Part shown: piece by piece, positions 1 to 47,212 of the stretch
How the letters are laid out: every line of letters starts with the position of its first letter
Position numbering within the stretch: position 1 is the first letter of the stretch
Source: a virus
Length of the DNA stretch: 47,212 nt
Virus record (IMG/VR): IMGVR_UViG_3300042923_000285
Location: 1-47,212 of that record
Strand: one strand, 5' to 3'
Notes under the pieces: model-generated
Told to the model about the DNA's origin: nothing
Databases searched by the model: none
The model's input: only the letters and a program-made list of their open reading frames with translations
Made by a program: the position numbers and the translations under genes

Positions 1-127
1 ATCATCGAAATGGAGCAAGGGCAGGAATAATCCTGCTCTTTCCAAAACGGGAGGGATAAGGCGAATGGCGAACCGCAGCAAGTACGAACGAATCCAAATC
101 GTTAACTTTATTATTCGGACTATTGCT
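1..127. repeat. 127-bp terminal direct repeat (left copy)
   Basis: These bases are identical to the last 127 bases of the window (47086-47212). The left copy holds the end of the recT reading frame (bases 1-30), a hairpin, and the start of the next gene at 65. An exact overlap of 127 bases at the ends of a contig is the usual mark of a circular assembly graph closed with a k-mer of 127, so it is probably an assembly artefact and not a biological terminal repeat. Confidence 0.95.
21..43 (+). terminator. hairpin over the recT stop codon
   Basis: GCAGGA (21-26) and TCCTGC (31-36) form a perfect 6-bp stem with loop ATAA, so the TAA stop of recT lies in the loop. The following TCTTTCC is only a weak U-tract. 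It may be an attenuator or weak terminator between recT and the gene at 65. The same element recurs at 47106-47128 through the terminal overlap. Confidence 0.5.
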
Positions 128-460
128 AATCGTGGGCGCAATTTCTTTTTAAGTAAGGAGAACGGACACGTCGCTTACTTTGTCCATAATGGCCGGACTC
201 TTTGGTTCATCGATCAATATACAGGTGTTCCTATCAAGATGGTGAAAGGGCATCAAAGCAACGACTATCACTTTTCAGGCGGCGGTACGATGTGGGGCCT
301 CGTCAATGACTTCAAAGACTTCATAAACGGTGACGATGATTCCAACCACAACAACGGATACGGCGGTCTGTACTGCCCGCATTGGGGATACCCGCCGGAG
401 GACATGGAAGCAATACGAGCATTCGCAATCGAGGTCGGATACCTAAAAGCGAGGGGATAA
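65..460 (+). CDS. hypothetical phage protein, 131 aa
   Basis: I do not recognise the family. The ATG at 65 follows GGGAGGG with good spacing. The protein is soluble, rich in aromatic residues and Gly/Asn/Asp in its second half, with no membrane segment and no clear catalytic motif. It lies directly after recT and two bases before the next gene, so it belongs to the recombination operon. Its first 63 bases are repeated at the right end of the window. Confidence 0.8.
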   Translation: MANRSKYERIQIVNFIIRTIANRGRNFFLSKENGHVAYFVHNGRTLWFIDQYTGVPIKMVKGHQSNDYHFSGGGTMWGLVNDFKDFINGDDDSNHNNGYGGLYCPHWGYPPEDMEAIRAFAIEVGYLKARG

Positions 461-461
461 C

Positions 462-656
462 ATGGCGAAACGATCCTATCCAGCTATACGGACATACCCG
501 ATAGGTTCAGGAATATCCAGCAAAGGTGACATCTTGGAAGGCAAGTATTTAATCACGCAAATCAAACGGATGTATTGGGGTACGTCTCAACACAAAACGC
601 CTGTTTTGCGAGTCGTATACATGATCCGAGACATTGAACAGGGGGAATCGGAGTGA
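462..656 (+). CDS. hypothetical protein, 64 aa
   Basis: A small basic protein (MAKRSYPAIR...) of unknown family. It starts at ATG 462, two bases after the previous stop, with GCGAGGGG upstream. Its stop overlaps the next gene's GTG start (GTGA), which indicates translational coupling in a compact operon. Confidence 0.75.
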   Translation: MAKRSYPAIRTYPIGSGISSKGDILEGKYLITQIKRMYWGTSQHKTPVLRVVYMIRDIEQGESE

Positions 657-901
657 GCAAGCAATCAGGAATGCACCAACGTCTCCAGGAGACGAAAAAG
701 GAATGGGCGGACAAAATCGAGGACGTGTTCACGCAATACGCCGATGATGCGGACGAGGTAGACAACGACATTCGCGGAGTTGAATCGATCTTGGAATGTG
801 CGCGGAGCGAAATCGACAACAAGGACTACGAAGCAGCTACGAGTTACATAAACGCGGCGTTAGAAGCGCTGGTAAAGGCACGACACAAATTATACCGATA
901 G
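653..901 (+). CDS. hypothetical helical acidic protein, 82 aa
   Basis: It starts at GTG 653, overlapping the previous stop, with a GGGGG tract upstream. The sequence is almost all predicted helix, acidic, with heptad-like spacing over about residues 8-80 (KKEWADKIEDVFTQ..., LEALVKARHKLYR at the end). No family recognised. It immediately precedes the clamp-like gene. Confidence 0.75.
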   Translation: MSKQSGMHQRLQETKKEWADKIEDVFTQYADDADEVDNDIRGVESILECARSEIDNKDYEAATSYINAALEALVKARHKLYR

Positions 902-912
902 GGGAGAATAAC

Positions 913-1536
913 ATGGACTTGAACCTCATTCATAACAGCATGTATCCGACGGCATTGAAATTTGCGAAGCGGTTCGTTAGCGATAACCATTACAGAATGA
1001 TCCTTCAATTGGTGCAGCATGCGGAGGACGGAGCGATCCTGGCAACAGATAGCGCAAGAGGAATCATGATCGAAAATATGCATGGCTTCAACGAGGAATG
1101 GCTCGTTAATCCGCATACGTTGGAGTTTGCAAAAGGGAAGTACCCAGAGTTCAGAAAGGTATTTCCCGATCCGAAAGAAACGCCTGACCTATCGTTAGGC
1201 GCAACAGATATCGACAAATGGGTGCAACTACTAAAGGGATTAAGGGCCATGACAAAGAGTAAAAGCGAGGTCCTTACATTCCGATTCATCGAGGATAGTC
1301 TGATTGCAGAAAGCAAGCTCGGTCTGACCATTCGTTTACCGTTTTCTGGGGTGAATCCAAGTTTCGCGGACGAACAAATTGTACTCAACACGATTTACCT
1401 CTTGGATGCAATGGAGTTATTTGCAGCTATGAAAACAGACTCGGTACGGATTCATTTCTTTGGCGAGTATAAACCAGCTCTATTCGATGGTGTAAACGGC
1501 GTGCGAGTCATTATTCTTCCGGTGCGGGTGAGGTAA
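913..1536 (+). CDS. short DnaN-like sliding clamp, 207 aa
   Basis: I read this as a divergent, shortened relative of the DNA polymerase III beta clamp. Seen in the sequence: an ATDSARG segment near residue 40, like the ATDG turn of DnaN; KYPEFRKVFPD near residues 71-81, like the YPnf..viP motif; and a C-terminus with YLLDAMELF, then VRIHFFGEYKPALF, ending VIILPVRVR, like the closing YvmPmR of DnaN. Bacterial DnaN has about 370 residues and three domains; this one has room for two, the size of the trimeric T4 gp45 clamp. It probably tethers the host replicase or recruits repair factors. ATG 913 follows GGGGAGAA. The assignment rests on motif reading only. Confidence 0.6.
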   Translation: MDLNLIHNSMYPTALKFAKRFVSDNHYRMILQLVQHAEDGAILATDSARGIMIENMHGFNEEWLVNPHTLEFAKGKYPEFRKVFPDPKETPDLSLGATDIDKWVQLLKGLRAMTKSKSEVLTFRFIEDSLIAESKLGLTIRLPFSGVNPSFADEQIVLNTIYLLDAMELFAAMKTDSVRIHFFGEYKPALFDGVNGVRVIILPVRVR

Positions 1537-1538
1537 AA

Positions 1539-1901
1539 ATGAAAATAGGCAAATGGAAGCGCAGAGTTTCCCCGAAAGAGTCCGGCGCAGCTGGACAGGG
1601 TTGGTTTTCTGAATTGTCAAAAGCATGGTCAGACGGCAAGTACGCCGTCATGATCCGCGACGTTGAAACAGAGTGGGGGCGAGTGCAACACGCTTGCATT
1701 CGTAACGTTTCCAGCACTGGCATTCCTTGGGCGGAGAAACAGCGCATTAAAAACGAATTGTTTGGGGAAAATGCAGTTGCTATCGAGGTGTTCCCAAAGG
1801 TATCGGAGCTTGTGGACGAAGCGAATATGTATCACTTGTGGATTCTGCCGGAGGGCTTTGAACTTCCGTTCGGCCTACATAAACGGGAGGGCAGGGGATG
1901 A
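1539..1901 (+). CDS. DUF7694-like phage protein, 120 aa
   Basis: The C-terminal part (AVAIEVFPK, then LVDEANMYHLWILP and LPFGL) follows the pattern I associate with small phage proteins of the DUF7694 type, whose function is unknown. It begins two bases after the clamp-like gene and overlaps the next start (ATGA-type overlap at 1898-1901), so it is co-translated with both. Confidence 0.7.
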   Translation: MKIGKWKRRVSPKESGAAGQGWFSELSKAWSDGKYAVMIRDVETEWGRVQHACIRNVSSTGIPWAEKQRIKNELFGENAVAIEVFPKVSELVDEANMYHLWILPEGFELPFGLHKREGRG

Positions 1902-2077
1902 ACTGCCTAATCGCCTCGATCCTCAAGGAAGCGCCTGTTGATCTTTCTATTAGTGATCTACGTCTCATGCTGCGCACACGGTATGGTGTGGAATGGGACG
2001 GTGATATGTCCAGCATCGTCCTCGACTATCCGCAAATCAGGGAAATCAAAAATCAATCGTATGGGTGGTATGAATGA
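1898..2077 (+). CDS. small hypothetical protein, 59 aa
   Basis: Starts at ATG 1898, overlapping the previous stop, behind GGCAGGGG; stops at TGA 2075-2077, directly before the ATG of the YopX gene at 2078. It fills the gap exactly. The sequence (MNCLIASILKEAP... SYGWYE) shows no recognised domain. Confidence 0.7.
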   Translation: MNCLIASILKEAPVDLSISDLRLMLRTRYGVEWDGDMSSIVLDYPQIREIKNQSYGWYE

Positions 2078-2461
2078 ATGAGAATCCCTAAATTACAAGC
2101 ATGGGACAAAGAGCGTTCTGTCATGATGCAAGTCGTTGAGCTGAACATGTGGAAAGACGGGGAAAACCTTTGGGCGCATCCGAGTGTATTTTATGACTTG
2201 GACAATCGAGCCTATCACGCTAGAAAACGATTGGACGAGGTTGTTTTAAGAGAATGGACTGGACTCAAAGACAAGAACGGCGTGGATATTTACGAGGGTG
2301 ACGTGGTAAAAGGAGCAGGGGAACATAAAGGTCAGAGCTATGTATTTTACGGCTATGGTCAATGGCAACCTTTCGCCTACTTGGGTGCATTTGACGGAAA
2401 TGAATTTGAAGTAATCGGAAATATTTACGCCAATCCAGAACTAATAGAGCCTGTCAAATGA
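2078..2461 (+). CDS. YopX family protein, 127 aa (copy 1)
   Basis: YopX proteins are common in Bacillota phages and have no settled function. The family signature is clear: an N-terminal RIPKLQAWDKE strand, a central WTGLKDKNGVDIYEGDVV motif and a C-terminal EVIGNIYANPEL. A second, diverged copy lies at 10574. The stop codon is inside the hairpin of the terminator that follows, and the last residues (PVK) are shared with the next gene's product through a duplicated 33-nt segment. Confidence 0.9.
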   Translation: MRIPKLQAWDKERSVMMQVVELNMWKDGENLWAHPSVFYDLDNRAYHARKRLDEVVLREWTGLKDKNGVDIYEGDVVKGAGEHKGQSYVFYGYGQWQPFAYLGAFDGNEFEVIGNIYANPELIEPVK

Positions 2462-2476
2462 CGGGCTTTTTCTTTT
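2449..2476 (+). terminator. rho-independent terminator after yopX copy 1
   Basis: GCCTGTC (2449-2455) pairs with GACGGGC (2460-2466) around loop AAAT, followed by TTTTTCTTTT. The stop codon TGA is in the hairpin. This segment (2450-2482) matches 31 of 33 bases at 3054-3086. Confidence 0.9.
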
Positions 2477-2494
2477 GTCTCCCTTTTCAAATAT

Positions 2495-2528
2495 CTATCT
2501 TTACATTGTGCAGATAGCATGATAATAT
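2495..2528 (+). promoter_or_regulatory. promoter P1 with CTATCT/AGATAG operator dyad
   Basis: CTATCT (2495-2500) and AGATAG (2512-2517) form a perfect inverted repeat with 11 bases between them. A -35-like TTTACA (2500-2505) lies within it and a -10-like TAATAT (2523-2528) follows at 17-bp spacing. An inner AC...GT pair extends the symmetry. The arrangement recurs at 12222, 38637 and 40472, always just after a terminator. Repressor or activator unknown. Confidence 0.75.
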
Positions 2529-2567
2529 GGGTTCATAAAACGATAACAAATACGGAGGAATGAACAA

Positions 2568-3065
2568 ATGACGACTGTGACATTGTTAGTGGTAAACGAG
2601 ACGGGGTTTCCGGCATTGTCTTATGGCGACGGAACAGGAAAGACAAAGGAACAGGTCGAGGCGGCGGCACGCGAGAAATATCCGCACATTAACAACCCAA
2701 CATACAGATTCCTTTGGAACGAAGAAGCGATTGCATACGATCGAAAATGGAGCATGGAGCGACAGTGGGCGGCGTTGAAACCGATTCAAAAATGGATGAT
2801 CGAAACGGCCATTCCTGAATTGAATGACGAAATCAAAAGCAGAAATTCGGCTAGCCAATTGGTTGTAATCGCAGAAAATCGAATCAAAAAAGCGGGGTTT
2901 ACTGATGTATGCGGACGTTGCGGCGGCGATGGTCGATACGCATACAATACAATGGATGGAGATATGTGCTACGGGTGCAACGGCAAGAAGGTTGCGATGG
3001 TCAAAATTACAGCAGCTAACAAAAAAGCGATTGCTGAACATTTCAAGAATCGACCTGTCAAATGA
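2568..3065 (+). CDS. hypothetical protein with DnaJ-type zinc finger, 165 aa
   Basis: Residues about 114-139 hold two CxxCxGxG-like units (CGRCGGDG and CYGCNGK), as in the DnaJ central zinc-binding region. The N-terminal 110 residues match no family I recognise; there is no J domain, so it is not a DnaJ co-chaperone. It is the only gene between promoter P1 and its own terminator, flanked by near-identical terminator sequences. That makes it an independently expressed accessory (moron-like) gene. ATG 2568 follows GGAGGAATGAACAA. Confidence 0.8.
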   Translation: MTTVTLLVVNETGFPALSYGDGTGKTKEQVEAAAREKYPHINNPTYRFLWNEEAIAYDRKWSMERQWAALKPIQKWMIETAIPELNDEIKSRNSASQLVVIAENRIKKAGFTDVCGRCGGDGRYAYNTMDGDMCYGCNGKKVAMVKITAANKKAIAEHFKNRPVK

Positions 3066-3081
3066 CAGGCTTTTTCTTTTG
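3054..3081 (+). terminator. rho-independent terminator closing the 2.5-3.1 kb cassette
   Basis: CCTGTC (3054-3059), loop AAAT, GACAGG (3064-3069), then CTTTTTCTTTT. The stop codon TGA is in the hairpin. Near-duplicate of the terminator at 2449. Confidence 0.9.
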
Positions 3082-3149
3082 CCTCCAGCGTATCGAAATG
3101 GGCAAATTACTAATGTATCCATAAACACGAAAAATATACCAAATAGTTG

Positions 3150-3178
3150 TTGCAAATAGATTCATAGTGTTTTAATAT
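3150..3178 (+). promoter_or_regulatory. candidate sigma-A promoter for the replication operon
   Basis: TTGCAA (3150-3155), 17-bp spacer, TAATAT (3173-3178). It lies just downstream of a terminator and about 20 bp before the HTH gene, so it would drive the initiator and loader genes. It lacks the CTATCT dyad of P1-P4. Confidence 0.6.
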
Positions 3179-3200
3179 GTTTCTAGGAGGTGCAAGACAA

Positions 3201-3362
3201 TTGGAATTGCTGAAAGCTAGTCAACTATGCGAACGACTGAAAATTGACAGAACTACTTTGTATCGCTGGAGGAAAAATGGATTGCCAACAATCAAAATTG
3301 GCGCAACGATCCGGTTTAATCCCGATGACGTGGATAGATGGCTTAAAGAAAGGGGGCAATGA
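3201..3362 (+). CDS. small helix-turn-helix DNA-binding protein, 53 aa
   Basis: An HTH_17/excisionase-like (MerR-type) fold: LKASQLCERLKIDRTTLYRW, then a wing (GLPTIKIGATIRF) and DDVDRWLKERG, which is the full length of that domain. I chose TTG 3201 because AGGAGG (3185-3190) sits 10 bases before it; an in-frame ATG at 3177 lies upstream of that site. Its stop is followed within 5 bases by the initiator gene, so it probably regulates replication or directs the initiator. With no integrase present, an excisionase role is unlikely. Confidence 0.75.
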   Translation: MELLKASQLCERLKIDRTTLYRWRKNGLPTIKIGATIRFNPDDVDRWLKERGQ

Positions 3363-3366
3363 GTTT

Positions 3367-4239
3367 GTGGCTAGACCGCGTAAAGAGGGAATGGACTACT
3401 TTCCGCATGACACTGACGCAGCTAACGACGAGAAAATAGAAGCACTCCGCTCTTTGTTCGGTAATGACGGCTACGCATTCTATTTCATCCTGCTAGAAAG
3501 AATCTACCGAACGAACGAAGCGGAGCTGGACATTTCTAAGCCAATTCTATTAGCTCCTATTGCATCGAAAATCGGAGTAGGCAAAGAAGTGTTCGCGGAA
3601 ATGCTAGAGGCGTCATTCGAGGTTGGTTTGTTCGACAAAGAAGAGTACGAAAAACGCAAGGTTATTACGAGTAGCGGTATTAAATCTAGGTTTTCCGAAG
3701 TAAACAGCATGAGAAAACGGTGGAGAAAAAGCAAGGAAAACGACGGTAATAAAGAGGTTTTCCACGGAGAAAACAGTGCGGAAAACGGTGTTGAAAACGA
3801 GTTTTCCACGGAGAAAACAGGGGAAGAAACGCCGGAAAGTAAAGTAAAGCAAAGTAAAGCAAATGAAAAGGAAAAAGAATTAAAAGAAACAGCAACAGCA
3901 GCGTCGCAAAATTCATTCACTTTTTACCAAAACAACTTCGGTTCCTTGTCGCCGTACATTGCTGACAAGATCGATATGTGGGAAAACGATACGGAACAGG
4001 CTGTTGTTATCGAGGCTATGAAAATAGCAACCGAAAGGAACAAAAGGACATGGTCTTTTGTCGAAGGGATTCTCAAGGATTGGGTTAGACAAGGCGCGAT
4101 TACAATCGACAGCGTAAAAGCGGTACAGGCGGAGTTTTCCAGACAGAAAGGAGCGCAACAAAGTGGAGGACAGCGGAAAGAAAATAGCGGACGCGGTAGG
4201 GACGATCTTATCCGCGAGTCTGCAAAACTCGAATGGTGA
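3367..4239 (+). CDS. replication initiator, Lin1244/DnaD-like, 290 aa
   Basis: The N-terminal 100 residues (GMDYFPHDT near residue 8, then RSLFGNDGYAFYFILLERIY) match the Lin1244/Lin1753 (DUF4373) domain of phage initiators. A low-complexity charged linker follows, then a DnaD-like C-terminal helical region (EQAVVIEAMKIAT... FVEGILKDWV). Such proteins open the origin and recruit a helicase loader; the DnaC-like gene next door fits. GTG 3367 follows AAAGGGGG. The linker coding DNA contains repeated iteron-like sequence, as in lambda O. Confidence 0.85.
   Translation: MARPRKEGMDYFPHDTDAANDEKIEALRSLFGNDGYAFYFILLERIYRTNEAELDISKPILLAPIASKIGVGKEVFAEMLEASFEVGLFDKEEYEKRKVITSSGIKSRFSEVNSMRKRWRKSKENDGNKEVFHGENSAENGVENEFSTEKTGEETPESKVKQSKANEKEKELKETATAASQNSFTFYQNNFGSLSPYIADKIDMWENDTEQAVVIEAMKIATERNKRTWSFVEGILKDWVRQGAITIDSVKAVQAEFSRQKGAQQSGGQRKENSGRGRDDLIRESAKLEW
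3708..3885. other. candidate replication origin: iterons inside the initiator gene
   Basis: Two identical 20-mers (3757-3776 and 3801-3820) each contain the inverted pair GTTTTC...GAAAAC around CCACGGA, and further GAAAAC motifs occur on both sides (six direct copies from about 3713 to 3818). An A-rich stretch with tandem AAAGTAAAGC units follows (about 3836-3885). Iterons followed by an A-rich tract within an initiator gene is the layout of lambda-type origins. Function inferred. Confidence 0.55.
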
Positions 4240-5002
4240 GTTGCACAGGAAGTGCCCACATTGCAAACGAGAGATACCACCTCACACGATCAAAAATCCG
4301 TTTACGGGCGTTGAAACTCTCGTTCCGGTAACTTGTAAGTGCGAGACGTTAGAACGCGAGAGGGAGCAACGAGAAGCTGCTGAGAGGGTGCAGAAAAAAG
4401 AGACTGAGAGGTTGTTCTCTTTCTCGAAGATCGGCGCAAGGTTCGAAGGTCGAACGTTTAGCGACTTTCTCAACCGCCAAGGATCGGAAAAAGCATTTGC
4501 AGCAGCAAAGCGATTCGTGGAAGGATTCAGCAGGGAAACAAAAGAGGGGCTTTGCTTGTGGGGCGTTCCAGGCAACGGAAAAACGGAACTGGCCGGAATG
4601 ATTGCCAACACGGTACATACAGCGGGATACTCGGTCGTTTTTATCAAAGTTTCGGATTTGTTGGAGCGGTTGCGCTCGTCATTCGACAAAGAAAACAAGG
4701 AGAACGAAGCGCAAATCATGAAAGCTCTCCGAACGTGCGACTTGCTCATTTTAGACGAGGTCGGCTCGGAGAAGATCGTAGGCAAGGAATGGGCGCATGA
4801 TGTTGTTTTGCGGGTTGTCGATGGTCGATACGTGGATTTAAAACCGATTGTCATTACGTCCAATATCGCTATGAGCCAGCTTGATGGTGTTGTGGGCGAA
4901 CGCATACAGGACCGATTCTATCAGATGTGCGAGCCAGTCAAAAACGAGGCGACGAGCTACCGGAAAGAGTTGCGAGAAAAGAGAGCGAGTGGTGAGGCAT
5001 GA
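4163..5002 (+). CDS. DnaC/DnaI-like helicase loader ATPase, 279 aa
   Basis: An AAA+ loader that would place the host replicative helicase on the opened origin. Walker A is GVPGNGKT (about 134-141) and Walker B LLILDE (about 194-199), with an IVITSN sensor-1 segment later and a basic C-terminus. The N-terminus has a zinc-ribbon pattern (C31, C34, C58, C60), as in DnaI-type loaders. The GTG start at 4163 lies inside the end of the initiator gene (77-bp overlap) behind AAAGGAG with 9-base spacing, so the two are translationally coupled. Confidence 0.9.
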   Translation: MEDSGKKIADAVGTILSASLQNSNGELHRKCPHCKREIPPHTIKNPFTGVETLVPVTCKCETLEREREQREAAERVQKKETERLFSFSKIGARFEGRTFSDFLNRQGSEKAFAAAKRFVEGFSRETKEGLCLWGVPGNGKTELAGMIANTVHTAGYSVVFIKVSDLLERLRSSFDKENKENEAQIMKALRTCDLLILDEVGSEKIVGKEWAHDVVLRVVDGRYVDLKPIVITSNIAMSQLDGVVGERIQDRFYQMCEPVKNEATSYRKELREKRASGEA

Positions 5003-5328
5003 AACTAGGGCAGCAAGTTTGTTTCTCTCGGCATTGGGTGAAAAATCCGATGGGCATTGATCCAGCCGAACATACAGACAGCGAACGTTGCGAGTACAGC
5101 AAATTGATTTCGGTCGATTGTGGCCCGATGATTGGTATTGTCGTAGGCAAACGGAATCTTGGGACAATCACCACATTGGAGTTCCGTCGTCATTACAAGC
5201 GCATTGACGAGCCGGAGGAAACGTATTGGACGGCAACAAAAACCAAACTCGAATCATTCTACCTCGTAGCCTGCGACTTAAAGGGATTCTACAAGGTCAA
5301 AGAAGCGGATTTGTGGGTGGTCGAATGA
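4999..5328 (+). CDS. hypothetical protein, 109 aa
   Basis: The ATG at 4999 overlaps the loader's stop and its own end overlaps the next start, so it sits in a tight operon between the loader and the Mom-like gene. Mostly beta-strand by eye (ISVDCGPMIGIVVGKRNLG, TTLEFRRHYK). No family recognised. Confidence 0.75.
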   Translation: MKLGQQVCFSRHWVKNPMGIDPAEHTDSERCEYSKLISVDCGPMIGIVVGKRNLGTITTLEFRRHYKRIDEPEETYWTATKTKLESFYLVACDLKGFYKVKEADLWVVE

Positions 5329-5960
5329 CTAAATTGCGAGAACTGTACGAGATTAAAGAGATTGATTATCAGACAGCGATGAAAGTTGTTATAAAGTCCC
5401 ACTATTTGCACAGGAAAGCACCTTGCAGCTACGCTTTCGGATTGTTCGAAAAAGAGTCGGGAGAAATGGCGGGAGTCATCGTTTACGGAACGCCATCGTC
5501 CGCCCCTTTGCGCCGTGGATTGTGCGGGGTAGAGGAAAAAGACAATGTTATAGAATTGACTCGTCTGTGGATTAAAGACGATACTCCGAAAAATGCCGAA
5601 AGTTTTTTGATCGGAAACACAATCAAACGCGTAGACAAAGAAATTGTCGTTTCATACGCGGAAGATCAAAGGGGTCATATTGGTATTGTTTATCAGGCGA
5701 CTAACTGGATTTACACAGGGTTATCTGCTAAGCGAACCAACTGGACCGTAGAAGGTTTGGACAAGCATTGCCAAACACTCGCGGACAAATACACAGCAAA
5801 AGAGATTCGCGAAGAGTTCGGAGATAAATTTTCGTTAGTGGATAGACCACGAAAACATCGGTATGTGTTTTTCAATTGCAATAAATACAGGAAAAAGGAG
5901 TTGCTTCAAAAACTGAGATACAAGGTCGAAAGGTATCCGAAAAGGGAGGCGCAGGAATGA
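5325..5960 (+). CDS. Mom-like DNA adenine modification protein, 211 aa
   Basis: Phage Mu Mom is a GNAT-fold enzyme that adds a carbamoylmethyl group to adenine and shields phage DNA from restriction. This protein has features I associate with that family: SHYLHRKAP (about 25-33), VIVYGTPSS (51-59), IELTRLWI (76-83) and a long SYAEDQRGHIGIVYQATNW block (110-128), where the acetyl-CoA site of GNAT proteins would lie. Length is close to Mu Mom (about 230). I chose ATG 5325 (overlapping the previous stop) over an upstream frame opening that lies inside the previous gene. No Com-like activator was recognised beside it. Confidence 0.75.
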   Translation: MTKLRELYEIKEIDYQTAMKVVIKSHYLHRKAPCSYAFGLFEKESGEMAGVIVYGTPSSAPLRRGLCGVEEKDNVIELTRLWIKDDTPKNAESFLIGNTIKRVDKEIVVSYAEDQRGHIGIVYQATNWIYTGLSAKRTNWTVEGLDKHCQTLADKYTAKEIREEFGDKFSLVDRPRKHRYVFFNCNKYRKKELLQKLRYKVERYPKREAQE

Positions 5961-6145
5961 ACAAAGGGATGGATACCTATTACAGCCAAGACGCTGACCG
6001 CCAAGCATGGCATACCACAATCGCTGAGAGGCGAGGGATCGTTCTTTACCTGCAAGGCAAGGGTATTTGTCCAGAGAATCCACACAACATGAAAATGAAG
6101 GCGCTGAGAGAGCTTTACGCCGATGCAGTCAGGAGGTTAACTTGA
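5957..6145 (+). CDS. hypothetical protein, 62 aa
   Basis: Starts at ATG 5957, overlapping the Mom-like stop (ATGA), with GGGAGG upstream. The C-terminal half (MKMKALRELYADAVRRLT) is a helix with a SAP/HeH-like look, which could bind nucleic acid; this is weak. Its position suggests co-expression with the Mom-like protein. Confidence 0.7.
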   Translation: MNKGMDTYYSQDADRQAWHTTIAERRGIVLYLQGKGICPENPHNMKMKALRELYADAVRRLT

Positions 6146-6269
6146 ATCACGTCGTCAGAACGACTGGAGCATAGCTAGAATCGTTCGAATGTAACGGATG
6201 GTCAAAATATACCGGATTAATCAAAAACGTCTGAGAATCAAAATACGACAGTTTGAGAGGGTGTTGAAA

Positions 6270-6665
6270 ATGGAGTGTCAGCATTATTCGTGGAGCATGA
6301 CGAATTATCCCGATACAGCACAGTGCAATGGGTGCGGCGTGAGGGTAGATTTGCAAAGGTTGTGTCAACCGACAGAGACCGGAACAAAAACAACTACAGA
6401 AACGGTTGAGTCATTACGTGAAATCATCAAGGAGAAAGACGCTCTGTTGGAAGCAACTTCCGAAAAGGCGTGGGACTCCGAAAGAAAGTTAGATGCAGCT
6501 AACGAGAAAATCAAACTGCTGGAAATGCAATTAGAAACGGCGAAAAGGAAGCTAGAACAAGAGTCAGAAAAGCTTCGGTACTTAGAATTGAGCGTTGTTC
6601 TAGGGTTGAAGGTGCTACCCGTTGAGTTGCTGGATCAATCAATGAAATTAGGCAGAGGGAAATGA
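6270..6665 (+). CDS. coiled-coil protein with N-terminal zinc-type motif, 131 aa
   Basis: ATG 6270 follows GAGGGTG at good spacing, so I prefer it to an in-frame ATG at 6198 with no ribosome site. The N-terminus has C3, H5 and CNGCG, a possible zinc site; about residues 48-105 are a long heptad-rich coiled coil (LREIIKEKDALLEATSEKA...). No family recognised. The 124 bases before it carry no gene I can support, only a small GTCGTcagAACGAC hairpin. Confidence 0.7.
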   Translation: MECQHYSWSMTNYPDTAQCNGCGVRVDLQRLCQPTETGTKTTTETVESLREIIKEKDALLEATSEKAWDSERKLDAANEKIKLLEMQLETAKRKLEQESEKLRYLELSVVLGLKVLPVELLDQSMKLGRGK

Positions 6666-7048
6666 AACCGATAATCAGCAAAGGCAATATGTCCGACTTC
6701 GGATACAAAATGCGAAACAAGATTTGCGAGTGTAAGCCACAATGCGAACGTTTTGTATCGGTGACGACGTACAACGACGGGATGCTCTTGTGTGAACATG
6801 ACGCGATGCAACACACAGCGGAAATGACTAATCTCCTGTACGGTTTGGTCAAGCCCAAAAACGCAAAATGGAGCAATTGGACTGTAGCAGAAGAAAAGGT
6901 TGTTATCCGAATAGCAAACGAGTTCGGGAAGCATAGCACAGGCAGGTACAGGAACGGCGTTGTCCGAGCGATCATGCAGGAGTTAGGCAAGACGAAAAAT
7001 CAGGTAGCAGGAAAAATGATGGAAATGAGGGGGGCGGGGAAGATATGA
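6662..7048 (+). CDS. hypothetical Cys-rich / SANT-like protein, 128 aa
   Basis: Starts at ATG 6662, overlapping the previous stop. The N-terminal part has a possible metal site (CECKPQC about 21-27, CEH about 44-46). The C-terminal half (NWTVAEEKVVIRIANEF... LGKTKNQVAGKMMEMR) resembles a Myb/SANT three-helix DNA-binding domain, with a Trp at the start and a K..VAGK recognition-like helix. Function unknown; a DNA-binding role is inference. Confidence 0.7.
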   Translation: MKPIISKGNMSDFGYKMRNKICECKPQCERFVSVTTYNDGMLLCEHDAMQHTAEMTNLLYGLVKPKNAKWSNWTVAEEKVVIRIANEFGKHSTGRYRNGVVRAIMQELGKTKNQVAGKMMEMRGAGKI

Positions 7049-7353
7049 CGACGAAAACCAATAACACGTTTTGCGGAATGGTGCAAGCGTTACAGCGGGC
7101 GTTGAAAGAGTTTTGGGAATGGTTCGTAGTTACACTGAGGATCACGCGAAAGCAACCTACAGAGCTAATTGTGGAGGCTCCAAAGCTGGATTTGCATTAC
7201 ATCACAGTTCCGATTGATTGGAGAAAAGAAAAACAACGATTACTGTCCATGATTTCGAAGTTGATCAAGAAGCGCAAACGAGCGAAACGACTTACATACA
7301 TCAAGAGTCGTAGCCAGAAGAAAAACGCAAGGAAATGGGGACGGAAGCGGTGA
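7045..7353 (+). CDS. hypothetical very basic protein, 102 aa
   Basis: Overlaps both neighbours by four bases (ATGA at 7045; its TGA at 7351 inside the next GTGA). The last 40 residues are strongly Lys/Arg-rich (KKRKRAKR..., RSQKKNARKWGRKR), suggesting nucleic-acid or membrane-surface binding. An amphipathic segment lies near residues 15-32. No family recognised. Confidence 0.7.
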   Translation: MTTKTNNTFCGMVQALQRALKEFWEWFVVTLRITRKQPTELIVEAPKLDLHYITVPIDWRKEKQRLLSMISKLIKKRKRAKRLTYIKSRSQKKNARKWGRKR

Positions 7354-7502
7354 GGGCATCCAAAGGATTGATCGTCGCCGGAGCTACAACAATAATCGCC
7401 AGAGCTACAGCAGCATGGATTGATGTTCCATTCACGTTTGCGGAAGGTTGCATATTGACGTTGCTTGTATGGGTGGCATGGGAGCAAGCGAATGGCGCGT
7501 AA
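7350..7502 (+). CDS. small membrane protein, 50 aa
   Basis: GTG 7350 overlaps the previous stop. Two hydrophobic stretches (LIVAGATTIIA about 7-17 and CILTLLVWVAW about 34-44) suggest one or two membrane passes. It overlaps the next gene by 11 bases. Family unknown. Confidence 0.65.
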   Translation: MRASKGLIVAGATTIIARATAAWIDVPFTFAEGCILTLLVWVAWEQANGA

Positions 7503-7731
7503 ACCATCGACCAAAAAACCCGTAGCATTCGACAAACCTGATGAAAAGCCAGCCATTCCGTTGAATCAGCAACCAGGCAGGTGTAAAAATTGCGGTGCTG
7601 GCGCTCCCTTCCGCTATGCTATCGTCGATCACAATTTTATTCGGAGTTGTATAAATTGCGATTGGCAATATGATGTAGACAACGGTGTTGTTGTGAATTC
7701 TGGCGATCCGGCGAAAACTTGGAGGGGATGA
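7492..7731 (+). CDS. zinc-ribbon protein, 79 aa
   Basis: ATG 7492 lies within the end of the membrane-protein gene and gives MARKPSTKKP. The pattern CKNCGAG about 31-37 and CINCDW about 54-59 is a treble-clef or zinc-ribbon pair with 20 residues between the Cys pairs. The N-terminus is basic. Function unknown; one of many small CxxC proteins in this genome. Confidence 0.7.
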   Translation: MARKPSTKKPVAFDKPDEKPAIPLNQQPGRCKNCGAGAPFRYAIVDHNFIRSCINCDWQYDVDNGVVVNSGDPAKTWRG

Positions 7732-7733
7732 CC

Positions 7734-7841
7734 ATGCTAGCGGATTTGATCGTGTTTTTCGAACTGATGGCTTTCGGATTGTTGGAGCGTGTCGTATCAG
7801 CAGCTTTGGAAGTGCATGAGTATTTGCAATCGATATTTTAG
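7734..7841 (+). CDS. small amphipathic/membrane peptide, 35 aa
   Basis: ATG 7734 has GAGGGG at the right distance; an ATG at 7728 is too close to that site. The peptide (MLADLIVFFELMAF...) is a hydrophobic helix with acidic residues. It fills the gap between two confident genes. Confidence 0.55.
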   Translation: MLADLIVFFELMAFGLLERVVSAALEVHEYLQSIF

Positions 7842-7852
7842 GGGGAAGCCAA

Positions 7853-8257
7853 GTGTATAAGTACACGTTGATTATTTCGCAGTATTATCATTCGCGTCAT
7901 TTTTTCATTGTCGAATTTGACGAGAGGTTCATGGAAAGGGCAGAAGCCTTTGCAGTTGAATTGATGACGTACAAACGTGGCGAAGAGGCAGTAGGCAGAC
8001 CGTTCGATTTGGGCGATCTGGAGTATGGCGATCCTGACCAAATCAGAGGACGGTACAATATCAACGATTCCGGCGACATTTATTTTATGAATTACCTTTG
8101 GGCTAATCGTTGCATGTGGGAGGCGTTCAGATACCGAGATGATTCGTTGCGAGAGAGCAGAGGATACCAAAGCAAAAAAGTTGTTGACGGCATCACGGAC
8201 CACCACGAGTACAACCGTGTGAAAGAGATTGTAGAAAAACACTTTGTGATTGCATAG
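7853..8257 (+). CDS. hypothetical protein, 134 aa
   Basis: GTG 7853 follows AGGGGGAA. A soluble, aromatic-rich and acidic protein with no recognised domain. It ends immediately before the AGGAGG site of the dUTPase gene, so the two are in the same operon. Confidence 0.75.
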   Translation: MYKYTLIISQYYHSRHFFIVEFDERFMERAEAFAVELMTYKRGEEAVGRPFDLGDLEYGDPDQIRGRYNINDSGDIYFMNYLWANRCMWEAFRYRDDSLRESRGYQSKKVVDGITDHHEYNRVKEIVEKHFVIA

Positions 8258-8268
8258 GAGGAATGAAC

Positions 8269-8799
8269 ATGAATCAACGGCAAGTGGTAGATGTGAAGAT
8301 TAAGAAGTTACATCCGGCGGCGGTAATTCCACAGTATGCGCGAGCTATGGATGCGGGTTTTGATCTTGTAGCGGTAGAAGATATGATTATCGGACCAGGT
8401 GAAACGAGCGTAACGATTCCACTTGGACTAGCATTTGCGTTGCCGGAAGGTTACGAGCTGCAAGTCAGACCGCGATCAGGAGTGGGCAAAAATTCAAAAC
8501 TGCGTATTTCCAACGCTCCAGGCACAGTAGACGCTGGATATCGCGGGGAAGTGGCTATGATGTTCGATAACATTTCTCCGGTTCCGTTCCCTAACGAGAA
8601 ATGGGAGCCAACGAGAGCCATTGACGGGAAAATCATATTTGGCACAAAAGCACCAAGAGGAACGTTCATGGTGCGCCGAGGCGACAGAGTGGCGCAAGGT
8701 GTAATTGCAGCGGTTCCAGTTGCTCGCTTTGAAGAAGTGGACGAGCTTGACGAGACGGAGAGAGGTGAAGGTGGGTTTGGAAGTTCTGGCATCAAATAA
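8269..8799 (+). CDS. dut: dUTP diphosphatase, 176 aa
   Basis: Hydrolyses dUTP to dUMP and pyrophosphate, keeping uracil out of phage DNA and feeding thymidylate synthesis. The trimeric dUTPase motifs are present: AMDAGFDL (26-33), RPRSG (67-71), NAPGTVDAGYRGEV (82-95) and the C-terminal arm GEGGFGSSG. The length is slightly above the usual 140-150 because of an insertion around PFPNEKWEPTRAIDGK. ATG 8269 is 7 bases after AGGAGG; the ATG at 8263 is too close. Confidence 0.95.
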   Translation: MNQRQVVDVKIKKLHPAAVIPQYARAMDAGFDLVAVEDMIIGPGETSVTIPLGLAFALPEGYELQVRPRSGVGKNSKLRISNAPGTVDAGYRGEVAMMFDNISPVPFPNEKWEPTRAIDGKIIFGTKAPRGTFMVRRGDRVAQGVIAAVPVARFEEVDELDETERGEGGFGSSGIK

Positions 8800-8824
8800 A
8801 TAAACCAAAACGGGGTGTAGCGCT

Positions 8825-9007
8825 ATGAGAATCTGTGACTTTTGCGCGGGGGAGTATGGTCAGGAGTACACGTATACAGACAAATCTGGCAATTACTTTA
8901 TCGGGCACAAACGATGCTTAAACCGCATTGCAGAAATGGACAAGCAAGAAGAAAGTAAAAAAGCTCCCACAACGGGAGCTTCAAACAAAGGAGGGGTTGT
9001 CAGATGA
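8825..9007 (+). CDS. small zinc-binding protein, 60 aa
   Basis: CDFC at residues 4-7 and HKRC at about 28-31 suggest one zinc site. The C-terminal third is low complexity and Lys/Ser/Gly-rich; its coding DNA holds a perfect 8-bp hairpin. It overlaps the regulator gene at 9004. Function unknown. Confidence 0.65.
   Translation: MRICDFCAGEYGQEYTYTDKSGNYFIGHKRCLNRIAEMDKQEESKKAPTTGASNKGGVVR
8961..8981 (+). other. perfect hairpin upstream of the regulator gene
   Basis: AAGCTCCC, loop ACAAC, GGGAGCTT form an 8-bp stem ending about 10 bases before the AAAGGAGG site of the gene at 9004. There is no U-tract, so it is not a canonical terminator; it could modulate translation of the regulator. Inference. 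Confidence 0.45.
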
Positions 9008-9303
9008 CGGTATTAGCGTGTCCGTCATGCTCCGAAGATATGCAGGAGCGAAGGAGGAACCATTTCACTTGTCCGAGATGCAAGTCTCGTTTTATCCAGG
9101 AGGTAATAGACACAAGGCCATATAGACACAAAATCATCGAAGCAAGGCAAAGAGTTGGCCTGAGTGTTGAAGAGACAGCGGACAGGCTATCCGTGACAGC
9201 TATACACTACAAGCGCGTGGAATACGGCAGCTCCAATTTGTCGGCAAGAATCAAAAGTAAATTGGCGAAAATTTTTAAGTGCCAAGCGGAGGATTTGGAA
9301 TGA
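9004..9303 (+). CDS. zinc-ribbon plus XRE-type HTH regulator, 99 aa
   Basis: Residues 6-28 hold CPSC...CPRC, a zinc ribbon. Residues about 40-98 form a Cro/CI-type HTH (IIEARQRVGLSVEETADRLS..., then YKRVEYGSSNLSARIKSKLAKIF). This is the best candidate in the genome for a regulator of the phage's own promoters, including the repeated operators. ATG 9004 follows AAAGGAGG. Which sites it binds cannot be seen from sequence alone. Confidence 0.8.
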   Translation: MTVLACPSCSEDMQERRRNHFTCPRCKSRFIQEVIDTRPYRHKIIEARQRVGLSVEETADRLSVTAIHYKRVEYGSSNLSARIKSKLAKIFKCQAEDLE

Positions 9304-9425
9304 AATTCACTTTCAGACGTTTCGGGTATTGCGATTTTCATGTTGGTTTGGCGTTCAAAATGAGCAAAGAAGACAGGTGGGTAAGGGTGGCGTTGGGAAA
9401 ATGGATGTTGGCGATAGAGCTATGA
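9300..9425 (+). CDS. small hypothetical protein, 41 aa
   Basis: ATG 9300 overlaps the regulator's stop (ATGA) and its own stop overlaps the RusA start. It fills the gap precisely, so it is probably translated. Composition is basic with many aromatics (MKFTFRRFGYCDF...). No family recognised. Confidence 0.55.
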   Translation: MKFTFRRFGYCDFHVGLAFKMSKEDRWVRVALGKWMLAIEL

Positions 9426-9856
9426 AATTCAGATTCGATATCGAACCGATGGGCGCGGTGCGCGCTACTCACAAAATGGCAAGGCACAGGAACAAAACAA
9501 CGCCAATTCAACGATACATAAACTACAAGACAGCGGCGCAGTTGATGGCGAAGCAACAGTACAAAGGAGAACCGTCCAAAGCGGCAATAGGAATACCGAG
9601 GATCACTTTTTATATGCCGATACCAAAAGACGGGAAAACAGAAAAGATAATTGACGGGAAGAAAAAGCGCATTCCGGTGAAGGACGGAGATTATCACACG
9701 AAAAAGCCTGACGTTGACAACATTTTGAAGGGAGTACAGGATTTTTTAAACGGCATCGTTTGGGTAGACGACTCGCAAGTATGCCATATCGGAGAGGTAA
9801 GAAAAGTATATTCGGACAAGCCTAGGATAGAACTGGAAGTTATCGAACTATTCTAA
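9422..9856 (+). CDS. rusA: RusA-family Holliday junction resolvase, 144 aa
   Basis: Cuts four-way junctions made during recombination or replication restart, working beside the RecT/YqaJ pair encoded elsewhere in the window. The RusA signature KPDVDNILKGVQD (about 95-107) followed by WVDDSQV (114-120) supplies the metal-binding aspartates (D97, D99, D116, D117). ATG 9422 overlaps the preceding stop; a longer opening from 9329 would run through the previous small gene. Confidence 0.93.
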   Translation: MKFRFDIEPMGAVRATHKMARHRNKTTPIQRYINYKTAAQLMAKQQYKGEPSKAAIGIPRITFYMPIPKDGKTEKIIDGKKKRIPVKDGDYHTKKPDVDNILKGVQDFLNGIVWVDDSQVCHIGEVRKVYSDKPRIELEVIELF

Positions 9857-9869
9857 CGGGGTGAGGGGA

Positions 9870-10118
9870 ATGGCGCAGATTAACGACTGGGTGAGCATAT
9901 TGGTCAAGGGGAAAGGTCGACTATTCGGTTGGATTATTGACGACAGCGCGAATTTACTCACAATTTACATTCCTTCACAACATGCGGTCACGACCATTTG
10001 GGATTATGAATGCAGCCGAGAAAATCCCTATTTGACCAAAGAGGAAGCTTCTGCAATGGCTGAATTTGCTCTCATGACGAACGATAGAGAATGGTTCATG
10101 GAGTTAACACAACGGTAA
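9870..10118 (+). CDS. IDEAL-domain-like protein, 82 aa
   Basis: The C-terminus (SAMAEFALMTNDREWFMELTQ) fits the IDEAL motif, a short helical module found in Bacillota proteins, pattern L-x2-AL-x3-D-x2-F-x2-L. The N-terminal part looks like a small beta barrel (WVSILVKGKGRLFGWII). ATG 9870 is seven bases after GGGGTG. A copy of the 24-nt repeat overlaps its 3' end. Confidence 0.7.
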   Translation: MAQINDWVSILVKGKGRLFGWIIDDSANLLTIYIPSQHAVTTIWDYECSRENPYLTKEEASAMAEFALMTNDREWFMELTQR

Positions 10119-10127
10119 TTTTGTAAA
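10104..10127 (+). repeat. 24-nt palindromic element, copy a
   Basis: TTAACACA, 8 bases, TTTGTAAA. Member of a seven-copy family with consensus TTAACAmA-N8-TkTGATAA. It overlaps the end of the IDEAL-like gene and lies just before the GAGGAGG site of the next gene. Confidence 0.65.
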
Positions 10128-10141
10128 GAGGAGGAAACATC

Positions 10142-10540
10142 GTGAAATTTGTTGTCGGTAACGAGCAAGAAAAATCACTGATTCATCGCTTTTTAAGAGC
10201 TATTAGAGAACTAGATTTGTTGGATGATTTTGAGGCGATAGACATGGAGTGTGAAACATCAGAAAGTCCGATGTTTCTAAGTTCTGCTGAATATACTTTA
10301 CTTCGGGATAACCTCCATATTTTCACCAAGATTGAGATTGATACCAATGAAAAAGAGATGTCGTTCGAGGACAACAACATTGTACAGGGAACATGCGTTG
10401 ATTGCAGCGCTCATACGGAAGGGTTTGCTGATGGTCGGACGGTCACTTACAAGGACTATCTAGAAATCATGAACGATACGGAAAATACACGCTGCGAAGA
10501 TTGCTACCAGAAGAAAATGCAAGTAGAAGGCGAGTGTTAA
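10142..10540 (+). CDS. hypothetical protein with CxxC pair, 132 aa
   Basis: GTG 10142 follows GAGGAGG. The N-terminal two-thirds is acidic and helical; the C-terminus has CVDCSAH (about 85) and CEDC (about 119-122), a likely zinc site. It begins just after one 24-nt repeat and ends in another, so each gene here carries its own copy of the element. Confidence 0.75.
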   Translation: MKFVVGNEQEKSLIHRFLRAIRELDLLDDFEAIDMECETSESPMFLSSAEYTLLRDNLHIFTKIEIDTNEKEMSFEDNNIVQGTCVDCSAHTEGFADGRTVTYKDYLEIMNDTENTRCEDCYQKKMQVEGEC

Positions 10541-10560
10541 CACAACACACGATGTGATAA
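10537..10560 (+). repeat. 24-nt palindromic element, copy b
   Basis: TTAACACA, ACACACGA, TGTGATAA: the outer 8-mers are inverted repeats with one mismatch. It starts on the stop codon of the preceding gene and ends before the GGAGGG site of the YopX gene. Confidence 0.75.
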
Positions 10561-10573
10561 ATGGAGGGATAGT

Positions 10574-10924
10574 ATGCGTCAAATCAAGTTTCGTAAATGG
10601 GATTTTGAAAACAAGGAAATGATTGACGGTGATTCTCTGGCGTTTGAAGAGTATCTGCCGATTTGTCAGCATCTTACGCAAGAGGGGATCATGCAATACA
10701 CCGGACTCCAAGATAAGAACGGTATCGAGATTTATGAGGGCGATGTACTTGAAGATGACGAAGACATTGCAAAGGTAGTTTTTGAAATGGGGCAGTTTAT
10801 GGCATTTTACCGAAACAGTATGGGCGAATGGAAACCATACGGGACATTGTTGAAATACATGGTCGATCATGATGGCAGAATCGTCGGAAACATCTATGAG
10901 TGTCCAGAGTTGGCGACAGCTTAA
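10574..10924 (+). CDS. YopX family protein, 116 aa (copy 2)
   Basis: Same family as the gene at 2078: RQIKFRKWDFENKEM at the N-terminus, YTGLQDKNGIEIYEGDVL in the middle, RIVGNIYECPEL at the end. Sequence divergence from copy 1 is large, so the two are old paralogs or separate acquisitions. ATG 10574 follows GGAGGG. Function of the family is unknown. Confidence 0.9.
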   Translation: MRQIKFRKWDFENKEMIDGDSLAFEEYLPICQHLTQEGIMQYTGLQDKNGIEIYEGDVLEDDEDIAKVVFEMGQFMAFYRNSMGEWKPYGTLLKYMVDHDGRIVGNIYECPELATA

Positions 10925-10944
10925 CAAAACAATCGTTGTGATAA
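10921..10944 (+). repeat. 24-nt palindromic element, copy c
   Basis: TTAACAAA, 8 bases, TGTGATAA. It begins within the stop codon region of YopX copy 2 and lies before the AGGGGGTG site of the next gene. Confidence 0.75.
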
Positions 10945-10960
10945 ATAGGGGGTGTATCCT

Positions 10961-11161
10961 TTGATTGACGACAACTTGGTTGAAGATAAGAAACTACAAG
11001 ATTTAATTACCAACGCTTACACATTAAGAGGTGTTTATGACGAAGCCGTTAGTTGGATAAACGTTGTCCCTAACCCTGATCATGAACGTGTGGCAAGGAT
11101 AAGAGCTAATTTAGAGAAGTCGTTAAAGGACTTGGTTGATTATAGCGAGGGTACATCTTAA
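10961..11161 (+). CDS. hypothetical helical protein, 66 aa
   Basis: TTG 10961 is seven bases after AGGGGGTG and gives MIDDNLVEDKKLQ; an in-frame GTG at 10952 lies inside that site. Acidic and helical, resembling a small four-helix or tetratricopeptide-like fragment. No family recognised. Flanked by copies c and d of the 24-nt repeat. Confidence 0.65.
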   Translation: MIDDNLVEDKKLQDLITNAYTLRGVYDEAVSWINVVPNPDHERVARIRANLEKSLKDLVDYSEGTS

Positions 11162-11181
11162 CACATCATTACTTTTGTAAA
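11158..11181 (+). repeat. 24-nt palindromic element, copy d
   Basis: TTAACACA, 8 bases, TTTGTAAA, starting on the preceding stop codon and ending before the AAGGAGG site of the SLH-protease gene. Confidence 0.7.
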
Positions 11182-11197
11182 ACAAGGAGGAATTCGA

Positions 11198-11881
11198 ATG
11201 TTTCCAGACTTGCAGGGATTCGATTGGGCAAAGTCAGCCATCGAGAGAGTAGGCAGAATGAAACGAATGATCGGTAAAACGGTACTTGGGGTGTTTGGGT
11301 TTTATCCGCAACACGCAGTCAATCGTGCTGAAATGGCGCAAATTCTTTCTAGGACTCCGATGACGTGGGGTGAGGTGGTGCGGTTCGCCACTCCGAGCGT
11401 GTGCAGATTGGACAAGGGATCGCAAGGAACGGGATTCGTAATTAGTGACAAGGGGCACATTATCACGGCTGCGCATGTAATCGGAACCAAAACGTGGATG
11501 AACGTCACATTCCCAGACGGATCAACAGACACAGCAGATGTTGTTGCTACTCACATGAGCTATGACATAGGTATTCTCAAACTGCGTACGTTGCGTCCTC
11601 CTGCACTTTCGGTTGACGATGATGACAAAGTAAGGATGGGGGACCAAATCGCTTCCTTGGGATATCCTAGCGGGTCGTTTGCGGTTACGTGGGGATTCGT
11701 CGAGAGGGAAAAGACAAACAGCGACGGTTCGTTCGATGTGGCGACAACATGGGGTTCGGGAAATAGTGGGGGTCCGGTGCTAAATCAATGCGCCGAAGTG
11801 TTGGGAGTCGTGCGGTACTCGAACGGAGAGGCAACGAATGCGGTGTATCTCAAAAAGTGGATAGAAGAGAAGACGAAATGA
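11198..11881 (+). CDS. SLH domain fused to trypsin-like serine protease, 227 aa
   Basis: Residues about 2-51 fit a complete S-layer-homology domain (FPDLQGFDWAKSAIE..., then FGFYPQHAVNRAEMAQIL), a module that binds pyruvylated cell-wall polymer in Bacillales. Residues about 60-225 are a trypsin-like (DegP/S1C) protease with an intact triad: H93 in TAAH, D123 in YDIG, S190 in GSGNSGG. There is no signal peptide and no PDZ domain, so the protein has no visible route outside unless released at lysis or carried by the virion. ATG 11198 follows AAGGAGG. It ends the run of genes separated by 24-nt repeats. Role unknown; S-layer or host-surface cleavage is inference. Confidence 0.85.
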   Translation: MFPDLQGFDWAKSAIERVGRMKRMIGKTVLGVFGFYPQHAVNRAEMAQILSRTPMTWGEVVRFATPSVCRLDKGSQGTGFVISDKGHIITAAHVIGTKTWMNVTFPDGSTDTADVVATHMSYDIGILKLRTLRPPALSVDDDDKVRMGDQIASLGYPSGSFAVTWGFVEREKTNSDGSFDVATTWGSGNSGGPVLNQCAEVLGVVRYSNGEATNAVYLKKWIEEKTK

Positions 11882-11911
11882 TTGGACAAGCATCATAAGC
11901 CATTGTAAAAT
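11882..11911 (+). promoter_or_regulatory. candidate promoter for the 11.9-12.2 kb RNA
   Basis: TTGGAC (11882-11887), 18-bp spacer, TAAAAT (11906-11911). It starts immediately after the protease stop codon and would transcribe the gene-free region. Moderate match only. Confidence 0.45.
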
Positions 11912-11917
11912 GATGAC

Positions 11918-12219
11918 AAATAACATGACGCGAGTGATACGAGAATCGAACGGGCGGACAACGTCATTGCATCGGCTCGAAGTCATCGCGTAGTAACCGG
12001 AACTGGCACTTTTCCGAGTGCGAATGTTATAAAATATGCAGCAATACACGCATGAGCGCAGCTATAGGCGCTCCCCAAAGAATACTCTAGCTGTTAGCCT
12101 ACATACAGGCGCAATGGTCAGCACTATGGAATGGTTCTAAACAAGATTAAAACTAATCCTTGGAGCGCATTGGTCAAATGAGTCCGCCTTAGTCTCCCTT
12201 TGGCGGATTTATTTTATTT
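11918..12219 (+). ncRNA. candidate structured non-coding RNA, about 300 nt
   Basis: This gene-free stretch shows several complementary segments: a long-range stem ACGCGA (11928-11933) with TCGCGT (11986-11991), enclosing CGAG/CTCG (11940-11943 / 11976-11979); a hairpin GCACT/AGTGC (12006-12010 / 12017-12021); and a perfect 6-bp stem GAGCGC/GCGCTC (12054-12059 / 12068-12073). A 12-nt near-repeat GCGCAwTGGTCA occurs at 12109 and 12165. It ends in a rho-independent terminator at 12183. No open frame on either strand looks like a gene. I cannot assign it to a known RNA class; it is not a tRNA, and I do not see tmRNA features. Confidence 0.6.
12183..12219 (+). terminator. rho-independent terminator of the 12 kb RNA
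   Basis: TCCGCC (12183-12188) pairs with GGCGGA (12202-12207), 13-base loop, followed by TTTATTTTATTTT. Promoter P2 begins three bases later. Confidence 0.85.
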
Positions 12220-12221
12220 TA

Positions 12222-12255
12222 CTATCTTTACAAACTGTAGATAGTTGTTTATACT
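12222..12255 (+). promoter_or_regulatory. promoter P2 with CTATCT/AGATAG operator dyad
   Basis: CTATCT (12222-12227), AGATAG (12239-12244); -35-like TTTACA (12227-12232), 17-bp spacer, -10 TATACT (12250-12255). Same architecture as P1, P3 and P4. It drives the 12.3-14.0 kb block of small genes. Confidence 0.8.
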
Positions 12256-12296
12256 GTGGTTGTGGGGATAATAACAGGCGAAAGAGGCGAAGGGAA

Positions 12297-12716
12297 ATGA
12301 CAAACGGGGTATCAGTTATTGATGAATTTTTTGCAAAATGGGAAGTGGACACGAAGGGATGGTACAAAGCAAAAAAAGCTGAATACAAAGAGATTGGATA
12401 CTCAGCTTTTTCGAAAAAATATCATGGCATTCTCTCTAAACAGACATTTGAACTTATGCGGATGAAATTTGAAAAAGGTCAGGGATACACGAGTGTAGAG
12501 GATGTTATCGAAAAAGATATGGCGATTAAAAAGGCAAAGCTGCTTTCTAAGATCGCAGGCAAAGTAGGGAATATCGTAGAGCTAAACCTCCGTTGCGGAG
12601 CCGATGGAACGCCGAACGGCAAGGTGACAGGAGACGCAGGGGTGGCTTACATTAGTACGATTATTGCCGGAGGTCACAATATCCAGTGTTTACACTATCG
12701 AGTATTGGTCAAATAA
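12297..12716 (+). CDS. conserved-looking phage protein of unknown function, 139 aa
   Basis: First gene downstream of P2. The C-terminus (VAYISTIIAGGHNIQCLHYRVLVK) has the compact glycine/histidine pattern I associate with small Bacillota phage proteins of unknown role; the N-terminal half is charged and helical. ATG 12297 follows AGGCGAAGGG. A short AAACAA...TTGTTT dyad follows the stop. Confidence 0.7.
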   Translation: MTNGVSVIDEFFAKWEVDTKGWYKAKKAEYKEIGYSAFSKKYHGILSKQTFELMRMKFEKGQGYTSVEDVIEKDMAIKKAKLLSKIAGKVGNIVELNLRCGADGTPNGKVTGDAGVAYISTIIAGGHNIQCLHYRVLVK

Positions 12717-12773
12717 AAACAAGCGGGCCTACTAGGTTGTTTCGACTAGAAGAATTATTGGAAGGGCGAAAGG

Positions 12774-12914
12774 ATGGGGGTTGGGATGGAAGAACGGCAT
12801 TGCTGGCAATGTGAGCATTACGATTATCATCTGGATGATGACAACGAGGAACATCCATTTTGCAGGAAGCATCCAGACGCGGTGATGGTTCCTTGTGGCG
12901 ATTACGAAAGATAG
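12774..12914 (+). CDS. small Cys/His-rich protein, 46 aa
   Basis: ATG 12774 has GGAAGGG seven bases upstream; an internal ATG at 12786 gives 42 residues and is also possible. The pattern CWQCEHY, then CRKHP and a final C suggests one zinc site in an acidic protein. It fills the gap between two genes of the operon. Confidence 0.6.
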   Translation: MGVGMEERHCWQCEHYDYHLDDDNEEHPFCRKHPDAVMVPCGDYER

Positions 12915-12926
12915 GGAGGGATAGAG

Positions 12927-13097
12927 ATGAGCAGGGTGAAAAAGGAAACGGGCAAAGAAGATACATGGGTGAGCGTTTGGTACACTTGCCCAGTAAGGAC
13001 GTGCGGTTTTGATTCATTGGACGTGTCATTCCAACATTGCCCGTCATGCGGAAAAAGATTGAACTGGGAGGAAGTTTGCGGGGAGGGGCAGGAATGA
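12927..13097 (+). CDS. small zinc-ribbon protein, 56 aa
   Basis: ATG 12927 follows GGGAGGG. Cysteines at about 21, 26, 38 and 41 (CPVRTC...HCPSCGKRL) form a zinc ribbon, with a further Cys near the end. Its stop overlaps the next ATG at 13094. Function unknown. Confidence 0.65.
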   Translation: MSRVKKETGKEDTWVSVWYTCPVRTCGFDSLDVSFQHCPSCGKRLNWEEVCGEGQE

Positions 13098-13330
13098 CCG
13101 TGAAGTTTCTCTACTGCCATACAACCGGATACATGTACGGAATGGATGGACGGAAGTTTTGCAGCGAGGGCGTGTACTATCCGATCATTCGCGAGAACGG
13201 TAATGCTTTTGTCTTTGTTTCGGAAGTAGGAGTTAATCATGTATTTACTAAGGAAAAGTACAGGGAGCATTTCCGGTTGGCGTGGGCTGATGAAATGCAT
13301 TATGAGTCGGAGGGGAAAAGGAGGGAATGA
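13094..13330 (+). CDS. hypothetical protein, 78 aa
   Basis: ATG 13094 overlaps the previous stop and follows GGGGAGGGG. A compact beta-rich protein (MTVKFLYCHTTGYMYGMDG...) with no recognised family. It overlaps the next start at 13327. Confidence 0.7.
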   Translation: MTVKFLYCHTTGYMYGMDGRKFCSEGVYYPIIRENGNAFVFVSEVGVNHVFTKEKYREHFRLAWADEMHYESEGKRRE

Positions 13331-13578
13331 GCGTGTGGATATTGGATAACAAAAAGAATGAGGTTCATATCGACGAGTTTGATCAATTGCCGGAGGTTAT
13401 GCTAGGGGCAAAGAAGCACGAGGATTACGTTGTATTTGTCGGAGGAAAGCGAAAGGGCGTGGCTGTTTTTCTTCCGCATATTGATATGGATAGCGGAAAG
13501 ATCACTTTTCGCACGAATTATACGCCGGATGGTCAGCATGTGCATGTTGCAGGGTATTTTGAATTGCAGGAGGGGTAG
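13327..13578 (+). CDS. hypothetical protein, 83 aa
   Basis: Starts at ATG 13327 (ATGA overlap) behind GGAGGG. Beta-rich and acidic, with no membrane segment and no recognised family. Two bases separate its stop from the next ATG. Confidence 0.7.
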   Translation: MSVWILDNKKNEVHIDEFDQLPEVMLGAKKHEDYVVFVGGKRKGVAVFLPHIDMDSGKITFRTNYTPDGQHVHVAGYFELQEG

Positions 13579-13580
13579 GA

Positions 13581-13781
13581 ATGATCGTTTGTCGTTATTA
13601 TCGACACGGTAGGCAATTTGACTTTGAATCAGCTAACCTGATCGCGACTTTGAAGAGGTTGGCGCGCGGTGAAGCAACGGGAAACTTATCGCCTATATCA
13701 ATCAAGTATAACGGGCGGATCGTGGAAGGCAGAAGGTTGTCGCGGTTACTGACATTCATTCGTATTCGATATGATTTGTAG
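13581..13781 (+). CDS. hypothetical basic protein, 66 aa
   Basis: ATG 13581 follows GGAGGGG. Arg-rich (MIVCRYYRHGRQF..., RRLSRLLTFIRIRYDL at the end), which would suit nucleic-acid binding. No family recognised. Confidence 0.65.
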   Translation: MIVCRYYRHGRQFDFESANLIATLKRLARGEATGNLSPISIKYNGRIVEGRRLSRLLTFIRIRYDL

Positions 13782-13793
13782 GAGGGGTAGGGA

Positions 13794-14006
13794 ATGGATG
13801 AATTGAAAGCGTTGACTAACGAAAAATTGGTGAATGAGTACGGATTGACGGCAATGAAGTATTTGAATGACGAGGCGACATCGGAAGACCTGCGATTGTA
13901 CAAAGAGGAAATATTGAGAAGGTTAGGGGAAAGGGATAAATTCCATGAGGCGATCACTCATACCGTAAAGCTGCTCGAATTGTTAAAACGTGCGAATAAC
14001 TTATAA
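13794..14006 (+). CDS. hypothetical helical protein, 70 aa
   Basis: ATG 13794 follows GGAGGGG. Nearly all helix (ELKALTNEKLVNEYGLTAMKY...), acidic then basic. Last gene of the P2 transcription unit; its TAA stop abuts the terminator hairpin. Confidence 0.7.
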   Translation: MDELKALTNEKLVNEYGLTAMKYLNDEATSEDLRLYKEEILRRLGERDKFHEAITHTVKLLELLKRANNL

Positions 14007-14034
14007 ACCGTCTGAATAGGCGGTTTTTTCTTTT
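14006..14034 (+). terminator. rho-independent terminator before the packaging genes
   Basis: AACCGTCT, loop GAAT, AGGCGGTT (8-bp stem with one G-T pair), followed by TTTTCTTTTT. It separates the P2 unit from the terminase genes. Confidence 0.92.
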
Positions 14035-14061
14035 TCCGTTTTGTGACAAATATTCTATAAT
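14033..14061 (+). promoter_or_regulatory. candidate promoter for the packaging/head operon
   Basis: A perfect -10 TATAAT (14056-14061) with a weak -35 (TTTCCG at 14033-14038, 17-bp spacer). The weak -35 suggests it needs an activator. It precedes the small-terminase gene by about 24 bp. Confidence 0.5.
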
Positions 14062-14084
14062 GGACAAGAGGGGAGGGACGGACT

Positions 14085-14570
14085 ATGGCGGGAAAAAGAG
14101 GAAGAAAACCATTATGGGATGAAATGGACATGCCGAGTAGGTTGGAAGCTGTCAGAGGTTGGGCGAAACTCGGTTCTACTGATATCGAAATGTGCGGAAT
14201 GTTAGAGATTTCACAGGAGACATTCTACAAGTGGAAGCGCGAAAAGCCTGAATTCGCGGAGGCAATAAAGGCTGGAAAGCATGTGAGCAATGGTGAATTG
14301 GTCAATGGTGCGTTCAAACAGGCTAACGGGTTCTTTGTCACTGTAACCGAACCGATGAAGCTACGAGACGTTGACGGCTCTGAATTTATCGAAATGGTGA
14401 CGTACGAAAAATACGTTCCGCCAAATAACACGATGGCTATTTTCATGCTCAAAAATCGACTGTCGAAAGACTTCAAAGATAAGCAAGAGGTTAATCACTC
14501 CGGCGCATTGCCGATAAATATTGTGGTGGACTATGGCGGTGGTGACGATGACTCAAGCTCAGACAGTTAA
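14085..14570 (+). CDS. terS: terminase small subunit, 161 aa
   Basis: Recognises phage DNA for packaging and stimulates the large subunit. The N-terminal HTH (ARGWAKLGSTD-like segment, then IEMCGMLEISQETFYKWKRE at about 34-53) is the standard small-terminase DNA-binding domain. The C-terminus is an acidic Ser/Asp tail. ATG 14085 follows GGGAGGG. Its end overlaps the large subunit gene. Confidence 0.9.
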   Translation: MAGKRGRKPLWDEMDMPSRLEAVRGWAKLGSTDIEMCGMLEISQETFYKWKREKPEFAEAIKAGKHVSNGELVNGAFKQANGFFVTVTEPMKLRDVDGSEFIEMVTYEKYVPPNNTMAIFMLKNRLSKDFKDKQEVNHSGALPINIVVDYGGGDDDSSSDS

Positions 14571-15810
14571 GGTCGAGTTCAACGCTCATTTCCGCGACCT
14601 AAACGAATGCCGTAAGCGGTACAGAGCGATTAAGGGTAGTGCTGGGAGTGGAAAAAGCGTCAACGTCGCGCAGGACTACATCATCAAACTATCCGATCCA
14701 AAGTACAAAGGTGCAAACCTACTTTGTGTTCGGAAGGTAAACGAGACGAACCGGAACAGTACGTTTGCAGAGCTTACGGGAGCCATTAACCGCATTTTTG
14801 GTAGTCGAGCGGAGGAATACTGGCGCGTGACACAAAGCCCGCTCATGCTACAAAGCAGAGTCACCGGAAACAGCGTCATTTTCCGAGGTGTGAACGATGC
14901 CAGGGATCGAGAAAAGCTGAAATCCATCACATTCCCGCATGGCAAACTTACGTGGATCTGGAATGAGGAAGCGACGGAGCTGCAAGAGTCTGACGTGGAT
15001 ATTCTCGATGACCGTTTGCGCGGCAAATTGGATAACCCGTATTTGTTTTATCAGATGACATTCACATTCAATCCAGTCAGTGCCACACATTGGATTAAAC
15101 GGAAGTATTTCGACTACCAGAGTGAGGATATATTCACTCACCACTCGACCTATTTGCAGAACCGCTTCATCGATGACGCTTACCATCGTCGTATGATGAT
15201 GCGTAAAGAGCAGGACCCAGAGGGCTACGCCGTATATGGCCTCGGTGATTGGGGAGAGCTTGGTGGGTTGATCTTGACGAATTTCAAAGTCAAAGAGTTC
15301 GAGACGGATTTCCAATACTTTGACTCGAAGAACTACGCGCAAGATTTCGGATTCAATCATGCGAATGCGATCCTAGACGTTGGTTGGAAGGACGGCGCGT
15401 TGTACATTTGCGACGAGATTTACGTCCACGAGAAAGAGCCGAACGAAATCATTGCATTGGCGCAGGAAAAGGACATAAGCAAACGAATAACAATGTGGTG
15501 CGATTCCGCCGAACCTGGAACAATCAAAATGTGGAAGACGGCAGGTTACAACGCAAAGGCAGTGAAGAAAGAACAGGGTAGCGTGAACGCTCAGATTCGT
15601 TTTTTGAAGAGTATCAAAATATTCGTTCATCCCAGATGCGTCAATACGATAAAGGAATTGCAACAGTGGAAATGGAAAAAGGATCAAAAGACAGGTCTGT
15701 TCTTGGACGAGCCTGTCGAAATTTTCGATGATGCTATGGCGGCACTTCGGTACAGCGTTGAAGAGAAGCGATTGAGAAAAGGGGAACTGAAAGCAGTTCC
15801 GTCACTGTAG
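14548..15810 (+). CDS. terL: terminase large subunit, 420 aa
   Basis: The packaging motor ATPase and nuclease. Walker A is GSAGSGKS (about 30-37) and Walker B LTWIWNEE (about 134-141); the nuclease domain has QDFGFNHANAILDVG, CDSAEPGT and FDDAMAALRY, supplying the acidic metal ligands. This is the PBSX/SPP1-like type, usually headful packaging, which fits a circularly permuted genome. The start is uncertain: ATG 14548 or ATG 14533, both inside the small subunit gene. Confidence 0.95.
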   Translation: MTQAQTVKVEFNAHFRDLNECRKRYRAIKGSAGSGKSVNVAQDYIIKLSDPKYKGANLLCVRKVNETNRNSTFAELTGAINRIFGSRAEEYWRVTQSPLMLQSRVTGNSVIFRGVNDARDREKLKSITFPHGKLTWIWNEEATELQESDVDILDDRLRGKLDNPYLFYQMTFTFNPVSATHWIKRKYFDYQSEDIFTHHSTYLQNRFIDDAYHRRMMMRKEQDPEGYAVYGLGDWGELGGLILTNFKVKEFETDFQYFDSKNYAQDFGFNHANAILDVGWKDGALYICDEIYVHEKEPNEIIALAQEKDISKRITMWCDSAEPGTIKMWKTAGYNAKAVKKEQGSVNAQIRFLKSIKIFVHPRCVNTIKELQQWKWKKDQKTGLFLDEPVEIFDDAMAALRYSVEEKRLRKGELKAVPSL

Positions 15811-15821
15811 GAGGGCGAAAA

Positions 15822-16016
15822 ATGACATTGCGCGAAAAGTTCATTAGGATATGCGAGAACGGAGATTTGACACATGACATGGCGATTGCTCTTGCGTCGG
15901 AAATAGACGGTATAAAACGGGTAACTGACATTGGGCTGAGGGACGGAACAGAGAAAACAGCACTCACAGCTATTAGAATGGCGTGCAACGATATGGAGCA
16001 GAGAGAATCCATCTAA
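15822..16016 (+). CDS. hypothetical helical protein, 64 aa
   Basis: ATG 15822 follows GGAGGGCGAAAA. Small, helical (MTLREKFIRICENG...). No family recognised. It sits between the terminase and portal genes, where small accessory genes are common. Confidence 0.7.
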   Translation: MTLREKFIRICENGDLTHDMAIALASEIDGIKRVTDIGLRDGTEKTALTAIRMACNDMEQRESI

Positions 16017-16030
16017 ACGGAGGCGATAGC

Positions 16031-16201
16031 ATGAAGGACAAGCCCGTTCCACGCAAAAAACCGACTAGGAAGCAAAGAGAGGCCAAGAGAGCAGCGCTGG
16101 CAGAGGTTTACCGCGAAGGATTCGAAAAAGGGTACGAGCTTGGATATGCTGTCGCTATGAAAGAGATTGAAATTAAATGTAGGCATAATTGCCACTATTG
16201 A
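16031..16201 (+). CDS. hypothetical basic helical protein, 56 aa
   Basis: ATG 16031 follows ACGGAGGCGA. The N-terminal half is very Lys/Arg-rich (RKKPTRKQREAKRA) and continues into a helix with EGFEKGYELGYAVAMKE repeats. An in-frame upstream opening from 15983 lies in the previous gene. Role unknown. Confidence 0.65.
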   Translation: MKDKPVPRKKPTRKQREAKRAALAEVYREGFEKGYELGYAVAMKEIEIKCRHNCHY

Positions 16202-16212
16202 GGGATGCGAGA

Positions 16213-16359
16213 GTGCTACCCGATATTAAACGAGTCAAATGGCACAAATCCAAATGTGGTGGAGAGGTCGCGGTTTTAATTAGGGCCGTACCAAGCACTT
16301 CTTGCCTAGGATATCGCATGAGTACGCAAATCATTTACGATTCACGAAAAGGAGTGTGA
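16213..16359 (+). CDS. small hypothetical protein, 48 aa
   Basis: GTG 16213 with GAGGG eight bases upstream opens a frame that ends just before the portal start and fills an otherwise empty 160-bp gap. Contains two cysteines and a basic N-terminus. Only position and the ribosome site support it. Confidence 0.45.
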   Translation: MLPDIKRVKWHKSKCGGEVAVLIRAVPSTSCLGYRMSTQIIYDSRKGV

Positions 16360-16362
16360 CAA

Positions 16363-17724
16363 ATGTTCGAAAAGTACGTTGACCTAATCGACAAGAACGG
16401 AATATCACCCGAAATCATCAACCAAATAATCGCAGCACACGAACCAAAACGTCGGCAAATGATTGCGAATTTCGAACGGTACAAAGCGGAGCAGGACGGT
16501 GACGGTGTTCCGATCTATTCGCGAGAGTTCGAAATTGAGTCCGCAAACAAGGTCAATAACAAGCTGGCGAATGACTTTTTCTCGGAGATCGTGGATACAA
16601 AGACAGGCTACCTTTTCGGCGCTCCTGTCGTTTATGCATTGGATAAAACAATTGCACAATACGAAGAACTGTCAAAGAGGATCGAACGGTTCCGAAAAGT
16701 GAATAATCTGGATGACCTAAACGGAGAATGTGGGAAGTTTGCAGCTATTTGCGGATACGATGGCCTGTTGATGCATCATGACAATGACGCACAAGAACGG
16801 ATATCGCGTATTGATCCGTGGGAGGTGGTTATCCTCAGTCGTGGGGAGATCACGGAGCCAACGTACGGCTTGCGCTACTACACAACATATGACAACAGCA
16901 TCCGAGCCGAATTCTACGACAATACAAACAGGCATGTTTACGAGGGCAAGGATTACGGCAGCTTGAGTTTCATCGAGAACGAACCGCATAATTTCGACTA
17001 TTGCCCACTATGGGGATTCCCTAACAACGCCGAATTGCAGGGTGACGTCGACAAGGTACTGAGCCTGATTGACGCATATGACAAGGCTGCAAGCGATATG
17101 TCCAGCGAGATCGAACAATTCAGGCTGGCCTACATGATTTTTGTCGGATATGCACCGGATGAAAAAGTCATCGAGGAAATGAAAAAGACAGGGGCCATCT
17201 GGATTCCAGACGCAGAGAACGGCGAAACGATTAAATTTCTCGTCAAAGACTTGAAACATGAACCAATCATTGCCTTTATGGACAAGCTGGAGTCCAATAT
17301 CACCCGCTTTGCCAAACATGTAAACTTCACTGATGCTTTCGGAGGTGGAGACATTACAGGTCCGGCGATGAAATACAAGCTGTCCATGCTGGAGTGGAAA
17401 AGCAAAATCATGGAGCGTAAGCACGAAGCGGCAATGCTGTACATGTTCAAGGTACTGGCTACCGTATGGGAAAAACGCGGGTTCTCGCTTGACTATACAA
17501 TGCTGGATATGAAGTACACGCGAAGTGTTCCGGTTAACCTCTTGGACGAAGCGCAAACCGCTGTTGCTCTGATGGCTGTTGCCTCTCGTAGAACCGCGCT
17601 CGGAACACTGTCCGTTGTCCCTGACGTTGACGAAGAAATGGCGCAGATCGAGGAAGAGGCGGAAGCGTTGGTCGATCTGGACGCAGCAGGTGGAGACGAG
17701 GGCGGACAAGCTGGGGAGGTGTAA
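16363..17724 (+). CDS. portal protein, SPP1 gp6-like, 453 aa
   Basis: Forms the dodecameric ring at the head vertex through which DNA enters and leaves. The SPP1 gp6-type signature is present: a long N-terminal helical part, YSREFEIESANKVNNKLANDFFSEIVDTKTGYLFGAPV (two pieces), SRIDPWEVVILSRGEIT, and a long stem helix segment near LSLIDAYDKAASDMSSEIEQF. Length matches the family. The C-terminus is acidic. ATG 16363 follows AAAAGGAGTG. Confidence 0.95.
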   Translation: MFEKYVDLIDKNGISPEIINQIIAAHEPKRRQMIANFERYKAEQDGDGVPIYSREFEIESANKVNNKLANDFFSEIVDTKTGYLFGAPVVYALDKTIAQYEELSKRIERFRKVNNLDDLNGECGKFAAICGYDGLLMHHDNDAQERISRIDPWEVVILSRGEITEPTYGLRYYTTYDNSIRAEFYDNTNRHVYEGKDYGSLSFIENEPHNFDYCPLWGFPNNAELQGDVDKVLSLIDAYDKAASDMSSEIEQFRLAYMIFVGYAPDEKVIEEMKKTGAIWIPDAENGETIKFLVKDLKHEPIIAFMDKLESNITRFAKHVNFTDAFGGGDITGPAMKYKLSMLEWKSKIMERKHEAAMLYMFKVLATVWEKRGFSLDYTMLDMKYTRSVPVNLLDEAQTAVALMAVASRRTALGTLSVVPDVDEEMAQIEEEAEALVDLDAAGGDEGGQAGEV

Positions 17725-17727
17725 AGA

Positions 17728-17850
17728 ATGGCGAACTTGTGCTCAAAATGCAGAATGATTTGGGTTAATTGCCCATGTGGTTGCGGCGTTTCTTTCTGTC
17801 CTGACTGCTTGAGTATAAAGGGAGAGGAAGAGGATGGCGAAAAATCTTGA
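17728..17850 (+). CDS. small Cys-rich protein, 40 aa
   Basis: ATG 17728 sits three bases after the portal stop and follows GGGGAGGTG. It has seven cysteines in 23 residues (CSKC, CPCGC, CPDC), a dense metal-binding pattern, and an acidic tail. It overlaps the minor head gene by 17 bases. Role unknown. Confidence 0.65.
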   Translation: MANLCSKCRMIWVNCPCGCGVSFCPDCLSIKGEEEDGEKS

Positions 17851-18778
17851 CAAAGTATTCGAAACGATCAACCGTCGTGTCGGGCAGCTCGTCAAACAAA
17901 GCGAACGGGATGTTGTGAAGCGATACGCAAAGACTCTCGCGGAAATCAGAGCGTTAACCGCTACGCTGTACGAGAAGTACGAGAAGGATGGCGTTCTGAC
18001 CTACGCGGACATGGCTAAATTTGACCGCCTGCGGAAGTTTCTGAACGAAGTGAATAGTTTGCTCGTCGCCAATTACAAAGACGTGCAGAGGACCGTTTAC
18101 GACGTTCTGGGAGAGGTCTATCAAGAGGGCTATTATCTAACGGCGTGGGCAGTTGAAACGGATGCAGCAGCAAAGCTGGCCTACTCAACCGTAACGTCTG
18201 AAACGATCCTCGAAATGATCAACAATCCGGTTAGTGGTCTGACACTCAAACAGACGTTAGAGAAAAACCGTTCGCAGATCATCTATCGCATTCAACAGGA
18301 AGTGACTCAGGGACTTGTCAAAGGTGAGACTTATAGCACGATGGCAAAGCGGATCAAAGGCGCTCTCGATGGAGACGCAACGAAAGCGGTCCGAGTTGTT
18401 CGCACAGAAGGTCACAGGGTGCAGGAGAGTTCCAAACATGATTCCATGACTCATGCGGACAAGCAGGGTGTGCGTATGCTCAAGGAATGGAATACGCTGG
18501 AGGATGAACGTGTCCGTCCTGGAATGGGTCTCGGCAAGAAGAAACGCAGGAGCGGAGCTAATCACAGGATGCTAAACGGAAAGCAAATCCCTGTCTCTGA
18601 TAACTTTGTTGGAATTATCGGGCGCGGTCCTGCTCCTGGCTCTCTCCATGCAGCAGGCGAGGATATCAACTGCCGCTGCTTCCTTACCTACACGGTTGAC
18701 CGGATCGAGAAAGCACAGGACACGAGTATCGAGTCGCTTGGGTTCGACGAGTGGAAGAAAACGCGCTTGAAGGCATGA
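17834..18778 (+). CDS. minor head protein, SPP1 gp7 / MuF type, 314 aa
   Basis: A virion protein that binds the portal and may leave the head with the DNA. The MuF domain lies in the C-terminal 130 residues: RTEGHRVQESSKHDSM, WNTLEDERVRPGMG, a LNGKQIPVSDNF strand, PGSLHAAGEDINCRCFL. The N-terminal 170 residues are helical. ATG 17834 follows GGGAGAGGAAGAG. No toxin domain is fused to its end. Confidence 0.92.
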   Translation: MAKNLDKVFETINRRVGQLVKQSERDVVKRYAKTLAEIRALTATLYEKYEKDGVLTYADMAKFDRLRKFLNEVNSLLVANYKDVQRTVYDVLGEVYQEGYYLTAWAVETDAAAKLAYSTVTSETILEMINNPVSGLTLKQTLEKNRSQIIYRIQQEVTQGLVKGETYSTMAKRIKGALDGDATKAVRVVRTEGHRVQESSKHDSMTHADKQGVRMLKEWNTLEDERVRPGMGLGKKKRRSGANHRMLNGKQIPVSDNFVGIIGRGPAPGSLHAAGEDINCRCFLTYTVDRIEKAQDTSIESLGFDEWKKTRLKA

Positions 18779-18839
18779 CAAGTCATATGATACGATGTGC
18801 TTACCCAGTACCACTATATAAGGTTATCACAGGGAAAGA

Positions 18840-18867
18840 GGGGCTACAGCGGCGTAGCTCCTTTTTT
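18840..18867 (+). terminator. rho-independent terminator before the capsid genes
   Basis: GGGGCTAC (18840-18847), loop AGCGGC, GTAGCTCC (18854-18861), then TTTTTT. It insulates the scaffold/capsid unit from upstream transcription. Confidence 0.92.
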
Positions 18868-18879
18868 CTATGCAGATTG

Positions 18880-18908
18880 TTGTCCAAGCCTCACAGCTAT
18901 GGTATAAA
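18880..18908 (+). promoter_or_regulatory. promoter for scaffold and major capsid genes
   Basis: TTGTCC (18880-18885), 17-bp spacer, TATAAA (18903-18908). Being just after a terminator and before the most highly produced protein, it would give capsid genes their own transcript. Confidence 0.7.
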
Positions 18909-18914
18909 TTAGGT

Positions 18915-18995
18915 AGTCGAAACTTGAGGGGCGAAATGTTCAGACTCATTCGTTGAGGCGAAACATTGGCGCAACTCACAGGAGGGAAAACGAAC
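18915..18995 (+). promoter_or_regulatory. scaffold/capsid mRNA leader with repeated GAGGxGCGAAA motifs
   Basis: The leader contains TTGAGGGGCGAAATGTT and, 20 bases on, TTGAGGCGAAACATT. These two related segments also place AATGTT and AACATT as an inverted pair, so the leader can fold into a hairpin before the GGAGGG site. A role in translation control of the capsid genes is inference. Confidence 0.45.
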
Positions 18996-19712
18996 GTGAC
19001 CATTGAGCAATTAAAACAACAATTGGCAGAGGGCAAAATCACAGTTGAGCAATTCAAAGCCGAATTGCAAAAGCTGTTGAGTGCCGGAACGATCACTCAG
19101 GAACAACACGACGAAGCGGTTAACGGTGCTGGACAAGCTGGTGGGGGTGGCGGTGGAGGCAACGACCCTTTGACAGCCGAACAAATCCAAGCCATGATTG
19201 ACAAGGCATCCCAAAGTGCTGCGGACAAGGTGCGGACTGAGTACAGCCAGAAGAAGAAGGAGCTAGAGGATCAACTCGAAGCTCTGAAAAAGGAAAAAAT
19301 GTCTGACGAGGAAAAAGCCAAGTACGAGCGCGAAAAGTTCGAACGGGATTTGAAAGAACGCGAGGATAAATTGCAGGAACGTGAAATTGCTCTACATACA
19401 GTGGACAAGCTCACGGAACTGAAATTACCTCTGTCGTTCAAGTCAATCCTTGCTGGCAAGACCACAGAGGAAACGGATTCCAATATCACAGCGTTCCAAA
19501 CGGAATGGCAACGGGCGCTTGACGAGGCTATTTCCGAACGTTTCAAACAGAATCCAGGAAATCCAGGAAAAGGGAATCCCCCGTCTGGAGACAAAAACCC
19601 ATGGAGCAAAGATCATTGGAACATGACCGAGCAAGGAAAGCTCTTGAGAGCCGACCGTGCAAAGGCTATCCAAATGGCCGCTCTCCATGGATTCACTATT
19701 TCACCACAATAG
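18996..19712 (+). CDS. scaffolding protein (DUF4355-like), 238 aa
   Basis: Internal scaffold that guides capsid assembly. Seen: a helical N-terminus (TIEQLKQQLAEGKITVEQF...), a Gly-rich hinge near residue 55, a long charged coiled coil (about 75-150), and a C-terminal end with a Pro/Gly linker and a basic helix, the usual capsid-binding end. GTG 18996 is nine bases after GGAGGG; an in-frame TTG at 18966 lies upstream of that site. It directly precedes the capsid gene. Confidence 0.88.
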   Translation: MTIEQLKQQLAEGKITVEQFKAELQKLLSAGTITQEQHDEAVNGAGQAGGGGGGGNDPLTAEQIQAMIDKASQSAADKVRTEYSQKKKELEDQLEALKKEKMSDEEKAKYEREKFERDLKEREDKLQEREIALHTVDKLTELKLPLSFKSILAGKTTEETDSNITAFQTEWQRALDEAISERFKQNPGNPGKGNPPSGDKNPWSKDHWNMTEQGKLLRADRAKAIQMAALHGFTISPQ

Positions 19713-19724
19713 GAGGGCTTTTAA

Positions 19725-20708
19725 ATGGCAATCACGCGTTTAGCTGATGTAATTCAGCCAGAAATTTATACACCTTACGTTATTCAACGTACAACCGAGC
19801 TTTCTGCTTTGGTTCAGTCTGGGATCGCTCAACATGACGCGCAATTCGACGCGCTGGCGAGTGGACCGAATACAGTTGCAGAAATGCCATACTTTGAAGA
19901 TTTGACAGGCCGTTCCGAGAACATGGTGGATGATGGGTTCATCACTCCAGGGAAAATCGGAACGAACGCAGACCGCGCTAAGAAGATTGCTCGTACTCGT
20001 GCATGGGGCGCTAACGGACTTTCTGCTTTCCTGTCTGGAGCCGATCCGATGGGCGCGATTGCTTCTTTGAATGCTAGTTACTGGGTGCGCGAACAACAAG
20101 CAATTCTGCTTTCTCAATTGAAAGGCGTGTTCGCTGCTGCTTCCATGGTAGGGCACAAACTTGACGTTTCTGCTCTGACTGGCGGCGCCGAATTGTTGGA
20201 TGGTTCCAACTTTGTCGATTCTACGCAATTGCTTGGCGATGCAAAAGACATTTTGACTGGCGTTATGATGCACAGCGCTGTCGAGGCATATCTGGTCAAG
20301 CGTCAATTGATCGAGTACGTTAACCAAACAAACGAGCTGAATCAAACGATTCGCATTCCTTATTTCATGGGCAAGCGCGTAATCGTTGATGATGCAATGC
20401 CATTCAACACAAGCACGAAGGTAGCGGAAATGTACCTGTTTGGTGCTGGCGCTCTTGCTTTGGGTAATGGTTCCCATCCGAACATCGAGCAAACAGAAGT
20501 TGTTCGTGAAGGAATGCAGTCTTCTGGCGAGGACTACCTCGTAAATCGTCGAATTTGGATTCTGCATCCTCGTGGTATCAAGTTTACAGAAGCGTCTGTT
20601 GCTGGCGTGTTCCCAACTGACGCAGAGCTGGAAACGGGCACTAACTGGGAATTGGTTTATGATCCAAAGAAAATTCGCATTGTAAATTTCAAGTTCAAAA
20701 TTAGCTAA
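19725..20708 (+). CDS. major capsid protein, 327 aa
   Basis: Builds the icosahedral shell. Placement after the scaffold, an AGGAGGGC ribosome site and the sequence (LADVIQPEIYTPYVIQRTTELSALVQSGI at the N-terminus in two pieces; PYFMGKRVIVDDAMPF and RIWILHPRGIKFTE later) agree with HK97-fold coat proteins of the Listeria/Bacillus myophage type. No N-terminal delta domain is needed because the scaffold is separate. Confidence 0.95.
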   Translation: MAITRLADVIQPEIYTPYVIQRTTELSALVQSGIAQHDAQFDALASGPNTVAEMPYFEDLTGRSENMVDDGFITPGKIGTNADRAKKIARTRAWGANGLSAFLSGADPMGAIASLNASYWVREQQAILLSQLKGVFAAASMVGHKLDVSALTGGAELLDGSNFVDSTQLLGDAKDILTGVMMHSAVEAYLVKRQLIEYVNQTNELNQTIRIPYFMGKRVIVDDAMPFNTSTKVAEMYLFGAGALALGNGSHPNIEQTEVVREGMQSSGEDYLVNRRIWILHPRGIKFTEASVAGVFPTDAELETGTNWELVYDPKKIRIVNFKFKIS

Positions 20709-20713
20709 TTTCC

Positions 20714-20748
20714 GAATGGGGAGGGGTTTTATTGACTCCTTCCCGTTC
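20714..20748 (+). other. hairpin after the major capsid gene
   Basis: GAATGGGGAGG (20714-20724) pairs with CCTTCCCgTTC (20738-20748). There is no U-tract, so it is more likely an mRNA-stabilising or partial-termination hairpin that lowers expression of downstream genes. Inference. Confidence 0.5.
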
Positions 20749-20766
20749 TGATTATAGGGGGTAAAT

Positions 20767-21027
20767 ATGGGTGGATTGTATAGACGCTGGCGTTTGGAAC
20801 AACTAACAAAGCAACCCAAACAAGCGGAAGTGATTGCAGCTCCAGAACAGGAGCAAGGACAGTCGCAGGAAGGGCCGGAGGGTCCGGTGTCTACTCTGAC
20901 TCCTGAACACGTCGAGAACATGACTCGTAACCAAATGATGGCGGAATTGAAACGCCTCAAGGTTGAATTTAGCGAACGAGACAATGCGGCGAAGTTGAGA
21001 GAAACGCTCCTGAAAGCATTGCAGTAG
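20767..21027 (+). CDS. small protein with HeH/LEM-like C-terminus, 86 aa
   Basis: ATG 20767 follows TAGGGGGTAA. The central part is Gln/Glu/Pro-rich and disordered. The last 40 residues (TPEHVENMTRNQMMAELKRL..., AAKLRETLLKAL) fit a HeH/LEM-type helical hairpin, common in phage head-region and Rho-like proteins. Probably a head accessory protein. Confidence 0.75.
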   Translation: MGGLYRRWRLEQLTKQPKQAEVIAAPEQEQGQSQEGPEGPVSTLTPEHVENMTRNQMMAELKRLKVEFSERDNAAKLRETLLKALQ

Positions 21028-21054
21028 TTAACCTCTAGCGGGTGGTGAGCAATT

Positions 21055-21330
21055 ATGTTCTTTTTATGTAATTGCCATAGCAGCCAAGAAGGTTCTGCAA
21101 CAACGACGGCAACGGCTTACGATTTCAGAACTGACTATGTAATCAGCATTTCGAACGACGATCCCACCAACGCTATACAGTTCAATTTCGACGGTCCTAT
21201 TGGCTCTACTGGAACGTTTACACTCAAAGCAGGGGAAAGTATTGGCTCGTTCCCGAAAACGGCTAGAAAGCTGTATGTGAAGGCTGTAGCGGGCACTCCA
21301 TCGTTCCGAGCTTTGGGGGTGTACCGATAA
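21055..21330 (+). CDS. head-region hypothetical, beta-rich, 91 aa
   Basis: ATG 21055 follows GGGTGGTGAG. Beta-sandwich-like sequence (FRTDYVISISNDD..., GTFTLKAGESIGSFPKTA, ALGVYR), the look of a small decoration or adhesin domain. Its last base overlaps the start of the beta-helix gene. It may cap or anchor that protein; inference. Confidence 0.7.
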   Translation: MFFLCNCHSSQEGSATTTATAYDFRTDYVISISNDDPTNAIQFNFDGPIGSTGTFTLKAGESIGSFPKTARKLYVKAVAGTPSFRALGVYR

Positions 21331-22604
21331 TGTACGGAGGCATCCAAAAGCCAGGGGGTGGAGTCCAAGCTCCAGACCTTACGCCATACGCAAAGAAACA
21401 AGGCGGCATTTTTAACGTCGCTGATTATGCTCACTTGGCGGTTAACGTCGGACAAGCAACCGAGGACTGGCAACCTGCAATCCAAGCTTGCATTGACGCG
21501 GCGGCGGCAGCACGAACGGTGTTGACTGTAGCAGCAAACAACGTCGCACAAATAGTTTTTGAACTGAAACGTTACAAGATTCGTAACCCGCTGATGGTTC
21601 CACCTCAAGGGATCACCCTAGAGGGTGTCGGCATATCCAACTTCATGCCTGACAACGAATACACTTACGGTCACGGCGCGAATGACATTAACTGTACAGT
21701 CATCGAAAAGACTACCAGTACAAATACGCTGTACGCTTCCAAGACACGCCCTGCTCGTGACGGTTCGATTTCCGACTCGTTTGGACTAGATGCTTGCATT
21801 ATGATTGATCACCCTGACAAGGGATGGAACTACAACACGACAATCAGAAATATCTACTTACGCAGCCGTACAGGGACAGGAACCGCAATCTATGCTCCGC
21901 GTTGTGCGTTCCTATCAATCGAGAGCGTTATGGTGTATAAGTTCGCTACGGGATTCCATACCTACGACACATGGCAAAGCAAATTCCGTAGGTTCATATC
22001 GAGGGATACTACGGTTGCAGGTATCAAATTCGAGTACGACGGGAAAGGCGCTTCCGGCACGTCTACGCATTTTGAAAACTGCTTTGCAGAAAACGTTTTG
22101 AGTGGTGTTGGTTATGACATTTCCACGCTGCATTATTCCGCTATGACGGCTTGTGCTGCTGATCACATCGGTGCTTCCGCTCCGGCTATAGCTTACAAAA
22201 TCAGCGGGTGCGAGGGCTTCACAATGAAAGCGTGTGGCTCGGAAGATATCAAAGCCAACTCTGACATTATCTCACTGGAAAACAATGCGCTTGTGGTTAT
22301 TAACGGATTCCAGTCATACGCACACGCGGCGAGTACGGCAGGTAGCCATACAGCGCTAAACGTAGGGAATGGAGTAAGCGCCGTGTTGAATGCTTGCAAG
22401 TTTGCGAACACGGCTGCTGCTGACTCTTCATTCACCAAAGCTTTCATTGTTGGTTCCAACAGTAGCGTGGAACTAAACTCATGCAAGCTAGCTACGAACG
22501 TAGGAGCTGGGACGGTCGGTGCGGGAAGCAAGGTATTCACAAAGGATTCTTCCGGCATGAAGATGACCGACAGCACAGGAACAAAAACCGCCCAATTTGT
22601 GTAA
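21330..22604 (+). CDS. pectate-lyase-like beta-helix protein, 424 aa
   Basis: Seen: an N-terminal GGIFNVADYAHLAVNVGQATEDWQPAIQACID segment (in two pieces), which is the classic opening of phage tailspike/pectate-lyase-fold proteins, followed by repeated short beta rungs (IRNIYLRSRTGTG, LSIESVMVYKFATGF, THFENCFAENVLSGV). Such proteins bind or cut polysaccharide. It is unusual to find one between the major capsid and head-tail connector genes. It may be a capsid-surface adhesin or depolymerase, or a displaced tailspike. No catalytic residues can be assigned. Confidence 0.8.
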   Translation: MYGGIQKPGGGVQAPDLTPYAKKQGGIFNVADYAHLAVNVGQATEDWQPAIQACIDAAAAARTVLTVAANNVAQIVFELKRYKIRNPLMVPPQGITLEGVGISNFMPDNEYTYGHGANDINCTVIEKTTSTNTLYASKTRPARDGSISDSFGLDACIMIDHPDKGWNYNTTIRNIYLRSRTGTGTAIYAPRCAFLSIESVMVYKFATGFHTYDTWQSKFRRFISRDTTVAGIKFEYDGKGASGTSTHFENCFAENVLSGVGYDISTLHYSAMTACAADHIGASAPAIAYKISGCEGFTMKACGSEDIKANSDIISLENNALVVINGFQSYAHAASTAGSHTALNVGNGVSAVLNACKFANTAAADSSFTKAFIVGSNSSVELNSCKLATNVGAGTVGAGSKVFTKDSSGMKMTDSTGTKTAQFV

Positions 22605-22616
22605 GAGGGTGATAAG

Positions 22617-22937
22617 ATGACGTTGGAAGAGTTAGAGGCGTTGCTAGGAATAACGGTCAAAGGAACAGCGCAAGAAGCGCGGTATACTGCTCTGCTTGCT
22701 GCTGCTATCGATCATGTGAATGGGCAATGTGGCGATAGCTTCACGCAAACGGATGGAAGTGTTGTCATTCCTCTAGGCGTGCAAATGGGCGTGGCTCTCG
22801 TGGTCAAGTCCATGACCGAGAATCAAAACGTTGCCTCTCAGTCGCTTGGGGATATGTCGAAATCCTTTTTCAAGGGTGGCACGTATGAATCCGCTAGAGC
22901 GTACTGGAAGAAGTATAAGAGAGTGTTCTTCACCTGA
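22617..22937 (+). CDS. head-tail connector protein (gp6/gp15-like), 106 aa
   Basis: A small helical adaptor expected beneath the portal. Pattern: LEELEALLGITV..., a long helix AALLAAAIDHVNGQCG, a short strand pair, and VALVVKSMTENQ, ending in an ARAYWKKYKR helix. Size and position fit the HK97 gp6/SPP1 gp15 family. It overlaps the next ATG by one base. Confidence 0.85.
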   Translation: MTLEELEALLGITVKGTAQEARYTALLAAAIDHVNGQCGDSFTQTDGSVVIPLGVQMGVALVVKSMTENQNVASQSLGDMSKSFFKGGTYESARAYWKKYKRVFFT

Positions 22938-23581
22938 TGGGGATCACAATCAAGCGTTCGAATAACATCCCCAAACTGACGGCAGCACTCAAAAAGCTAG
23001 GAAAGCAAGAGATTCAAGTCGGTGTATTCGGCGGAGAGTCGAACACCGACCACGAAGATATCAACATGGTCACACTGGCTCGTGTCCATGAGTTCGGGAT
23101 GACGATTACGCCGAAGAACGGGCGTAAATGGCTGACCATTCCGTTGATTCCAGAAGCCAAAGGAAAACGAGCTGCCGACTTCCCCAACTTGGTATTCACA
23201 AAGAGTCCTTACTCAGAAATCGCTTGGCTGAGCAGGCCAGTGACGAAGGGTCGAGGCAAGAAACAAACAATGCAATCCGTCTTTATGCTCGTGCATTCCG
23301 TCAAAATTCCAGAACGTTCATTCCTTCGGGCGGGGTTTGACGAGAATGTGGACAAGATCACGGATAAGATTGTCCGAGAACTGAACAAGGTAATGCGCTT
23401 CGGAATATCGGTTGACACTTTCCTCGATGCTGTCGGGACAGAGTTCGCCGGATTGATTCAGAAGAAAATGCGTAATGTGAATCCTCCGAATGCGGACATT
23501 ACCAAGAACGTCAAGCGATCAAGCGGCACGTTGCGTGACACTGGCGGCCTTATTGAGTCAGTGAAACACAAAATAAAGTAG
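22937..23581 (+). CDS. HK97 gp10-like / neck protein, 214 aa
   Basis: Seen: IQVGVFGGESN near residue 31, ARVHEFGMTITPKNGRKWLTIPL, then PERSFLRAGFDENVDKI and a C-terminal helical region ending GTLRDTGGLIESV. The VGV...A..HEFG pattern and the PERSFLR box match phage virion morphogenesis proteins that complete the neck. Immediately downstream of the connector. Confidence 0.82.
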   Translation: MGITIKRSNNIPKLTAALKKLGKQEIQVGVFGGESNTDHEDINMVTLARVHEFGMTITPKNGRKWLTIPLIPEAKGKRAADFPNLVFTKSPYSEIAWLSRPVTKGRGKKQTMQSVFMLVHSVKIPERSFLRAGFDENVDKITDKIVRELNKVMRFGISVDTFLDAVGTEFAGLIQKKMRNVNPPNADITKNVKRSSGTLRDTGGLIESVKHKIK

Positions 23582-23589
23582 GTTGAGCC

Positions 23590-23937
23590 ATGACCAAACA
23601 ATTCGAATTCGCTGATTTCGTGGACGAGTTTTCCGTACCATTTACCTTGTTTGAAGAAGCAGGAGAAGGGGAGCGTTTGCCGAATGGCAAATGGCAGAAC
23701 GCGCCAGCAACACCAATCCCGAAACAAGGGATTATCCTTCCACTTACTGAGGACGACAGGCGGTACGTGGCAAACGGGACGTTCACACAGCGCGATAGGA
23801 AGCTCTACACCAAAGAGCCGTTGCAAGAAGGGGCAAAGATTGAGTATAAGAACGTCAAATACACAATCCAAGCTTTCAAGGACTACGAAGCATACGCAGA
23901 CGTGTACATTTACATTGCGAGGGGGGCGGACAAGTGA
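23590..23937 (+). CDS. head closure protein (gp16-like), 115 aa
   Basis: Position, size and beta-rich sequence (PKQGIILPLTEDDRRYVANGTFTQRD, then LYTKEPLQEGAKI) fit the stopper/head-closure family, which plugs the portal after packaging. Its stop overlaps the GTG start of the next gene. Confidence 0.75.
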   Translation: MTKQFEFADFVDEFSVPFTLFEEAGEGERLPNGKWQNAPATPIPKQGIILPLTEDDRRYVANGTFTQRDRKLYTKEPLQEGAKIEYKNVKYTIQAFKDYEAYADVYIYIARGADK

Positions 23938-24425
23938 AGATTTCCGAGATTCGGGACGCTCTCATTATCCCTCTCCATACGTTTGCAGGAGTTCCTGTCA
24001 TCGAACAAGAAGATACAGGCGACCAACCAACAGGACCACACGCAACGTACAAGTTCACAAGCTCGTACATCAAGGATGTGGGCATGAGTGAGGAATGGGC
24101 AGAAGCATCGGAGGACACTTACGTTCTCAAGCAACAAGAGACATTCAAGGTCGCTCTTTCTATTACCGCTTACGCCGCCGACTCAGACGCGAGTTTTGAT
24201 CTTGCTATGACATTGCGAGAGTGGTTCCAGTTCTACGGACAGGACGACCTAGAGGCAGCTAATATCGCGGTTGTAAACTTGGGTAACGTCGATAATCGGG
24301 ATGCATTCGTAGTCGATGAATACGAGCGCAGAAACGGCTTTGACGTGATTCTCCGAGTGTCCAAAGAGCTGTCTATGGACGTTGGATACATCGAAAAAGT
24401 GGAAATCAACGACAAGATTTATTAA
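23934..24425 (+). CDS. neck terminator / tail completion protein, 163 aa
   Basis: GTG 23934 overlaps the previous stop. Sequence pattern (GDQPTGPHATYKF, ETFKVALSITAYAAD, A..LREWFQFYG, EYERRNGFDVILRVSKEL) fits the LIC_12616/neck terminator family of contractile-tailed phages, which forms the tail-proximal ring. It directly precedes the sheath gene. Confidence 0.82.
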   Translation: MKISEIRDALIIPLHTFAGVPVIEQEDTGDQPTGPHATYKFTSSYIKDVGMSEEWAEASEDTYVLKQQETFKVALSITAYAADSDASFDLAMTLREWFQFYGQDDLEAANIAVVNLGNVDNRDAFVVDEYERRNGFDVILRVSKELSMDVGYIEKVEINDKIY

Positions 24426-24436
24426 GGAGGCCACAC

Positions 24437-25435
24437 ATGGGTAATCGTTACGTAAATTCGACCATTACACGAGAAACAAAGGCTGTGAGCCAAGCAGGAT
24501 TTGGCACAGGCTTGCTCCTAGTGGATACAGCGAAAGCGTACAAGGAGTACAGCGACCTCCCTTCCGTTGCTGCTGACTTTACAGCGGACACCGTAGCGTA
24601 CAAAAAAGCTGCTGCATACTTCGGACAAGTCAACAAGCCAACCAAACTGGCTATTCACGGAGCGGTATATGTTCCAGGAACAGACGCAGCAACCGAGCTT
24701 TCCGACACTCTGAACGCGCTGTTGTTGGCGGGTCATGATGATTTTTACTATCTGATGTCTGTTTTCAGCACAAAGGCAGAGATTGAGGAACTAGACAAGT
24801 GGACAGCTACGCAAGACCGCTTATACTTCGCGACTACGCAGGATCAAACGGTTGTGGCTACTGGAGACAACACGTTCATCATGATTTCAGATGTAGTGGA
24901 CAACCATCTTGCCGAAGCACTCGTGGGCTACATTGCACCGCTTGAAATCGGATCTTACACAGTCCAATTCAAACAGCTCGGCGGAGTAAAAGCTTGCGCA
25001 TTCGACACGACTGATATTAACGCGATCCATGCGAAGAACTTCGCTACTTACATTCGTGAAGGTGGCGTGAACATCGTCTCTGCTGCAAAATCTGCATCCG
25101 GCGAGTTCATCGACATTATCCAAAGCGCTCACTACCTGAATGCACGAATCACAGAGAGTGTGTTCCAGCTGCTTGTGACCACTCCGAAGGTTCCGTTCAC
25201 AAACGGTGGTATTGCAACGGTGGGAGACCGCGTGGAGGTTCCATTGAAAGACGGCTACAATAACGGAATTATCGCGGACGAGAACGGGGCGCCACTGTAC
25301 AACGTCACTTATCCGACTCGTGCGGAGATTTCCGCTACGGACAGAGCGAACCGACTCTTGCCGGACCTCAAATGGACAGCCACGATTGCTGGAGCTGTTC
25401 ATGACGTAGAAATTGGCGGAACGTTGCAAATCTAA
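24437..25435 (+). CDS. contractile tail sheath protein (DUF3383-like), 332 aa
   Basis: The sheath contracts on adsorption and drives the tube through the envelope; its presence makes this a myovirus. N-terminal TRETKAVSQAGFGTGLLLVD, central KWTATQDRLYFATTQD and C-terminal RANRLLPDLKWTATIAGAVHDVEIGGTL follow the DUF3383 family, which is shorter than T4-type sheath. ATG 24437 follows AAGGAGG. Confidence 0.93.
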   Translation: MGNRYVNSTITRETKAVSQAGFGTGLLLVDTAKAYKEYSDLPSVAADFTADTVAYKKAAAYFGQVNKPTKLAIHGAVYVPGTDAATELSDTLNALLLAGHDDFYYLMSVFSTKAEIEELDKWTATQDRLYFATTQDQTVVATGDNTFIMISDVVDNHLAEALVGYIAPLEIGSYTVQFKQLGGVKACAFDTTDINAIHAKNFATYIREGGVNIVSAAKSASGEFIDIIQSAHYLNARITESVFQLLVTTPKVPFTNGGIATVGDRVEVPLKDGYNNGIIADENGAPLYNVTYPTRAEISATDRANRLLPDLKWTATIAGAVHDVEIGGTLQI

Positions 25436-25453
25436 TAAAGGAGGCTAGTACAC

Positions 25454-25855
25454 ATGGCTAAATCGAAAAACTACAACATTAAATTAGTTACGCTTATTGT
25501 TGACGGCAGACATCACACAGGGTTGATGGACGGCGCTCCTGTAAATGCCGAAGCTAACAACGACAGCACAATCCCGCACGTTGACGCATACGGCGAGGTT
25601 GTGTTTGCAGAGAACGCGGATGAAACCGGAACAATCACTATCACTTATAAACACAACAGCCCAGCGCTTGCACAAATCCGAGCACTCGTCAAAGCGAGAA
25701 AGACGTTCTCCATTTCACTCGACGATCAAAACGATCCGAAGGTGAAAACTGGCGGTTCCGAGTGCCGCGTGTTGAAAATGCCTCCGCTCTCAAGAGGAAC
25801 AGAGGTAACAGGTGTCGAAGTACAGTATTTCGTAGCGGACTACGATCAAAAGTAA
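25454..25855 (+). CDS. tail tube protein (DUF3277-like), 133 aa
   Basis: Stacked hexamers of this protein form the inner tube. It follows the sheath and has the expected length and pattern: YNIKLVTLIVDGRHHTGL, TGTITITYKHNSPALAQIRALV, FSISLDDQNDPKVKTGG, VEVQYFVADYDQK. ATG 25454 follows AAGGAGG. Confidence 0.92.
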   Translation: MAKSKNYNIKLVTLIVDGRHHTGLMDGAPVNAEANNDSTIPHVDAYGEVVFAENADETGTITITYKHNSPALAQIRALVKARKTFSISLDDQNDPKVKTGGSECRVLKMPPLSRGTEVTGVEVQYFVADYDQK

Positions 25856-25878
25856 TATAAACCGAGGGGGGTAAAGGC

Positions 25879-26142
25879 ATGACAAAGGCGAAAAACCCAT
25901 TCATGGCAACAAAGAAAGAAAAGGTCGAGGGAACAGATTATACATTTCAAAAGGTTGCGCCTCGTGCGTGGGCCAAGCTCATGGACGAATGGTCGCGTGG
26001 CGGCGAAAAGGTCGAGAAGCTTATGGACCTAACTTTTGAACATATTGTAGTCGAACCGAAAGTTTCCCTCGATGACTTCGAGGATTGGGCAGAAGCCGAC
26101 GAGGTTGCAAAAGCAGCAATGCGATTTCAACGAGGAAAATAA
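25879..26142 (+). CDS. tail assembly chaperone, N-terminal part (XkdN-like), 87 aa
   Basis: Position between tube and tape measure identifies the chaperone pair that keeps the tape measure soluble. The protein is charged and helical (GTDYTFQKVAPRAWAKLMDEW...). Its stop lies just before the next gene's ATG and an open frame runs on in the +1 (or -2) phase, so a programmed frameshift producing a fusion is possible. See the separate finding. Confidence 0.8.
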   Translation: MTKAKNPFMATKKEKVEGTDYTFQKVAPRAWAKLMDEWSRGGEKVEKLMDLTFEHIVVEPKVSLDDFEDWAEADEVAKAAMRFQRGK

Positions 26143-26149
26143 GGAACTA

Positions 26150-26356
26150 ATGAGCCTCGCAAGCATCTATGATGTGGGCGAGGCTCACATTTTATCTGCC
26201 AATCGGTTTTGGTGGGCGCATTTGATTGCGAAAGAGTATTCAGGATTAAGCCCACACGACGTGAAAGAATGGAGCGCGGAGGAAGTCTTGGAGACTCTAG
26301 CGGCAATCATGCTGATGGATGCAAGTTCCGAACATCCAAGGTTTTTACCGAAATGA
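26150..26356 (+). CDS. tail assembly chaperone, downstream part, 68 aa
   Basis: ATG 26150 with TAAGGA just upstream gives MSLASIYDVGEAHILS... and W-rich helices, typical of the second chaperone part. The frame is open back to about 26072, overlapping the upstream gene by some 70 bases, so it may also be made as a frameshift fusion. Ends before the tape measure. Confidence 0.75.
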   Translation: MSLASIYDVGEAHILSANRFWWAHLIAKEYSGLSPHDVKEWSAEEVLETLAAIMLMDASSEHPRFLPK

Positions 26357-26368
26357 GGTGGTGGATAA

Positions 26369-28177
26369 GTGGACACATTGCGTGATTTAATCGTCAAGAT
26401 TGATTTCAAGGGGATTGAGCTAAAGAAACTTGCCAAACTTGACGACGAAATGAACAACATAGAGGACAGTTTGCAGAAAATCGGCGCAGAAATGAATGAC
26501 TTCACGCGAGAGACAAGGGAAGCGACACGACAAACGGACAAACTCGGACACGAGATGCGGGAAAGCAAACGAGAGGCGGACCGTCTGGGCTCTGCGTTGC
26601 GTTGGGCCGGACGCGCCGGAGTCGGTGGAATTGGAATGGTAGGCGCTGCTGTCGGTGGGCTTACTTCCGGATTACTAGGTGCATCGACTGCGTTGGGTGC
26701 TGTCATGGCTGGGATGGCCTCTTTTGGCGTATATACAGGCATCCGACAGAATGCCAACTTGGAAACGTCTCTTATCTCATGGGAAGCCATCTTGAAAGAC
26801 GCGCAGAAAGCCAAGGATACCGTTCTGGAGATACAAAGGATGGCGGCTTTGACTCCGTTCGAGACGGATAGTTTGGACAAATCAGCTCGGTTGCTTACGT
26901 TAGCTAATTTAGGCGGGAAAGACCTGATTAAAACAATGACAAGTCTTGGCGACGCTGTGTCTATTTCTGGCGGGGACGGCTTTGTTCTTGAAGGTGTGTC
27001 CATGGCTTTATTCCAAATGTCCGCAAAAGGGAAGATTCTAGCGGAGGAAATGCAGCAGTTAGCGGAACGCGGAATGGACCCATGGAATGCTCTTGCTAAA
27101 GAAATGGGCAAATCAACAGCGGAGCTTATGGATATGGCAAGCAACGGAGAATTACTTGCCAAAGACACCTTGCCGTTACTCGTGAAGGGATTGGGAGCAG
27201 CGTTCAGCGGAGGTATGGCGAAACAAGCCAAAACCTTTGATGGCATGGTATCCACCATGAAAGACAATTTCAAGATCATCATGGGATATGCCACTAAGCC
27301 ACTATTCGACAAAATGGTTGCAAATATGCCTCGACTCTTGAAATTTATGGACGTGCTGGCAGCTCAAACAAAATACTTCGGTATGCATGGGTTCTTTAGT
27401 GCTTTTTTTGGCAAGAGTGGCGCAGATTCCATCGTGAACGGATTTAATGAACTTACAAACGCAGCTAAAACAGCGTGGAACTATCTGGATTCGCATTTTT
27501 TCAGCAATCCCGAATTTAAGGATTTGCCGGACTTGAGTAGCAAAATCGAATTCGTGTTCGATGACTTGTGGGCCACATTCAAGAAGTGGCTAGATGATGG
27601 CGGTCGGGATCAAATCACGAAAGTTGCTGGAGACATTACGAATGACCTTGTTGATGGCCTGATTGCAGCGTCGCCACGCCTGATAGATGCAGCAGCTACA
27701 ATCGGTTTGGATATGGGTACGGCATTAGTTCGGGGGATTCATTTGAAGTTGGCGGAAATGCTGCCGGACTGGATGCCAGGAACGCAGTTGTCCCAATTGA
27801 TGACAGGCGGACCGGAACTATTCGACGCTGGAAAATCGGTTGTTGATGCAGCAAGGAACGAAGTCACAGAAAACGGATGGAACAAAGGCCCGTTGACGAA
27901 CAACAACGGCGATTTCAAGCCAACACTCGACAACTTTGCGGATTGGGTATTGAATGGAAAAGGGTTGCTCGGTGGAAACGCCTATACCGGAATGGGGCAG
28001 AAAAACAACACGACGAACAACACGACCATTGCACCTGTTACTCATGTGACGGTACAGGGTGGAGGCGGAGCGGACGAGAAGATGCTAGGCGAGAAAGTAG
28101 CACAAGCGGCAAACACAAGCTTAGTCCGCCTCTTCAACCAATTACAAAGTGGTGTTATCGTACCAAGAACAAACTAG
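26369..28177 (+). CDS. tape measure protein, 602 aa
   Basis: Sets tail length and passes into the cell with the DNA. GTG 26369 follows GAGGTGGTG. Seen: an N-terminal coiled coil (about 12-80), a Gly/Ala membrane-like segment (about 85-130, GIGMVGAAVGGLTSGLLG), a tape_meas_nterm-like region (AALTPFETDSLDKSARLL, EEMQQLAERGMDPWNALAKEMG in two pieces) and a Gly/Asn-rich C-terminus. At about 0.15 nm per residue, 602 residues predict a short tail near 90 nm. Confidence 0.93.
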   Translation: MDTLRDLIVKIDFKGIELKKLAKLDDEMNNIEDSLQKIGAEMNDFTRETREATRQTDKLGHEMRESKREADRLGSALRWAGRAGVGGIGMVGAAVGGLTSGLLGASTALGAVMAGMASFGVYTGIRQNANLETSLISWEAILKDAQKAKDTVLEIQRMAALTPFETDSLDKSARLLTLANLGGKDLIKTMTSLGDAVSISGGDGFVLEGVSMALFQMSAKGKILAEEMQQLAERGMDPWNALAKEMGKSTAELMDMASNGELLAKDTLPLLVKGLGAAFSGGMAKQAKTFDGMVSTMKDNFKIIMGYATKPLFDKMVANMPRLLKFMDVLAAQTKYFGMHGFFSAFFGKSGADSIVNGFNELTNAAKTAWNYLDSHFFSNPEFKDLPDLSSKIEFVFDDLWATFKKWLDDGGRDQITKVAGDITNDLVDGLIAASPRLIDAAATIGLDMGTALVRGIHLKLAEMLPDWMPGTQLSQLMTGGPELFDAGKSVVDAARNEVTENGWNKGPLTNNNGDFKPTLDNFADWVLNGKGLLGGNAYTGMGQKNNTTNNTTIAPVTHVTVQGGGGADEKMLGEKVAQAANTSLVRLFNQLQSGVIVPRTN

Positions 28178-28189
28178 GAGGCGTGACAT

Positions 28190-28678
28190 ATGGCTTTATT
28201 GGGTGGTGTGCTGTTGTCCGTCTCTTCGGACAATCCAGATAGACAGTCAACCGTAACTCAACACGAGATCGAGAGTGGCGAAAACATCGCGGATCACGTT
28301 TCGCACATGCCGTACACGCTGAATATTAGCGGTGTTGTGGTGGGACCGGATGCAGCAGCGCGATTGACTAAGCTGGAGGACATTCAGCGCAAGGGAATGC
28401 CTGTCCAGTACGTCAACCGTGTAAAGTACGACAACGTTGTGATTCAGAGCTTTGGTTCCGACCACGGAGTAGCTACGAGGAACGGCTTCCTTTTCAACAT
28501 GACATTAGTTCGCGTTCGGACAACGCAAGCCTCTCCGGTTCAAACGATGAAGCTGCCACAGCGGGTACAGGCCAAAACGGTAACGAACAAAGGCAGACAG
28601 CAGACGGTGAAGGCGCAGCCTAAAGTTTCTGCAACAGACGCAAGAGCCACTTTCCTAACGAGAAAGGGCTTGGAATAG
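28190..28678 (+). CDS. Dit-like baseplate protein, 162 aa
   Basis: Follows the tape measure. The pattern SVSSDNPDRQSTVTQHEIESG, HMPYTLNISGVVVGPDA and KLEDIQRKGMPVQYV fits the distal-tail-like family of small contractile phages (DUF6046/Dit_like). The last 40 residues are a basic linker. It would form the ring at the tail tip joining tube to hub. Confidence 0.8.
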   Translation: MALLGGVLLSVSSDNPDRQSTVTQHEIESGENIADHVSHMPYTLNISGVVVGPDAAARLTKLEDIQRKGMPVQYVNRVKYDNVVIQSFGSDHGVATRNGFLFNMTLVRVRTTQASPVQTMKLPQRVQAKTVTNKGRQQTVKAQPKVSATDARATFLTRKGLE

Positions 28679-28687
28679 GGGGCGGCT

Positions 28688-28999
28688 ATGGAATACACTG
28701 ACGTAAAAGTAGAGGAAATCCCTTGTCAGTTCGAAATTGAATTGGCGGGGGAAATATTCTCGCTAGAGTTCAATTACAACTATAAATTCGACTTCTTTAC
28801 GGTGAATCTGAGCAAGAACGGCGAAGTCATCGTAAACGGCGAAAAAATCATGTACGGACAGCCTTTATTCTCTTCTGTGTTCGACTCTAGGCTCCCGAAA
28901 GTGAACATAGTCCCTCGCGACTCTAGCGGGAAAGAGGATCGCCTTGGGTGGGACGAGCTAGGAACATCCGTCTTCCTGATGGTGGAGGCGATTGAATGA
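28688..28999 (+). CDS. baseplate plug protein, 103 aa
   Basis: IPCQFEIELAGEIFSLEFNYN followed by FFTVNLSKNGEVIV and a C-terminal LGTSVFLMV strand match the plug family known from minimal contractile tails such as Pam3. It seals the tube end before contraction. Overlaps the hub gene by four bases. Confidence 0.82.
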   Translation: MEYTDVKVEEIPCQFEIELAGEIFSLEFNYNYKFDFFTVNLSKNGEVIVNGEKIMYGQPLFSSVFDSRLPKVNIVPRDSSGKEDRLGWDELGTSVFLMVEAIE

Positions 29000-29838
29000 A
29001 TGAGCTGTACGGACGAAAGATAGAATTGATCGTCGGTGGAAAACTACACGTCAATCAATTGGGATCGGGTGGATTGACAATCAATTTCGAGGTAACGTTC
29101 GACGATGACAAAGAGCCGAATATCTGCTCTGTCCGCGTGTACAACTTGTCCGACTCGACGATTGCGGGGATCAAGAAGGACACGCCCCTTGTCCTGAATG
29201 CAGGGTACATCGGGGATGTCGGCAGCATCTTGTTAGGTTTTGTAGACAAAATCGCAACGGAACGGCAGGGCGTGGATAAGATCACGGAAATTCAAGTTAT
29301 CGACGGCGCTACTGCATGGTATAGCTTGCCTATTAAAAAGACGTACAAGGCAGGGACGAAAGCTAGTACGATTTTAAGAGACTTGCACACGCTCTCAGGG
29401 CTTGAAATTGGCGCGTTTGCTCTTCCGGTAGACAAAATATACACGCGAGGTAAAACGATCGCCACAACCGTCTCTAACGCGCTCTCTGGCGTTGCTAATG
29501 ATTGTGGAGCAAAAGCACACGTCACGAGGGGAAAAACGTTCATCCGTCCGAAGAACGAGGGCCAAGCTATCGGCTTTGTTCTCGACAAGGATCACGGACT
29601 GATAGGAAGCCCGACTCCGATCACGACGGAGAAGAACATACCTATTCCGAAAGCAAAGGATAAGAAGCTCGTTCGGGACGGTTACAAAGTCGTCATGCTG
29701 CTGAATCATCGGATTACAACGGACGCGATTATCAAGATCACGAGCAAAACAGCAAACGGCATGTTCCGAGTCGAGAGTGGGCGGCACTATTCGGATGGAC
29801 AGTCTTTTTATACGGAAACGGAGGTTTACCCAGTATGA
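28996..29838 (+). CDS. baseplate hub protein (gp27/protein D-like), 280 aa
   Basis: Forms the hub around the spike. N-terminal LTINFEVTFDDDKEPNICSVRVYNLSDST (two pieces) and later AGYIGDVGSILLGFVDKI are typical of the hub family, with a C-terminal MFRVESGRHYSDGQSFYTE strand. ATG 28996 overlaps the plug stop. Its stop overlaps the tiny membrane-protein gene at 29835. Confidence 0.88.
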   Translation: MNELYGRKIELIVGGKLHVNQLGSGGLTINFEVTFDDDKEPNICSVRVYNLSDSTIAGIKKDTPLVLNAGYIGDVGSILLGFVDKIATERQGVDKITEIQVIDGATAWYSLPIKKTYKAGTKASTILRDLHTLSGLEIGAFALPVDKIYTRGKTIATTVSNALSGVANDCGAKAHVTRGKTFIRPKNEGQAIGFVLDKDHGLIGSPTPITTEKNIPIPKAKDKKLVRDGYKVVMLLNHRITTDAIIKITSKTANGMFRVESGRHYSDGQSFYTETEVYPV

Positions 29839-29933
29839 GTGTAGTGGGAGTGGCTTTTGTTTGTGTGTTTTATACAGCGCTCGGAATTGCTGCAATTAAT
29901 GACTTGCGTAGAGTGTTAAGGGAGCGGAGCTAA
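29835..29933 (+). CDS. single-pass membrane miniprotein, 32 aa
   Basis: ATG 29835 overlaps the hub stop (ATGA) and its TAA overlaps the spike gene ATG (TAATG). One hydrophobic helix (MSVVGVAFVCVFYTALGIAA) is followed by a basic tail. The exact fit between two structural genes argues for real translation. Role unknown. Confidence 0.6.
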   Translation: MSVVGVAFVCVFYTALGIAAINDLRRVLRERS

Positions 29934-30526
29934 TGAAAGAGGCCACGGACTTTTTCCGAGAGTTTCAAAATAGCCTGATTGCTGGCCTATACACGTCGGC
30001 AATCGGCAGGATCGAAAGATACGACGCAACAACCATGTCCGCTGATGTAACGTTACTGCCTGGAGGCGAACTGCTCACTTCCGTTCCGGTATCAACTTTG
30101 CAAACGGATGACTTTATCATTCGGATGCCGTACAAGAAAGGTAATTACGTCATGGTATCGTTCTCTATGCGAGATATCGACGGCGTAATGAGTGGGGATG
30201 ACTCCGAATCAACTGGCAGAATGCTAGATATGAATGACGCCATTGTCGTTTGTGGGCTGAACGCATTCACGAAGCCTCTGCCTGAGCAAGTGACGGACAC
30301 GAATGACAGCGGAAAACAGACCGCCATCAATTCGAATGACCTGATAATCGCCTCGAAGGACTTCAAAACGCGATTTATCATGCCGGAGTCCGGCGGGTTC
30401 AAGATTTACACGGACGACGAGGCGGGCGGCGAAATCGTCGCTCCTATGGGTCTGAAAATTAGAGCGAACAATCCGGCTGGCAGCGGCGTACAGATTGTCG
30501 GCAAACTGGAGAGTGATACGTGGTGA
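29933..30526 (+). CDS. membrane-puncturing spike, Gp138/gpV-like, 197 aa
   Basis: ATG 29933 follows GGGAGCGGAG. The N-terminal OB-fold part (YTSAIGRIERYDATTMSADVTLLP in two pieces) and central SDDFIIRMPYKKGNYVMVSFS-like strand match the Gp138 N-terminal family; the C-terminus is short beta repeats ending GSGVQIVGKLESDTW. It forms the trimeric needle under the hub. Confidence 0.85.
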   Translation: MKEATDFFREFQNSLIAGLYTSAIGRIERYDATTMSADVTLLPGGELLTSVPVSTLQTDDFIIRMPYKKGNYVMVSFSMRDIDGVMSGDDSESTGRMLDMNDAIVVCGLNAFTKPLPEQVTDTNDSGKQTAINSNDLIIASKDFKTRFIMPESGGFKIYTDDEAGGEIVAPMGLKIRANNPAGSGVQIVGKLESDTW

Positions 30527-30873
30527 TTGATTTATTCAGAGGGCCAGACGGAGACTTCGGACTTGATGGGCAGAATGATTTGCGCCTCGTTTCTGATGAT
30601 GAAGAGCTTATGCAATGCATCACAGATATCATTTTGACGAATCTTGGAGAGTGGAAGTTTAATCCCTTGCATGGATTCGCTAGATTTGATGTGTTGGGCC
30701 ATAAGTATAACCAAGAACGAGCCACAGAAGAACTAATTGCAGCCATCTTACAAGAACCTCGCGTTTCTAGTGTTGAAAATGTCGTGTGGGATTTCGATAG
30801 ACAAAGCAGGAAGTTAACCGGAACGTACAAGGTCATCAAGCAGACCGGAGAGACACTGGAGGGAGGATTCTAG
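30523..30873 (+). CDS. baseplate wedge, XkdS/gp25-like, 116 aa
   Basis: Seen: GPDGDFGLDGQNDLRLVSDDEELMQCI, then LGEWKFNPLHGFARFDVLG and RVSSVENVVWDF: the gp25/DUF2634 pattern of inner wedge proteins that start sheath assembly. GTG 30523 overlaps the spike stop; GTG 30520 is also possible. Confidence 0.88.
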   Translation: MIDLFRGPDGDFGLDGQNDLRLVSDDEELMQCITDIILTNLGEWKFNPLHGFARFDVLGHKYNQERATEELIAAILQEPRVSSVENVVWDFDRQSRKLTGTYKVIKQTGETLEGGF

Positions 30874-32049
30874 GTGGGCCAATTAACAGCGCAAGGATTC
30901 AAGCGGAAACAGTATGCAGACATCCTAGCGGAGACGCAGGACGCAATACGTAGCCTTTGGGGAGCGAACGTCAATTTATCGGATCGCTCCAACTTCGGGA
31001 AATTAGCGGTACTAATGGCGGACCGACACGACGGACTCTATCAGGAAATGGAAGACATATATAATAGCGATTCGTACGAGACGGCGGAAGGTGTAAACCT
31101 CGACGGAATCGCAAAAAACCGCTACGGCTTGTATCGTGTTCTTGAGGACTATTCTAGCGCTGTAGTCGAATACGCAGCAGACGCAAAAGCTCGCGTTGAG
31201 GTTGGGGACATCGTGGCAACTGAGGATGATATCGAGTTCATCGTCCAAAGTAGCGCCGTAGAGTCCGGCGGAAAAATCACAGTCGCGGTAAAAGCTGCTG
31301 TTGCTGGAATGGTCGGAAACGTACCCGCCGGAACAATCACGGTCATTAAAACACCTCGATCCGGCTTGAATTCCGTGACGAATCCGACAGAGGCCACGCT
31401 CGGTAGAGATCGCGAAACAGACAATCAGTTCAGGTCTCGCATTTCAAAGAGTTTGGCGCGAGGCGGTAGCGGTACAATTCCGAGCATTTACGCCGCTTTG
31501 CTTGAACTTCCTGGAGTGGTGGACGCTGACGTTACGGAGAACGACACGAGCGCAGCATTTCCGAATGGACAGCCTCGGAATTCAATTGCGGCTATGGTTT
31601 ATGGCGGTACGGATGCAGACATTGCCCAAACGCTATTTTCCGTAAAGGGTGGAGCTATTCGCGCATGGGGGACGACAAATGTCGTTGTGACGGACACGGA
31701 AGGAAAAACACACACTATCGGATTCTCTCGTCCGCCTCTCGTGACTGTGTGGGTTCGCGTGACGTTGACCAAAAACTCCAACTATCCAGCAGATGGAGAT
31801 GAACAAGTCACAACGGCAATCGTCAAATACATTGGCGGAACAGATGCGGACAGCACAACTTACTCTGGTTTAGGATTGGGCGAGGATGTTATTCGCTACA
31901 AAATCGGCGCTGCTGCTGGAGTCGTTGCAGGAATCGACGACATTCTAGTAGAGACGAGCGTAGATGGAAACGTTTGGACAACGGACAACATTTCGGTAGA
32001 CTCTGCAAGCAAAGCCATTACGGATAGCGCAAAGGTTGTGATAGTATGA
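30874..32049 (+). CDS. baseplate J-like wedge protein, 391 aa
   Basis: Family signature: RSLWGANVNLSDRSNFGKLAVLMAD, a VEVGDIVATEDDIEF strand region, AVAGMVGNVPAGTITVI, then RDRETDNQFRSRISKSLARGG. It forms the baseplate periphery. GTG 30874 starts directly after the previous stop with GGAGGG upstream. Length matches the PBSX XkdT type. Confidence 0.93.
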   Translation: MGQLTAQGFKRKQYADILAETQDAIRSLWGANVNLSDRSNFGKLAVLMADRHDGLYQEMEDIYNSDSYETAEGVNLDGIAKNRYGLYRVLEDYSSAVVEYAADAKARVEVGDIVATEDDIEFIVQSSAVESGGKITVAVKAAVAGMVGNVPAGTITVIKTPRSGLNSVTNPTEATLGRDRETDNQFRSRISKSLARGGSGTIPSIYAALLELPGVVDADVTENDTSAAFPNGQPRNSIAAMVYGGTDADIAQTLFSVKGGAIRAWGTTNVVVTDTEGKTHTIGFSRPPLVTVWVRVTLTKNSNYPADGDEQVTTAIVKYIGGTDADSTTYSGLGLGEDVIRYKIGAAAGVVAGIDDILVETSVDGNVWTTDNISVDSASKAITDSAKVVIV

Positions 32050-32633
32050 GTGTAGATACATTTCTGGTAGATTTACCCGATTACTACGCCAAAAAAGCAA
32101 CCAACAACACGACCAAACTGTTGACTCTCCCTAGCAATCTAGCGGATGACGGCGATGACACTCTACAGACCATTCGCGAGTGGCGGGATATCGACAACGC
32201 GCAGGGCACAACACTGGACAAGATCGGTTCAGAAGTCGGGCAAATACGCAACGGGCTGGATGACGCTGAGTATAGGAAGTGGCTCAAAGTAAAGGTCCTT
32301 GCCAATATGTCCGGCGGAGAGATTGAGACAATCAACAGTGTGTGCAGACTCCTGCTGGAATCTCGCTACGATGGTTTGCAAGAGGGCTGGACGTTGCCTG
32401 TCGGCTTCCCGATTGCAGCGGATGAAGCCATGATGCTGATTACAGCACTGTACGATGGTCTGAGGTTCGGGATCCCATTTGAACAAGTGGAGATCACGAA
32501 AACAGGCGGGGTTGCGGTCCATTGGCAGCTACTTGGCAAGACTACACTGCAATTTGACACGACGAGCAAGAAGCACGTACAAGAGTATCATTTGTGCGGT
32601 ACATTCTCAGCAGGGCAGGGGATGATTTTATGA
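32046..32633 (+). CDS. tail protein, YmfQ/DUF2313-like, 195 aa
   Basis: Follows baseplate J with a four-base overlap. DNAQGTTLDKIGSEVGQIRNGLDDAEYRKWL (two pieces) is the characteristic segment of the YmfQ-like family in the tail-fibre end of the baseplate. The C-terminal part is variable. Confidence 0.87.
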   Translation: MSVDTFLVDLPDYYAKKATNNTTKLLTLPSNLADDGDDTLQTIREWRDIDNAQGTTLDKIGSEVGQIRNGLDDAEYRKWLKVKVLANMSGGEIETINSVCRLLLESRYDGLQEGWTLPVGFPIAADEAMMLITALYDGLRFGIPFEQVEITKTGGVAVHWQLLGKTTLQFDTTSKKHVQEYHLCGTFSAGQGMIL

Positions 32634-32938
32634 TTGAGCAAGGCGGGCTGAATAAAACCCTAATATGGATTCGGGACAACATGACGAAAACGGCGGCTGT
32701 CATAAAAGACGGCCTGCCCGTTTCTATCCCGATCAACAAGAAGGAAATTGTCGGGGATACCTTGTCTGTATATCTTTTGGTAGACAATACGTACTCTAGC
32801 AAGTTGACGGATTACCAATTGATTGACAAAGATGGGAGTGTGTTTGCGAGGATGGCTGACGACGTACAAAAGCCAGCGAAACACCTCTACCTTATCACGT
32901 TCCAATTCCGATTAAGTGAGGTGTTTGCAGGTGTATAG
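32630..32938 (+). CDS. hypothetical baseplate-region protein, 102 aa
   Basis: ATG 32630 overlaps the previous stop (ATGA) and follows GGGCAGGGG. Beta-rich (TAAVIKDGLPVSIPINKKE, DTLSVYLLVDNTY). No recognised family; likely a structural adaptor for the fibre, judged by position only. Overlaps the next gene by eight bases. Confidence 0.7.
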   Translation: MIEQGGLNKTLIWIRDNMTKTAAVIKDGLPVSIPINKKEIVGDTLSVYLLVDNTYSSKLTDYQLIDKDGSVFARMADDVQKPAKHLYLITFQFRLSEVFAGV

Positions 32939-33290
32939 TCCGACACAATGGCGGGACCATATCGTTGAGTTTTTCAACCGATTCCGCAAAACTGACAACG
33001 CAGACGGAACGTTTGACCTGGAGCGAGTGGAGGGCGACGTTTACCAAGACGGTACGCCTGTATCCGCGACCAATCTGCAAAAGATGGATGATGAAATTGC
33101 ACGCTCTAGCGGATTGGTGGACGAGCACACGCTTAAAATTTTTGATTTGGACAACCGTCTGTCATTGATCGAACAGTCATATCCCGACGGATTCACCAAC
33201 AATCTGTTTACGGATGATTTGATTACGATTGATTCCATCAAATTGTCCAAAGGCTATTACAACGTGGCACAAACGCGGATTGAGGTATAG
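32931..33290 (+). CDS. hypothetical tail-fibre-region protein, 119 aa
   Basis: GTG 32931 is seven bases after GAGGTG. MYSPTQWRDH... followed by DGTFDLERVEGDVYQDGTPVSA and ATNLQKMDDE is a pattern often found in the N-terminal attachment part of fibres. It could be the adaptor that holds the long fibre. No definite family. Confidence 0.7.
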   Translation: MYSPTQWRDHIVEFFNRFRKTDNADGTFDLERVEGDVYQDGTPVSATNLQKMDDEIARSSGLVDEHTLKIFDLDNRLSLIEQSYPDGFTNNLFTDDLITIDSIKLSKGYYNVAQTRIEV

Positions 33291-33305
33291 GAAAGGGGGA
33301 GGAAT

Positions 33306-36300
33306 ATGGCTAGTATTACACTAACGAAAAGCAACACGATAGTATCTGATTCGCATGTAAACGAGGCTTCGCCAACTACTTCATACACTAATAACACGAC
33401 CGTGTCTGTCGGAACGGATGCATCCATCCGAAAGATGAGAGCTTTGATTAACTTTGATTTGGGTTTGATACCGAATGATGCGTTAATTAATAGCGCTACA
33501 CTCAACCTCTATACAGCTTCTACTCCGATCAACGGCATGACAATGCGAGCGCACCCCATTACGGCGGCATGGACTATACCAACATGGACCACACAACCGG
33601 GGTTTGATGCAACTAGATATGGATCGGTAGTATTAGGAACTGAAACGGGCGCTTTTACGATTAACGTTAAAGCCATCGTCCAAGATTGGGTAAACGGGGT
33701 TTATCCGAATTATGGTTTTATGCTAAAGGATTCTTCCGAAGCAAGCGCCAACACGGTTCACGCACTCGCAGCAACCGAAAATGGTGTAACTGCAAACCAA
33801 CCAACCCTCACCATCGACTACACCATCCCGACAACAGGAAAAAAACAGGTGGAGAACGTTGCTTCTGTTGCGCAGTCATCTGGCGTTACCGTATCAAGTT
33901 TCACTGTTCCGATTCCGGCAGGAGCTACGGCGGGCGACTTGCTTATCGTGCAAATTGTCGGAAACACTACAGGAGTAGAAATTGTTGTACCAAGTGGTTG
34001 GAACACACTGGCTTCTTACTCCTATGGCAATTACAGGGGCAAGATTGTCAGTAAGTTTATGGCTAATGGCGAGCCTAACCCGGTGTTTTCGACAGGCGGC
34101 GCTAACAATAGCGCGTACAATAGTGCTATTCACGTTTTCAGAAACGTTTTGGCTATCAACTCAAGTGCAATAACACAACCTGCTGGCTCGGTAGCCACTG
34201 TTTCGCCTCCAGCCGCTAACCTTAGCAAGCAGAAACTCCTTATGGTTCTCTTGAATGGTTCTGTGACCGGAGCGAATTTTACACCTCCTCTGAGTTACTT
34301 GGAAAAGACTGACCTTATTGCTTCGTCAACTGGTTTGGAAATGTCGATGCGTTATTTGCACAATCTAACCTCGCAGACACAATCCGAAATGCAGTCAACC
34401 TTATCTGCTTCAAATCAAGCTGCTTCCACTTACGTAGCACTCGAACCAATCAGCAACAACCCGCCAACCGATCCAAGCGGCGTAACCGTGGACAAGTCGG
34501 CGTATACCGTGGGTGATACGATCACGATTAACTTTACTGGATCGACGGACGCAGACGGAGATACACCAATTACTTACTACGCTGAAATGAATTACGATGG
34601 TGGCGTAAAAACGTTTGGTCCGGTTTTCGAAAGCCCGATTACTGGGGTTGTCCCTTCGCGTGTTGATACGACACAAGCGTACGTTCGAGTGTTTGCGCAA
34701 GATTCGCGTGGTGCAATCAGTGGATACGGTCAATCACCGTTATTCTCCGTCGCCCAAAAAGACGGTCAAATCCTAGCGCCTGTCAACGTGGTATCGTCTG
34801 CCTACCTCGTTTCCCGCATGGCGCCGCCTGTTCGGTTGAGCAATGGGTGGTTTGTGGGGGCGGTTTATGATTCTCCAAACGCCGATGTGTATTTTTACAA
34901 ATCGACTGACAACGGTAAAACGTGGTCGCAACTTTGTTTTTCTACCTTGGCAGCAAATCAAGGTCTCTCTTTAATCAGCAAGGGAACAAGGGTGTATTGT
35001 CTGCAAGTGCACAATACATTTGTAACACCTTATTTGTTGAGTTTTGATGCCGCGAGCATCACTAACATAGACGTTAATCCAACGTATCGCATAAGCGTCG
35101 ATTCGGGCCAAACGCTTATGGGTGCTGCATCACTCGCCATCACTCCCGACGGCACCAAACTCTGGTGGGCATCCAGCACGAAAAACAGCACTTACCCGAA
35201 CAGCTACAATATCCGCGCTGGTTCCATTCCGATTAATGCGGACGGGACGTTAGGGACTCCGAGTGTTGTTAAGCAGATAACGACTTTCAACACATCTGGA
35301 AATGACGCAAAAAATCCTTCTCTTACTTTCATCGGGAATGATCCAGTGGTTGTTTATGAGGATACGCAATCGACGACATACCGAATCAGAGCATTCAACA
35401 TTAACGCGGTGACTTCGGCAACGATTGCTACTGTTGCGTCTTACGCCCAATCCTCACCCATGGCAATCCGCACACCAAACGGCAAGTTGCACGTTGTATG
35501 GCATGGGATTGATTCGGTGGATTCGCCGAATAAATACGTGCTCTATAATAATTCGGCGGACGGACAGACTTGGGGAACAGCTAAGAAACTCGTAAAAGGC
35601 ACTGACGTAGTTTTATCCTCCGACAAAAACGGCAAGCTGACCATTCATTACGAGGACGGCGGCTATATCAAACGGATCGAGTCAACAGACGAATTCGCGA
35701 CGTACACGGCACCCGTAACAGTCGCAGTTGGCACAATGCCAGCATCCCTATACGATCCAACGTTCCAATTCGATTTCATCATTCCGCCGACGTTCTTCCA
35801 AGGATCGAGCAGCGTCAAGTATTACGGATCGTTCGATACTAACAAAGCGCCGACATTGACGTTGACAGGTCCGGCAAACAACGAAGTCCTGACCGACGGA
35901 GAGAATTACGTCCTATCCGGTTCCGCACTCGAAACAGACGTAAACAACGTCGTTTCACTGAAATACAAGATCAACAGCAATCCCGACCAGACATTCGATT
36001 CCTACGTGTCTGACGGCACTTCTCAGCGTACTTTCAATAAGTTGCTGTTATATTCCAACCAACGCATTACGGACGCAGGAGCGGACGTTTCCGGCGTTCT
36101 GGCAGAGGGTACCACACATACCCTGTCTGTGTGGTCGGAGGACAACAAAGGCGGAAAGTCTCCGGTAGTGACTCGCAGTTTTACCGTCATCGCCAACCGA
36201 GCGCCAGTGATCAGTGGTAGCAATACAGATTTGGGCGAGCTAAGCGCTAAACCAGGACAGACGTACAGCGCAGCCGATCCAGAAAGCAACTCATTTACCA

Positions 36301-36815
36301 TCACGGAAATGATCGACGGCGTAATCACGCGTACATTCGCGGGCGTAGCAGATCGGCAAGAGACGTTCCAAATCACGGATGACCAATGGCTACGACTTGA
36401 TTTGGACGTACCGCACGAACTACGTATCCGAGCGACAGACAGCAACGGCGCGTTCTCAGACCGAGTTTACACATTTGTTCGGACCGAAACGCAGATTGTG
36501 TTTACGCTGGATTACACGAAACAAAACGTCATCGACTTCTTTACGACAGATGCAGCAGCAGCGCGTATCCTGTTCGCTATGGATTGGGTGAAACCTCCAG
36601 ACGCAACAATTCTCGTAGAGGCTTGCAACAATGCCTACGATGCTTCGCCAGCATGGGAGGACATCACAGCACCGTTCAACAACGGACTCGGCTACACGTT
36701 CGCCAACGCAACGAAAACGGCCTCGCAATGGGGAATTAACTTCCGCGTGACAGTGGACAAGAACACGGCAACGGATCGCGTTATTATCAATGGATACAGG
36801 GGGGCGTTTGATTAA
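33306..36815 (+). CDS. large tail fibre / receptor-binding protein, 1169 aa
   Basis: The main host-binding candidate. Residues about 1-175 look like a DNRLRE-type carbohydrate-binding domain (paired beta strands, RALINFDLGLIP, WVNGVYPNYGFMLKD). Next is a beta-sandwich (about 180-370), an Ig/FN3-like domain (about 378-480, with DPSGVTVDKSAYTVGDTITI), a beta-propeller-like region with an Asp-box (STDNGKTW near 535) and two further Ig-like repeats (about 850-1070), then a terminal domain. This is unlike short myophage fibres and suggests sugar binding on the cell wall. ATG 33306 follows GGGGGAGG. Confidence 0.88.
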   Translation: MASITLTKSNTIVSDSHVNEASPTTSYTNNTTVSVGTDASIRKMRALINFDLGLIPNDALINSATLNLYTASTPINGMTMRAHPITAAWTIPTWTTQPGFDATRYGSVVLGTETGAFTINVKAIVQDWVNGVYPNYGFMLKDSSEASANTVHALAATENGVTANQPTLTIDYTIPTTGKKQVENVASVAQSSGVTVSSFTVPIPAGATAGDLLIVQIVGNTTGVEIVVPSGWNTLASYSYGNYRGKIVSKFMANGEPNPVFSTGGANNSAYNSAIHVFRNVLAINSSAITQPAGSVATVSPPAANLSKQKLLMVLLNGSVTGANFTPPLSYLEKTDLIASSTGLEMSMRYLHNLTSQTQSEMQSTLSASNQAASTYVALEPISNNPPTDPSGVTVDKSAYTVGDTITINFTGSTDADGDTPITYYAEMNYDGGVKTFGPVFESPITGVVPSRVDTTQAYVRVFAQDSRGAISGYGQSPLFSVAQKDGQILAPVNVVSSAYLVSRMAPPVRLSNGWFVGAVYDSPNADVYFYKSTDNGKTWSQLCFSTLAANQGLSLISKGTRVYCLQVHNTFVTPYLLSFDAASITNIDVNPTYRISVDSGQTLMGAASLAITPDGTKLWWASSTKNSTYPNSYNIRAGSIPINADGTLGTPSVVKQITTFNTSGNDAKNPSLTFIGNDPVVVYEDTQSTTYRIRAFNINAVTSATIATVASYAQSSPMAIRTPNGKLHVVWHGIDSVDSPNKYVLYNNSADGQTWGTAKKLVKGTDVVLSSDKNGKLTIHYEDGGYIKRIESTDEFATYTAPVTVAVGTMPASLYDPTFQFDFIIPPTFFQGSSSVKYYGSFDTNKAPTLTLTGPANNEVLTDGENYVLSGSALETDVNNVVSLKYKINSNPDQTFDSYVSDGTSQRTFNKLLLYSNQRITDAGADVSGVLAEGTTHTLSVWSEDNKGGKSPVVTRSFTVIANRAPVISGSNTDLGELSAKPGQTYSAADPESNSFTITEMIDGVITRTFAGVADRQETFQITDDQWLRLDLDVPHELRIRATDSNGAFSDRVYTFVRTETQIVFTLDYTKQNVIDFFTTDAAAARILFAMDWVKPPDATILVEACNNAYDASPAWEDITAPFNNGLGYTFANATKTASQWGINFRVTVDKNTATDRVIINGYRGAFD

Positions 36816-36979
36816 TGGAGACAAAGAATCCGTTGCCCGTCAGTGTGGCTCAGCAAAGACGCAAGCAACTAGCTGCGAAAGAGGCTGAAATAGAAAACCT
36901 TAAAAGACAACTAGCGCTGGCTGATGAAGCGAACGTTCAATTCATGGAGTATGTAATGTTGAGGCTTCCGCCTGCGTGA
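36815..36979 (+). CDS. small coiled-coil protein, 54 aa
   Basis: ATG 36815 overlaps the fibre stop by one base and GGGGGGCG lies upstream. Residues 11-40 form a coiled coil (AQQRRKQLAAKEAEIENLKR). Small coiled-coil genes are usual after phage fibre genes; this may be a chaperone or fibre component. Confidence 0.65.
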   Translation: METKNPLPVSVAQQRRKQLAAKEAEIENLKRQLALADEANVQFMEYVMLRLPPA

Positions 36980-36982
36980 CTA

Positions 36983-37011
36983 TTTACCTACTTGGAAACA
37001 TTTGCTATAAT
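36983..37011 (+). promoter_or_regulatory. extended -10 promoter before the lysis region
   Basis: TTTACC (36983-36988), 17-bp spacer, TATAAT (37006-37011) with TG one base before it (extended -10). A strong candidate for constitutive or late transcription of the gene at 37040. Confidence 0.7.
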
Positions 37012-37039
37012 TCGACATATCATCGGAGGTGGACAAGTT

Positions 37040-37273
37040 ATGGCAGTTTATTCTTTTTACACAATCATGTATACCAAGCAGATTTATCTTGCTGGCTCAC
37101 AACGTTTCACGGCTCGTGACGGATGCACCGGAATTAACGAAGAGTATCATACTCCAGTAAAGGAGTATGCAGCCGCGAATCTCATGGACTACGAGATTGA
37201 GTTCGCAAAGGAACAAGGCTACATCAACGAAACCGAATACGCCGAAACAATGTCGATCAAATATCCAGCCTAG
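37040..37273 (+). CDS. hypothetical protein, 77 aa
   Basis: ATG 37040 follows GGAGGTGGA; an in-frame opening from 36992 lies in the promoter. The C-terminal part (YEIEFAKEQGYINETEYAETMS) resembles the XkdX-type helical motif (G-[WY]-I-x2-E-[EQ]-Y). It has its own promoter and terminator, so it is expressed separately from the tail operon. Confidence 0.7.
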   Translation: MAVYSFYTIMYTKQIYLAGSQRFTARDGCTGINEEYHTPVKEYAAANLMDYEIEFAKEQGYINETEYAETMSIKYPA

Positions 37274-37279
37274 AAAAAC

Positions 37280-37308
37280 AGCGTCGGGCATAACGTCCGG
37301 CGCTTTTC
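37280..37308 (+). terminator. rho-independent terminator upstream of the lysis genes
   Basis: AGCGTCGG and CCGGCGCT form a stem with one T-G pair around GCATAACGT, followed by TTTTCT. Confidence 0.8.
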
Positions 37309-37375
37309 TATGTGCATATTTTCCGAATGATGGTACGATTAGCTTGTCCAAATATTAGGAGAGGGGGCGTGTGTT

Positions 37376-37624
37376 GTGGGGGAGGCGGTAGTCACAAAAG
37401 CGCTGTCAGTGACAGACAGTATTTTCGTTATTATGTTCATCGGTTTGGGAGTATCTTGTTTCTTTCTTATTCGGTGGATTCTCAACACGAACAACGAGCG
37501 CGAAAAGCGTTATATTGACGTAATCGACACGCAAGCAAAGAGTTTGCAAGGATTGGACGAAGTGCGCGGAGACGTAAAGGACATCAAGAATATGATTCTA
37601 GGCGGAAGAGTAGGGGGTGTTTAA
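37376..37624 (+). CDS. BhlA/UviB-like holin, 82 aa
   Basis: One N-terminal membrane helix (IFVIMFIGLGVSCFFLIRWIL) followed by NTNNEREKRYIDVID and a charged helix is the pattern of the BhlA/UviB holin-like family. It would permeabilise the membrane for the lysozyme encoded next. GTG 37376 follows GAGAGGGGGCG. Confidence 0.82.
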   Translation: MGEAVVTKALSVTDSIFVIMFIGLGVSCFFLIRWILNTNNEREKRYIDVIDTQAKSLQGLDEVRGDVKDIKNMILGGRVGGV

Positions 37625-37625
37625 G

Positions 37626-38420
37626 TTGCAACCAAGAAGCGCAACGAACATCAAGGGAATCGACGTATCACGCTGGCAAGGTAATATCGATTGGGCTAAA
37701 GTAGCCGCGTCCGGTATCGAGTTTGCGTTCATCAAAGCAACGCAAGGACTCGCTTGGGTTGACCCACTCCTGAAACAAAACGCAGCCGGAGCAGACAAGG
37801 CCGGAATCAGCATTGGTTACTACCATTTTGCTGAGCCGGAGAAGAGCGCTACGCTACAGGCGACACACTTCGCAAAAACCGTTTCCTCTCTCCCGCAAGA
37901 CTTGCCTTTGGTGCTGGATATCGAGACAGAGGGGGCTTTGTCCCGTTCTGAGATTTACGCGTTTACATCCGCTTTCCTCAAGGAGCTGGAGCGGCTTACG
38001 AATCGCCTGCCGATGATTTACACCGGAGCTTATTTTGCGGAAAAACATCTAGGTAAAGACCTGTCGCGTTATCCGCTGTGGGTAGCTCACTATGAAAACT
38101 CTCCAGGATCGTTAAAAACACCAAAAGCGAATCAAACTTGGAGCAAGTGGACCATCTGGCAGCACACGAGCACAGGTAGCGTGCCAGGCATCAAAGGAAA
38201 CGTAGATTTAAACGTAATGGAGGCTGATTTCATGCCAGTGATTCATAGCATTTCCAAAGAGGACGGAGAAAAGCTTGTCGGCCTTTTGAAAGCTCTTTGG
38301 ACGATGGAAGATAGTAAGTTTATGGACGTTAGTACCTACCATGGCGAGAACGTAACGAAAGACGACATCAGCAAGCTGGCAGACGCAGTACGCGCGGCCT
38401 CTGGCTTACCAAAAGAATAA
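37626..38420 (+). CDS. endolysin, GH25 N-acetylmuramidase, 264 aa
   Basis: Cuts the MurNAc-GlcNAc bond of peptidoglycan at lysis. The GH25 fold is clear: GIDVSRWQG (D13), LVLDIETEG (D98, E100), MIYTGAYFAE, WQHTSTGSVPG and NVDLNV. The C-terminal 60 residues are helical (EDGEKLVGLLKAL..., KDDISKLADAV) and may be a wall-binding part of no known type. TTG 37626 lies seven bases after AGGGGGTG and overlaps no other gene; GTG 37617 is inside that site. Confidence 0.95.
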   Translation: MQPRSATNIKGIDVSRWQGNIDWAKVAASGIEFAFIKATQGLAWVDPLLKQNAAGADKAGISIGYYHFAEPEKSATLQATHFAKTVSSLPQDLPLVLDIETEGALSRSEIYAFTSAFLKELERLTNRLPMIYTGAYFAEKHLGKDLSRYPLWVAHYENSPGSLKTPKANQTWSKWTIWQHTSTGSVPGIKGNVDLNVMEADFMPVIHSISKEDGEKLVGLLKALWTMEDSKFMDVSTYHGENVTKDDISKLADAVRAASGLPKE

Positions 38421-38433
38421 GGGGGTATTCGTT

Positions 38434-38604
38434 ATGGGGCAATTCAACAAGACGCTTCTAATGCCGATTGTGGCGTTCTTGGCGCTTATCATCAAATGGT
38501 TGACCGGATATCAGATGCCGGACGTAGAAATGGACATCGTAGCGACAGGTATTTTGGGAATTATTACAGCAATCGGCCTCTGGATGAATCGAACGAAAAA
38601 ATAG
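38434..38604 (+). CDS. second holin-like membrane protein, 56 aa
   Basis: Two membrane helices (about 9-24 and 37-50) joined by a short charged loop (MPDVEMD) and a basic C-terminus (MNRTKK), a small class II holin layout. ATG 38434 follows AAGGGGGTA. Together with the 37376 gene it gives a holin/antiholin-type pair. Confidence 0.72.
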   Translation: MGQFNKTLLMPIVAFLALIIKWLTGYQMPDVEMDIVATGILGIITAIGLWMNRTKK

Positions 38605-38605
38605 G

Positions 38606-38630
38606 TGGGGGTTTCCCCATCTTTTTTTAT
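38606..38630 (+). terminator. rho-independent terminator after the lysis genes
   Basis: TGGGG, loop GTTT, CCCCA, then TCTTTTTTT. Promoter P3 begins seven bases after it. Confidence 0.85.
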
Positions 38631-38636
38631 TTTCTA

Positions 38637-38669
38637 CTATCTTGACAAAGTGTAGATTGTTGTTATTAT
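38637..38669 (+). promoter_or_regulatory. promoter P3 with CTATCT/AGATtG operator dyad
   Basis: CTATCT (38637-38642) and AGATTG (38654-38659), one mismatch from the P1/P2/P4 dyad; consensus -35 TTGACA (38642-38647), then TATTAT (38664-38669) at 16 bp. A better -35 with a weaker operator suggests lower dependence on, or lower repression by, the shared regulator. Confidence 0.75.
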
Positions 38670-38691
38670 TGATAAAAAGGAGGTCGTTCAT

Positions 38692-38808
38692 ATGGCGCAA
38701 CTGGAAATGATCGCGTTCGTTTGTCTCCCTGCTGCGGTAATGTTTTGGGGAATCGCGAAAGTTATGCTGCGGATGGAAGCGAGAAAGGAGAGGAATGCAA
38801 CGAAATGA
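38692..38808 (+). CDS. small membrane protein, 38 aa
   Basis: ATG 38692 follows AAGGAGG. One hydrophobic helix (IAFVCLPAAVMFWGIAKVML), then a basic tail. First gene of the P3 unit; its stop overlaps the next ATG. Role unknown. Confidence 0.6.
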   Translation: MAQLEMIAFVCLPAAVMFWGIAKVMLRMEARKERNATK

Positions 38809-38942
38809 TGCTGTGTGCAGTTTGTGGAATGTCTTGGTGTGAATGCTGCTATAAATGCGGATCGCCTCATAGTGATTGCGAGGGTTGCGAGTGCTCGGAG
38901 TGTGAAAATTGCCGAAAACAAAAAGACTCGCCAGGCGATTAG
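38805..38942 (+). CDS. 45-aa Cys-rich protein (11 cysteines)
   Basis: ATG 38805 (or 38808) overlaps the previous stop and GGAGAGG lies upstream. Cysteines occupy positions 4, 7, 12, 14, 15, 18, 25, 28, 30, 33 and 36, a CxxC-rich pattern able to bind two or more zinc ions. No family recognised. A hairpin starts within its coding end. Confidence 0.65.
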   Translation: MMLCAVCGMSWCECCYKCGSPHSDCEGCECSECENCRKQKDSPGD

Positions 38943-38951
38943 CGAGTCTTT
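38922..38951 (+). terminator. 10-bp hairpin after the Cys-rich gene
   Basis: AAAGACTCGC (38922-38931), 10-base loop, GCGAGTCTTT (38942-38951). The U-tract is only the TTT of the stem, so termination may be partial. Confidence 0.6.
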
Positions 38952-39050
38952 CACAAAGGGATAAAGGCGAAAAGCGGTGCAGGTGACATAGAGAGTCGGA
39001 CATTTCCAGTTTATCACCTAGCGCCAAGGCTGTATAGGAGGCTAATCATA

Positions 39051-39233
39051 GTGGTAATTACTCACCCAATGCAAATGTTAGGCAGAAGTTTTTTACTGAC
39101 CATGAAGGCCGGAGGATTCTTTCAGTTCGCAGCAAGGGAAGCGGTTGGGGATCATTCGGTACGCGGTTATGACGATGAAGGTAATTGGCTGCAAATCAGC
39201 TTGGATGACATCGAGAGAGTGAGGTTGAATTGA
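39051..39233 (+). CDS. hypothetical protein, 60 aa
   Basis: GTG 39051 follows ATAGGAGG. A compact beta-rich sequence (LGRSFLLTMKAGGFFQFAAR, then EGNWLQISLDDIERVRL). No family recognised. Its stop overlaps the next ATG. The stretch 38952-39050 holds no gene I can support. Confidence 0.65.
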   Translation: MVITHPMQMLGRSFLLTMKAGGFFQFAAREAVGDHSVRGYDDEGNWLQISLDDIERVRLN

Positions 39234-39517
39234 TGGGATTTACACACAATGACACTCATAAAAAACTTGCCTTTGAAGCGCTCCAGAACGGATCGTTCCC
39301 ACTCTACACACAAGCAGCTCTTTGCGAACGTTGGGGAGTGGATCGAAGCAGAGTACGAGCGTGGAGAAGGCAGTTTGACGACTTCCCACAACCAGTCGAG
39401 GGAATCGTGTTAGGCGGAGGTCCATACTTCGCAGCACATGAGGTGGAGGCGTTCGAACAAGGGAAGAACTTTAATCCTAATCGGAAACAAGGTAACCCGA
39501 ATGCGCCGTATTTTTGA
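39233..39517 (+). CDS. MerR/AlpA-like HTH protein, 94 aa
   Basis: ATG 39233 follows GAGG at eight bases. LCERWGVDRSRVRAWRRQFDDFP (two pieces) followed by GGGPYFAAHEVEAFEQG is an HTH_17-like domain plus wing, similar in plan to the gene at 3201. A possible DNA-binding regulator. Its C-terminus is basic and Asn/Pro-rich. Confidence 0.7.
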   Translation: MGFTHNDTHKKLAFEALQNGSFPLYTQAALCERWGVDRSRVRAWRRQFDDFPQPVEGIVLGGGPYFAAHEVEAFEQGKNFNPNRKQGNPNAPYF

Positions 39518-39518
39518 T

Positions 39519-39542
39519 TTGACACAATGTGTATTTTGATAA
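39519..39542 (+). repeat. 24-nt palindromic element, copy g
   Basis: TTGACACA, 8 bases, TTTGATAA, directly after the HTH gene stop. This copy has a consensus TTGACA as its left half. Confidence 0.7.
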
Positions 39543-39596
39543 TAGGTGACGAGCCTCAAAATCATACATCTTTAGAAAGAGAGGGGTGTGCGATGT

Positions 39597-39770
39597 ATGA
39601 AACCTAGAGGAAAAACAAAAGAGATCGTTTTGAACGTAAATGAAATTGATACGTTAATCCAAAAGGCGATTTCGGTGATAGATACCAAAAACCAGTTCGA
39701 AATAAGAAAGTATCTGGAAGAGGCTTCGCGTAAGTGTTTTGAAATCAGAAATCAGTTCGACCCAATGTAG
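39597..39770 (+). CDS. hypothetical basic helical protein, 57 aa
   Basis: ATG 39597 lies ten bases after GAGAGGGG; in-frame GTG 39588 lies close to that site. Helical (EIDTLIQKAISVIDTKNQF...). No family recognised. Followed by copy e of the 24-nt element. Confidence 0.6.
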   Translation: MKPRGKTKEIVLNVNEIDTLIQKAISVIDTKNQFEIRKYLEEASRKCFEIRNQFDPM

Positions 39771-39774
39771 GGTG

Positions 39775-39798
39775 TTAACAAAATAGTTACTTTGATAA
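39775..39798 (+). repeat. 24-nt palindromic element, copy e
   Basis: TTAACAAA, 8 bases, TTTGATAA, four bases after the preceding stop codon. Confidence 0.72.
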
Positions 39799-39827
39799 CA
39801 CTTTTCACGGAAGTGAGGTTGACCGTA

Positions 39828-40049
39828 GTGAAACTTGATATTCACCAAGACAGTTTCAGAGGGTACTTGACGAACGGAAAATATTATTCAAACGGAAAGA
39901 AAATCAGACTCATTAAAGATATTGGTTATGACGAAATTACATATGCCAAAATCGAAAATGGTATTGAGGTAGGGACACCTAAAGTCGTCAAAGCACAGAC
40001 TTTTGAAGCATGGGCGAAATACCCTGTATCAGTAAATATGTCTGTTTAA
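39828..40049 (+). CDS. hypothetical protein, 73 aa
   Basis: GTG 39828 follows GTGAGGTTG; the frame opens upstream at 39792 but has no ribosome site there. Basic, beta-rich (YLTNGKYYSNGKKIRLIKDIG in two pieces). No family recognised. Ends in copy f of the 24-nt element. Confidence 0.62.
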   Translation: MKLDIHQDSFRGYLTNGKYYSNGKKIRLIKDIGYDEITYAKIENGIEVGTPKVVKAQTFEAWAKYPVSVNMSV

Positions 40050-40069
40050 CACAATAGTTATTGAGGAAA
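40046..40069 (+). repeat. 24-nt palindromic element, copy f (degenerate)
   Basis: TTAACACA, 8 bases, TGAGGAAA: left half intact, right half diverged. It overlaps the preceding stop codon and lies before the GGGGTG site of the next gene. Confidence 0.5.
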
Positions 40070-40082
40070 ACGGGGTGAAGTA

Positions 40083-40205
40083 ATGCCGCGAAGAAAATAC
40101 TGGCTTATAAAGTGCAAACGTTGTAACGGTTCCGGCAAGAGGGAAGGTTCTTGGGGAATACCTTGCTTGTTATGCCACAAAGGAAAGGTAAAGGTGAAAA
40201 AATGA
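40083..40205 (+). CDS. DnaJ-type zinc-finger miniprotein, 40 aa
   Basis: ATG 40083 follows ACGGGGTG. CKRCNGSGK and CLLCHKGK form one CxxCxGxG-like zinc site, related in type to the finger in the 2568 gene. Very basic. Function unknown. Confidence 0.65.
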   Translation: MPRRKYWLIKCKRCNGSGKREGSWGIPCLLCHKGKVKVKK

Positions 40206-40279
40206 CCGAGCAACAGATCATTTTAACGCTGGCTTATGTTATAATCGATCCAATTAAATTTCAGCTAATGAGGGGGTGA
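40202..40279 (+). CDS. possible 25-aa peptide overlapping a small RNA promoter
   Basis: ATG 40202 overlaps the previous stop and gives MTEQQIILTLAYVIIDPIK... A hydrophobic stretch is visible, but the same bases carry a strong extended -10 promoter, so this may not be a gene. Confidence 0.3.
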   Translation: MTEQQIILTLAYVIIDPIKFQLMRG

Positions 40280-40345
40280 AGTGACACCTCCCATCTGCCG
40301 AGTCCTCTTGGAAGGAGCGCCATACAGGGCGCTTTTTCTTTTTCC
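40237..40345 (+). ncRNA. small RNA candidate 1 with own promoter and terminator
   Basis: Promoter: extended -10 TGtTATAAT (40237-40245). Expected start near 40252. Three hairpins follow: GGGGGTG/CACCTCC (40272-40278 / 40285-40291), CCGAG/CTTGG (40298-40302 / 40307-40311) and terminator AGCGCC/GGCGCT (40316-40321 / 40328-40333) with TTTTTCTTTTT. About 90 nt, with no confident coding frame inside. Confidence 0.6.
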
Positions 40346-40377
40346 GTCAATCGCCTAATGTGGGGCGGTCGGACAAG

Positions 40378-40466
40378 TGGTACAATATCCATGTATCCGC
40401 GAGTTGCTTTTTTCTCGCGTATTACACTCCGTATATTGAGTCGGAAAATAATCCGGCTCTTTTTTA
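40378..40466 (+). ncRNA. small RNA candidate 2 with own promoter and terminator
   Basis: Promoter: extended -10 TGgTACAAT (40378-40386). Hairpin CGCGAG/CTCGCG (40398-40403 / 40414-40419), then terminator GAGTCGGA/TCCGGCTC (40438-40445 / 40452-40459) with seven T. About 75 nt. It lies between candidate 1 and promoter P4. Confidence 0.55.
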
Positions 40467-40471
40467 AATCA

Positions 40472-40505
40472 CTATCTTTACAAAGTGCAGATAGCATGAT
40501 ATGAT
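40472..40505 (+). promoter_or_regulatory. promoter P4 with CTATCT/AGATAG operator dyad
   Basis: CTATCT (40472-40477), AGATAG (40489-40494), -35-like TTTACA (40477-40482), 17-bp spacer, -10 TATGAT (40500-40505). Similarity to P1 continues downstream (ATTCATAA..CGATAACAAA), so these two share an origin. Confidence 0.82.
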
Positions 40506-40547
40506 GTATTCATAAGGCGATAACAAAACGAAAAGGCGGCGGTCAAA

Positions 40548-40997
40548 ATGACAAACACTTACACAGTAAGAACAATCAACCAAACGGAAGGAAATTACAC
40601 TTATCATATCGTCGGTAAATTTGTGGAAAGCGCGAACAACTGGGTTGCTTTTTCTGAAACATTCGAGGACTTGCAAGCAGCTCAAACATACGCGGACGAA
40701 TTGAATGCGGTTAAAGAGGAAGCAAAAGCAGAACGCAAAACATTCCGCCAAGTAATCGAAGAAATCACAGCAGGAAGCACATGGGGATACCAAAACAAAA
40801 AGGTAGAAAAATTGCTCGGATCAGAAGCGGCAGAGGTTGAGTTCTGCGAAGGTCATCAAGAATGGACGATCAAGAGTGCGACTTACATGAAAAAACAACA
40901 CGGGCGTATGCAGCAGGGTATTGATTGGGTTCGTGTTCGCAGAGCAGGAGAAACGTTAAAAAATAAACTTGGAACAGAATTCGTGGTAACTATGTAA
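40548..40997 (+). CDS. hypothetical protein, 149 aa
   Basis: The only gene between P4 and a terminator, so an independent accessory unit like that at 2568. Soluble: an N-terminal beta part (YTVRTINQTEGNYTYHIVG), a charged helix (LNAVKEEAKAERKTFRQVI) and a basic C-terminus. ATG 40548 has a purine-rich AAAAGGCGG upstream. No family recognised. Confidence 0.75.
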   Translation: MTNTYTVRTINQTEGNYTYHIVGKFVESANNWVAFSETFEDLQAAQTYADELNAVKEEAKAERKTFRQVIEEITAGSTWGYQNKKVEKLLGSEAAEVEFCEGHQEWTIKSATYMKKQHGRMQQGIDWVRVRRAGETLKNKLGTEFVVTM

Positions 40998-41005
40998 TAA
41001 AAGGG

Positions 41006-41117
41006 GTCGGAGAAGATCCGACTTCCTGAGAATTATTACACCCATATGAGCATAGACTCTCCTTGGAGAGTCTAAGCAAACCCGATCCAGTCAAACGAGG
41101 CTGGATTTTTTATTTTT
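41006..41117 (+). other. triple-hairpin 3' region ending in a terminator
   Basis: GTCGGA/TCCGAC (41006-41011 / 41017-41022), AGACTCTC/GAGAGTCT (41054-41061 / 41066-41073), then terminator ATCCAG/CTGGAT (41085-41090 / 41101-41106) with a T-rich tail. It follows the 149-aa gene and may be a stable 3' UTR or a separate RNA. Confidence 0.6.
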
Positions 41118-41127
41118 CGTCGGTTCT

Positions 41128-41153
41128 TATGACATGCCATAGCATCATATATT
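41128..41153 (+). promoter_or_regulatory. candidate operator/promoter of the conjugation-like module
   Basis: TATGA (41128-41132) and TCATA (41145-41149) are inverted around nested ATGC/GCAT, overlapping a -10-like TATATT (41148-41153). The -35 is weak. An RHH protein is encoded 30 bp downstream and may bind here; inference. Confidence 0.45.
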
Positions 41154-41183
41154 TTCGACAAAGAGCCGAAAGGGGTTAACAAC

Positions 41184-41372
41184 ATGGCGACGATGAAAAG
41201 TAAGACAGTCGGATTCAATATCGAGAGCGAAGAGGAACGTCTATTGCTGGATCACGCCAACAAGCAAACGAATTTTTCCGAGTACGTCCGGCAACTTATG
41301 CGCCAAGATATCCAAAGACAAAAAGCTCGGATTGCTCCGAGCCAGTCACAGGGAATCAGAATCCAACTATAG
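41184..41372 (+). CDS. ribbon-helix-helix protein (plasmid-type), 62 aa
   Basis: ATG 41184 follows AAAGGGGTTAAC. MKSKTVGFNIESEEERLLLDHANKQT (two pieces) followed by FSEYVRQLMRQDIQRQK is a short strand plus two helices, the RHH layout common in plasmid copy-control, partition and conjugation regulators. It would bind DNA as a dimer and regulate the module that follows. The last six bases overlap the antisense peptide gene. Confidence 0.78.
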   Translation: MATMKSKTVGFNIESEEERLLLDHANKQTNFSEYVRQLMRQDIQRQKARIAPSQSQGIRIQL

Positions 41373-41441
41373 GAGCGTACCCACCCAATTAACAACAGCG
41401 CCCACAGCTCCACCCACAGCCAGCCCGAGAAGAATGTGCAT
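41367..41441 (-). CDS. antisense 24-aa hydrophobic peptide
   Basis: On the - strand, AAAGGAGG (41451-41458 complement) lies nine bases before an ATG (41441-41439) that opens a 24-codon frame ending at TAG (41369-41367). The peptide, MHILLGLAVGGAVGAVVNWV..., is one Gly/Val/Ala-rich membrane helix. The bases are otherwise non-coding on the + strand apart from the end of the RHH gene. It resembles the size and composition of type I toxin or small membrane peptides; the - strand promoter is unclear. The only - strand gene proposed here. Confidence 0.5.
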   Translation of the reverse strand: MHILLGLAVGGAVGAVVNWVGTLL

Positions 41442-41522
41442 TTGACAACGCCTCCTTTGTTTTTGGTGCAGTAAACAGTATGCCCGTTTGATTTGACTTC
41501 ATACATCGAGAGGGGAATGGAT

Positions 41523-41885
41523 ATGAGAACAGAGGTATTGGACTGGAATTCGTTCATGAGTGGAGAGGTAAAGGTGAAGGTGCATCCAAAACAAGTTGCG
41601 GGAATCGTGGTTAAGTCCCTTGTTGGCGGACATTTGTTTTTCATCCCAACAAATGCGCTGGCTGCTGGAGCTGCTGGAGCTAGTAGCGCAGCGTCGTGGG
41701 CAAAGATATTCGCTGCGCTCATGCTTATGGCTGACTGGACGGCGGGCGGTGTCATTATGTTTTGTGGAGCAATGTGGATGTTCGGGCATAGAACAAAGGC
41801 GATTGAGGGATTGATTTCCGGCGCAATCGGATACATCATCATTCGCCACGCAATGGATATCCGCGATTGGCTCAAAGGGATATAG
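41523..41885 (+). CDS. VirB2/TrbC-like prepilin, 120 aa
   Basis: The layout matches type IV secretion prepilins: a long leader with a hydrophobic stretch (about 26-42), an AxA-type cleavage site in NALAAGAAG (about 44-52), then two membrane helices (about 61-85 and 94-110) with a short basic loop (GHRTKA) between them. The mature length of about 70 residues is the usual VirB2 size. ATG 41523 is seven bases after GAGAGGGG. No sequence-level match can be claimed from reading alone. Confidence 0.65.
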   Translation: MRTEVLDWNSFMSGEVKVKVHPKQVAGIVVKSLVGGHLFFIPTNALAAGAAGASSAASWAKIFAALMLMADWTAGGVIMFCGAMWMFGHRTKAIEGLISGAIGYIIIRHAMDIRDWLKGI

Positions 41886-41897
41886 GGAGGCGATGAC

Positions 41898-42290
41898 ATG
41901 CAACTGAAAATCAATGGCGTTTTGGCTGCTCCTGCCGATCCGATTCCACCGTATCAATTCGGAAAAAGCGTGGGCGATACTCCATTCAGTGCATTCTGGA
42001 ATGACGTTGTAAGGGGTAATCAGGAATTGTGGGATTGGCACAGCCCGTTTTGGGAAGGGAATAAAGAAGTGGTAAGGCAAAATTTCGATCCTGGTGCATG
42101 GATAGAAATAAAGCTGCAAACATTAGGCCATTTATTAGCGACAAATTCGCCGGAAATTATCACAGTCGGCATAGTGCTTTGCGCTTTGTTGGCAATGGTC
42201 GCCCCTTTGGTTGGCTCTCCTACCTACAAATGGATTGGCCGAACGTTCACGGTGTTCTTTTTGGGCGCTGTATGGCGTGTTTTCCTGTAG
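41898..42290 (+). CDS. two-helix membrane protein of the conjugation-like module, 130 aa
   Basis: The first 80 residues are soluble, acidic and Trp-rich; two membrane helices follow (about 86-106 and 113-130). ATG 41898 follows GGGAGGCG. It sits between the prepilin-like gene and the ATPase, as membrane-channel parts do in Gram-positive conjugation operons. Family not recognised. Confidence 0.68.
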   Translation: MQLKINGVLAAPADPIPPYQFGKSVGDTPFSAFWNDVVRGNQELWDWHSPFWEGNKEVVRQNFDPGAWIEIKLQTLGHLLATNSPEIITVGIVLCALLAMVAPLVGSPTYKWIGRTFTVFFLGAVWRVFL

Positions 42291-42299
42291 GGCGCATAT

Positions 42300-42395
42300 A
42301 TGACAATATGGCATTTTCTCCTTATCGCTTCTGCTGGCCTTATCGTCCATAGGTTGTGTGAATATTTCGGGTGGGGGAATGATGATGAAAATTGA
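42300..42395 (+). CDS. single-helix membrane miniprotein, 31 aa
   Basis: ATG 42300 gives MTIWHFLLIASAGLIVHRLC..., one membrane helix and an acidic tail, and its stop lies inside the ATPase gene start. The ribosome site is poor (TAGGGCG), so confidence is limited. Fits the compact module. Confidence 0.45.
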   Translation: MTIWHFLLIASAGLIVHRLCEYFGWGNDDEN

Positions 42396-44745
42396 GATAG
42401 TTCGCCCAAACATGACGTTGTTCAGAATCACTCCAGATAAAGGAGTCACTAACAACACGAACAAAAAGTTCTGGCGACTCATGCATGAATTGTTGTCAAT
42501 GGATCACTCGATTAAGGACCGAATTGAACGCGACGGCCTGACATTCCGTTACAGACTGCGAGGAAACATTTGGTTTGACATGGTGGCTCGTGCCGAAGAG
42601 GTCGAAAGGGAAGGAGGCGCAAAGGAGACAGTTCGTAAGGTTGAATTTTACATGGCGTGTCCTGACTATTTCGCCTCAACAATCAAAAGTAAAATGATTG
42701 ACCGTTATCCACAGGCAACAGTGGAAATTGTGGATAAATCAACCATCGCTGTGCCGGATTCAGCCGAAATCATCGAGTACAAATACAAACGGCATGATAT
42801 CTTTTCGCTCAATTGCAACGACACGGAACAGACAACACCGATTTCCTCGTTGCTGAATGCCGCGTATGACTTGCAAGGTGGGGACTTCATGCGCTTCTCT
42901 GTATGTCTGGAACGAGTGGACCGGAAGAAGTGGAAGGGGCTGGCCGATTTTGGGTGGTCCCAGGTCGAAAAGAAGCGAGTTCCTAGTCGCGTTCGCTTCG
43001 AAGCATCGAAAGTAGCGGAAGGGCTTGCGGACGTTGCTAAATTCCTAGCGTTCGAGGCGAAAGGGATTCTAGACGACGTGCTACAAGCCATCCGAAATTC
43101 ATTTTTTAAAAATGACTCTGCTCCCGTTCCTGACAAACCAAAGATCACCTTCCACTCAAAAGAATATGACAGCCTAGTGTCTAACGGTGATTTGTCCTTG
43201 TCGAGAAAGAAACAATACGAGCCCGTTTTCGCTGCATCTGTCCGACTAGCGGTCGATTCGGAGGACAAAACGCGTAAACATTTGATGGCTAATTCGGGAA
43301 CGGCCTCCCTGAGTGAATTGAAGGGGGCAAATAGCCTCGAAGCACACAAGGTGCGGGTAAATATCAGATCAAAGCACATCGAGGAAATGAACACGCTACA
43401 GAGCGTCGTAGGACACGATCCAGACCGGAATATCATGAGCTGCAAGGAGATCGGTAAATTGAATCAATACCCGACTAGGGAATTGCAGATGAAATATGCT
43501 GATTTGCTGGATGTGAAGACGGTGACAGAAACTGATATTGCGAAAGAATTGCAAGGGGATGGAATGTATATCGGATACGCCACGCAAAAGAGCGAGAAGG
43601 TCCATGTATCACAACCAACAAAGCGATTGGATAAGGTGGGTGTCGACATTCTTGTGCAGACGAGGATAGGCATAGGGCCGCCTGGGAGTGGAAAGTCTAC
43701 ACTTGGAACCAAACTGATTGTCGAAGCGGTCAACAATGGATTCGGTGGACTTTACATCGATCCTGCCAAGGGTAGCGTTGGTGACGAAATCGAAAAGGCG
43801 CTGCCTCCAGCGAAAGTGGAGCGTTACCGCTTGGGTCAAATCAAGATGGCGTTGGATTTCCGCGAGGTCAAACATTCACCAAAGGCCAAGAATAGACTGG
43901 CAAAAGTCATCCTCTCCCTATTTTCCATGGAATCAGACGACGCGAAGCGGACGGAACGGTTTATAAAGGCGGCGGTATTCGGGATGCAGACGGGTAGGAT
44001 ATCCGAAATCATACGCATTTTCACGGACGGAGATTATCGTAGTAGCTGTATTTCGAAAATGCCGGAGGGATTCATACACCGAATTACGCTGGAGCAGTTT
44101 GGCGAAGAGTCCGACGCTATGCAGAGGCGCATACTCGACCCGATATTGACACGGCTGGATTTCATTCTAGGTGACGAGGATTTGGCGGAGTGGATGGATT
44201 GCGAGGAAGGAATAGACATGGTGGAAATATTCCAGAAGAAAAAAGCAATCATCATCGACATTCCCAAACGCATATTTGGCAAGGAAGGAATTGAGTTGAT
44301 CGCCAATCTTTTGACACTCAAAATGGATTTGGCTATGGAGTTGCGACCGGACGACAAACAAGATCCATTCTGGATCGTTCTTGACGAGCCTCACCAATAC
44401 CAGAAGTCGCAGAAGATATGGGAAAACGCGGTTGTCGAGGCTCGCAAGTATCGCGTGTCATACGTATTCCTCTTCCATGAGTGGCTGCAATTGGATTATA
44501 AATTGCGTCATATCGTCAAATCTGCCAATCCTCATATATCCATTTTTGCCGGAACAAGTAAACACATTTGGAACGACTTCAAAGAGGACGTTTATCCTCT
44601 CGATGTGGACGACGTGTTGCGCTTACCTCTCCACCACGCGGTAAATGTCATCCAGACGAAAATAGGGCCGAAGACAATGATACTCAAAATGGCGGACACC
44701 AAAGACAAAAGACCAGCAGACAAACCACTCGACGAGGCTGTATAA
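42385..44745 (+). CDS. VirB4/HerA-type conjugation-like ATPase, 786 aa
   Basis: A large P-loop ATPase of the type that powers DNA or protein transport in type IV secretion. Walker A is GPPGSGKST (about 431-439), preceded by IGYATQKSEKVHVS; Walker B is WIVLDEPHQY (D667, E668), and FLFHEWLQL follows as a sensor-like segment. A YIDPAKGS strand (near 459) after Walker A is typical of the HerA/FtsK/VirD4 superfamily. The N-terminal 400 residues look like those of Gram-positive plasmid ATPases (VEFYMACPDYFAST near 87). ATG 42385 follows GGGTGGGGG; ATGs at 42379 and 42382 are alternatives. Not a terminase: the packaging motor is encoded at 14548. Confidence 0.82.
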   Translation: MKIEIVRPNMTLFRITPDKGVTNNTNKKFWRLMHELLSMDHSIKDRIERDGLTFRYRLRGNIWFDMVARAEEVEREGGAKETVRKVEFYMACPDYFASTIKSKMIDRYPQATVEIVDKSTIAVPDSAEIIEYKYKRHDIFSLNCNDTEQTTPISSLLNAAYDLQGGDFMRFSVCLERVDRKKWKGLADFGWSQVEKKRVPSRVRFEASKVAEGLADVAKFLAFEAKGILDDVLQAIRNSFFKNDSAPVPDKPKITFHSKEYDSLVSNGDLSLSRKKQYEPVFAASVRLAVDSEDKTRKHLMANSGTASLSELKGANSLEAHKVRVNIRSKHIEEMNTLQSVVGHDPDRNIMSCKEIGKLNQYPTRELQMKYADLLDVKTVTETDIAKELQGDGMYIGYATQKSEKVHVSQPTKRLDKVGVDILVQTRIGIGPPGSGKSTLGTKLIVEAVNNGFGGLYIDPAKGSVGDEIEKALPPAKVERYRLGQIKMALDFREVKHSPKAKNRLAKVILSLFSMESDDAKRTERFIKAAVFGMQTGRISEIIRIFTDGDYRSSCISKMPEGFIHRITLEQFGEESDAMQRRILDPILTRLDFILGDEDLAEWMDCEEGIDMVEIFQKKKAIIIDIPKRIFGKEGIELIANLLTLKMDLAMELRPDDKQDPFWIVLDEPHQYQKSQKIWENAVVEARKYRVSYVFLFHEWLQLDYKLRHIVKSANPHISIFAGTSKHIWNDFKEDVYPLDVDDVLRLPLHHAVNVIQTKIGPKTMILKMADTKDKRPADKPLDEAV

Positions 44746-44803
44746 TAATTGCATTCGTCAAAAATTACTGAGAACGAACGACAAACCGTCATTTTCCTTC
44801 TAT

Positions 44804-44832
44804 CCCAAGGCTCGTCACCTTGGGGTTTTTTT
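44804..44832 (+). terminator. rho-independent terminator of the conjugation-like module
   Basis: CCCAAGG (44804-44810), loop CTCGTCA, CCTTGGG (44818-44824), then a run of seven T. It closes the module opened near 41.13 kb. Bases 44746-44803 hold no gene. Confidence 0.93.
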
Positions 44833-44865
44833 GTTTGGGCAAGATAAGCAAGAGGGGGTGGTTAC

Positions 44866-45000
44866 GTGGAAGCGGTTGTACTCGTTCTATTCTTGGCGAT
44901 AATGACTATGTTCATGGTGGTGGCTGGCGGATTCAACGATACAATCGAACGGTTTTGTCGCATAGTGGAGACTCGCAAGCGTTGGAAGAACTCGGAATAA
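44866..45000 (+). CDS. small membrane protein, 44 aa
   Basis: GTG 44866 follows GAGGGGG. An N-terminal hydrophobic helix (VVLVLFLAIMTMFMVVAGG) and a basic, Trp-containing tail. It lies between two terminators, so it is expressed on its own; the promoter is not clear. Its stop codon is in the terminator loop. Confidence 0.6.
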   Translation: MEAVVLVLFLAIMTMFMVVAGGFNDTIERFCRIVETRKRWKNSE

Positions 45001-45015
45001 CCGAGTTCTTTTTTG
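44989..45015 (+). terminator. rho-independent terminator overlapping the 44-aa gene stop
   Basis: AACTCGG (44989-44995), loop AATAA, CCGAGTT (45001-45007), CTTTTTT. The TAA stop is in the loop. Confidence 0.92.
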
Positions 45016-45043
45016 TTTCTAGCAAATAATTCTATTTTCCCTA

Positions 45044-45073
45044 TTGACTGTACGTACGTATGTACATTATGAT
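45044..45073 (+). promoter_or_regulatory. promoter with GTAC-repeat operator for the recombination operon
   Basis: -35 TTGACT (45044-45049), 18-bp spacer, -10 TATGAT (45068-45073). The spacer is filled by four tandem GTAy units within the inverted repeat TGTAC (45049-45053) / GTACA (45062-45066). This is a typical target for a ribbon-helix-helix repressor, one of which is encoded just downstream, so autoregulation is likely. Confidence 0.75.
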
Positions 45074-45106
45074 AAGGACAAGTTGATAGAGAAGGGAGGA
45101 ACGAGA

Positions 45107-45274
45107 TTGAGAGCGGATGCGGTAGAGAAGTCCAGAATCGTCGCAGATGTGCCGACGGAGATCAAGCGGAAGCTGTTAGCGATTGCTGCAAGCGAAGATA
45201 ATTACAATGCTACAGAGTCGATCAAGCGTATTATCGACGCGGAACACGAGCGTTTGGGTCTATCGATTAAATAA
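45107..45274 (+). CDS. ribbon-helix-helix regulator, 55 aa
   Basis: TTG 45107 is six bases after GGGAGGA; the frame also opens upstream at 45044, but that lies in the promoter. SRIVADVPTEIKRKLLAIAA, then TESIKRIIDAEHERLG, gives the strand-helix-helix of CopG/Arc-type repressors. First gene of the unit with the exonuclease and RecT, so it probably represses that operon through the GTAC repeats. Confidence 0.75.
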   Translation: MRADAVEKSRIVADVPTEIKRKLLAIAASEDNYNATESIKRIIDAEHERLGLSIK

Positions 45275-45291
45275 TCAGGGGGAATAGGCGA

Positions 45292-46272
45292 ATGGCGAAG
45301 GTAATGGCAGAAACGGCGAATATGACGCGCTCGGAATGGTTGGCGAAACGATCCGTTTTTGTAGGGGCGAGCGAGACGGCAGCGTTGATCCAAAAAAATG
45401 ACGGGAGCTTTGCGAATCCTTACAGTAGTCCGGTTGTTCTGTACATGATCAAAACAGGTCAGTACATACCATCGGAACCAGGAGAGGCGGCATACTGGGG
45501 GAACGTGCTGGAGGAAGTTGTTGCGCAGGAATTTTTGAAGCGATACAACGAAGAACTGGTTGAAACAGAGGAATACAAAACGCTTTCTGTGATTAAAAAC
45601 GGCAGAGGCATTGGAGAGTTGAAGCCTGCACGCATTCAAAAACGTAACGCCATTTTCGCGCATGACGAACTTGACTATATGTGCACCAACTTGGACAGGC
45701 TCATGTTTTGTCCTGCGCTCGGTAAATGCATTGTCGAATGCAAGACAGCGAACCAATTCCTTTCTAGTGATTGGGAAGGCGAGGACGTGCCAGATCAATA
45801 CTATATCCAAGTGCAACACCAAATGGAAGTTATGGACATAGACCACGCATTCATTGCGGTGTTGATCGGTGGGCAGAAGTTCAAAAAATACTACATTCCT
45901 CGTGACAGAGAGTTTGGAGCGGCGCTCGTTGGGATCATTCGAAACTTTTGGGAAAATCACGTCTTGGCAGGGGTTAGGCCGGAAATCGACGGAAGCAAAG
46001 CAACAACGGATATGTATAAATCCCTGTACGATACAAGCGAATCAGGAACGACGCTGGAGTTGCCTAGCCAGTTCGTCGCATATGTGGAGCAGCGCGACGA
46101 GTTCAAGAAGCTCGAAGAGTCGTACAAGGAAAGCAAGACAGAAATGGAAAACAAGATCAAAGAAGCCATGAAGGGAACGGAAGTGGCCTTTGCTGGCCCG
46201 CACAAAATCACATGGAAAACTCAGTCGGATGGCAAGCGCCCATTGAAAATCAAATTAGGGAAGGCGGAATAA
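45292..46272 (+). CDS. YqaJ-family exonuclease, 326 aa
   Basis: A lambda-Exo-type 5'-3' double-strand exonuclease that leaves 3' single strands for RecT. Seen: FVGASETAAL near residue 20, YWGNVLEEVVAQEF near 67 (catalytic Glu), TNLDRLM near 129, IVECKTA near 145 (D...ExK core), YYIQVQHQMEV near 168. The C-terminal 60 residues form a charged coiled coil. ATG 45292 follows AGGGGGAATAGG. Confidence 0.93.
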   Translation: MAKVMAETANMTRSEWLAKRSVFVGASETAALIQKNDGSFANPYSSPVVLYMIKTGQYIPSEPGEAAYWGNVLEEVVAQEFLKRYNEELVETEEYKTLSVIKNGRGIGELKPARIQKRNAIFAHDELDYMCTNLDRLMFCPALGKCIVECKTANQFLSSDWEGEDVPDQYYIQVQHQMEVMDIDHAFIAVLIGGQKFKKYYIPRDREFGAALVGIIRNFWENHVLAGVRPEIDGSKATTDMYKSLYDTSESGTTLELPSQFVAYVEQRDEFKKLEESYKESKTEMENKIKEAMKGTEVAFAGPHKITWKTQSDGKRPLKIKLGKAE

Positions 46273-46275
46273 ATT

Positions 46276-47115
46276 ATGCCAACAGAAAAACGCGGTAACC
46301 TTACATCGGCGGTAACAACACAAGCAAACGGAGGTGGAGCTGTACAAGCAAGCAAGCCCGCCAGCCTCAAAGACTACCTAGCTACTCCGAACATCCAAAC
46401 GCGTTTTAACGAAGTGCTGAAAGACCGAGCACCACAATTCATGAGTAGCCTTATCAACCTTGTGAACAGTGACGACAATTTGAAGGTAGCGGAGCCTATG
46501 AGCGTCATTTCGTCCGCCATGGTTGCGGCTGCTCTGGACTTGCCAGTGGATAAAAACTTGGGCTACATGTGGATCATCGGAAGGAAGGATCACAAGCGCG
46601 GAGGACTTACGTTCGCTTCGCCACAATTGGGCTATAAGGGATACGTGCAGCTCGCTTTGCGATCCGGTCAGTACAAATTTATGAACGTTATCCCTGTGCA
46701 TGAGGGAGAGCTTGTTTCTTGGAATCCTCTGACAGAAGAGCTAAAGCTCGATTTCGAACAAAAGAAGTCAGACGCGGTTATTGGTTACGCTGGCTATTTC
46801 GAATTGTTGAATGGCTTTAAAAAGTCCGTTTACTGGACGCAAGCAGATATTAAAAAACACAAGGAACGGTTCTCCAAGACGGACAAGCTTTGGAATTCTG
46901 ATTGGGACGCAATGAGTTTAAAGACGGTACTGAAAGCAATGCTGAGCAAATGGGGCATCTTGTCTATCCAAATGCAAAAAGCCTTTACAGAGGACGAACC
47001 AGAAGAAGAACGTCAAGTCATCGACGGCGGAGAGTTGCAAGCGTGGGAACCGGAACAACAAAATCACGATCCAGAAACAGGCGAAATCATCGAAATGGAG
47101 CAAGGGCAGGAATAA
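46276..47115 (+). CDS. recT: RecT single-strand annealing protein, 279 aa
   Basis: Pairs complementary single strands made by the YqaJ nuclease upstream. RecT-family features: LKDYLATPNIQTRFNEVLKD near residue 31, SVISSAMVAAALDLPVDKN near 77, FASPQLGYKGYVQLALRSGQY near 114 (in two pieces) and MSLKTVLKAMLSKWGILS near 215. The C-terminus is acidic. ATG 46276 lies three bases after the nuclease stop. Its last 30 bases are repeated at 1-30 through the circular overlap. Confidence 0.95.
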   Translation: MPTEKRGNLTSAVTTQANGGGAVQASKPASLKDYLATPNIQTRFNEVLKDRAPQFMSSLINLVNSDDNLKVAEPMSVISSAMVAAALDLPVDKNLGYMWIIGRKDHKRGGLTFASPQLGYKGYVQLALRSGQYKFMNVIPVHEGELVSWNPLTEELKLDFEQKKSDAVIGYAGYFELLNGFKKSVYWTQADIKKHKERFSKTDKLWNSDWDAMSLKTVLKAMLSKWGILSIQMQKAFTEDEPEEERQVIDGGELQAWEPEQQNHDPETGEIIEMEQGQE

Positions 47116-47212
47116 TCCTGCTCTTTCCAAAACGGGAGGGATAAGGCGAATGGCGAACCGCAGCAAGTACGAACGAATCCAAATCGTTAACTTTATTATT
47201 CGGACTATTGCT
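47086..47212. repeat. 127-bp terminal direct repeat (right copy)
   Basis: Exact copy of bases 1-127: end of recT, the GCAGGA/TCCTGC hairpin, and the first 63 bases of the gene that is complete at 65-460. Confidence 0.95.
47150..47212 (+). CDS. 5' part of the 131-aa gene (duplicate by circular overlap)
   Basis: The first 21 codons of the gene at 65, cut by the end of the window. Not a second gene. Confidence 0.9.
   Translation, partial: MANRSKYERIQIVNFIIRTIA

Follow-up and report, generated by a model that had tools for sequence, protein, structure and literature searches.

A 415-bp gap (positions 11882-12296) in virus record IMGVR_UViG_3300042923_000285, a compact tailed-phage genome of 47,212 bases that was analysed in full and is called the window here, may be a short phage-specific non-coding transcription unit, perhaps pairing through C-rich loops. 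We regard this as the best single reading and hold it tentatively; judged from its letters, the gap contains at best an unproven small regulatory RNA. If transcribed, it would be a regulatory RNA of a phage, with no known relatives, located where early genes meet late ones, and it would mark that boundary as a site at which non-coding RNAs are repeatedly retained by phages of Firmicutes. If not, the gap is a reminder that a region lacking a structured RNA may still combine a promoter match, a terminator and predicted stems. The gap extends from the stop codon of a protease gene (11881) to an ORF starting at 12297, and the features in and around it are as follows.

11198-11881, plus strand: trypsin/HtrA-like serine protease of 227 aa (Pfam Trypsin_2, 8.1e-25), upstream of the gap and the terminase region.
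11883-11911, plus strand: promoter-like TGGACA-17-TAAAAT, matching the consensus at 10 of 12 positions.
11914-12176, plus strand: approximately 260 nt without a recognisable gene, with a predicted closing helix 11914-11917/12173-12176.
11920-12030, plus strand: predicted 5' domain, in which helix 11920-11926/12024-12030 encloses a long arm (11928-11991) and a hairpin (12006-12021).
12054-12093, plus strand: alternative local stems, both short, 12054-12059/12068-12073 or 12059-12067/12085-12093.
12109-12120, plus strand: first copy of a 12-nt near-repeat, GCGCAATGGTCA.
12165-12176, plus strand: second copy of the 12-nt near-repeat, GCGCATTGGTCA.
12176-12214 (core 12183-12207), plus strand: intrinsic terminator, a hairpin followed by a T-rich run.
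12222-12244, plus strand: operator CTATCTTTACAAACTGTAGATAG, holding the -35 of the next promoter (TTTACA-17-TATACT, 12227-12255).
12297-12716, plus strand: downstream ORF of 139 aa, no family found.

Family matches place the gap on the plus strand behind the replication genes, a RusA-like resolvase (9329), a YopX-like gene (10574) and the protease (11198). ORF 12297 follows, then the small terminase (14085), large terminase (14521), portal, major head and tail sheath genes, and finally the tape measure, baseplate, endolysin and RecE/RecT genes. The host is likely a Brevibacillus-like Firmicute, given the similarities of terL: the nearest copy among 30 genome loci is that of Brevibacillus sp. 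SYP-B805 (78%), and the top identity is 79% in viral contigs (among the best 80 of 172) and 68.4% in phage records. HtrA-type NCBIfam models match the protease below their cut-off; a pattern search of the viral contigs returned no relative of it, and its phage-record relatives, in seven records, are distant only (26-31%). The C-terminal stretch of the ORF at 12297 is common to a few phage proteins. Ahead of a relative of this ORF in another locus (L003:4625-4745), a stretch of approximately 110 nt has complementary ends (AGATAAGTGGTAT / ATATCACTTATCT); it is possibly a structured leader and has no Rfam match at gathering score. The window also carries two phrog_98 genes in one phage genome, at 2078-2461 and 10574-10924, the second of which also matches Pfam YopX.

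With ORFs of at least 45 codons counted on both strands, the gap is the largest in the window (the next measures 216 bp), and it is also the largest with plus-strand ORFs of at least 45 codons (next 312 bp). Lowering the plus-strand threshold to 30 codons divides the gap into stretches of 154 and 156 bp on either side of a 34-codon ORF (12036-12140), and raising the threshold to 60 codons leaves two others longer (425 and 498 bp); once shorter ORFs are counted, the gap is unexceptional. The first-pass annotation had described the region as free of any coding frame, which is not strictly correct. A minus-strand ORF of 89 codons (11780-12049) covers 11882-12049 and overlaps the protease gene by approximately 100 nt, and plus-strand ORFs of 27 and 34 codons lie inside the gap, with no Shine-Dalgarno sequence seen by eye. 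Eight of the 13 stop-to-stop frames had no match at 1e-3 in Pfam and PHROGs; the best E values, 0.012 (Pfam, 15.5 bits against a cut-off of 27) and 0.055 (PHROGs), both belong to the minus-strand 89-codon ORF. The three-base periodicity of the gap is 1.39, compared with a shuffle mean of 1.02 (95% at 2.04) and a median of 2.71 (5% quantile 0.89) for tiles at 61 ORF starts; it lies below the lower quartile of the coding tiles and still within their spread, a value compatible with coding. It is nonetheless unlikely that the gap holds a still unrecognised small gene, such as the minus-strand 89-codon ORF, or what erosion has left of a gene or cassette that came in together with the protease. The several short frames, the lack of a protease relative in the viral contigs (patterns used) and the absence of a match to the region in 82 viral loci would suit such an origin, but eight of 13 frames lack a family match at 1e-3 and the periodicity is nearer to the shuffles than to the median coding tile.

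The gene-poor interval flanked by promoter-like and terminator signals, as outlined by the first-pass annotation, is real. Its candidate promoter at 11882 was confirmed as a sequence signal at 11883-11911, by consensus match only. The site begins 2 nt past the protease stop codon, and transcription from it would start near 11918. Nine plus-strand sites in 47 kb, this one included, match at least 10 of 12 positions, and in three of the nine the -35 lies within an operator. Because the 3-kb neighbourhood holds six promoter-like sites of at least 9/12 on both strands against 4.9 in shuffles, a consensus match alone is weak evidence.

At the other end, the strong terminator reported at 12183 was borne out: the stretch 12176-12222 folds at -18.7 kcal/mol (z -6.34), and none of 200 shuffles was equally stable. 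Its loop (12191-12200) is C-rich (AGTCTCCCTT), and the hairpin was missed by a simple terminator scan with a loop limit of 8. Behind this terminator lies one of four plus-strand copies of a promoter-operator (CTATCTTTACAAANTGNAGATAG), at 2495, 12222, 38637 and 40472; four copies of the 12222-12244 operator at up to three mismatches compare with 0.01 expected in the window. An operator-like inverted repeat, CTATCT-N11-AGATAG, occupies 2495-2517, 12222-12244, 38637-38659 and 40472-40494. All four operators enclose a -35-like hexamer (TTTACA or TTGACA), three with a promoter match of at least 10/12 and the 2495 copy with 9/12 by eye, and they precede start codons with a purine-rich stretch at 2568 (165 codons), 12297 (139), 38692 (38) and 40548 (149). 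Each is in turn preceded by a terminator hairpin (2446-2469, 12176-12214, 38603-38622 and 40438-40459), ending 25, 7, 14 and 12 nt before the operator, respectively. Given that 14 terminator-like sites are listed on the plus strand of 47 kb, a terminator at four of four operators is, by our estimate, far above chance. Consequently, the terminator at 12176-12214 is also explained as an insulator of the following promoter, and it belongs at least as much to this module of terminator and regulated promoter as to an RNA. The four insulated operator-promoters likely form a phage regulon; among 179 loci, the operator pattern without mismatch occurs only in two loci derived from the window. As a separate observation, the 498-bp stretch 40050-40547, which holds no 60-codon ORF on the plus strand, has two hairpin-T-run sites (40311 and 40438) in front of an operator promoter and no Rfam match at E up to 1.

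The module bears directly on the reading that ranks next and is nearly as likely as a non-coding RNA, namely that the gap is an inert spacer or 3' UTR. In that case the early operon would run through the protease to 12176-12214, insulating the next promoter, while the 260 nt would be functionless as RNA and the promoter match a product of chance. A terminator with an operator-promoter at all four operator copies agrees with this possibility, as do a fold not above shuffles and the lack of detected homologues. However, the equivalent arrangement at 2446 reaches into the end of the ORF at 2078-2461, with no long untranslated stretch, and a 10/12 promoter exactly at the start of a gap is uncommon.

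Folding analysis did not sustain the description of the region as a structured RNA. With the terminator included (11915-12222), the plus strand reached z -3.16, with one of 100 shuffles as stable; the minus strand with the terminator region was not above shuffles (z 0.16). Without the terminator, the stretch 11912-12178 had z -1.15 (22 of 200 shuffles as stable; z -1.08 and 15 of 100 in a repeat run), the 5' part alone z -1.35 (21 of 200) and the 3' part alone z -0.58 (55 of 200). Once tiles were corrected for GC, 38 of 118 on the plus strand, or 51 of 236 with both strands counted, equalled or exceeded the stability of 11912-12178. The terminator, part of a module that recurs four times, accounts for the excess stability, and the rest of the fold is ordinary; homologues for covariation were not found. 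The nested complementary segments listed by the first-pass annotation are present, but the fold stands out only when the terminator is included. Similarly, the 12-nt near-repeat at 12109 and 12165 exists, but six of 60 dinucleotide shuffles also hold such a pair. Pair probabilities in the predicted 5' domain are mostly above 0.6, and the 3' part is ill-defined. In the local stem 12059-12067/12085-12093, the loop GCGCTCC (12068-12074) can pair with 12162-12168 as a pseudoknot candidate, and a C-rich CTCCCC lies at 12071-12076.

Least probable is that the gap acts as a DNA-level site, for cohesive ends and packaging or for binding, rather than as RNA. It lies approximately 1.9 kb before the small terminase gene and holds short direct repeats, but these are at chance level, and a promoter and a terminator would not be expected at such a site. 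Furthermore, in the record of phage phiC2, whose terL is related, the match to terL begins at base 771; if that record starts at the packaging site, the site would lie beside the terminase genes and not 2 kb off.

Among these explanations, a short non-coding RNA is favored because a 10/12 promoter with 17-nt spacing stands at the start of the gap and a very stable terminator near its end, and because the gap is the largest at a threshold of at least 45 codons, has no protein family and shows low periodicity. It is weakened because no homologue was found, leaving no conservation or covariation, because the fold without the terminator is ordinary and because the terminator is explained by the module. 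In the proposed mechanism, a sigma-A-type promoter behind the protease gene would start an RNA near 11918 that would end at the terminator near 12207-12220, giving approximately 300 nt, and the terminator would additionally shield the regulated promoter that serves ORF 12297. Such an RNA would most likely act by base pairing in trans: its CUCCCC (12071-12076) and, in the terminator loop, UCUCCC would bind purine-rich ribosome binding sites on phage or host mRNAs, in the way RoxS/RsaE acts in Firmicutes. Against 61 ORF-start windows of the phage, a 17-nt stretch around CUCCCC gave a mean pairing value of -10.15, better than the -7.57 for windows inside ORFs and the -6.99 for its own shuffles (none of 200 as low), its accessibility being predicted only. 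The terminator loop was weakly better than shuffles at the ORF-start windows (-10.54 against -9.96, 12 of 200). These pairing results are weak, because any C-run pairs with Shine-Dalgarno sequences and the ORF starts were taken as called. A more elaborate version, which we consider rather improbable, is a phage-specific, two-domain RNA of approximately 300 nt whose core works like a switch and which controls the translation of late phage genes or host genes. Here, GCGCUCC (12068-12074) would have two alternative partners, GAGCGC (12054-12059) close by and GGAGCGC (12162-12168) farther away, the latter forming a pseudoknot, and the pairing chosen would expose or hide the C-rich seed CUCCCC. Such a switch would parallel, but be unrelated to, the SpaA1-type non-coding RNA described below, which occupies the corresponding place.

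Homologue searches covered phage, plasmid, viral-contig and bacterial collections, which may omit records very near the window, and found no homologue of the gap region. Searches with blastn gave no convincing relative among phages (best row E 0.4, 12% of the query) or plasmids (best E 0.4, 6% of the query). In 82 viral loci (L003-L084), the best blastn E was 0.16 and nhmmer had no match; the whole records of 34 of them (33 with related terL, plus L003) were also negative (0 of 34). Among bacteria, the region was absent from 11 genomes from the 30 genome loci (0/11), the order of the Brevibacillus genome (0/39) and the families of the Alicyclobacillus (0/41), Geobacillus (0/41) and Paenibacillus (0/394) genomes, and a class sample gave one match of 27 nt (1/398). 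Some genomes are shared between these searches, and for the Paenibacillus family and the class sample at most two first-look candidates per genome were scored, so weak matches may escape. The 27-nt match lies in a frame that, by our reading, resembles cytochrome oxidase subunit II; it has no further similarity and was set aside as chance. Five exact 16-17-mers occurred in 3, 30, 7, 1 and 15 viral-contig stretches. When the region was locally aligned with these loci, no piece around a seed exceeded 44 nt, the best E values being 0.22 (152 loci; none by nhmmer) and 0.018 (17 loci; 19-23 nt including the seed). A covariance model of the 5' domain (R1), for which the window was the sole input sequence, matched nothing but the window itself in 55 sources. 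Its one match in 39 genomes (E 0.025) had many broken pairs and was rejected as chance.

Known RNA classes were compared next to these searches. The Rfam search proposed with the first-pass annotation was run: Rfam 15 gave no match at gathering scores in the whole 47212 bases, so its statement that no class could be matched stays true. For 11850-12320, with E up to 10, the single match was CyaR/RyeE (RF00112), which shares a likeness in the terminator loop (AAUCUCCCUU vs AGUCUCCCUU in the gap); with 16.8 bits (E 2.5) where the gathering score is 47, it was dismissed as a chance-level match. We agree that GOLLD and ROOL do not match, as neither gave a covariance-model match. They resemble the putative unit in being phage-borne non-coding RNAs, but are larger, many GOLLD RNAs exceeding 800 nt, and often lie near tRNA islands (PMC12286853). 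In contrast, the gap unit would measure approximately 300 nt, the 47,212-base window has no tRNA genes, and no Rfam match was found. RsaE/RoxS (RF01820) resembles the putative unit as a short, terminator-ended RNA with C-rich stretches that may meet Shine-Dalgarno sequences (for RoxS, PMC5419742). Its model has 112 positions, unlike the gap unit of approximately 300 nt, and has no match in 11850-12320 at E up to 10; it does find copies in loci L177 and L178 (90.4 and 91.4 bits).

Gaps upstream of terL were also inspected in 17 related loci. In three contigs (L011, L012 and L013; terL 68% identical), a segment approximately 2.8-3.7 kb upstream of the terL match is conserved between them and mostly non-coding; a simple caller placed a short ORF over it in L012 and partly in L013. 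The segment recurs in phage SpaA1 at 40030-40278 (E 4e-7, 4e-12 and 2e-15 with three queries), after RecU, a zinc-finger/HTH gene and two sigma-factor pieces annotated Xpf. Plasmid pN24509_1 of Bacillus paramobilis carries it too, after RecU and an ArpU-family regulator, the match being 86.6% across 78% of the query. The members of this SpaA1-type RNA are:

L011:4985-5240, L012:4260-4530, L013:4800-5090, L176:1438-1703 and L179:2501-2739.

These five represent a conserved non-coding RNA of Bacillus-type phages and a plasmid, located upstream of late genes; given the three terL-related contigs that carry it, non-coding RNAs upstream of late genes occur in related phages, which speaks for the RNA reading of the gap. 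Rfam has no match to it at gathering scores. The aligned members share a long predicted hairpin of 34 pairs, of which five show changes on both sides and eight are disrupted or gapped in one or more of the sequences; the covariation term is -0.88. Covariation support is modest, because the structure was derived from the same five sequences.

The gap region is similarly positioned relative to the late genes, this RNA likewise has its own terminator-like end, and a Holliday-junction resolvase lies upstream in each case (RecU in SpaA1 and pN24509_1, RusA-like at 9329 in the window). However, a covariance model built from the five members (R2), run with filters off, gave six window matches of E 1.5-9.7, none inside 11882-12219, and local alignment with nine related stretches stayed in the shuffle range, the best being equalled by 19 of 200 shuffles. 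By these comparisons, the gap region is not a member of the SpaA1-type RNA. A diverged form of it, suggested by UUGGAG beside a GCGC-type stem, was considered and received no support from R2. In 39 genomes of the Brevibacillus order, R2 found nothing with 89 first-look candidates scored in each.

The SpaA1-type RNA has resemblances of its own. Its core CGTAAAGCGCG (L011:5060-5090 and relatives) resembles the 16S rRNA stretch GGGCGTAAAGCGCGC, which may be coincidence. An RsaE/RoxS-like end is present in two of the five copies: the 3' end of the SpaA1 copy scores 47.4 bits (E 2.7e-5, gathering 79) and that of the L012 copy, more weakly, 35.9 bits (E 0.028), with no RsaE match in L179 at E up to 1 or in L011 and L013 at E up to 0.5. 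Additionally, a 35-nt stretch of L012 matches, at 94%, two of 397 Geobacillus-order genomes, where Rfam calls RsaE/RoxS at 90.4 and 91.4 bits. The SpaA1-type RNA may be a host small RNA that phages captured, or may mimic one.

Follow-up and report, generated by a model that had tools for sequence, protein, structure and literature searches.

A conjugation-like operon common in Bacillales phages and its possible role in moving DNA across the membrane

Conjugation and phage infection are usually seen as separate routes of gene transfer. What, then, does an operon of conjugation-like parts do in a phage? The window, the entire 47,212-nucleotide stretch of Bacillales phage DNA analysed here, for which megablast found no near relative, contains such a module, composed of genes for a ribbon-helix-helix (RHH) protein, a prepilin, a two-helix membrane protein and an ATPase (Table 1). 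In agreement with the discrete unit proposed in the earlier note, the terminator scan placed an intrinsic terminator at each border. When 20 related loci were compared, poly-T runs like that of the upstream terminator were present ahead of the RHH gene in roughly half of them. The four genes are real, given PHROG matches beyond chance for the RHH protein, the prepilin and the ATPase and a gene order that recurs in many loci, and each is preceded by a good Shine-Dalgarno sequence. The ATPase gene has three in-frame ATG codons (42379, 42382 and 42385), the third of which was taken as the start. The 31-aa membrane peptide proposed between the last two genes is doubtful: the ORF exists, but its Shine-Dalgarno sequence is weak and nothing corresponds to it in the nearest relative (L002), whose two-helix gene itself overlaps the start of the ATPase gene. 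The Slash-group loci have a membrane peptide of 44–46 aa at this place, which looks unrelated. Downstream of the module, the window continues with RecE and RecT genes.

Table 1. Features of the module and its borders, in window coordinates
Feature	Position	Strand	Basis
Intrinsic terminator of the preceding unit (upstream border)	41084..41107	+	Terminator scan: 9-pair stem, then TTTTTATTTTT
Possible RHH operator (tentative), TGCCATAGCATCATATA block	41129..41151		k-mer test over 20 loci
RHH DNA-binding protein, 62 aa	41184..41372	+	phrog_4223, conserved core of relatives, gene order
VirB2/TrbC-like prepilin, 120 aa	41523..41885	+	Pfam TrbC, phrog_5422, homologues, 29/29 loci
Two-helix hairpin membrane protein (hairpin C-terminal), 130 aa	41898..42290	+	Family adjoins ATPase only
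Possible 31-aa membrane peptide (doubtful), overlapping the ATPase start	42300..42395	+	ORF listing
VirB4-fold, coupling-type ATPase, 786 aa	42385..44745	+	phrog_5156, AF2 model, Foldseek, hhalign, tree
Intrinsic terminator (downstream border)	44802..44826	+	Terminator scan: 9-pair stem, then TTTTTTTGTTT

The earlier note had held that a system of this kind is not a normal phage component. This view was mistaken, as Bacillales phages commonly carry the module. The operon was found in dozens of related phages and prophages, and its carriers include SPP1 (PMC6316719), SPO1, TP-84, GBK2, D6E, the Slash-group phages, prophages and one plasmid. Non-redundant ATPase loci with a sufficient stretch of upstream sequence number 29; the prepilin gene is present in all of them and the RHH gene lies 5' of it in 23, with order and strand constant. 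The two-helix family is represented by 22 ORFs near the ATPase of the module and by none elsewhere. The gene order therefore recurs in many loci and the small genes co-occur strictly with the ATPase, rather than inconsistently, as the earlier note had allowed. In the relatives, ParM-like actins and Replic_Relax proteins are frequent neighbours, the ParM/Alp-like actins lying directly 5' of the RHH gene in many loci, and RecE/RecT, ERF or RecB genes adjoin the module in many phages. The window, SPP1, TP-84 and the Slash loci have no ParM beside the module and retain its remainder.

Parts of the module have been noted piecemeal in papers on SPP1, Tyrovirus and Andromedavirus. By HMM comparison, SPP1 gp31, gp31.1, gp31.2 and gp32, as well as the syntenic GBK2 genes, follow the order RHH, prepilin, two-helix protein, ATPase; however, the SPP1/GBK2 ATPase is only ~29% identical to that of the window, and its nucleotide site is the variant GKD/NE instead of GKS/DE. 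A membrane translocon was already proposed in the 2018 reannotation of SPP1, in which gp31.1 and gp31.2 were described only as having transmembrane segments (PMC6316719), and the relation to VirB2 is added by the present sequence comparison. SPO1 encodes a phrog_5156 ATPase (gp27.4), a prepilin homologue (gp29.1) and an ALP actin (gp27.9). On the other hand, its ATPase is 22% identical to that of the window, it has an extra Replic_Relax protein (gp27.3) and three small membrane peptides, and it lacks an RHH protein of the window's family, gp27.8 belonging to another PHROG. We found no literature on SPO1 gp27.4, and none that says more than the 2018 proposal about what the SPP1 genes do.

The ATPase consists of an N-terminal domain (residues 1–424) and a motor domain (425–775). 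Walker A (GPPGSGKST) spans residues 431–439 and Walker B (WIVLDE) ends with D667-E668, at the positions first read from the sequence; the Walker lysine and the catalytic glutamate are invariant among the relatives. The protein matches phrog_5156 over residues 3–779 (1e-163), a full-length profile match. Since Pfam, NCBIfam and PADLOC detected only P-loop fragments, the wider relationship was taken from structure and profile–profile comparison. A single-sequence phmmer search against the PDB gave chance matches only, and a PDB profile search gave weak matches to TdpA (4e-4) and HerA (4e-3). When the full-length AF2 model was submitted to Foldseek, ranks 1–13 were all TrwK/VirB4 (best E-value 1.8e-15, ~870 columns), as compared to 1.8e-9 for HerA and 2.7e-9 for TrwB, the latter over ~450 columns. 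With the N-terminal domain alone, all 14 matches below 1e-3 were VirB4. The global TM-score of the full-length match is low (0.34), which may reflect a differing domain orientation. The modelled fold is thus the two-domain VirB4 (TrwK) fold, a better match than HerA or TrwB, and the VirB4-type assignment of the earlier note was borne out at this level; nor did the ATPase match only the packaging or HerA–NurA families, as that note had considered.

The descent of the ATPase, as judged by profile comparison, is different from its fold. In hhalign, it is homologous over both domains to the ATPases at the coupling-protein position of Gram-positive ICEs, with a probability of 99.4% for L111 (E 6e-22, 696 columns), 99.1% for L112 and 98.9% for L115. 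In contrast, the L111 element's own VirB4 reached 24%, in the Walker A region only, and TrwK of R388, despite the common two-domain fold, 0.6%, with no detectable sequence relation outside the Walker region. No sequence homology to VirB4, ConE or TcpF was found by hhalign, and NCBIfam returned nothing relevant. The coupling-position protein of L111 matches TrwB_AAD_bind above the cut-off. On this evidence, the ATPase descends with the coupling-position ATPases and not with VirB4, although no transmembrane helix like the N-terminal segments of coupling proteins is predicted in it. The earlier statement that no coupling protein is seen therefore needs to be changed: by descent, the ATPase itself is nearest to such proteins, and what is lacking is instead a dedicated VirB4.

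The prepilin has the VirB2-like layout previously proposed for it: a cytoplasmic N-terminus (EVLDWNSFMSGE), a hydrophobic stretch ending in ALAA, and two hydrophobic helices with a short basic loop (GHRTKA), as in the VirB2/TrbC conjugative pilins. It matches phrog_5422 over its full length (residues 1–120, 9e-15) and Pfam TrbC at 4.7e-4, under the curated cut-off. Among 20 homologues, 14 match TrbC and 8 match T4SS_pilin, and no other family recurs. A VirB2-type pilin, as expected of a conjugative type IV secretion system (T4SS), is therefore present. As compared to the conjugative pilins, the phage proteins score weakly, have their own N-terminal motif (TEVIxFxxFMSGE) and do not universally carry the leader, which is unclear in the homologues of L002, L011 and L070. 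A regular-expression test for a signal-peptidase site was too loose for proof, matching inside helices as well. In seven relatives, the two-helix protein is fused to an N-terminal M23 peptidase (two detected with Pfam, the others by motif).

The RHH protein matches phrog_4223 (3e-7) and four related PHROGs, and its relatives share the core VxFNx(n)NFSxYVxxLIxxD. Upstream of the RHH genes, CATATCAT/ATGATATG occurs in 5 of 20 loci, where 0.27 would be expected and 400 random draws gave no more than 3; ATCATATA, which is the form that the window has, occurs in 4 of the 20, with 0.14 expected. No significant inverted repeat was detected upstream of the RHH gene in the window. Tentatively, the TGCCATAGCATCATATA block is a candidate operator.

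A parallel module, found in Andromedavirus, 276BB001, Silence, PK5.2 and MVC_VPHSA1, bears on the cargo. The homologous prepilin is retained in it (1e-18 to 1e-33), as in most cases is the RHH protein (ParG-like in the Andromedavirus/276BB001 type), but its gene order differs. In place of the VirB4-fold ATPase, it has a non-VirB4 ATPase of the FtsK/TcpA-like coupling-protein family, and it also includes Replic_Relax. The ATPase of PK5.2 is homologous to a solved 'DNA translocase coupling protein' (7e-21). What stays constant between the two modules is a pilin, a DNA-binding protein and a DNA-pump ATPase of one or the other type, from which we infer DNA as the cargo. That one prepilin/RHH core is paired with either of two ATPases amounts to a natural experiment on the needs of a minimal T4SS-like machine.

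Of the absences reported earlier, those of VirB6- and VirB8-like proteins were also seen here. No ORF in the window has more than two predicted helices, and hence no VirB6-like polytopic channel was detected, nor any Replic_Relax protein by HMM, in a record that may be incomplete; no VirB8 was noticed when the ORFs of this unit were read, and the window has no dedicated VirB4. In contrast, the L111 ICE has a separate AAA_10 VirB4, TcpE, a 6-TM protein, M23 and Replic_Relax, and L115 a TcpF-type VirB4 and a 7-TM protein. The full conjugation channel is therefore not encoded in the window, so that host or other phage genes would need to help, or the pore is minimal. The archaeal Ced/Ted importers likewise combine a VirB4-like ATPase with VirB2-like pilins in few genes (PMC9905601), but they possess their own 6–7-TM VirB6-like CedA/TedA, a channel for which helix prediction found no equivalent in the window.

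Taken together, the module is probably a phage-encoded, conjugation-derived membrane DNA-translocation machine, a judgement that covers this general statement and not its use. In its favour is also the detection of the TP-84 prepilin homologue in purified particles (PMC5889276), and against it counts the dispensability of SPP1 ORFs 31.2 and 32 in the laboratory (PMC6316719). The RHH protein would bind phage DNA and, probably, the promoter of its own gene as well. The prepilin, with its hairpin layout, would enter the membrane as a helical hairpin and could oligomerise to a pore or short pilus, with the two-helix protein, a peptidoglycan hydrolase fusion in some relatives, aiding pore building and wall opening. 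The ATPase, with the fold of VirB4 and the descent of the ICE coupling-position proteins, would dock on this complex and drive DNA, or DNA and protein, across the envelope. The likeliest use, which we propose only tentatively, is the passage of phage DNA from an infected or lysogenic cell towards its neighbours, accessory to virions. It is doubtful that, in lytic and temperate Bacillales phages, a minimal channel of VirB2-like hairpins and one DNA-pump ATPase moves genomes from cell to neighbour without a virion. A conserved operon of conjugation parts, even in strictly lytic phages, would suggest virion-free transfer of phage DNA or an unrecognised membrane step of infection. Since two of the carriers, SPP1 and SPO1, are tractable phages of B. 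subtilis and gp32 is dispensable, the question is directly testable.

In superinfection exclusion, which we regard as unlikely, the prepilin and two-helix protein, lodged in the membrane of an infected or lysogenic cell and powered by the ATPase, would stop phage or plasmid DNA from coming in, or divert it. Such a role was suggested for SPP1 early genes of this kind, in agreement with their early-region location, membrane products and, for ORFs 31.2 and 32, dispensability in the laboratory (PMC6316719). It would also suit the strictly lytic SPO1 and SPP1, in which plasmid-like spread makes little sense. To our knowledge, however, known exclusion devices need one or two membrane proteins, and exclusion calls for no VirB4-fold ATPase, RHH protein, M23 hydrolase, ParM or Replic_Relax, while both interchangeable ATPases are DNA-pump types. 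Quite unlikely is an aid to DNA entry, in which a virion-borne or early-made prepilin forms a membrane channel and the ATPase pulls in the remaining genome or other DNA. Import by the Ced/Ted systems and the adjoining recombination genes are in line with this reading, as is the detection by mass spectrometry of TP84_47, the TP-84 prepilin homologue, in CsCl-purified particles (PMC5889276); but membrane or pilus filaments carried along in the purification could give this signal, no ATPase was detected, SPP1 gp31.2 and gp32 are dispensable, and a VirB6/CedA-like channel is missing.

Effector-secreting T4SSs, too, make use of VirB4-fold ATPases and pilins, which would fit export of some phage protein, either to the surface or into neighbouring cells. 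We consider this decidedly unlikely, given that no conserved candidate cargo lies beside the module and its conserved neighbours are DNA-binding or DNA-moving proteins. The actins 5' of the RHH gene, together with the plasmid-like reading of the region by the Tyrovirus authors (PMC9703825), might instead point to DNA segregation, with RHH and ParM forming a partition system that the ATPase and hairpins anchor to the membrane, nothing crossing the envelope. This is very unlikely: many relatives have a ParM beside the RHH gene, but the window and the other ParM-less loci keep the module, and partition needs neither a pilin nor an M23 hydrolase. A HerA–NurA-like repair ATPase or a packaging motor with unrelated small neighbours, as the weak TdpA and HerA matches and the P-loop-only Pfam and PADLOC scores might suggest, is extremely improbable. 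The N-terminal domain matches VirB4 only, the ATPase is strictly linked to prepilin and RHH, TerL is a separate gene (14521–15810), and no NurA was seen beside the module.

A plasmid origin of the module was also considered; its matches in PLSDB number just three. One of them is a 99.7-kb Alicyclobacillus dauci plasmid, in which the module is present twice, within a repeated ~49-kb segment, and which also carries a phage morphogenesis gene.

The ORFs, terminators and motifs of the module match the description in the earlier note, as judged from an ORF listing, a terminator scan and a motif check of the window. The carrier is a tailed phage of Bacillales type whose genes include those for TerL, capsid, tape measure, baseplate, an SPP1-like portal and a GH25 lysin; RecE and RecT follow just downstream of the module. 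Baseplate wedge and hub matches would fit a contractile tail; no sheath protein was identified in this phage, and the phage collection contained no close relative of it. A Mom-like DNA modification protein is also encoded.

Coordinates of the module and of other features (window unless stated)
Feature	Position	Remark
Mom-like protein	5226-5960	phrog_1384, 1e-53
RHH (ribbon-helix-helix) gene	41184-41372	
Prepilin	41523-41885	
Two-helix protein	41898-42290	
ATPase	42385-44745	786 aa
Single-helix peptide	44866-45000	44 aa, MEAVVLVLFLAIMTMFMVVAGG...
Second RHH-like protein	45044-45274	true start probably near 45107
TP84_47 (AQY55065.1)	3899-4333 of locus L004 (TP-84)	

The conjugation-like reading proposed in that note was largely upheld by a VirB2-like prepilin and a VirB4-fold ATPase, but the claim that such a module is not a normal phage component was not, as it is common in Bacillales phages. 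In tblastn, the window ATPase matched 58 phage records, none of which reached 60% identity; most were phages of Bacillus, Geobacillus and Lysinibacillus. SPP1-like and SPO1-like queries matched 57 and 68, respectively. In a sample of 400 genomes from the class to which the Ornithinibacillus genome belongs, 61 had an ATPase match at E <= 1e-20; over half of these matches were weak and probably represent conjugation-type ATPases of other kinds. The gene order recurred in the 29 loci that remained after clustering at 85% and in which 1.8 kb or more of sequence precedes the ATPase: a prepilin-like ORF (29/29) and an RHH gene (23/29) lie upstream on the same strand, counts that are somewhat circular, since the profiles were built from ATPase neighbours. 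Independent checks are that neither profile matched the remaining parts of these loci, and the Pfam TrbC result below. The module also occurs twice on the 99.7-kb Alicyclobacillus dauci plasmid NZ_CP104066.1 (L094/L095), owing to a repeated ~49-kb segment; typed non-mobilizable and carrying an HK97-gp10-like phage gene, this plasmid is probably a dimeric phage-plasmid or a remnant of one.

In SPP1, where gp31, gp31.1, gp31.2 and gp32 are the RHH, prepilin, two-helix and ATPase counterparts, the dispensable gp32 was reported to resemble TrwB/VirB4/FtsK and perhaps to build a translocon with gp31.1 and/or gp31.2, the gp31-gp32 genes being syntenic with GBK2 (PMC6316719). Plasmid- and conjugation-like genes were also noted in Tyrovirus (PMC9703825) and Andromedavirus (PMC9658697). 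Our analysis adds that these genes form one widespread module family, with the Tyrovirus genes placed solely by the paper's description, and adds that the small protein is VirB2-like, which fold and ancestry the ATPase has, that some two-helix proteins are fused to M23, and that the ATPase is exchanged in a second module.

Of 20 diverse prepilin homologues, 14 matched Pfam TrbC/VirB2 and 8 matched T4SS_pilin, with no other recurrent Pfam family, bearing out the earlier prepilin call. The N-terminus is charged and carries a motif such as TEVIxFxxFMSGE; next come a hydrophobic stretch, usually with AxA at its end, and a pair of hydrophobic helices connected by a short loop in which basic residues abound. 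A few members, including that of the closest relative (L002), have no clear leader, so processing is not to be assumed. Mass spectrometry found TP84_47, the TP-84 member, in CsCl-purified particles, even though the structural cluster does not include its gene; the ATPase TP84_48 was not detected there (PMC5889276). TP84_47 is therefore produced and released together with particles, which does not in itself make it a part of the virion. The conserved N-terminal motif lies in frame upstream of the annotated TP84_47 start, which seems too far downstream.

In a structure search with the AlphaFold2 model of the window ATPase (pLDDT 82), R388 TrwK/VirB4 chains occupied ranks 1-13; HerA and TrwB followed, with worse E-values and over shorter stretches. 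At E <1e-3, a search with just the N-terminal 424 residues retrieved only VirB4 chains. By sequence, the ATPase presents a different picture. In the ICE-like loci L111 and L112, an ATPase homologue directly precedes Replic_Relax, and elements of this type encode a separate VirB4, a 6-7-TM protein, an M23 peptidase and a TcpE protein (with Pfam support for L111). Profile-profile comparison gave the phage ATPase a 696-column alignment to the L111 coupling-position homologue (99.4%, E 6e-22), whereas the match to the VirB4 encoded by that element was confined to the surroundings of Walker A, which argues for descent with the coupling-position ATPases. The phage ATPase thus has, in its model, a VirB4 fold, yet descends with ATPases standing where a coupling protein is expected, and is better called a VirB4-fold, coupling-type ATPase. 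In the tree, which is unrooted and has several long branches, the module clade stood apart from the ICE proteins with full support, and the window grouped with L002. In the ICE-like loci L110, L111, L112 and L115, which have Replic_Relax or related genes, a VirB4-like ATPase takes the place of the coupling protein, in addition to the element's own VirB4; this ATPase and the Replic_Relax-type gene may be an undescribed relaxase/coupling pair.

The Walker lysine and catalytic glutamate are invariant across the ATPase family. The residue after the lysine and the first acidic Walker B residue (438 and 667 in the window protein) covary: GK[ST] pairs with DE in 73 sequences and GKD with NE in 17 (the SPP1, GBK2, LysYB1, MMB025 and Slash groups), with no mixed types, a concerted exchange of charge at the magnesium site.

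The two-helix hairpin family occurs only beside the module ATPase, and in seven relatives bears an N-terminal M23 peptidase (two by Pfam, the others by motif). Peptidoglycan hydrolases are standard components of Gram-positive conjugation machines, and this fusion therefore ties the module to wall crossing. The hairpin gene is absent from many loci, among them TP-84, D6E and 031MP004, leaving RHH, prepilin and ATPase as the minimal set. No polytopic VirB6-like channel was found in the window, in agreement with the earlier note, and a relaxase would at best lie outside the record or in a family other than those searched; the module must thus not be classed among complete conjugative T4SSs. Its most likely role is to move DNA across the envelope. 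In Andromedavirus, 276BB001-type phages, PK5.2, Silence and MVC_VPHSA1, prepilin homologues, accompanied by an RHH of the window module's family in 3/5 loci examined, adjoin Replic_Relax and an FtsK/SpoIIIE-type ATPase instead of the VirB4-fold one; residues 99-414 of the PK5.2 ATPase are homologous to solved 'DNA translocase coupling protein' chains (7e-21). That one prepilin/RHH core is combined with either of two DNA-pump ATPases suggests that the cargo is DNA, as does the presence of ParM-like actins and Replic_Relax proteins in the vicinity of other module copies.

Directly after the module, the single-helix peptide gene lies between two terminators. The second RHH-like protein, unrelated to that of the module, is encoded just before RecE/RecT, and upstream of its gene a good promoter (TTGACT-18-TATGAT) overlaps the palindrome GTACGTACGTATGTAC; together these genes look like an autoregulated recombination operon.
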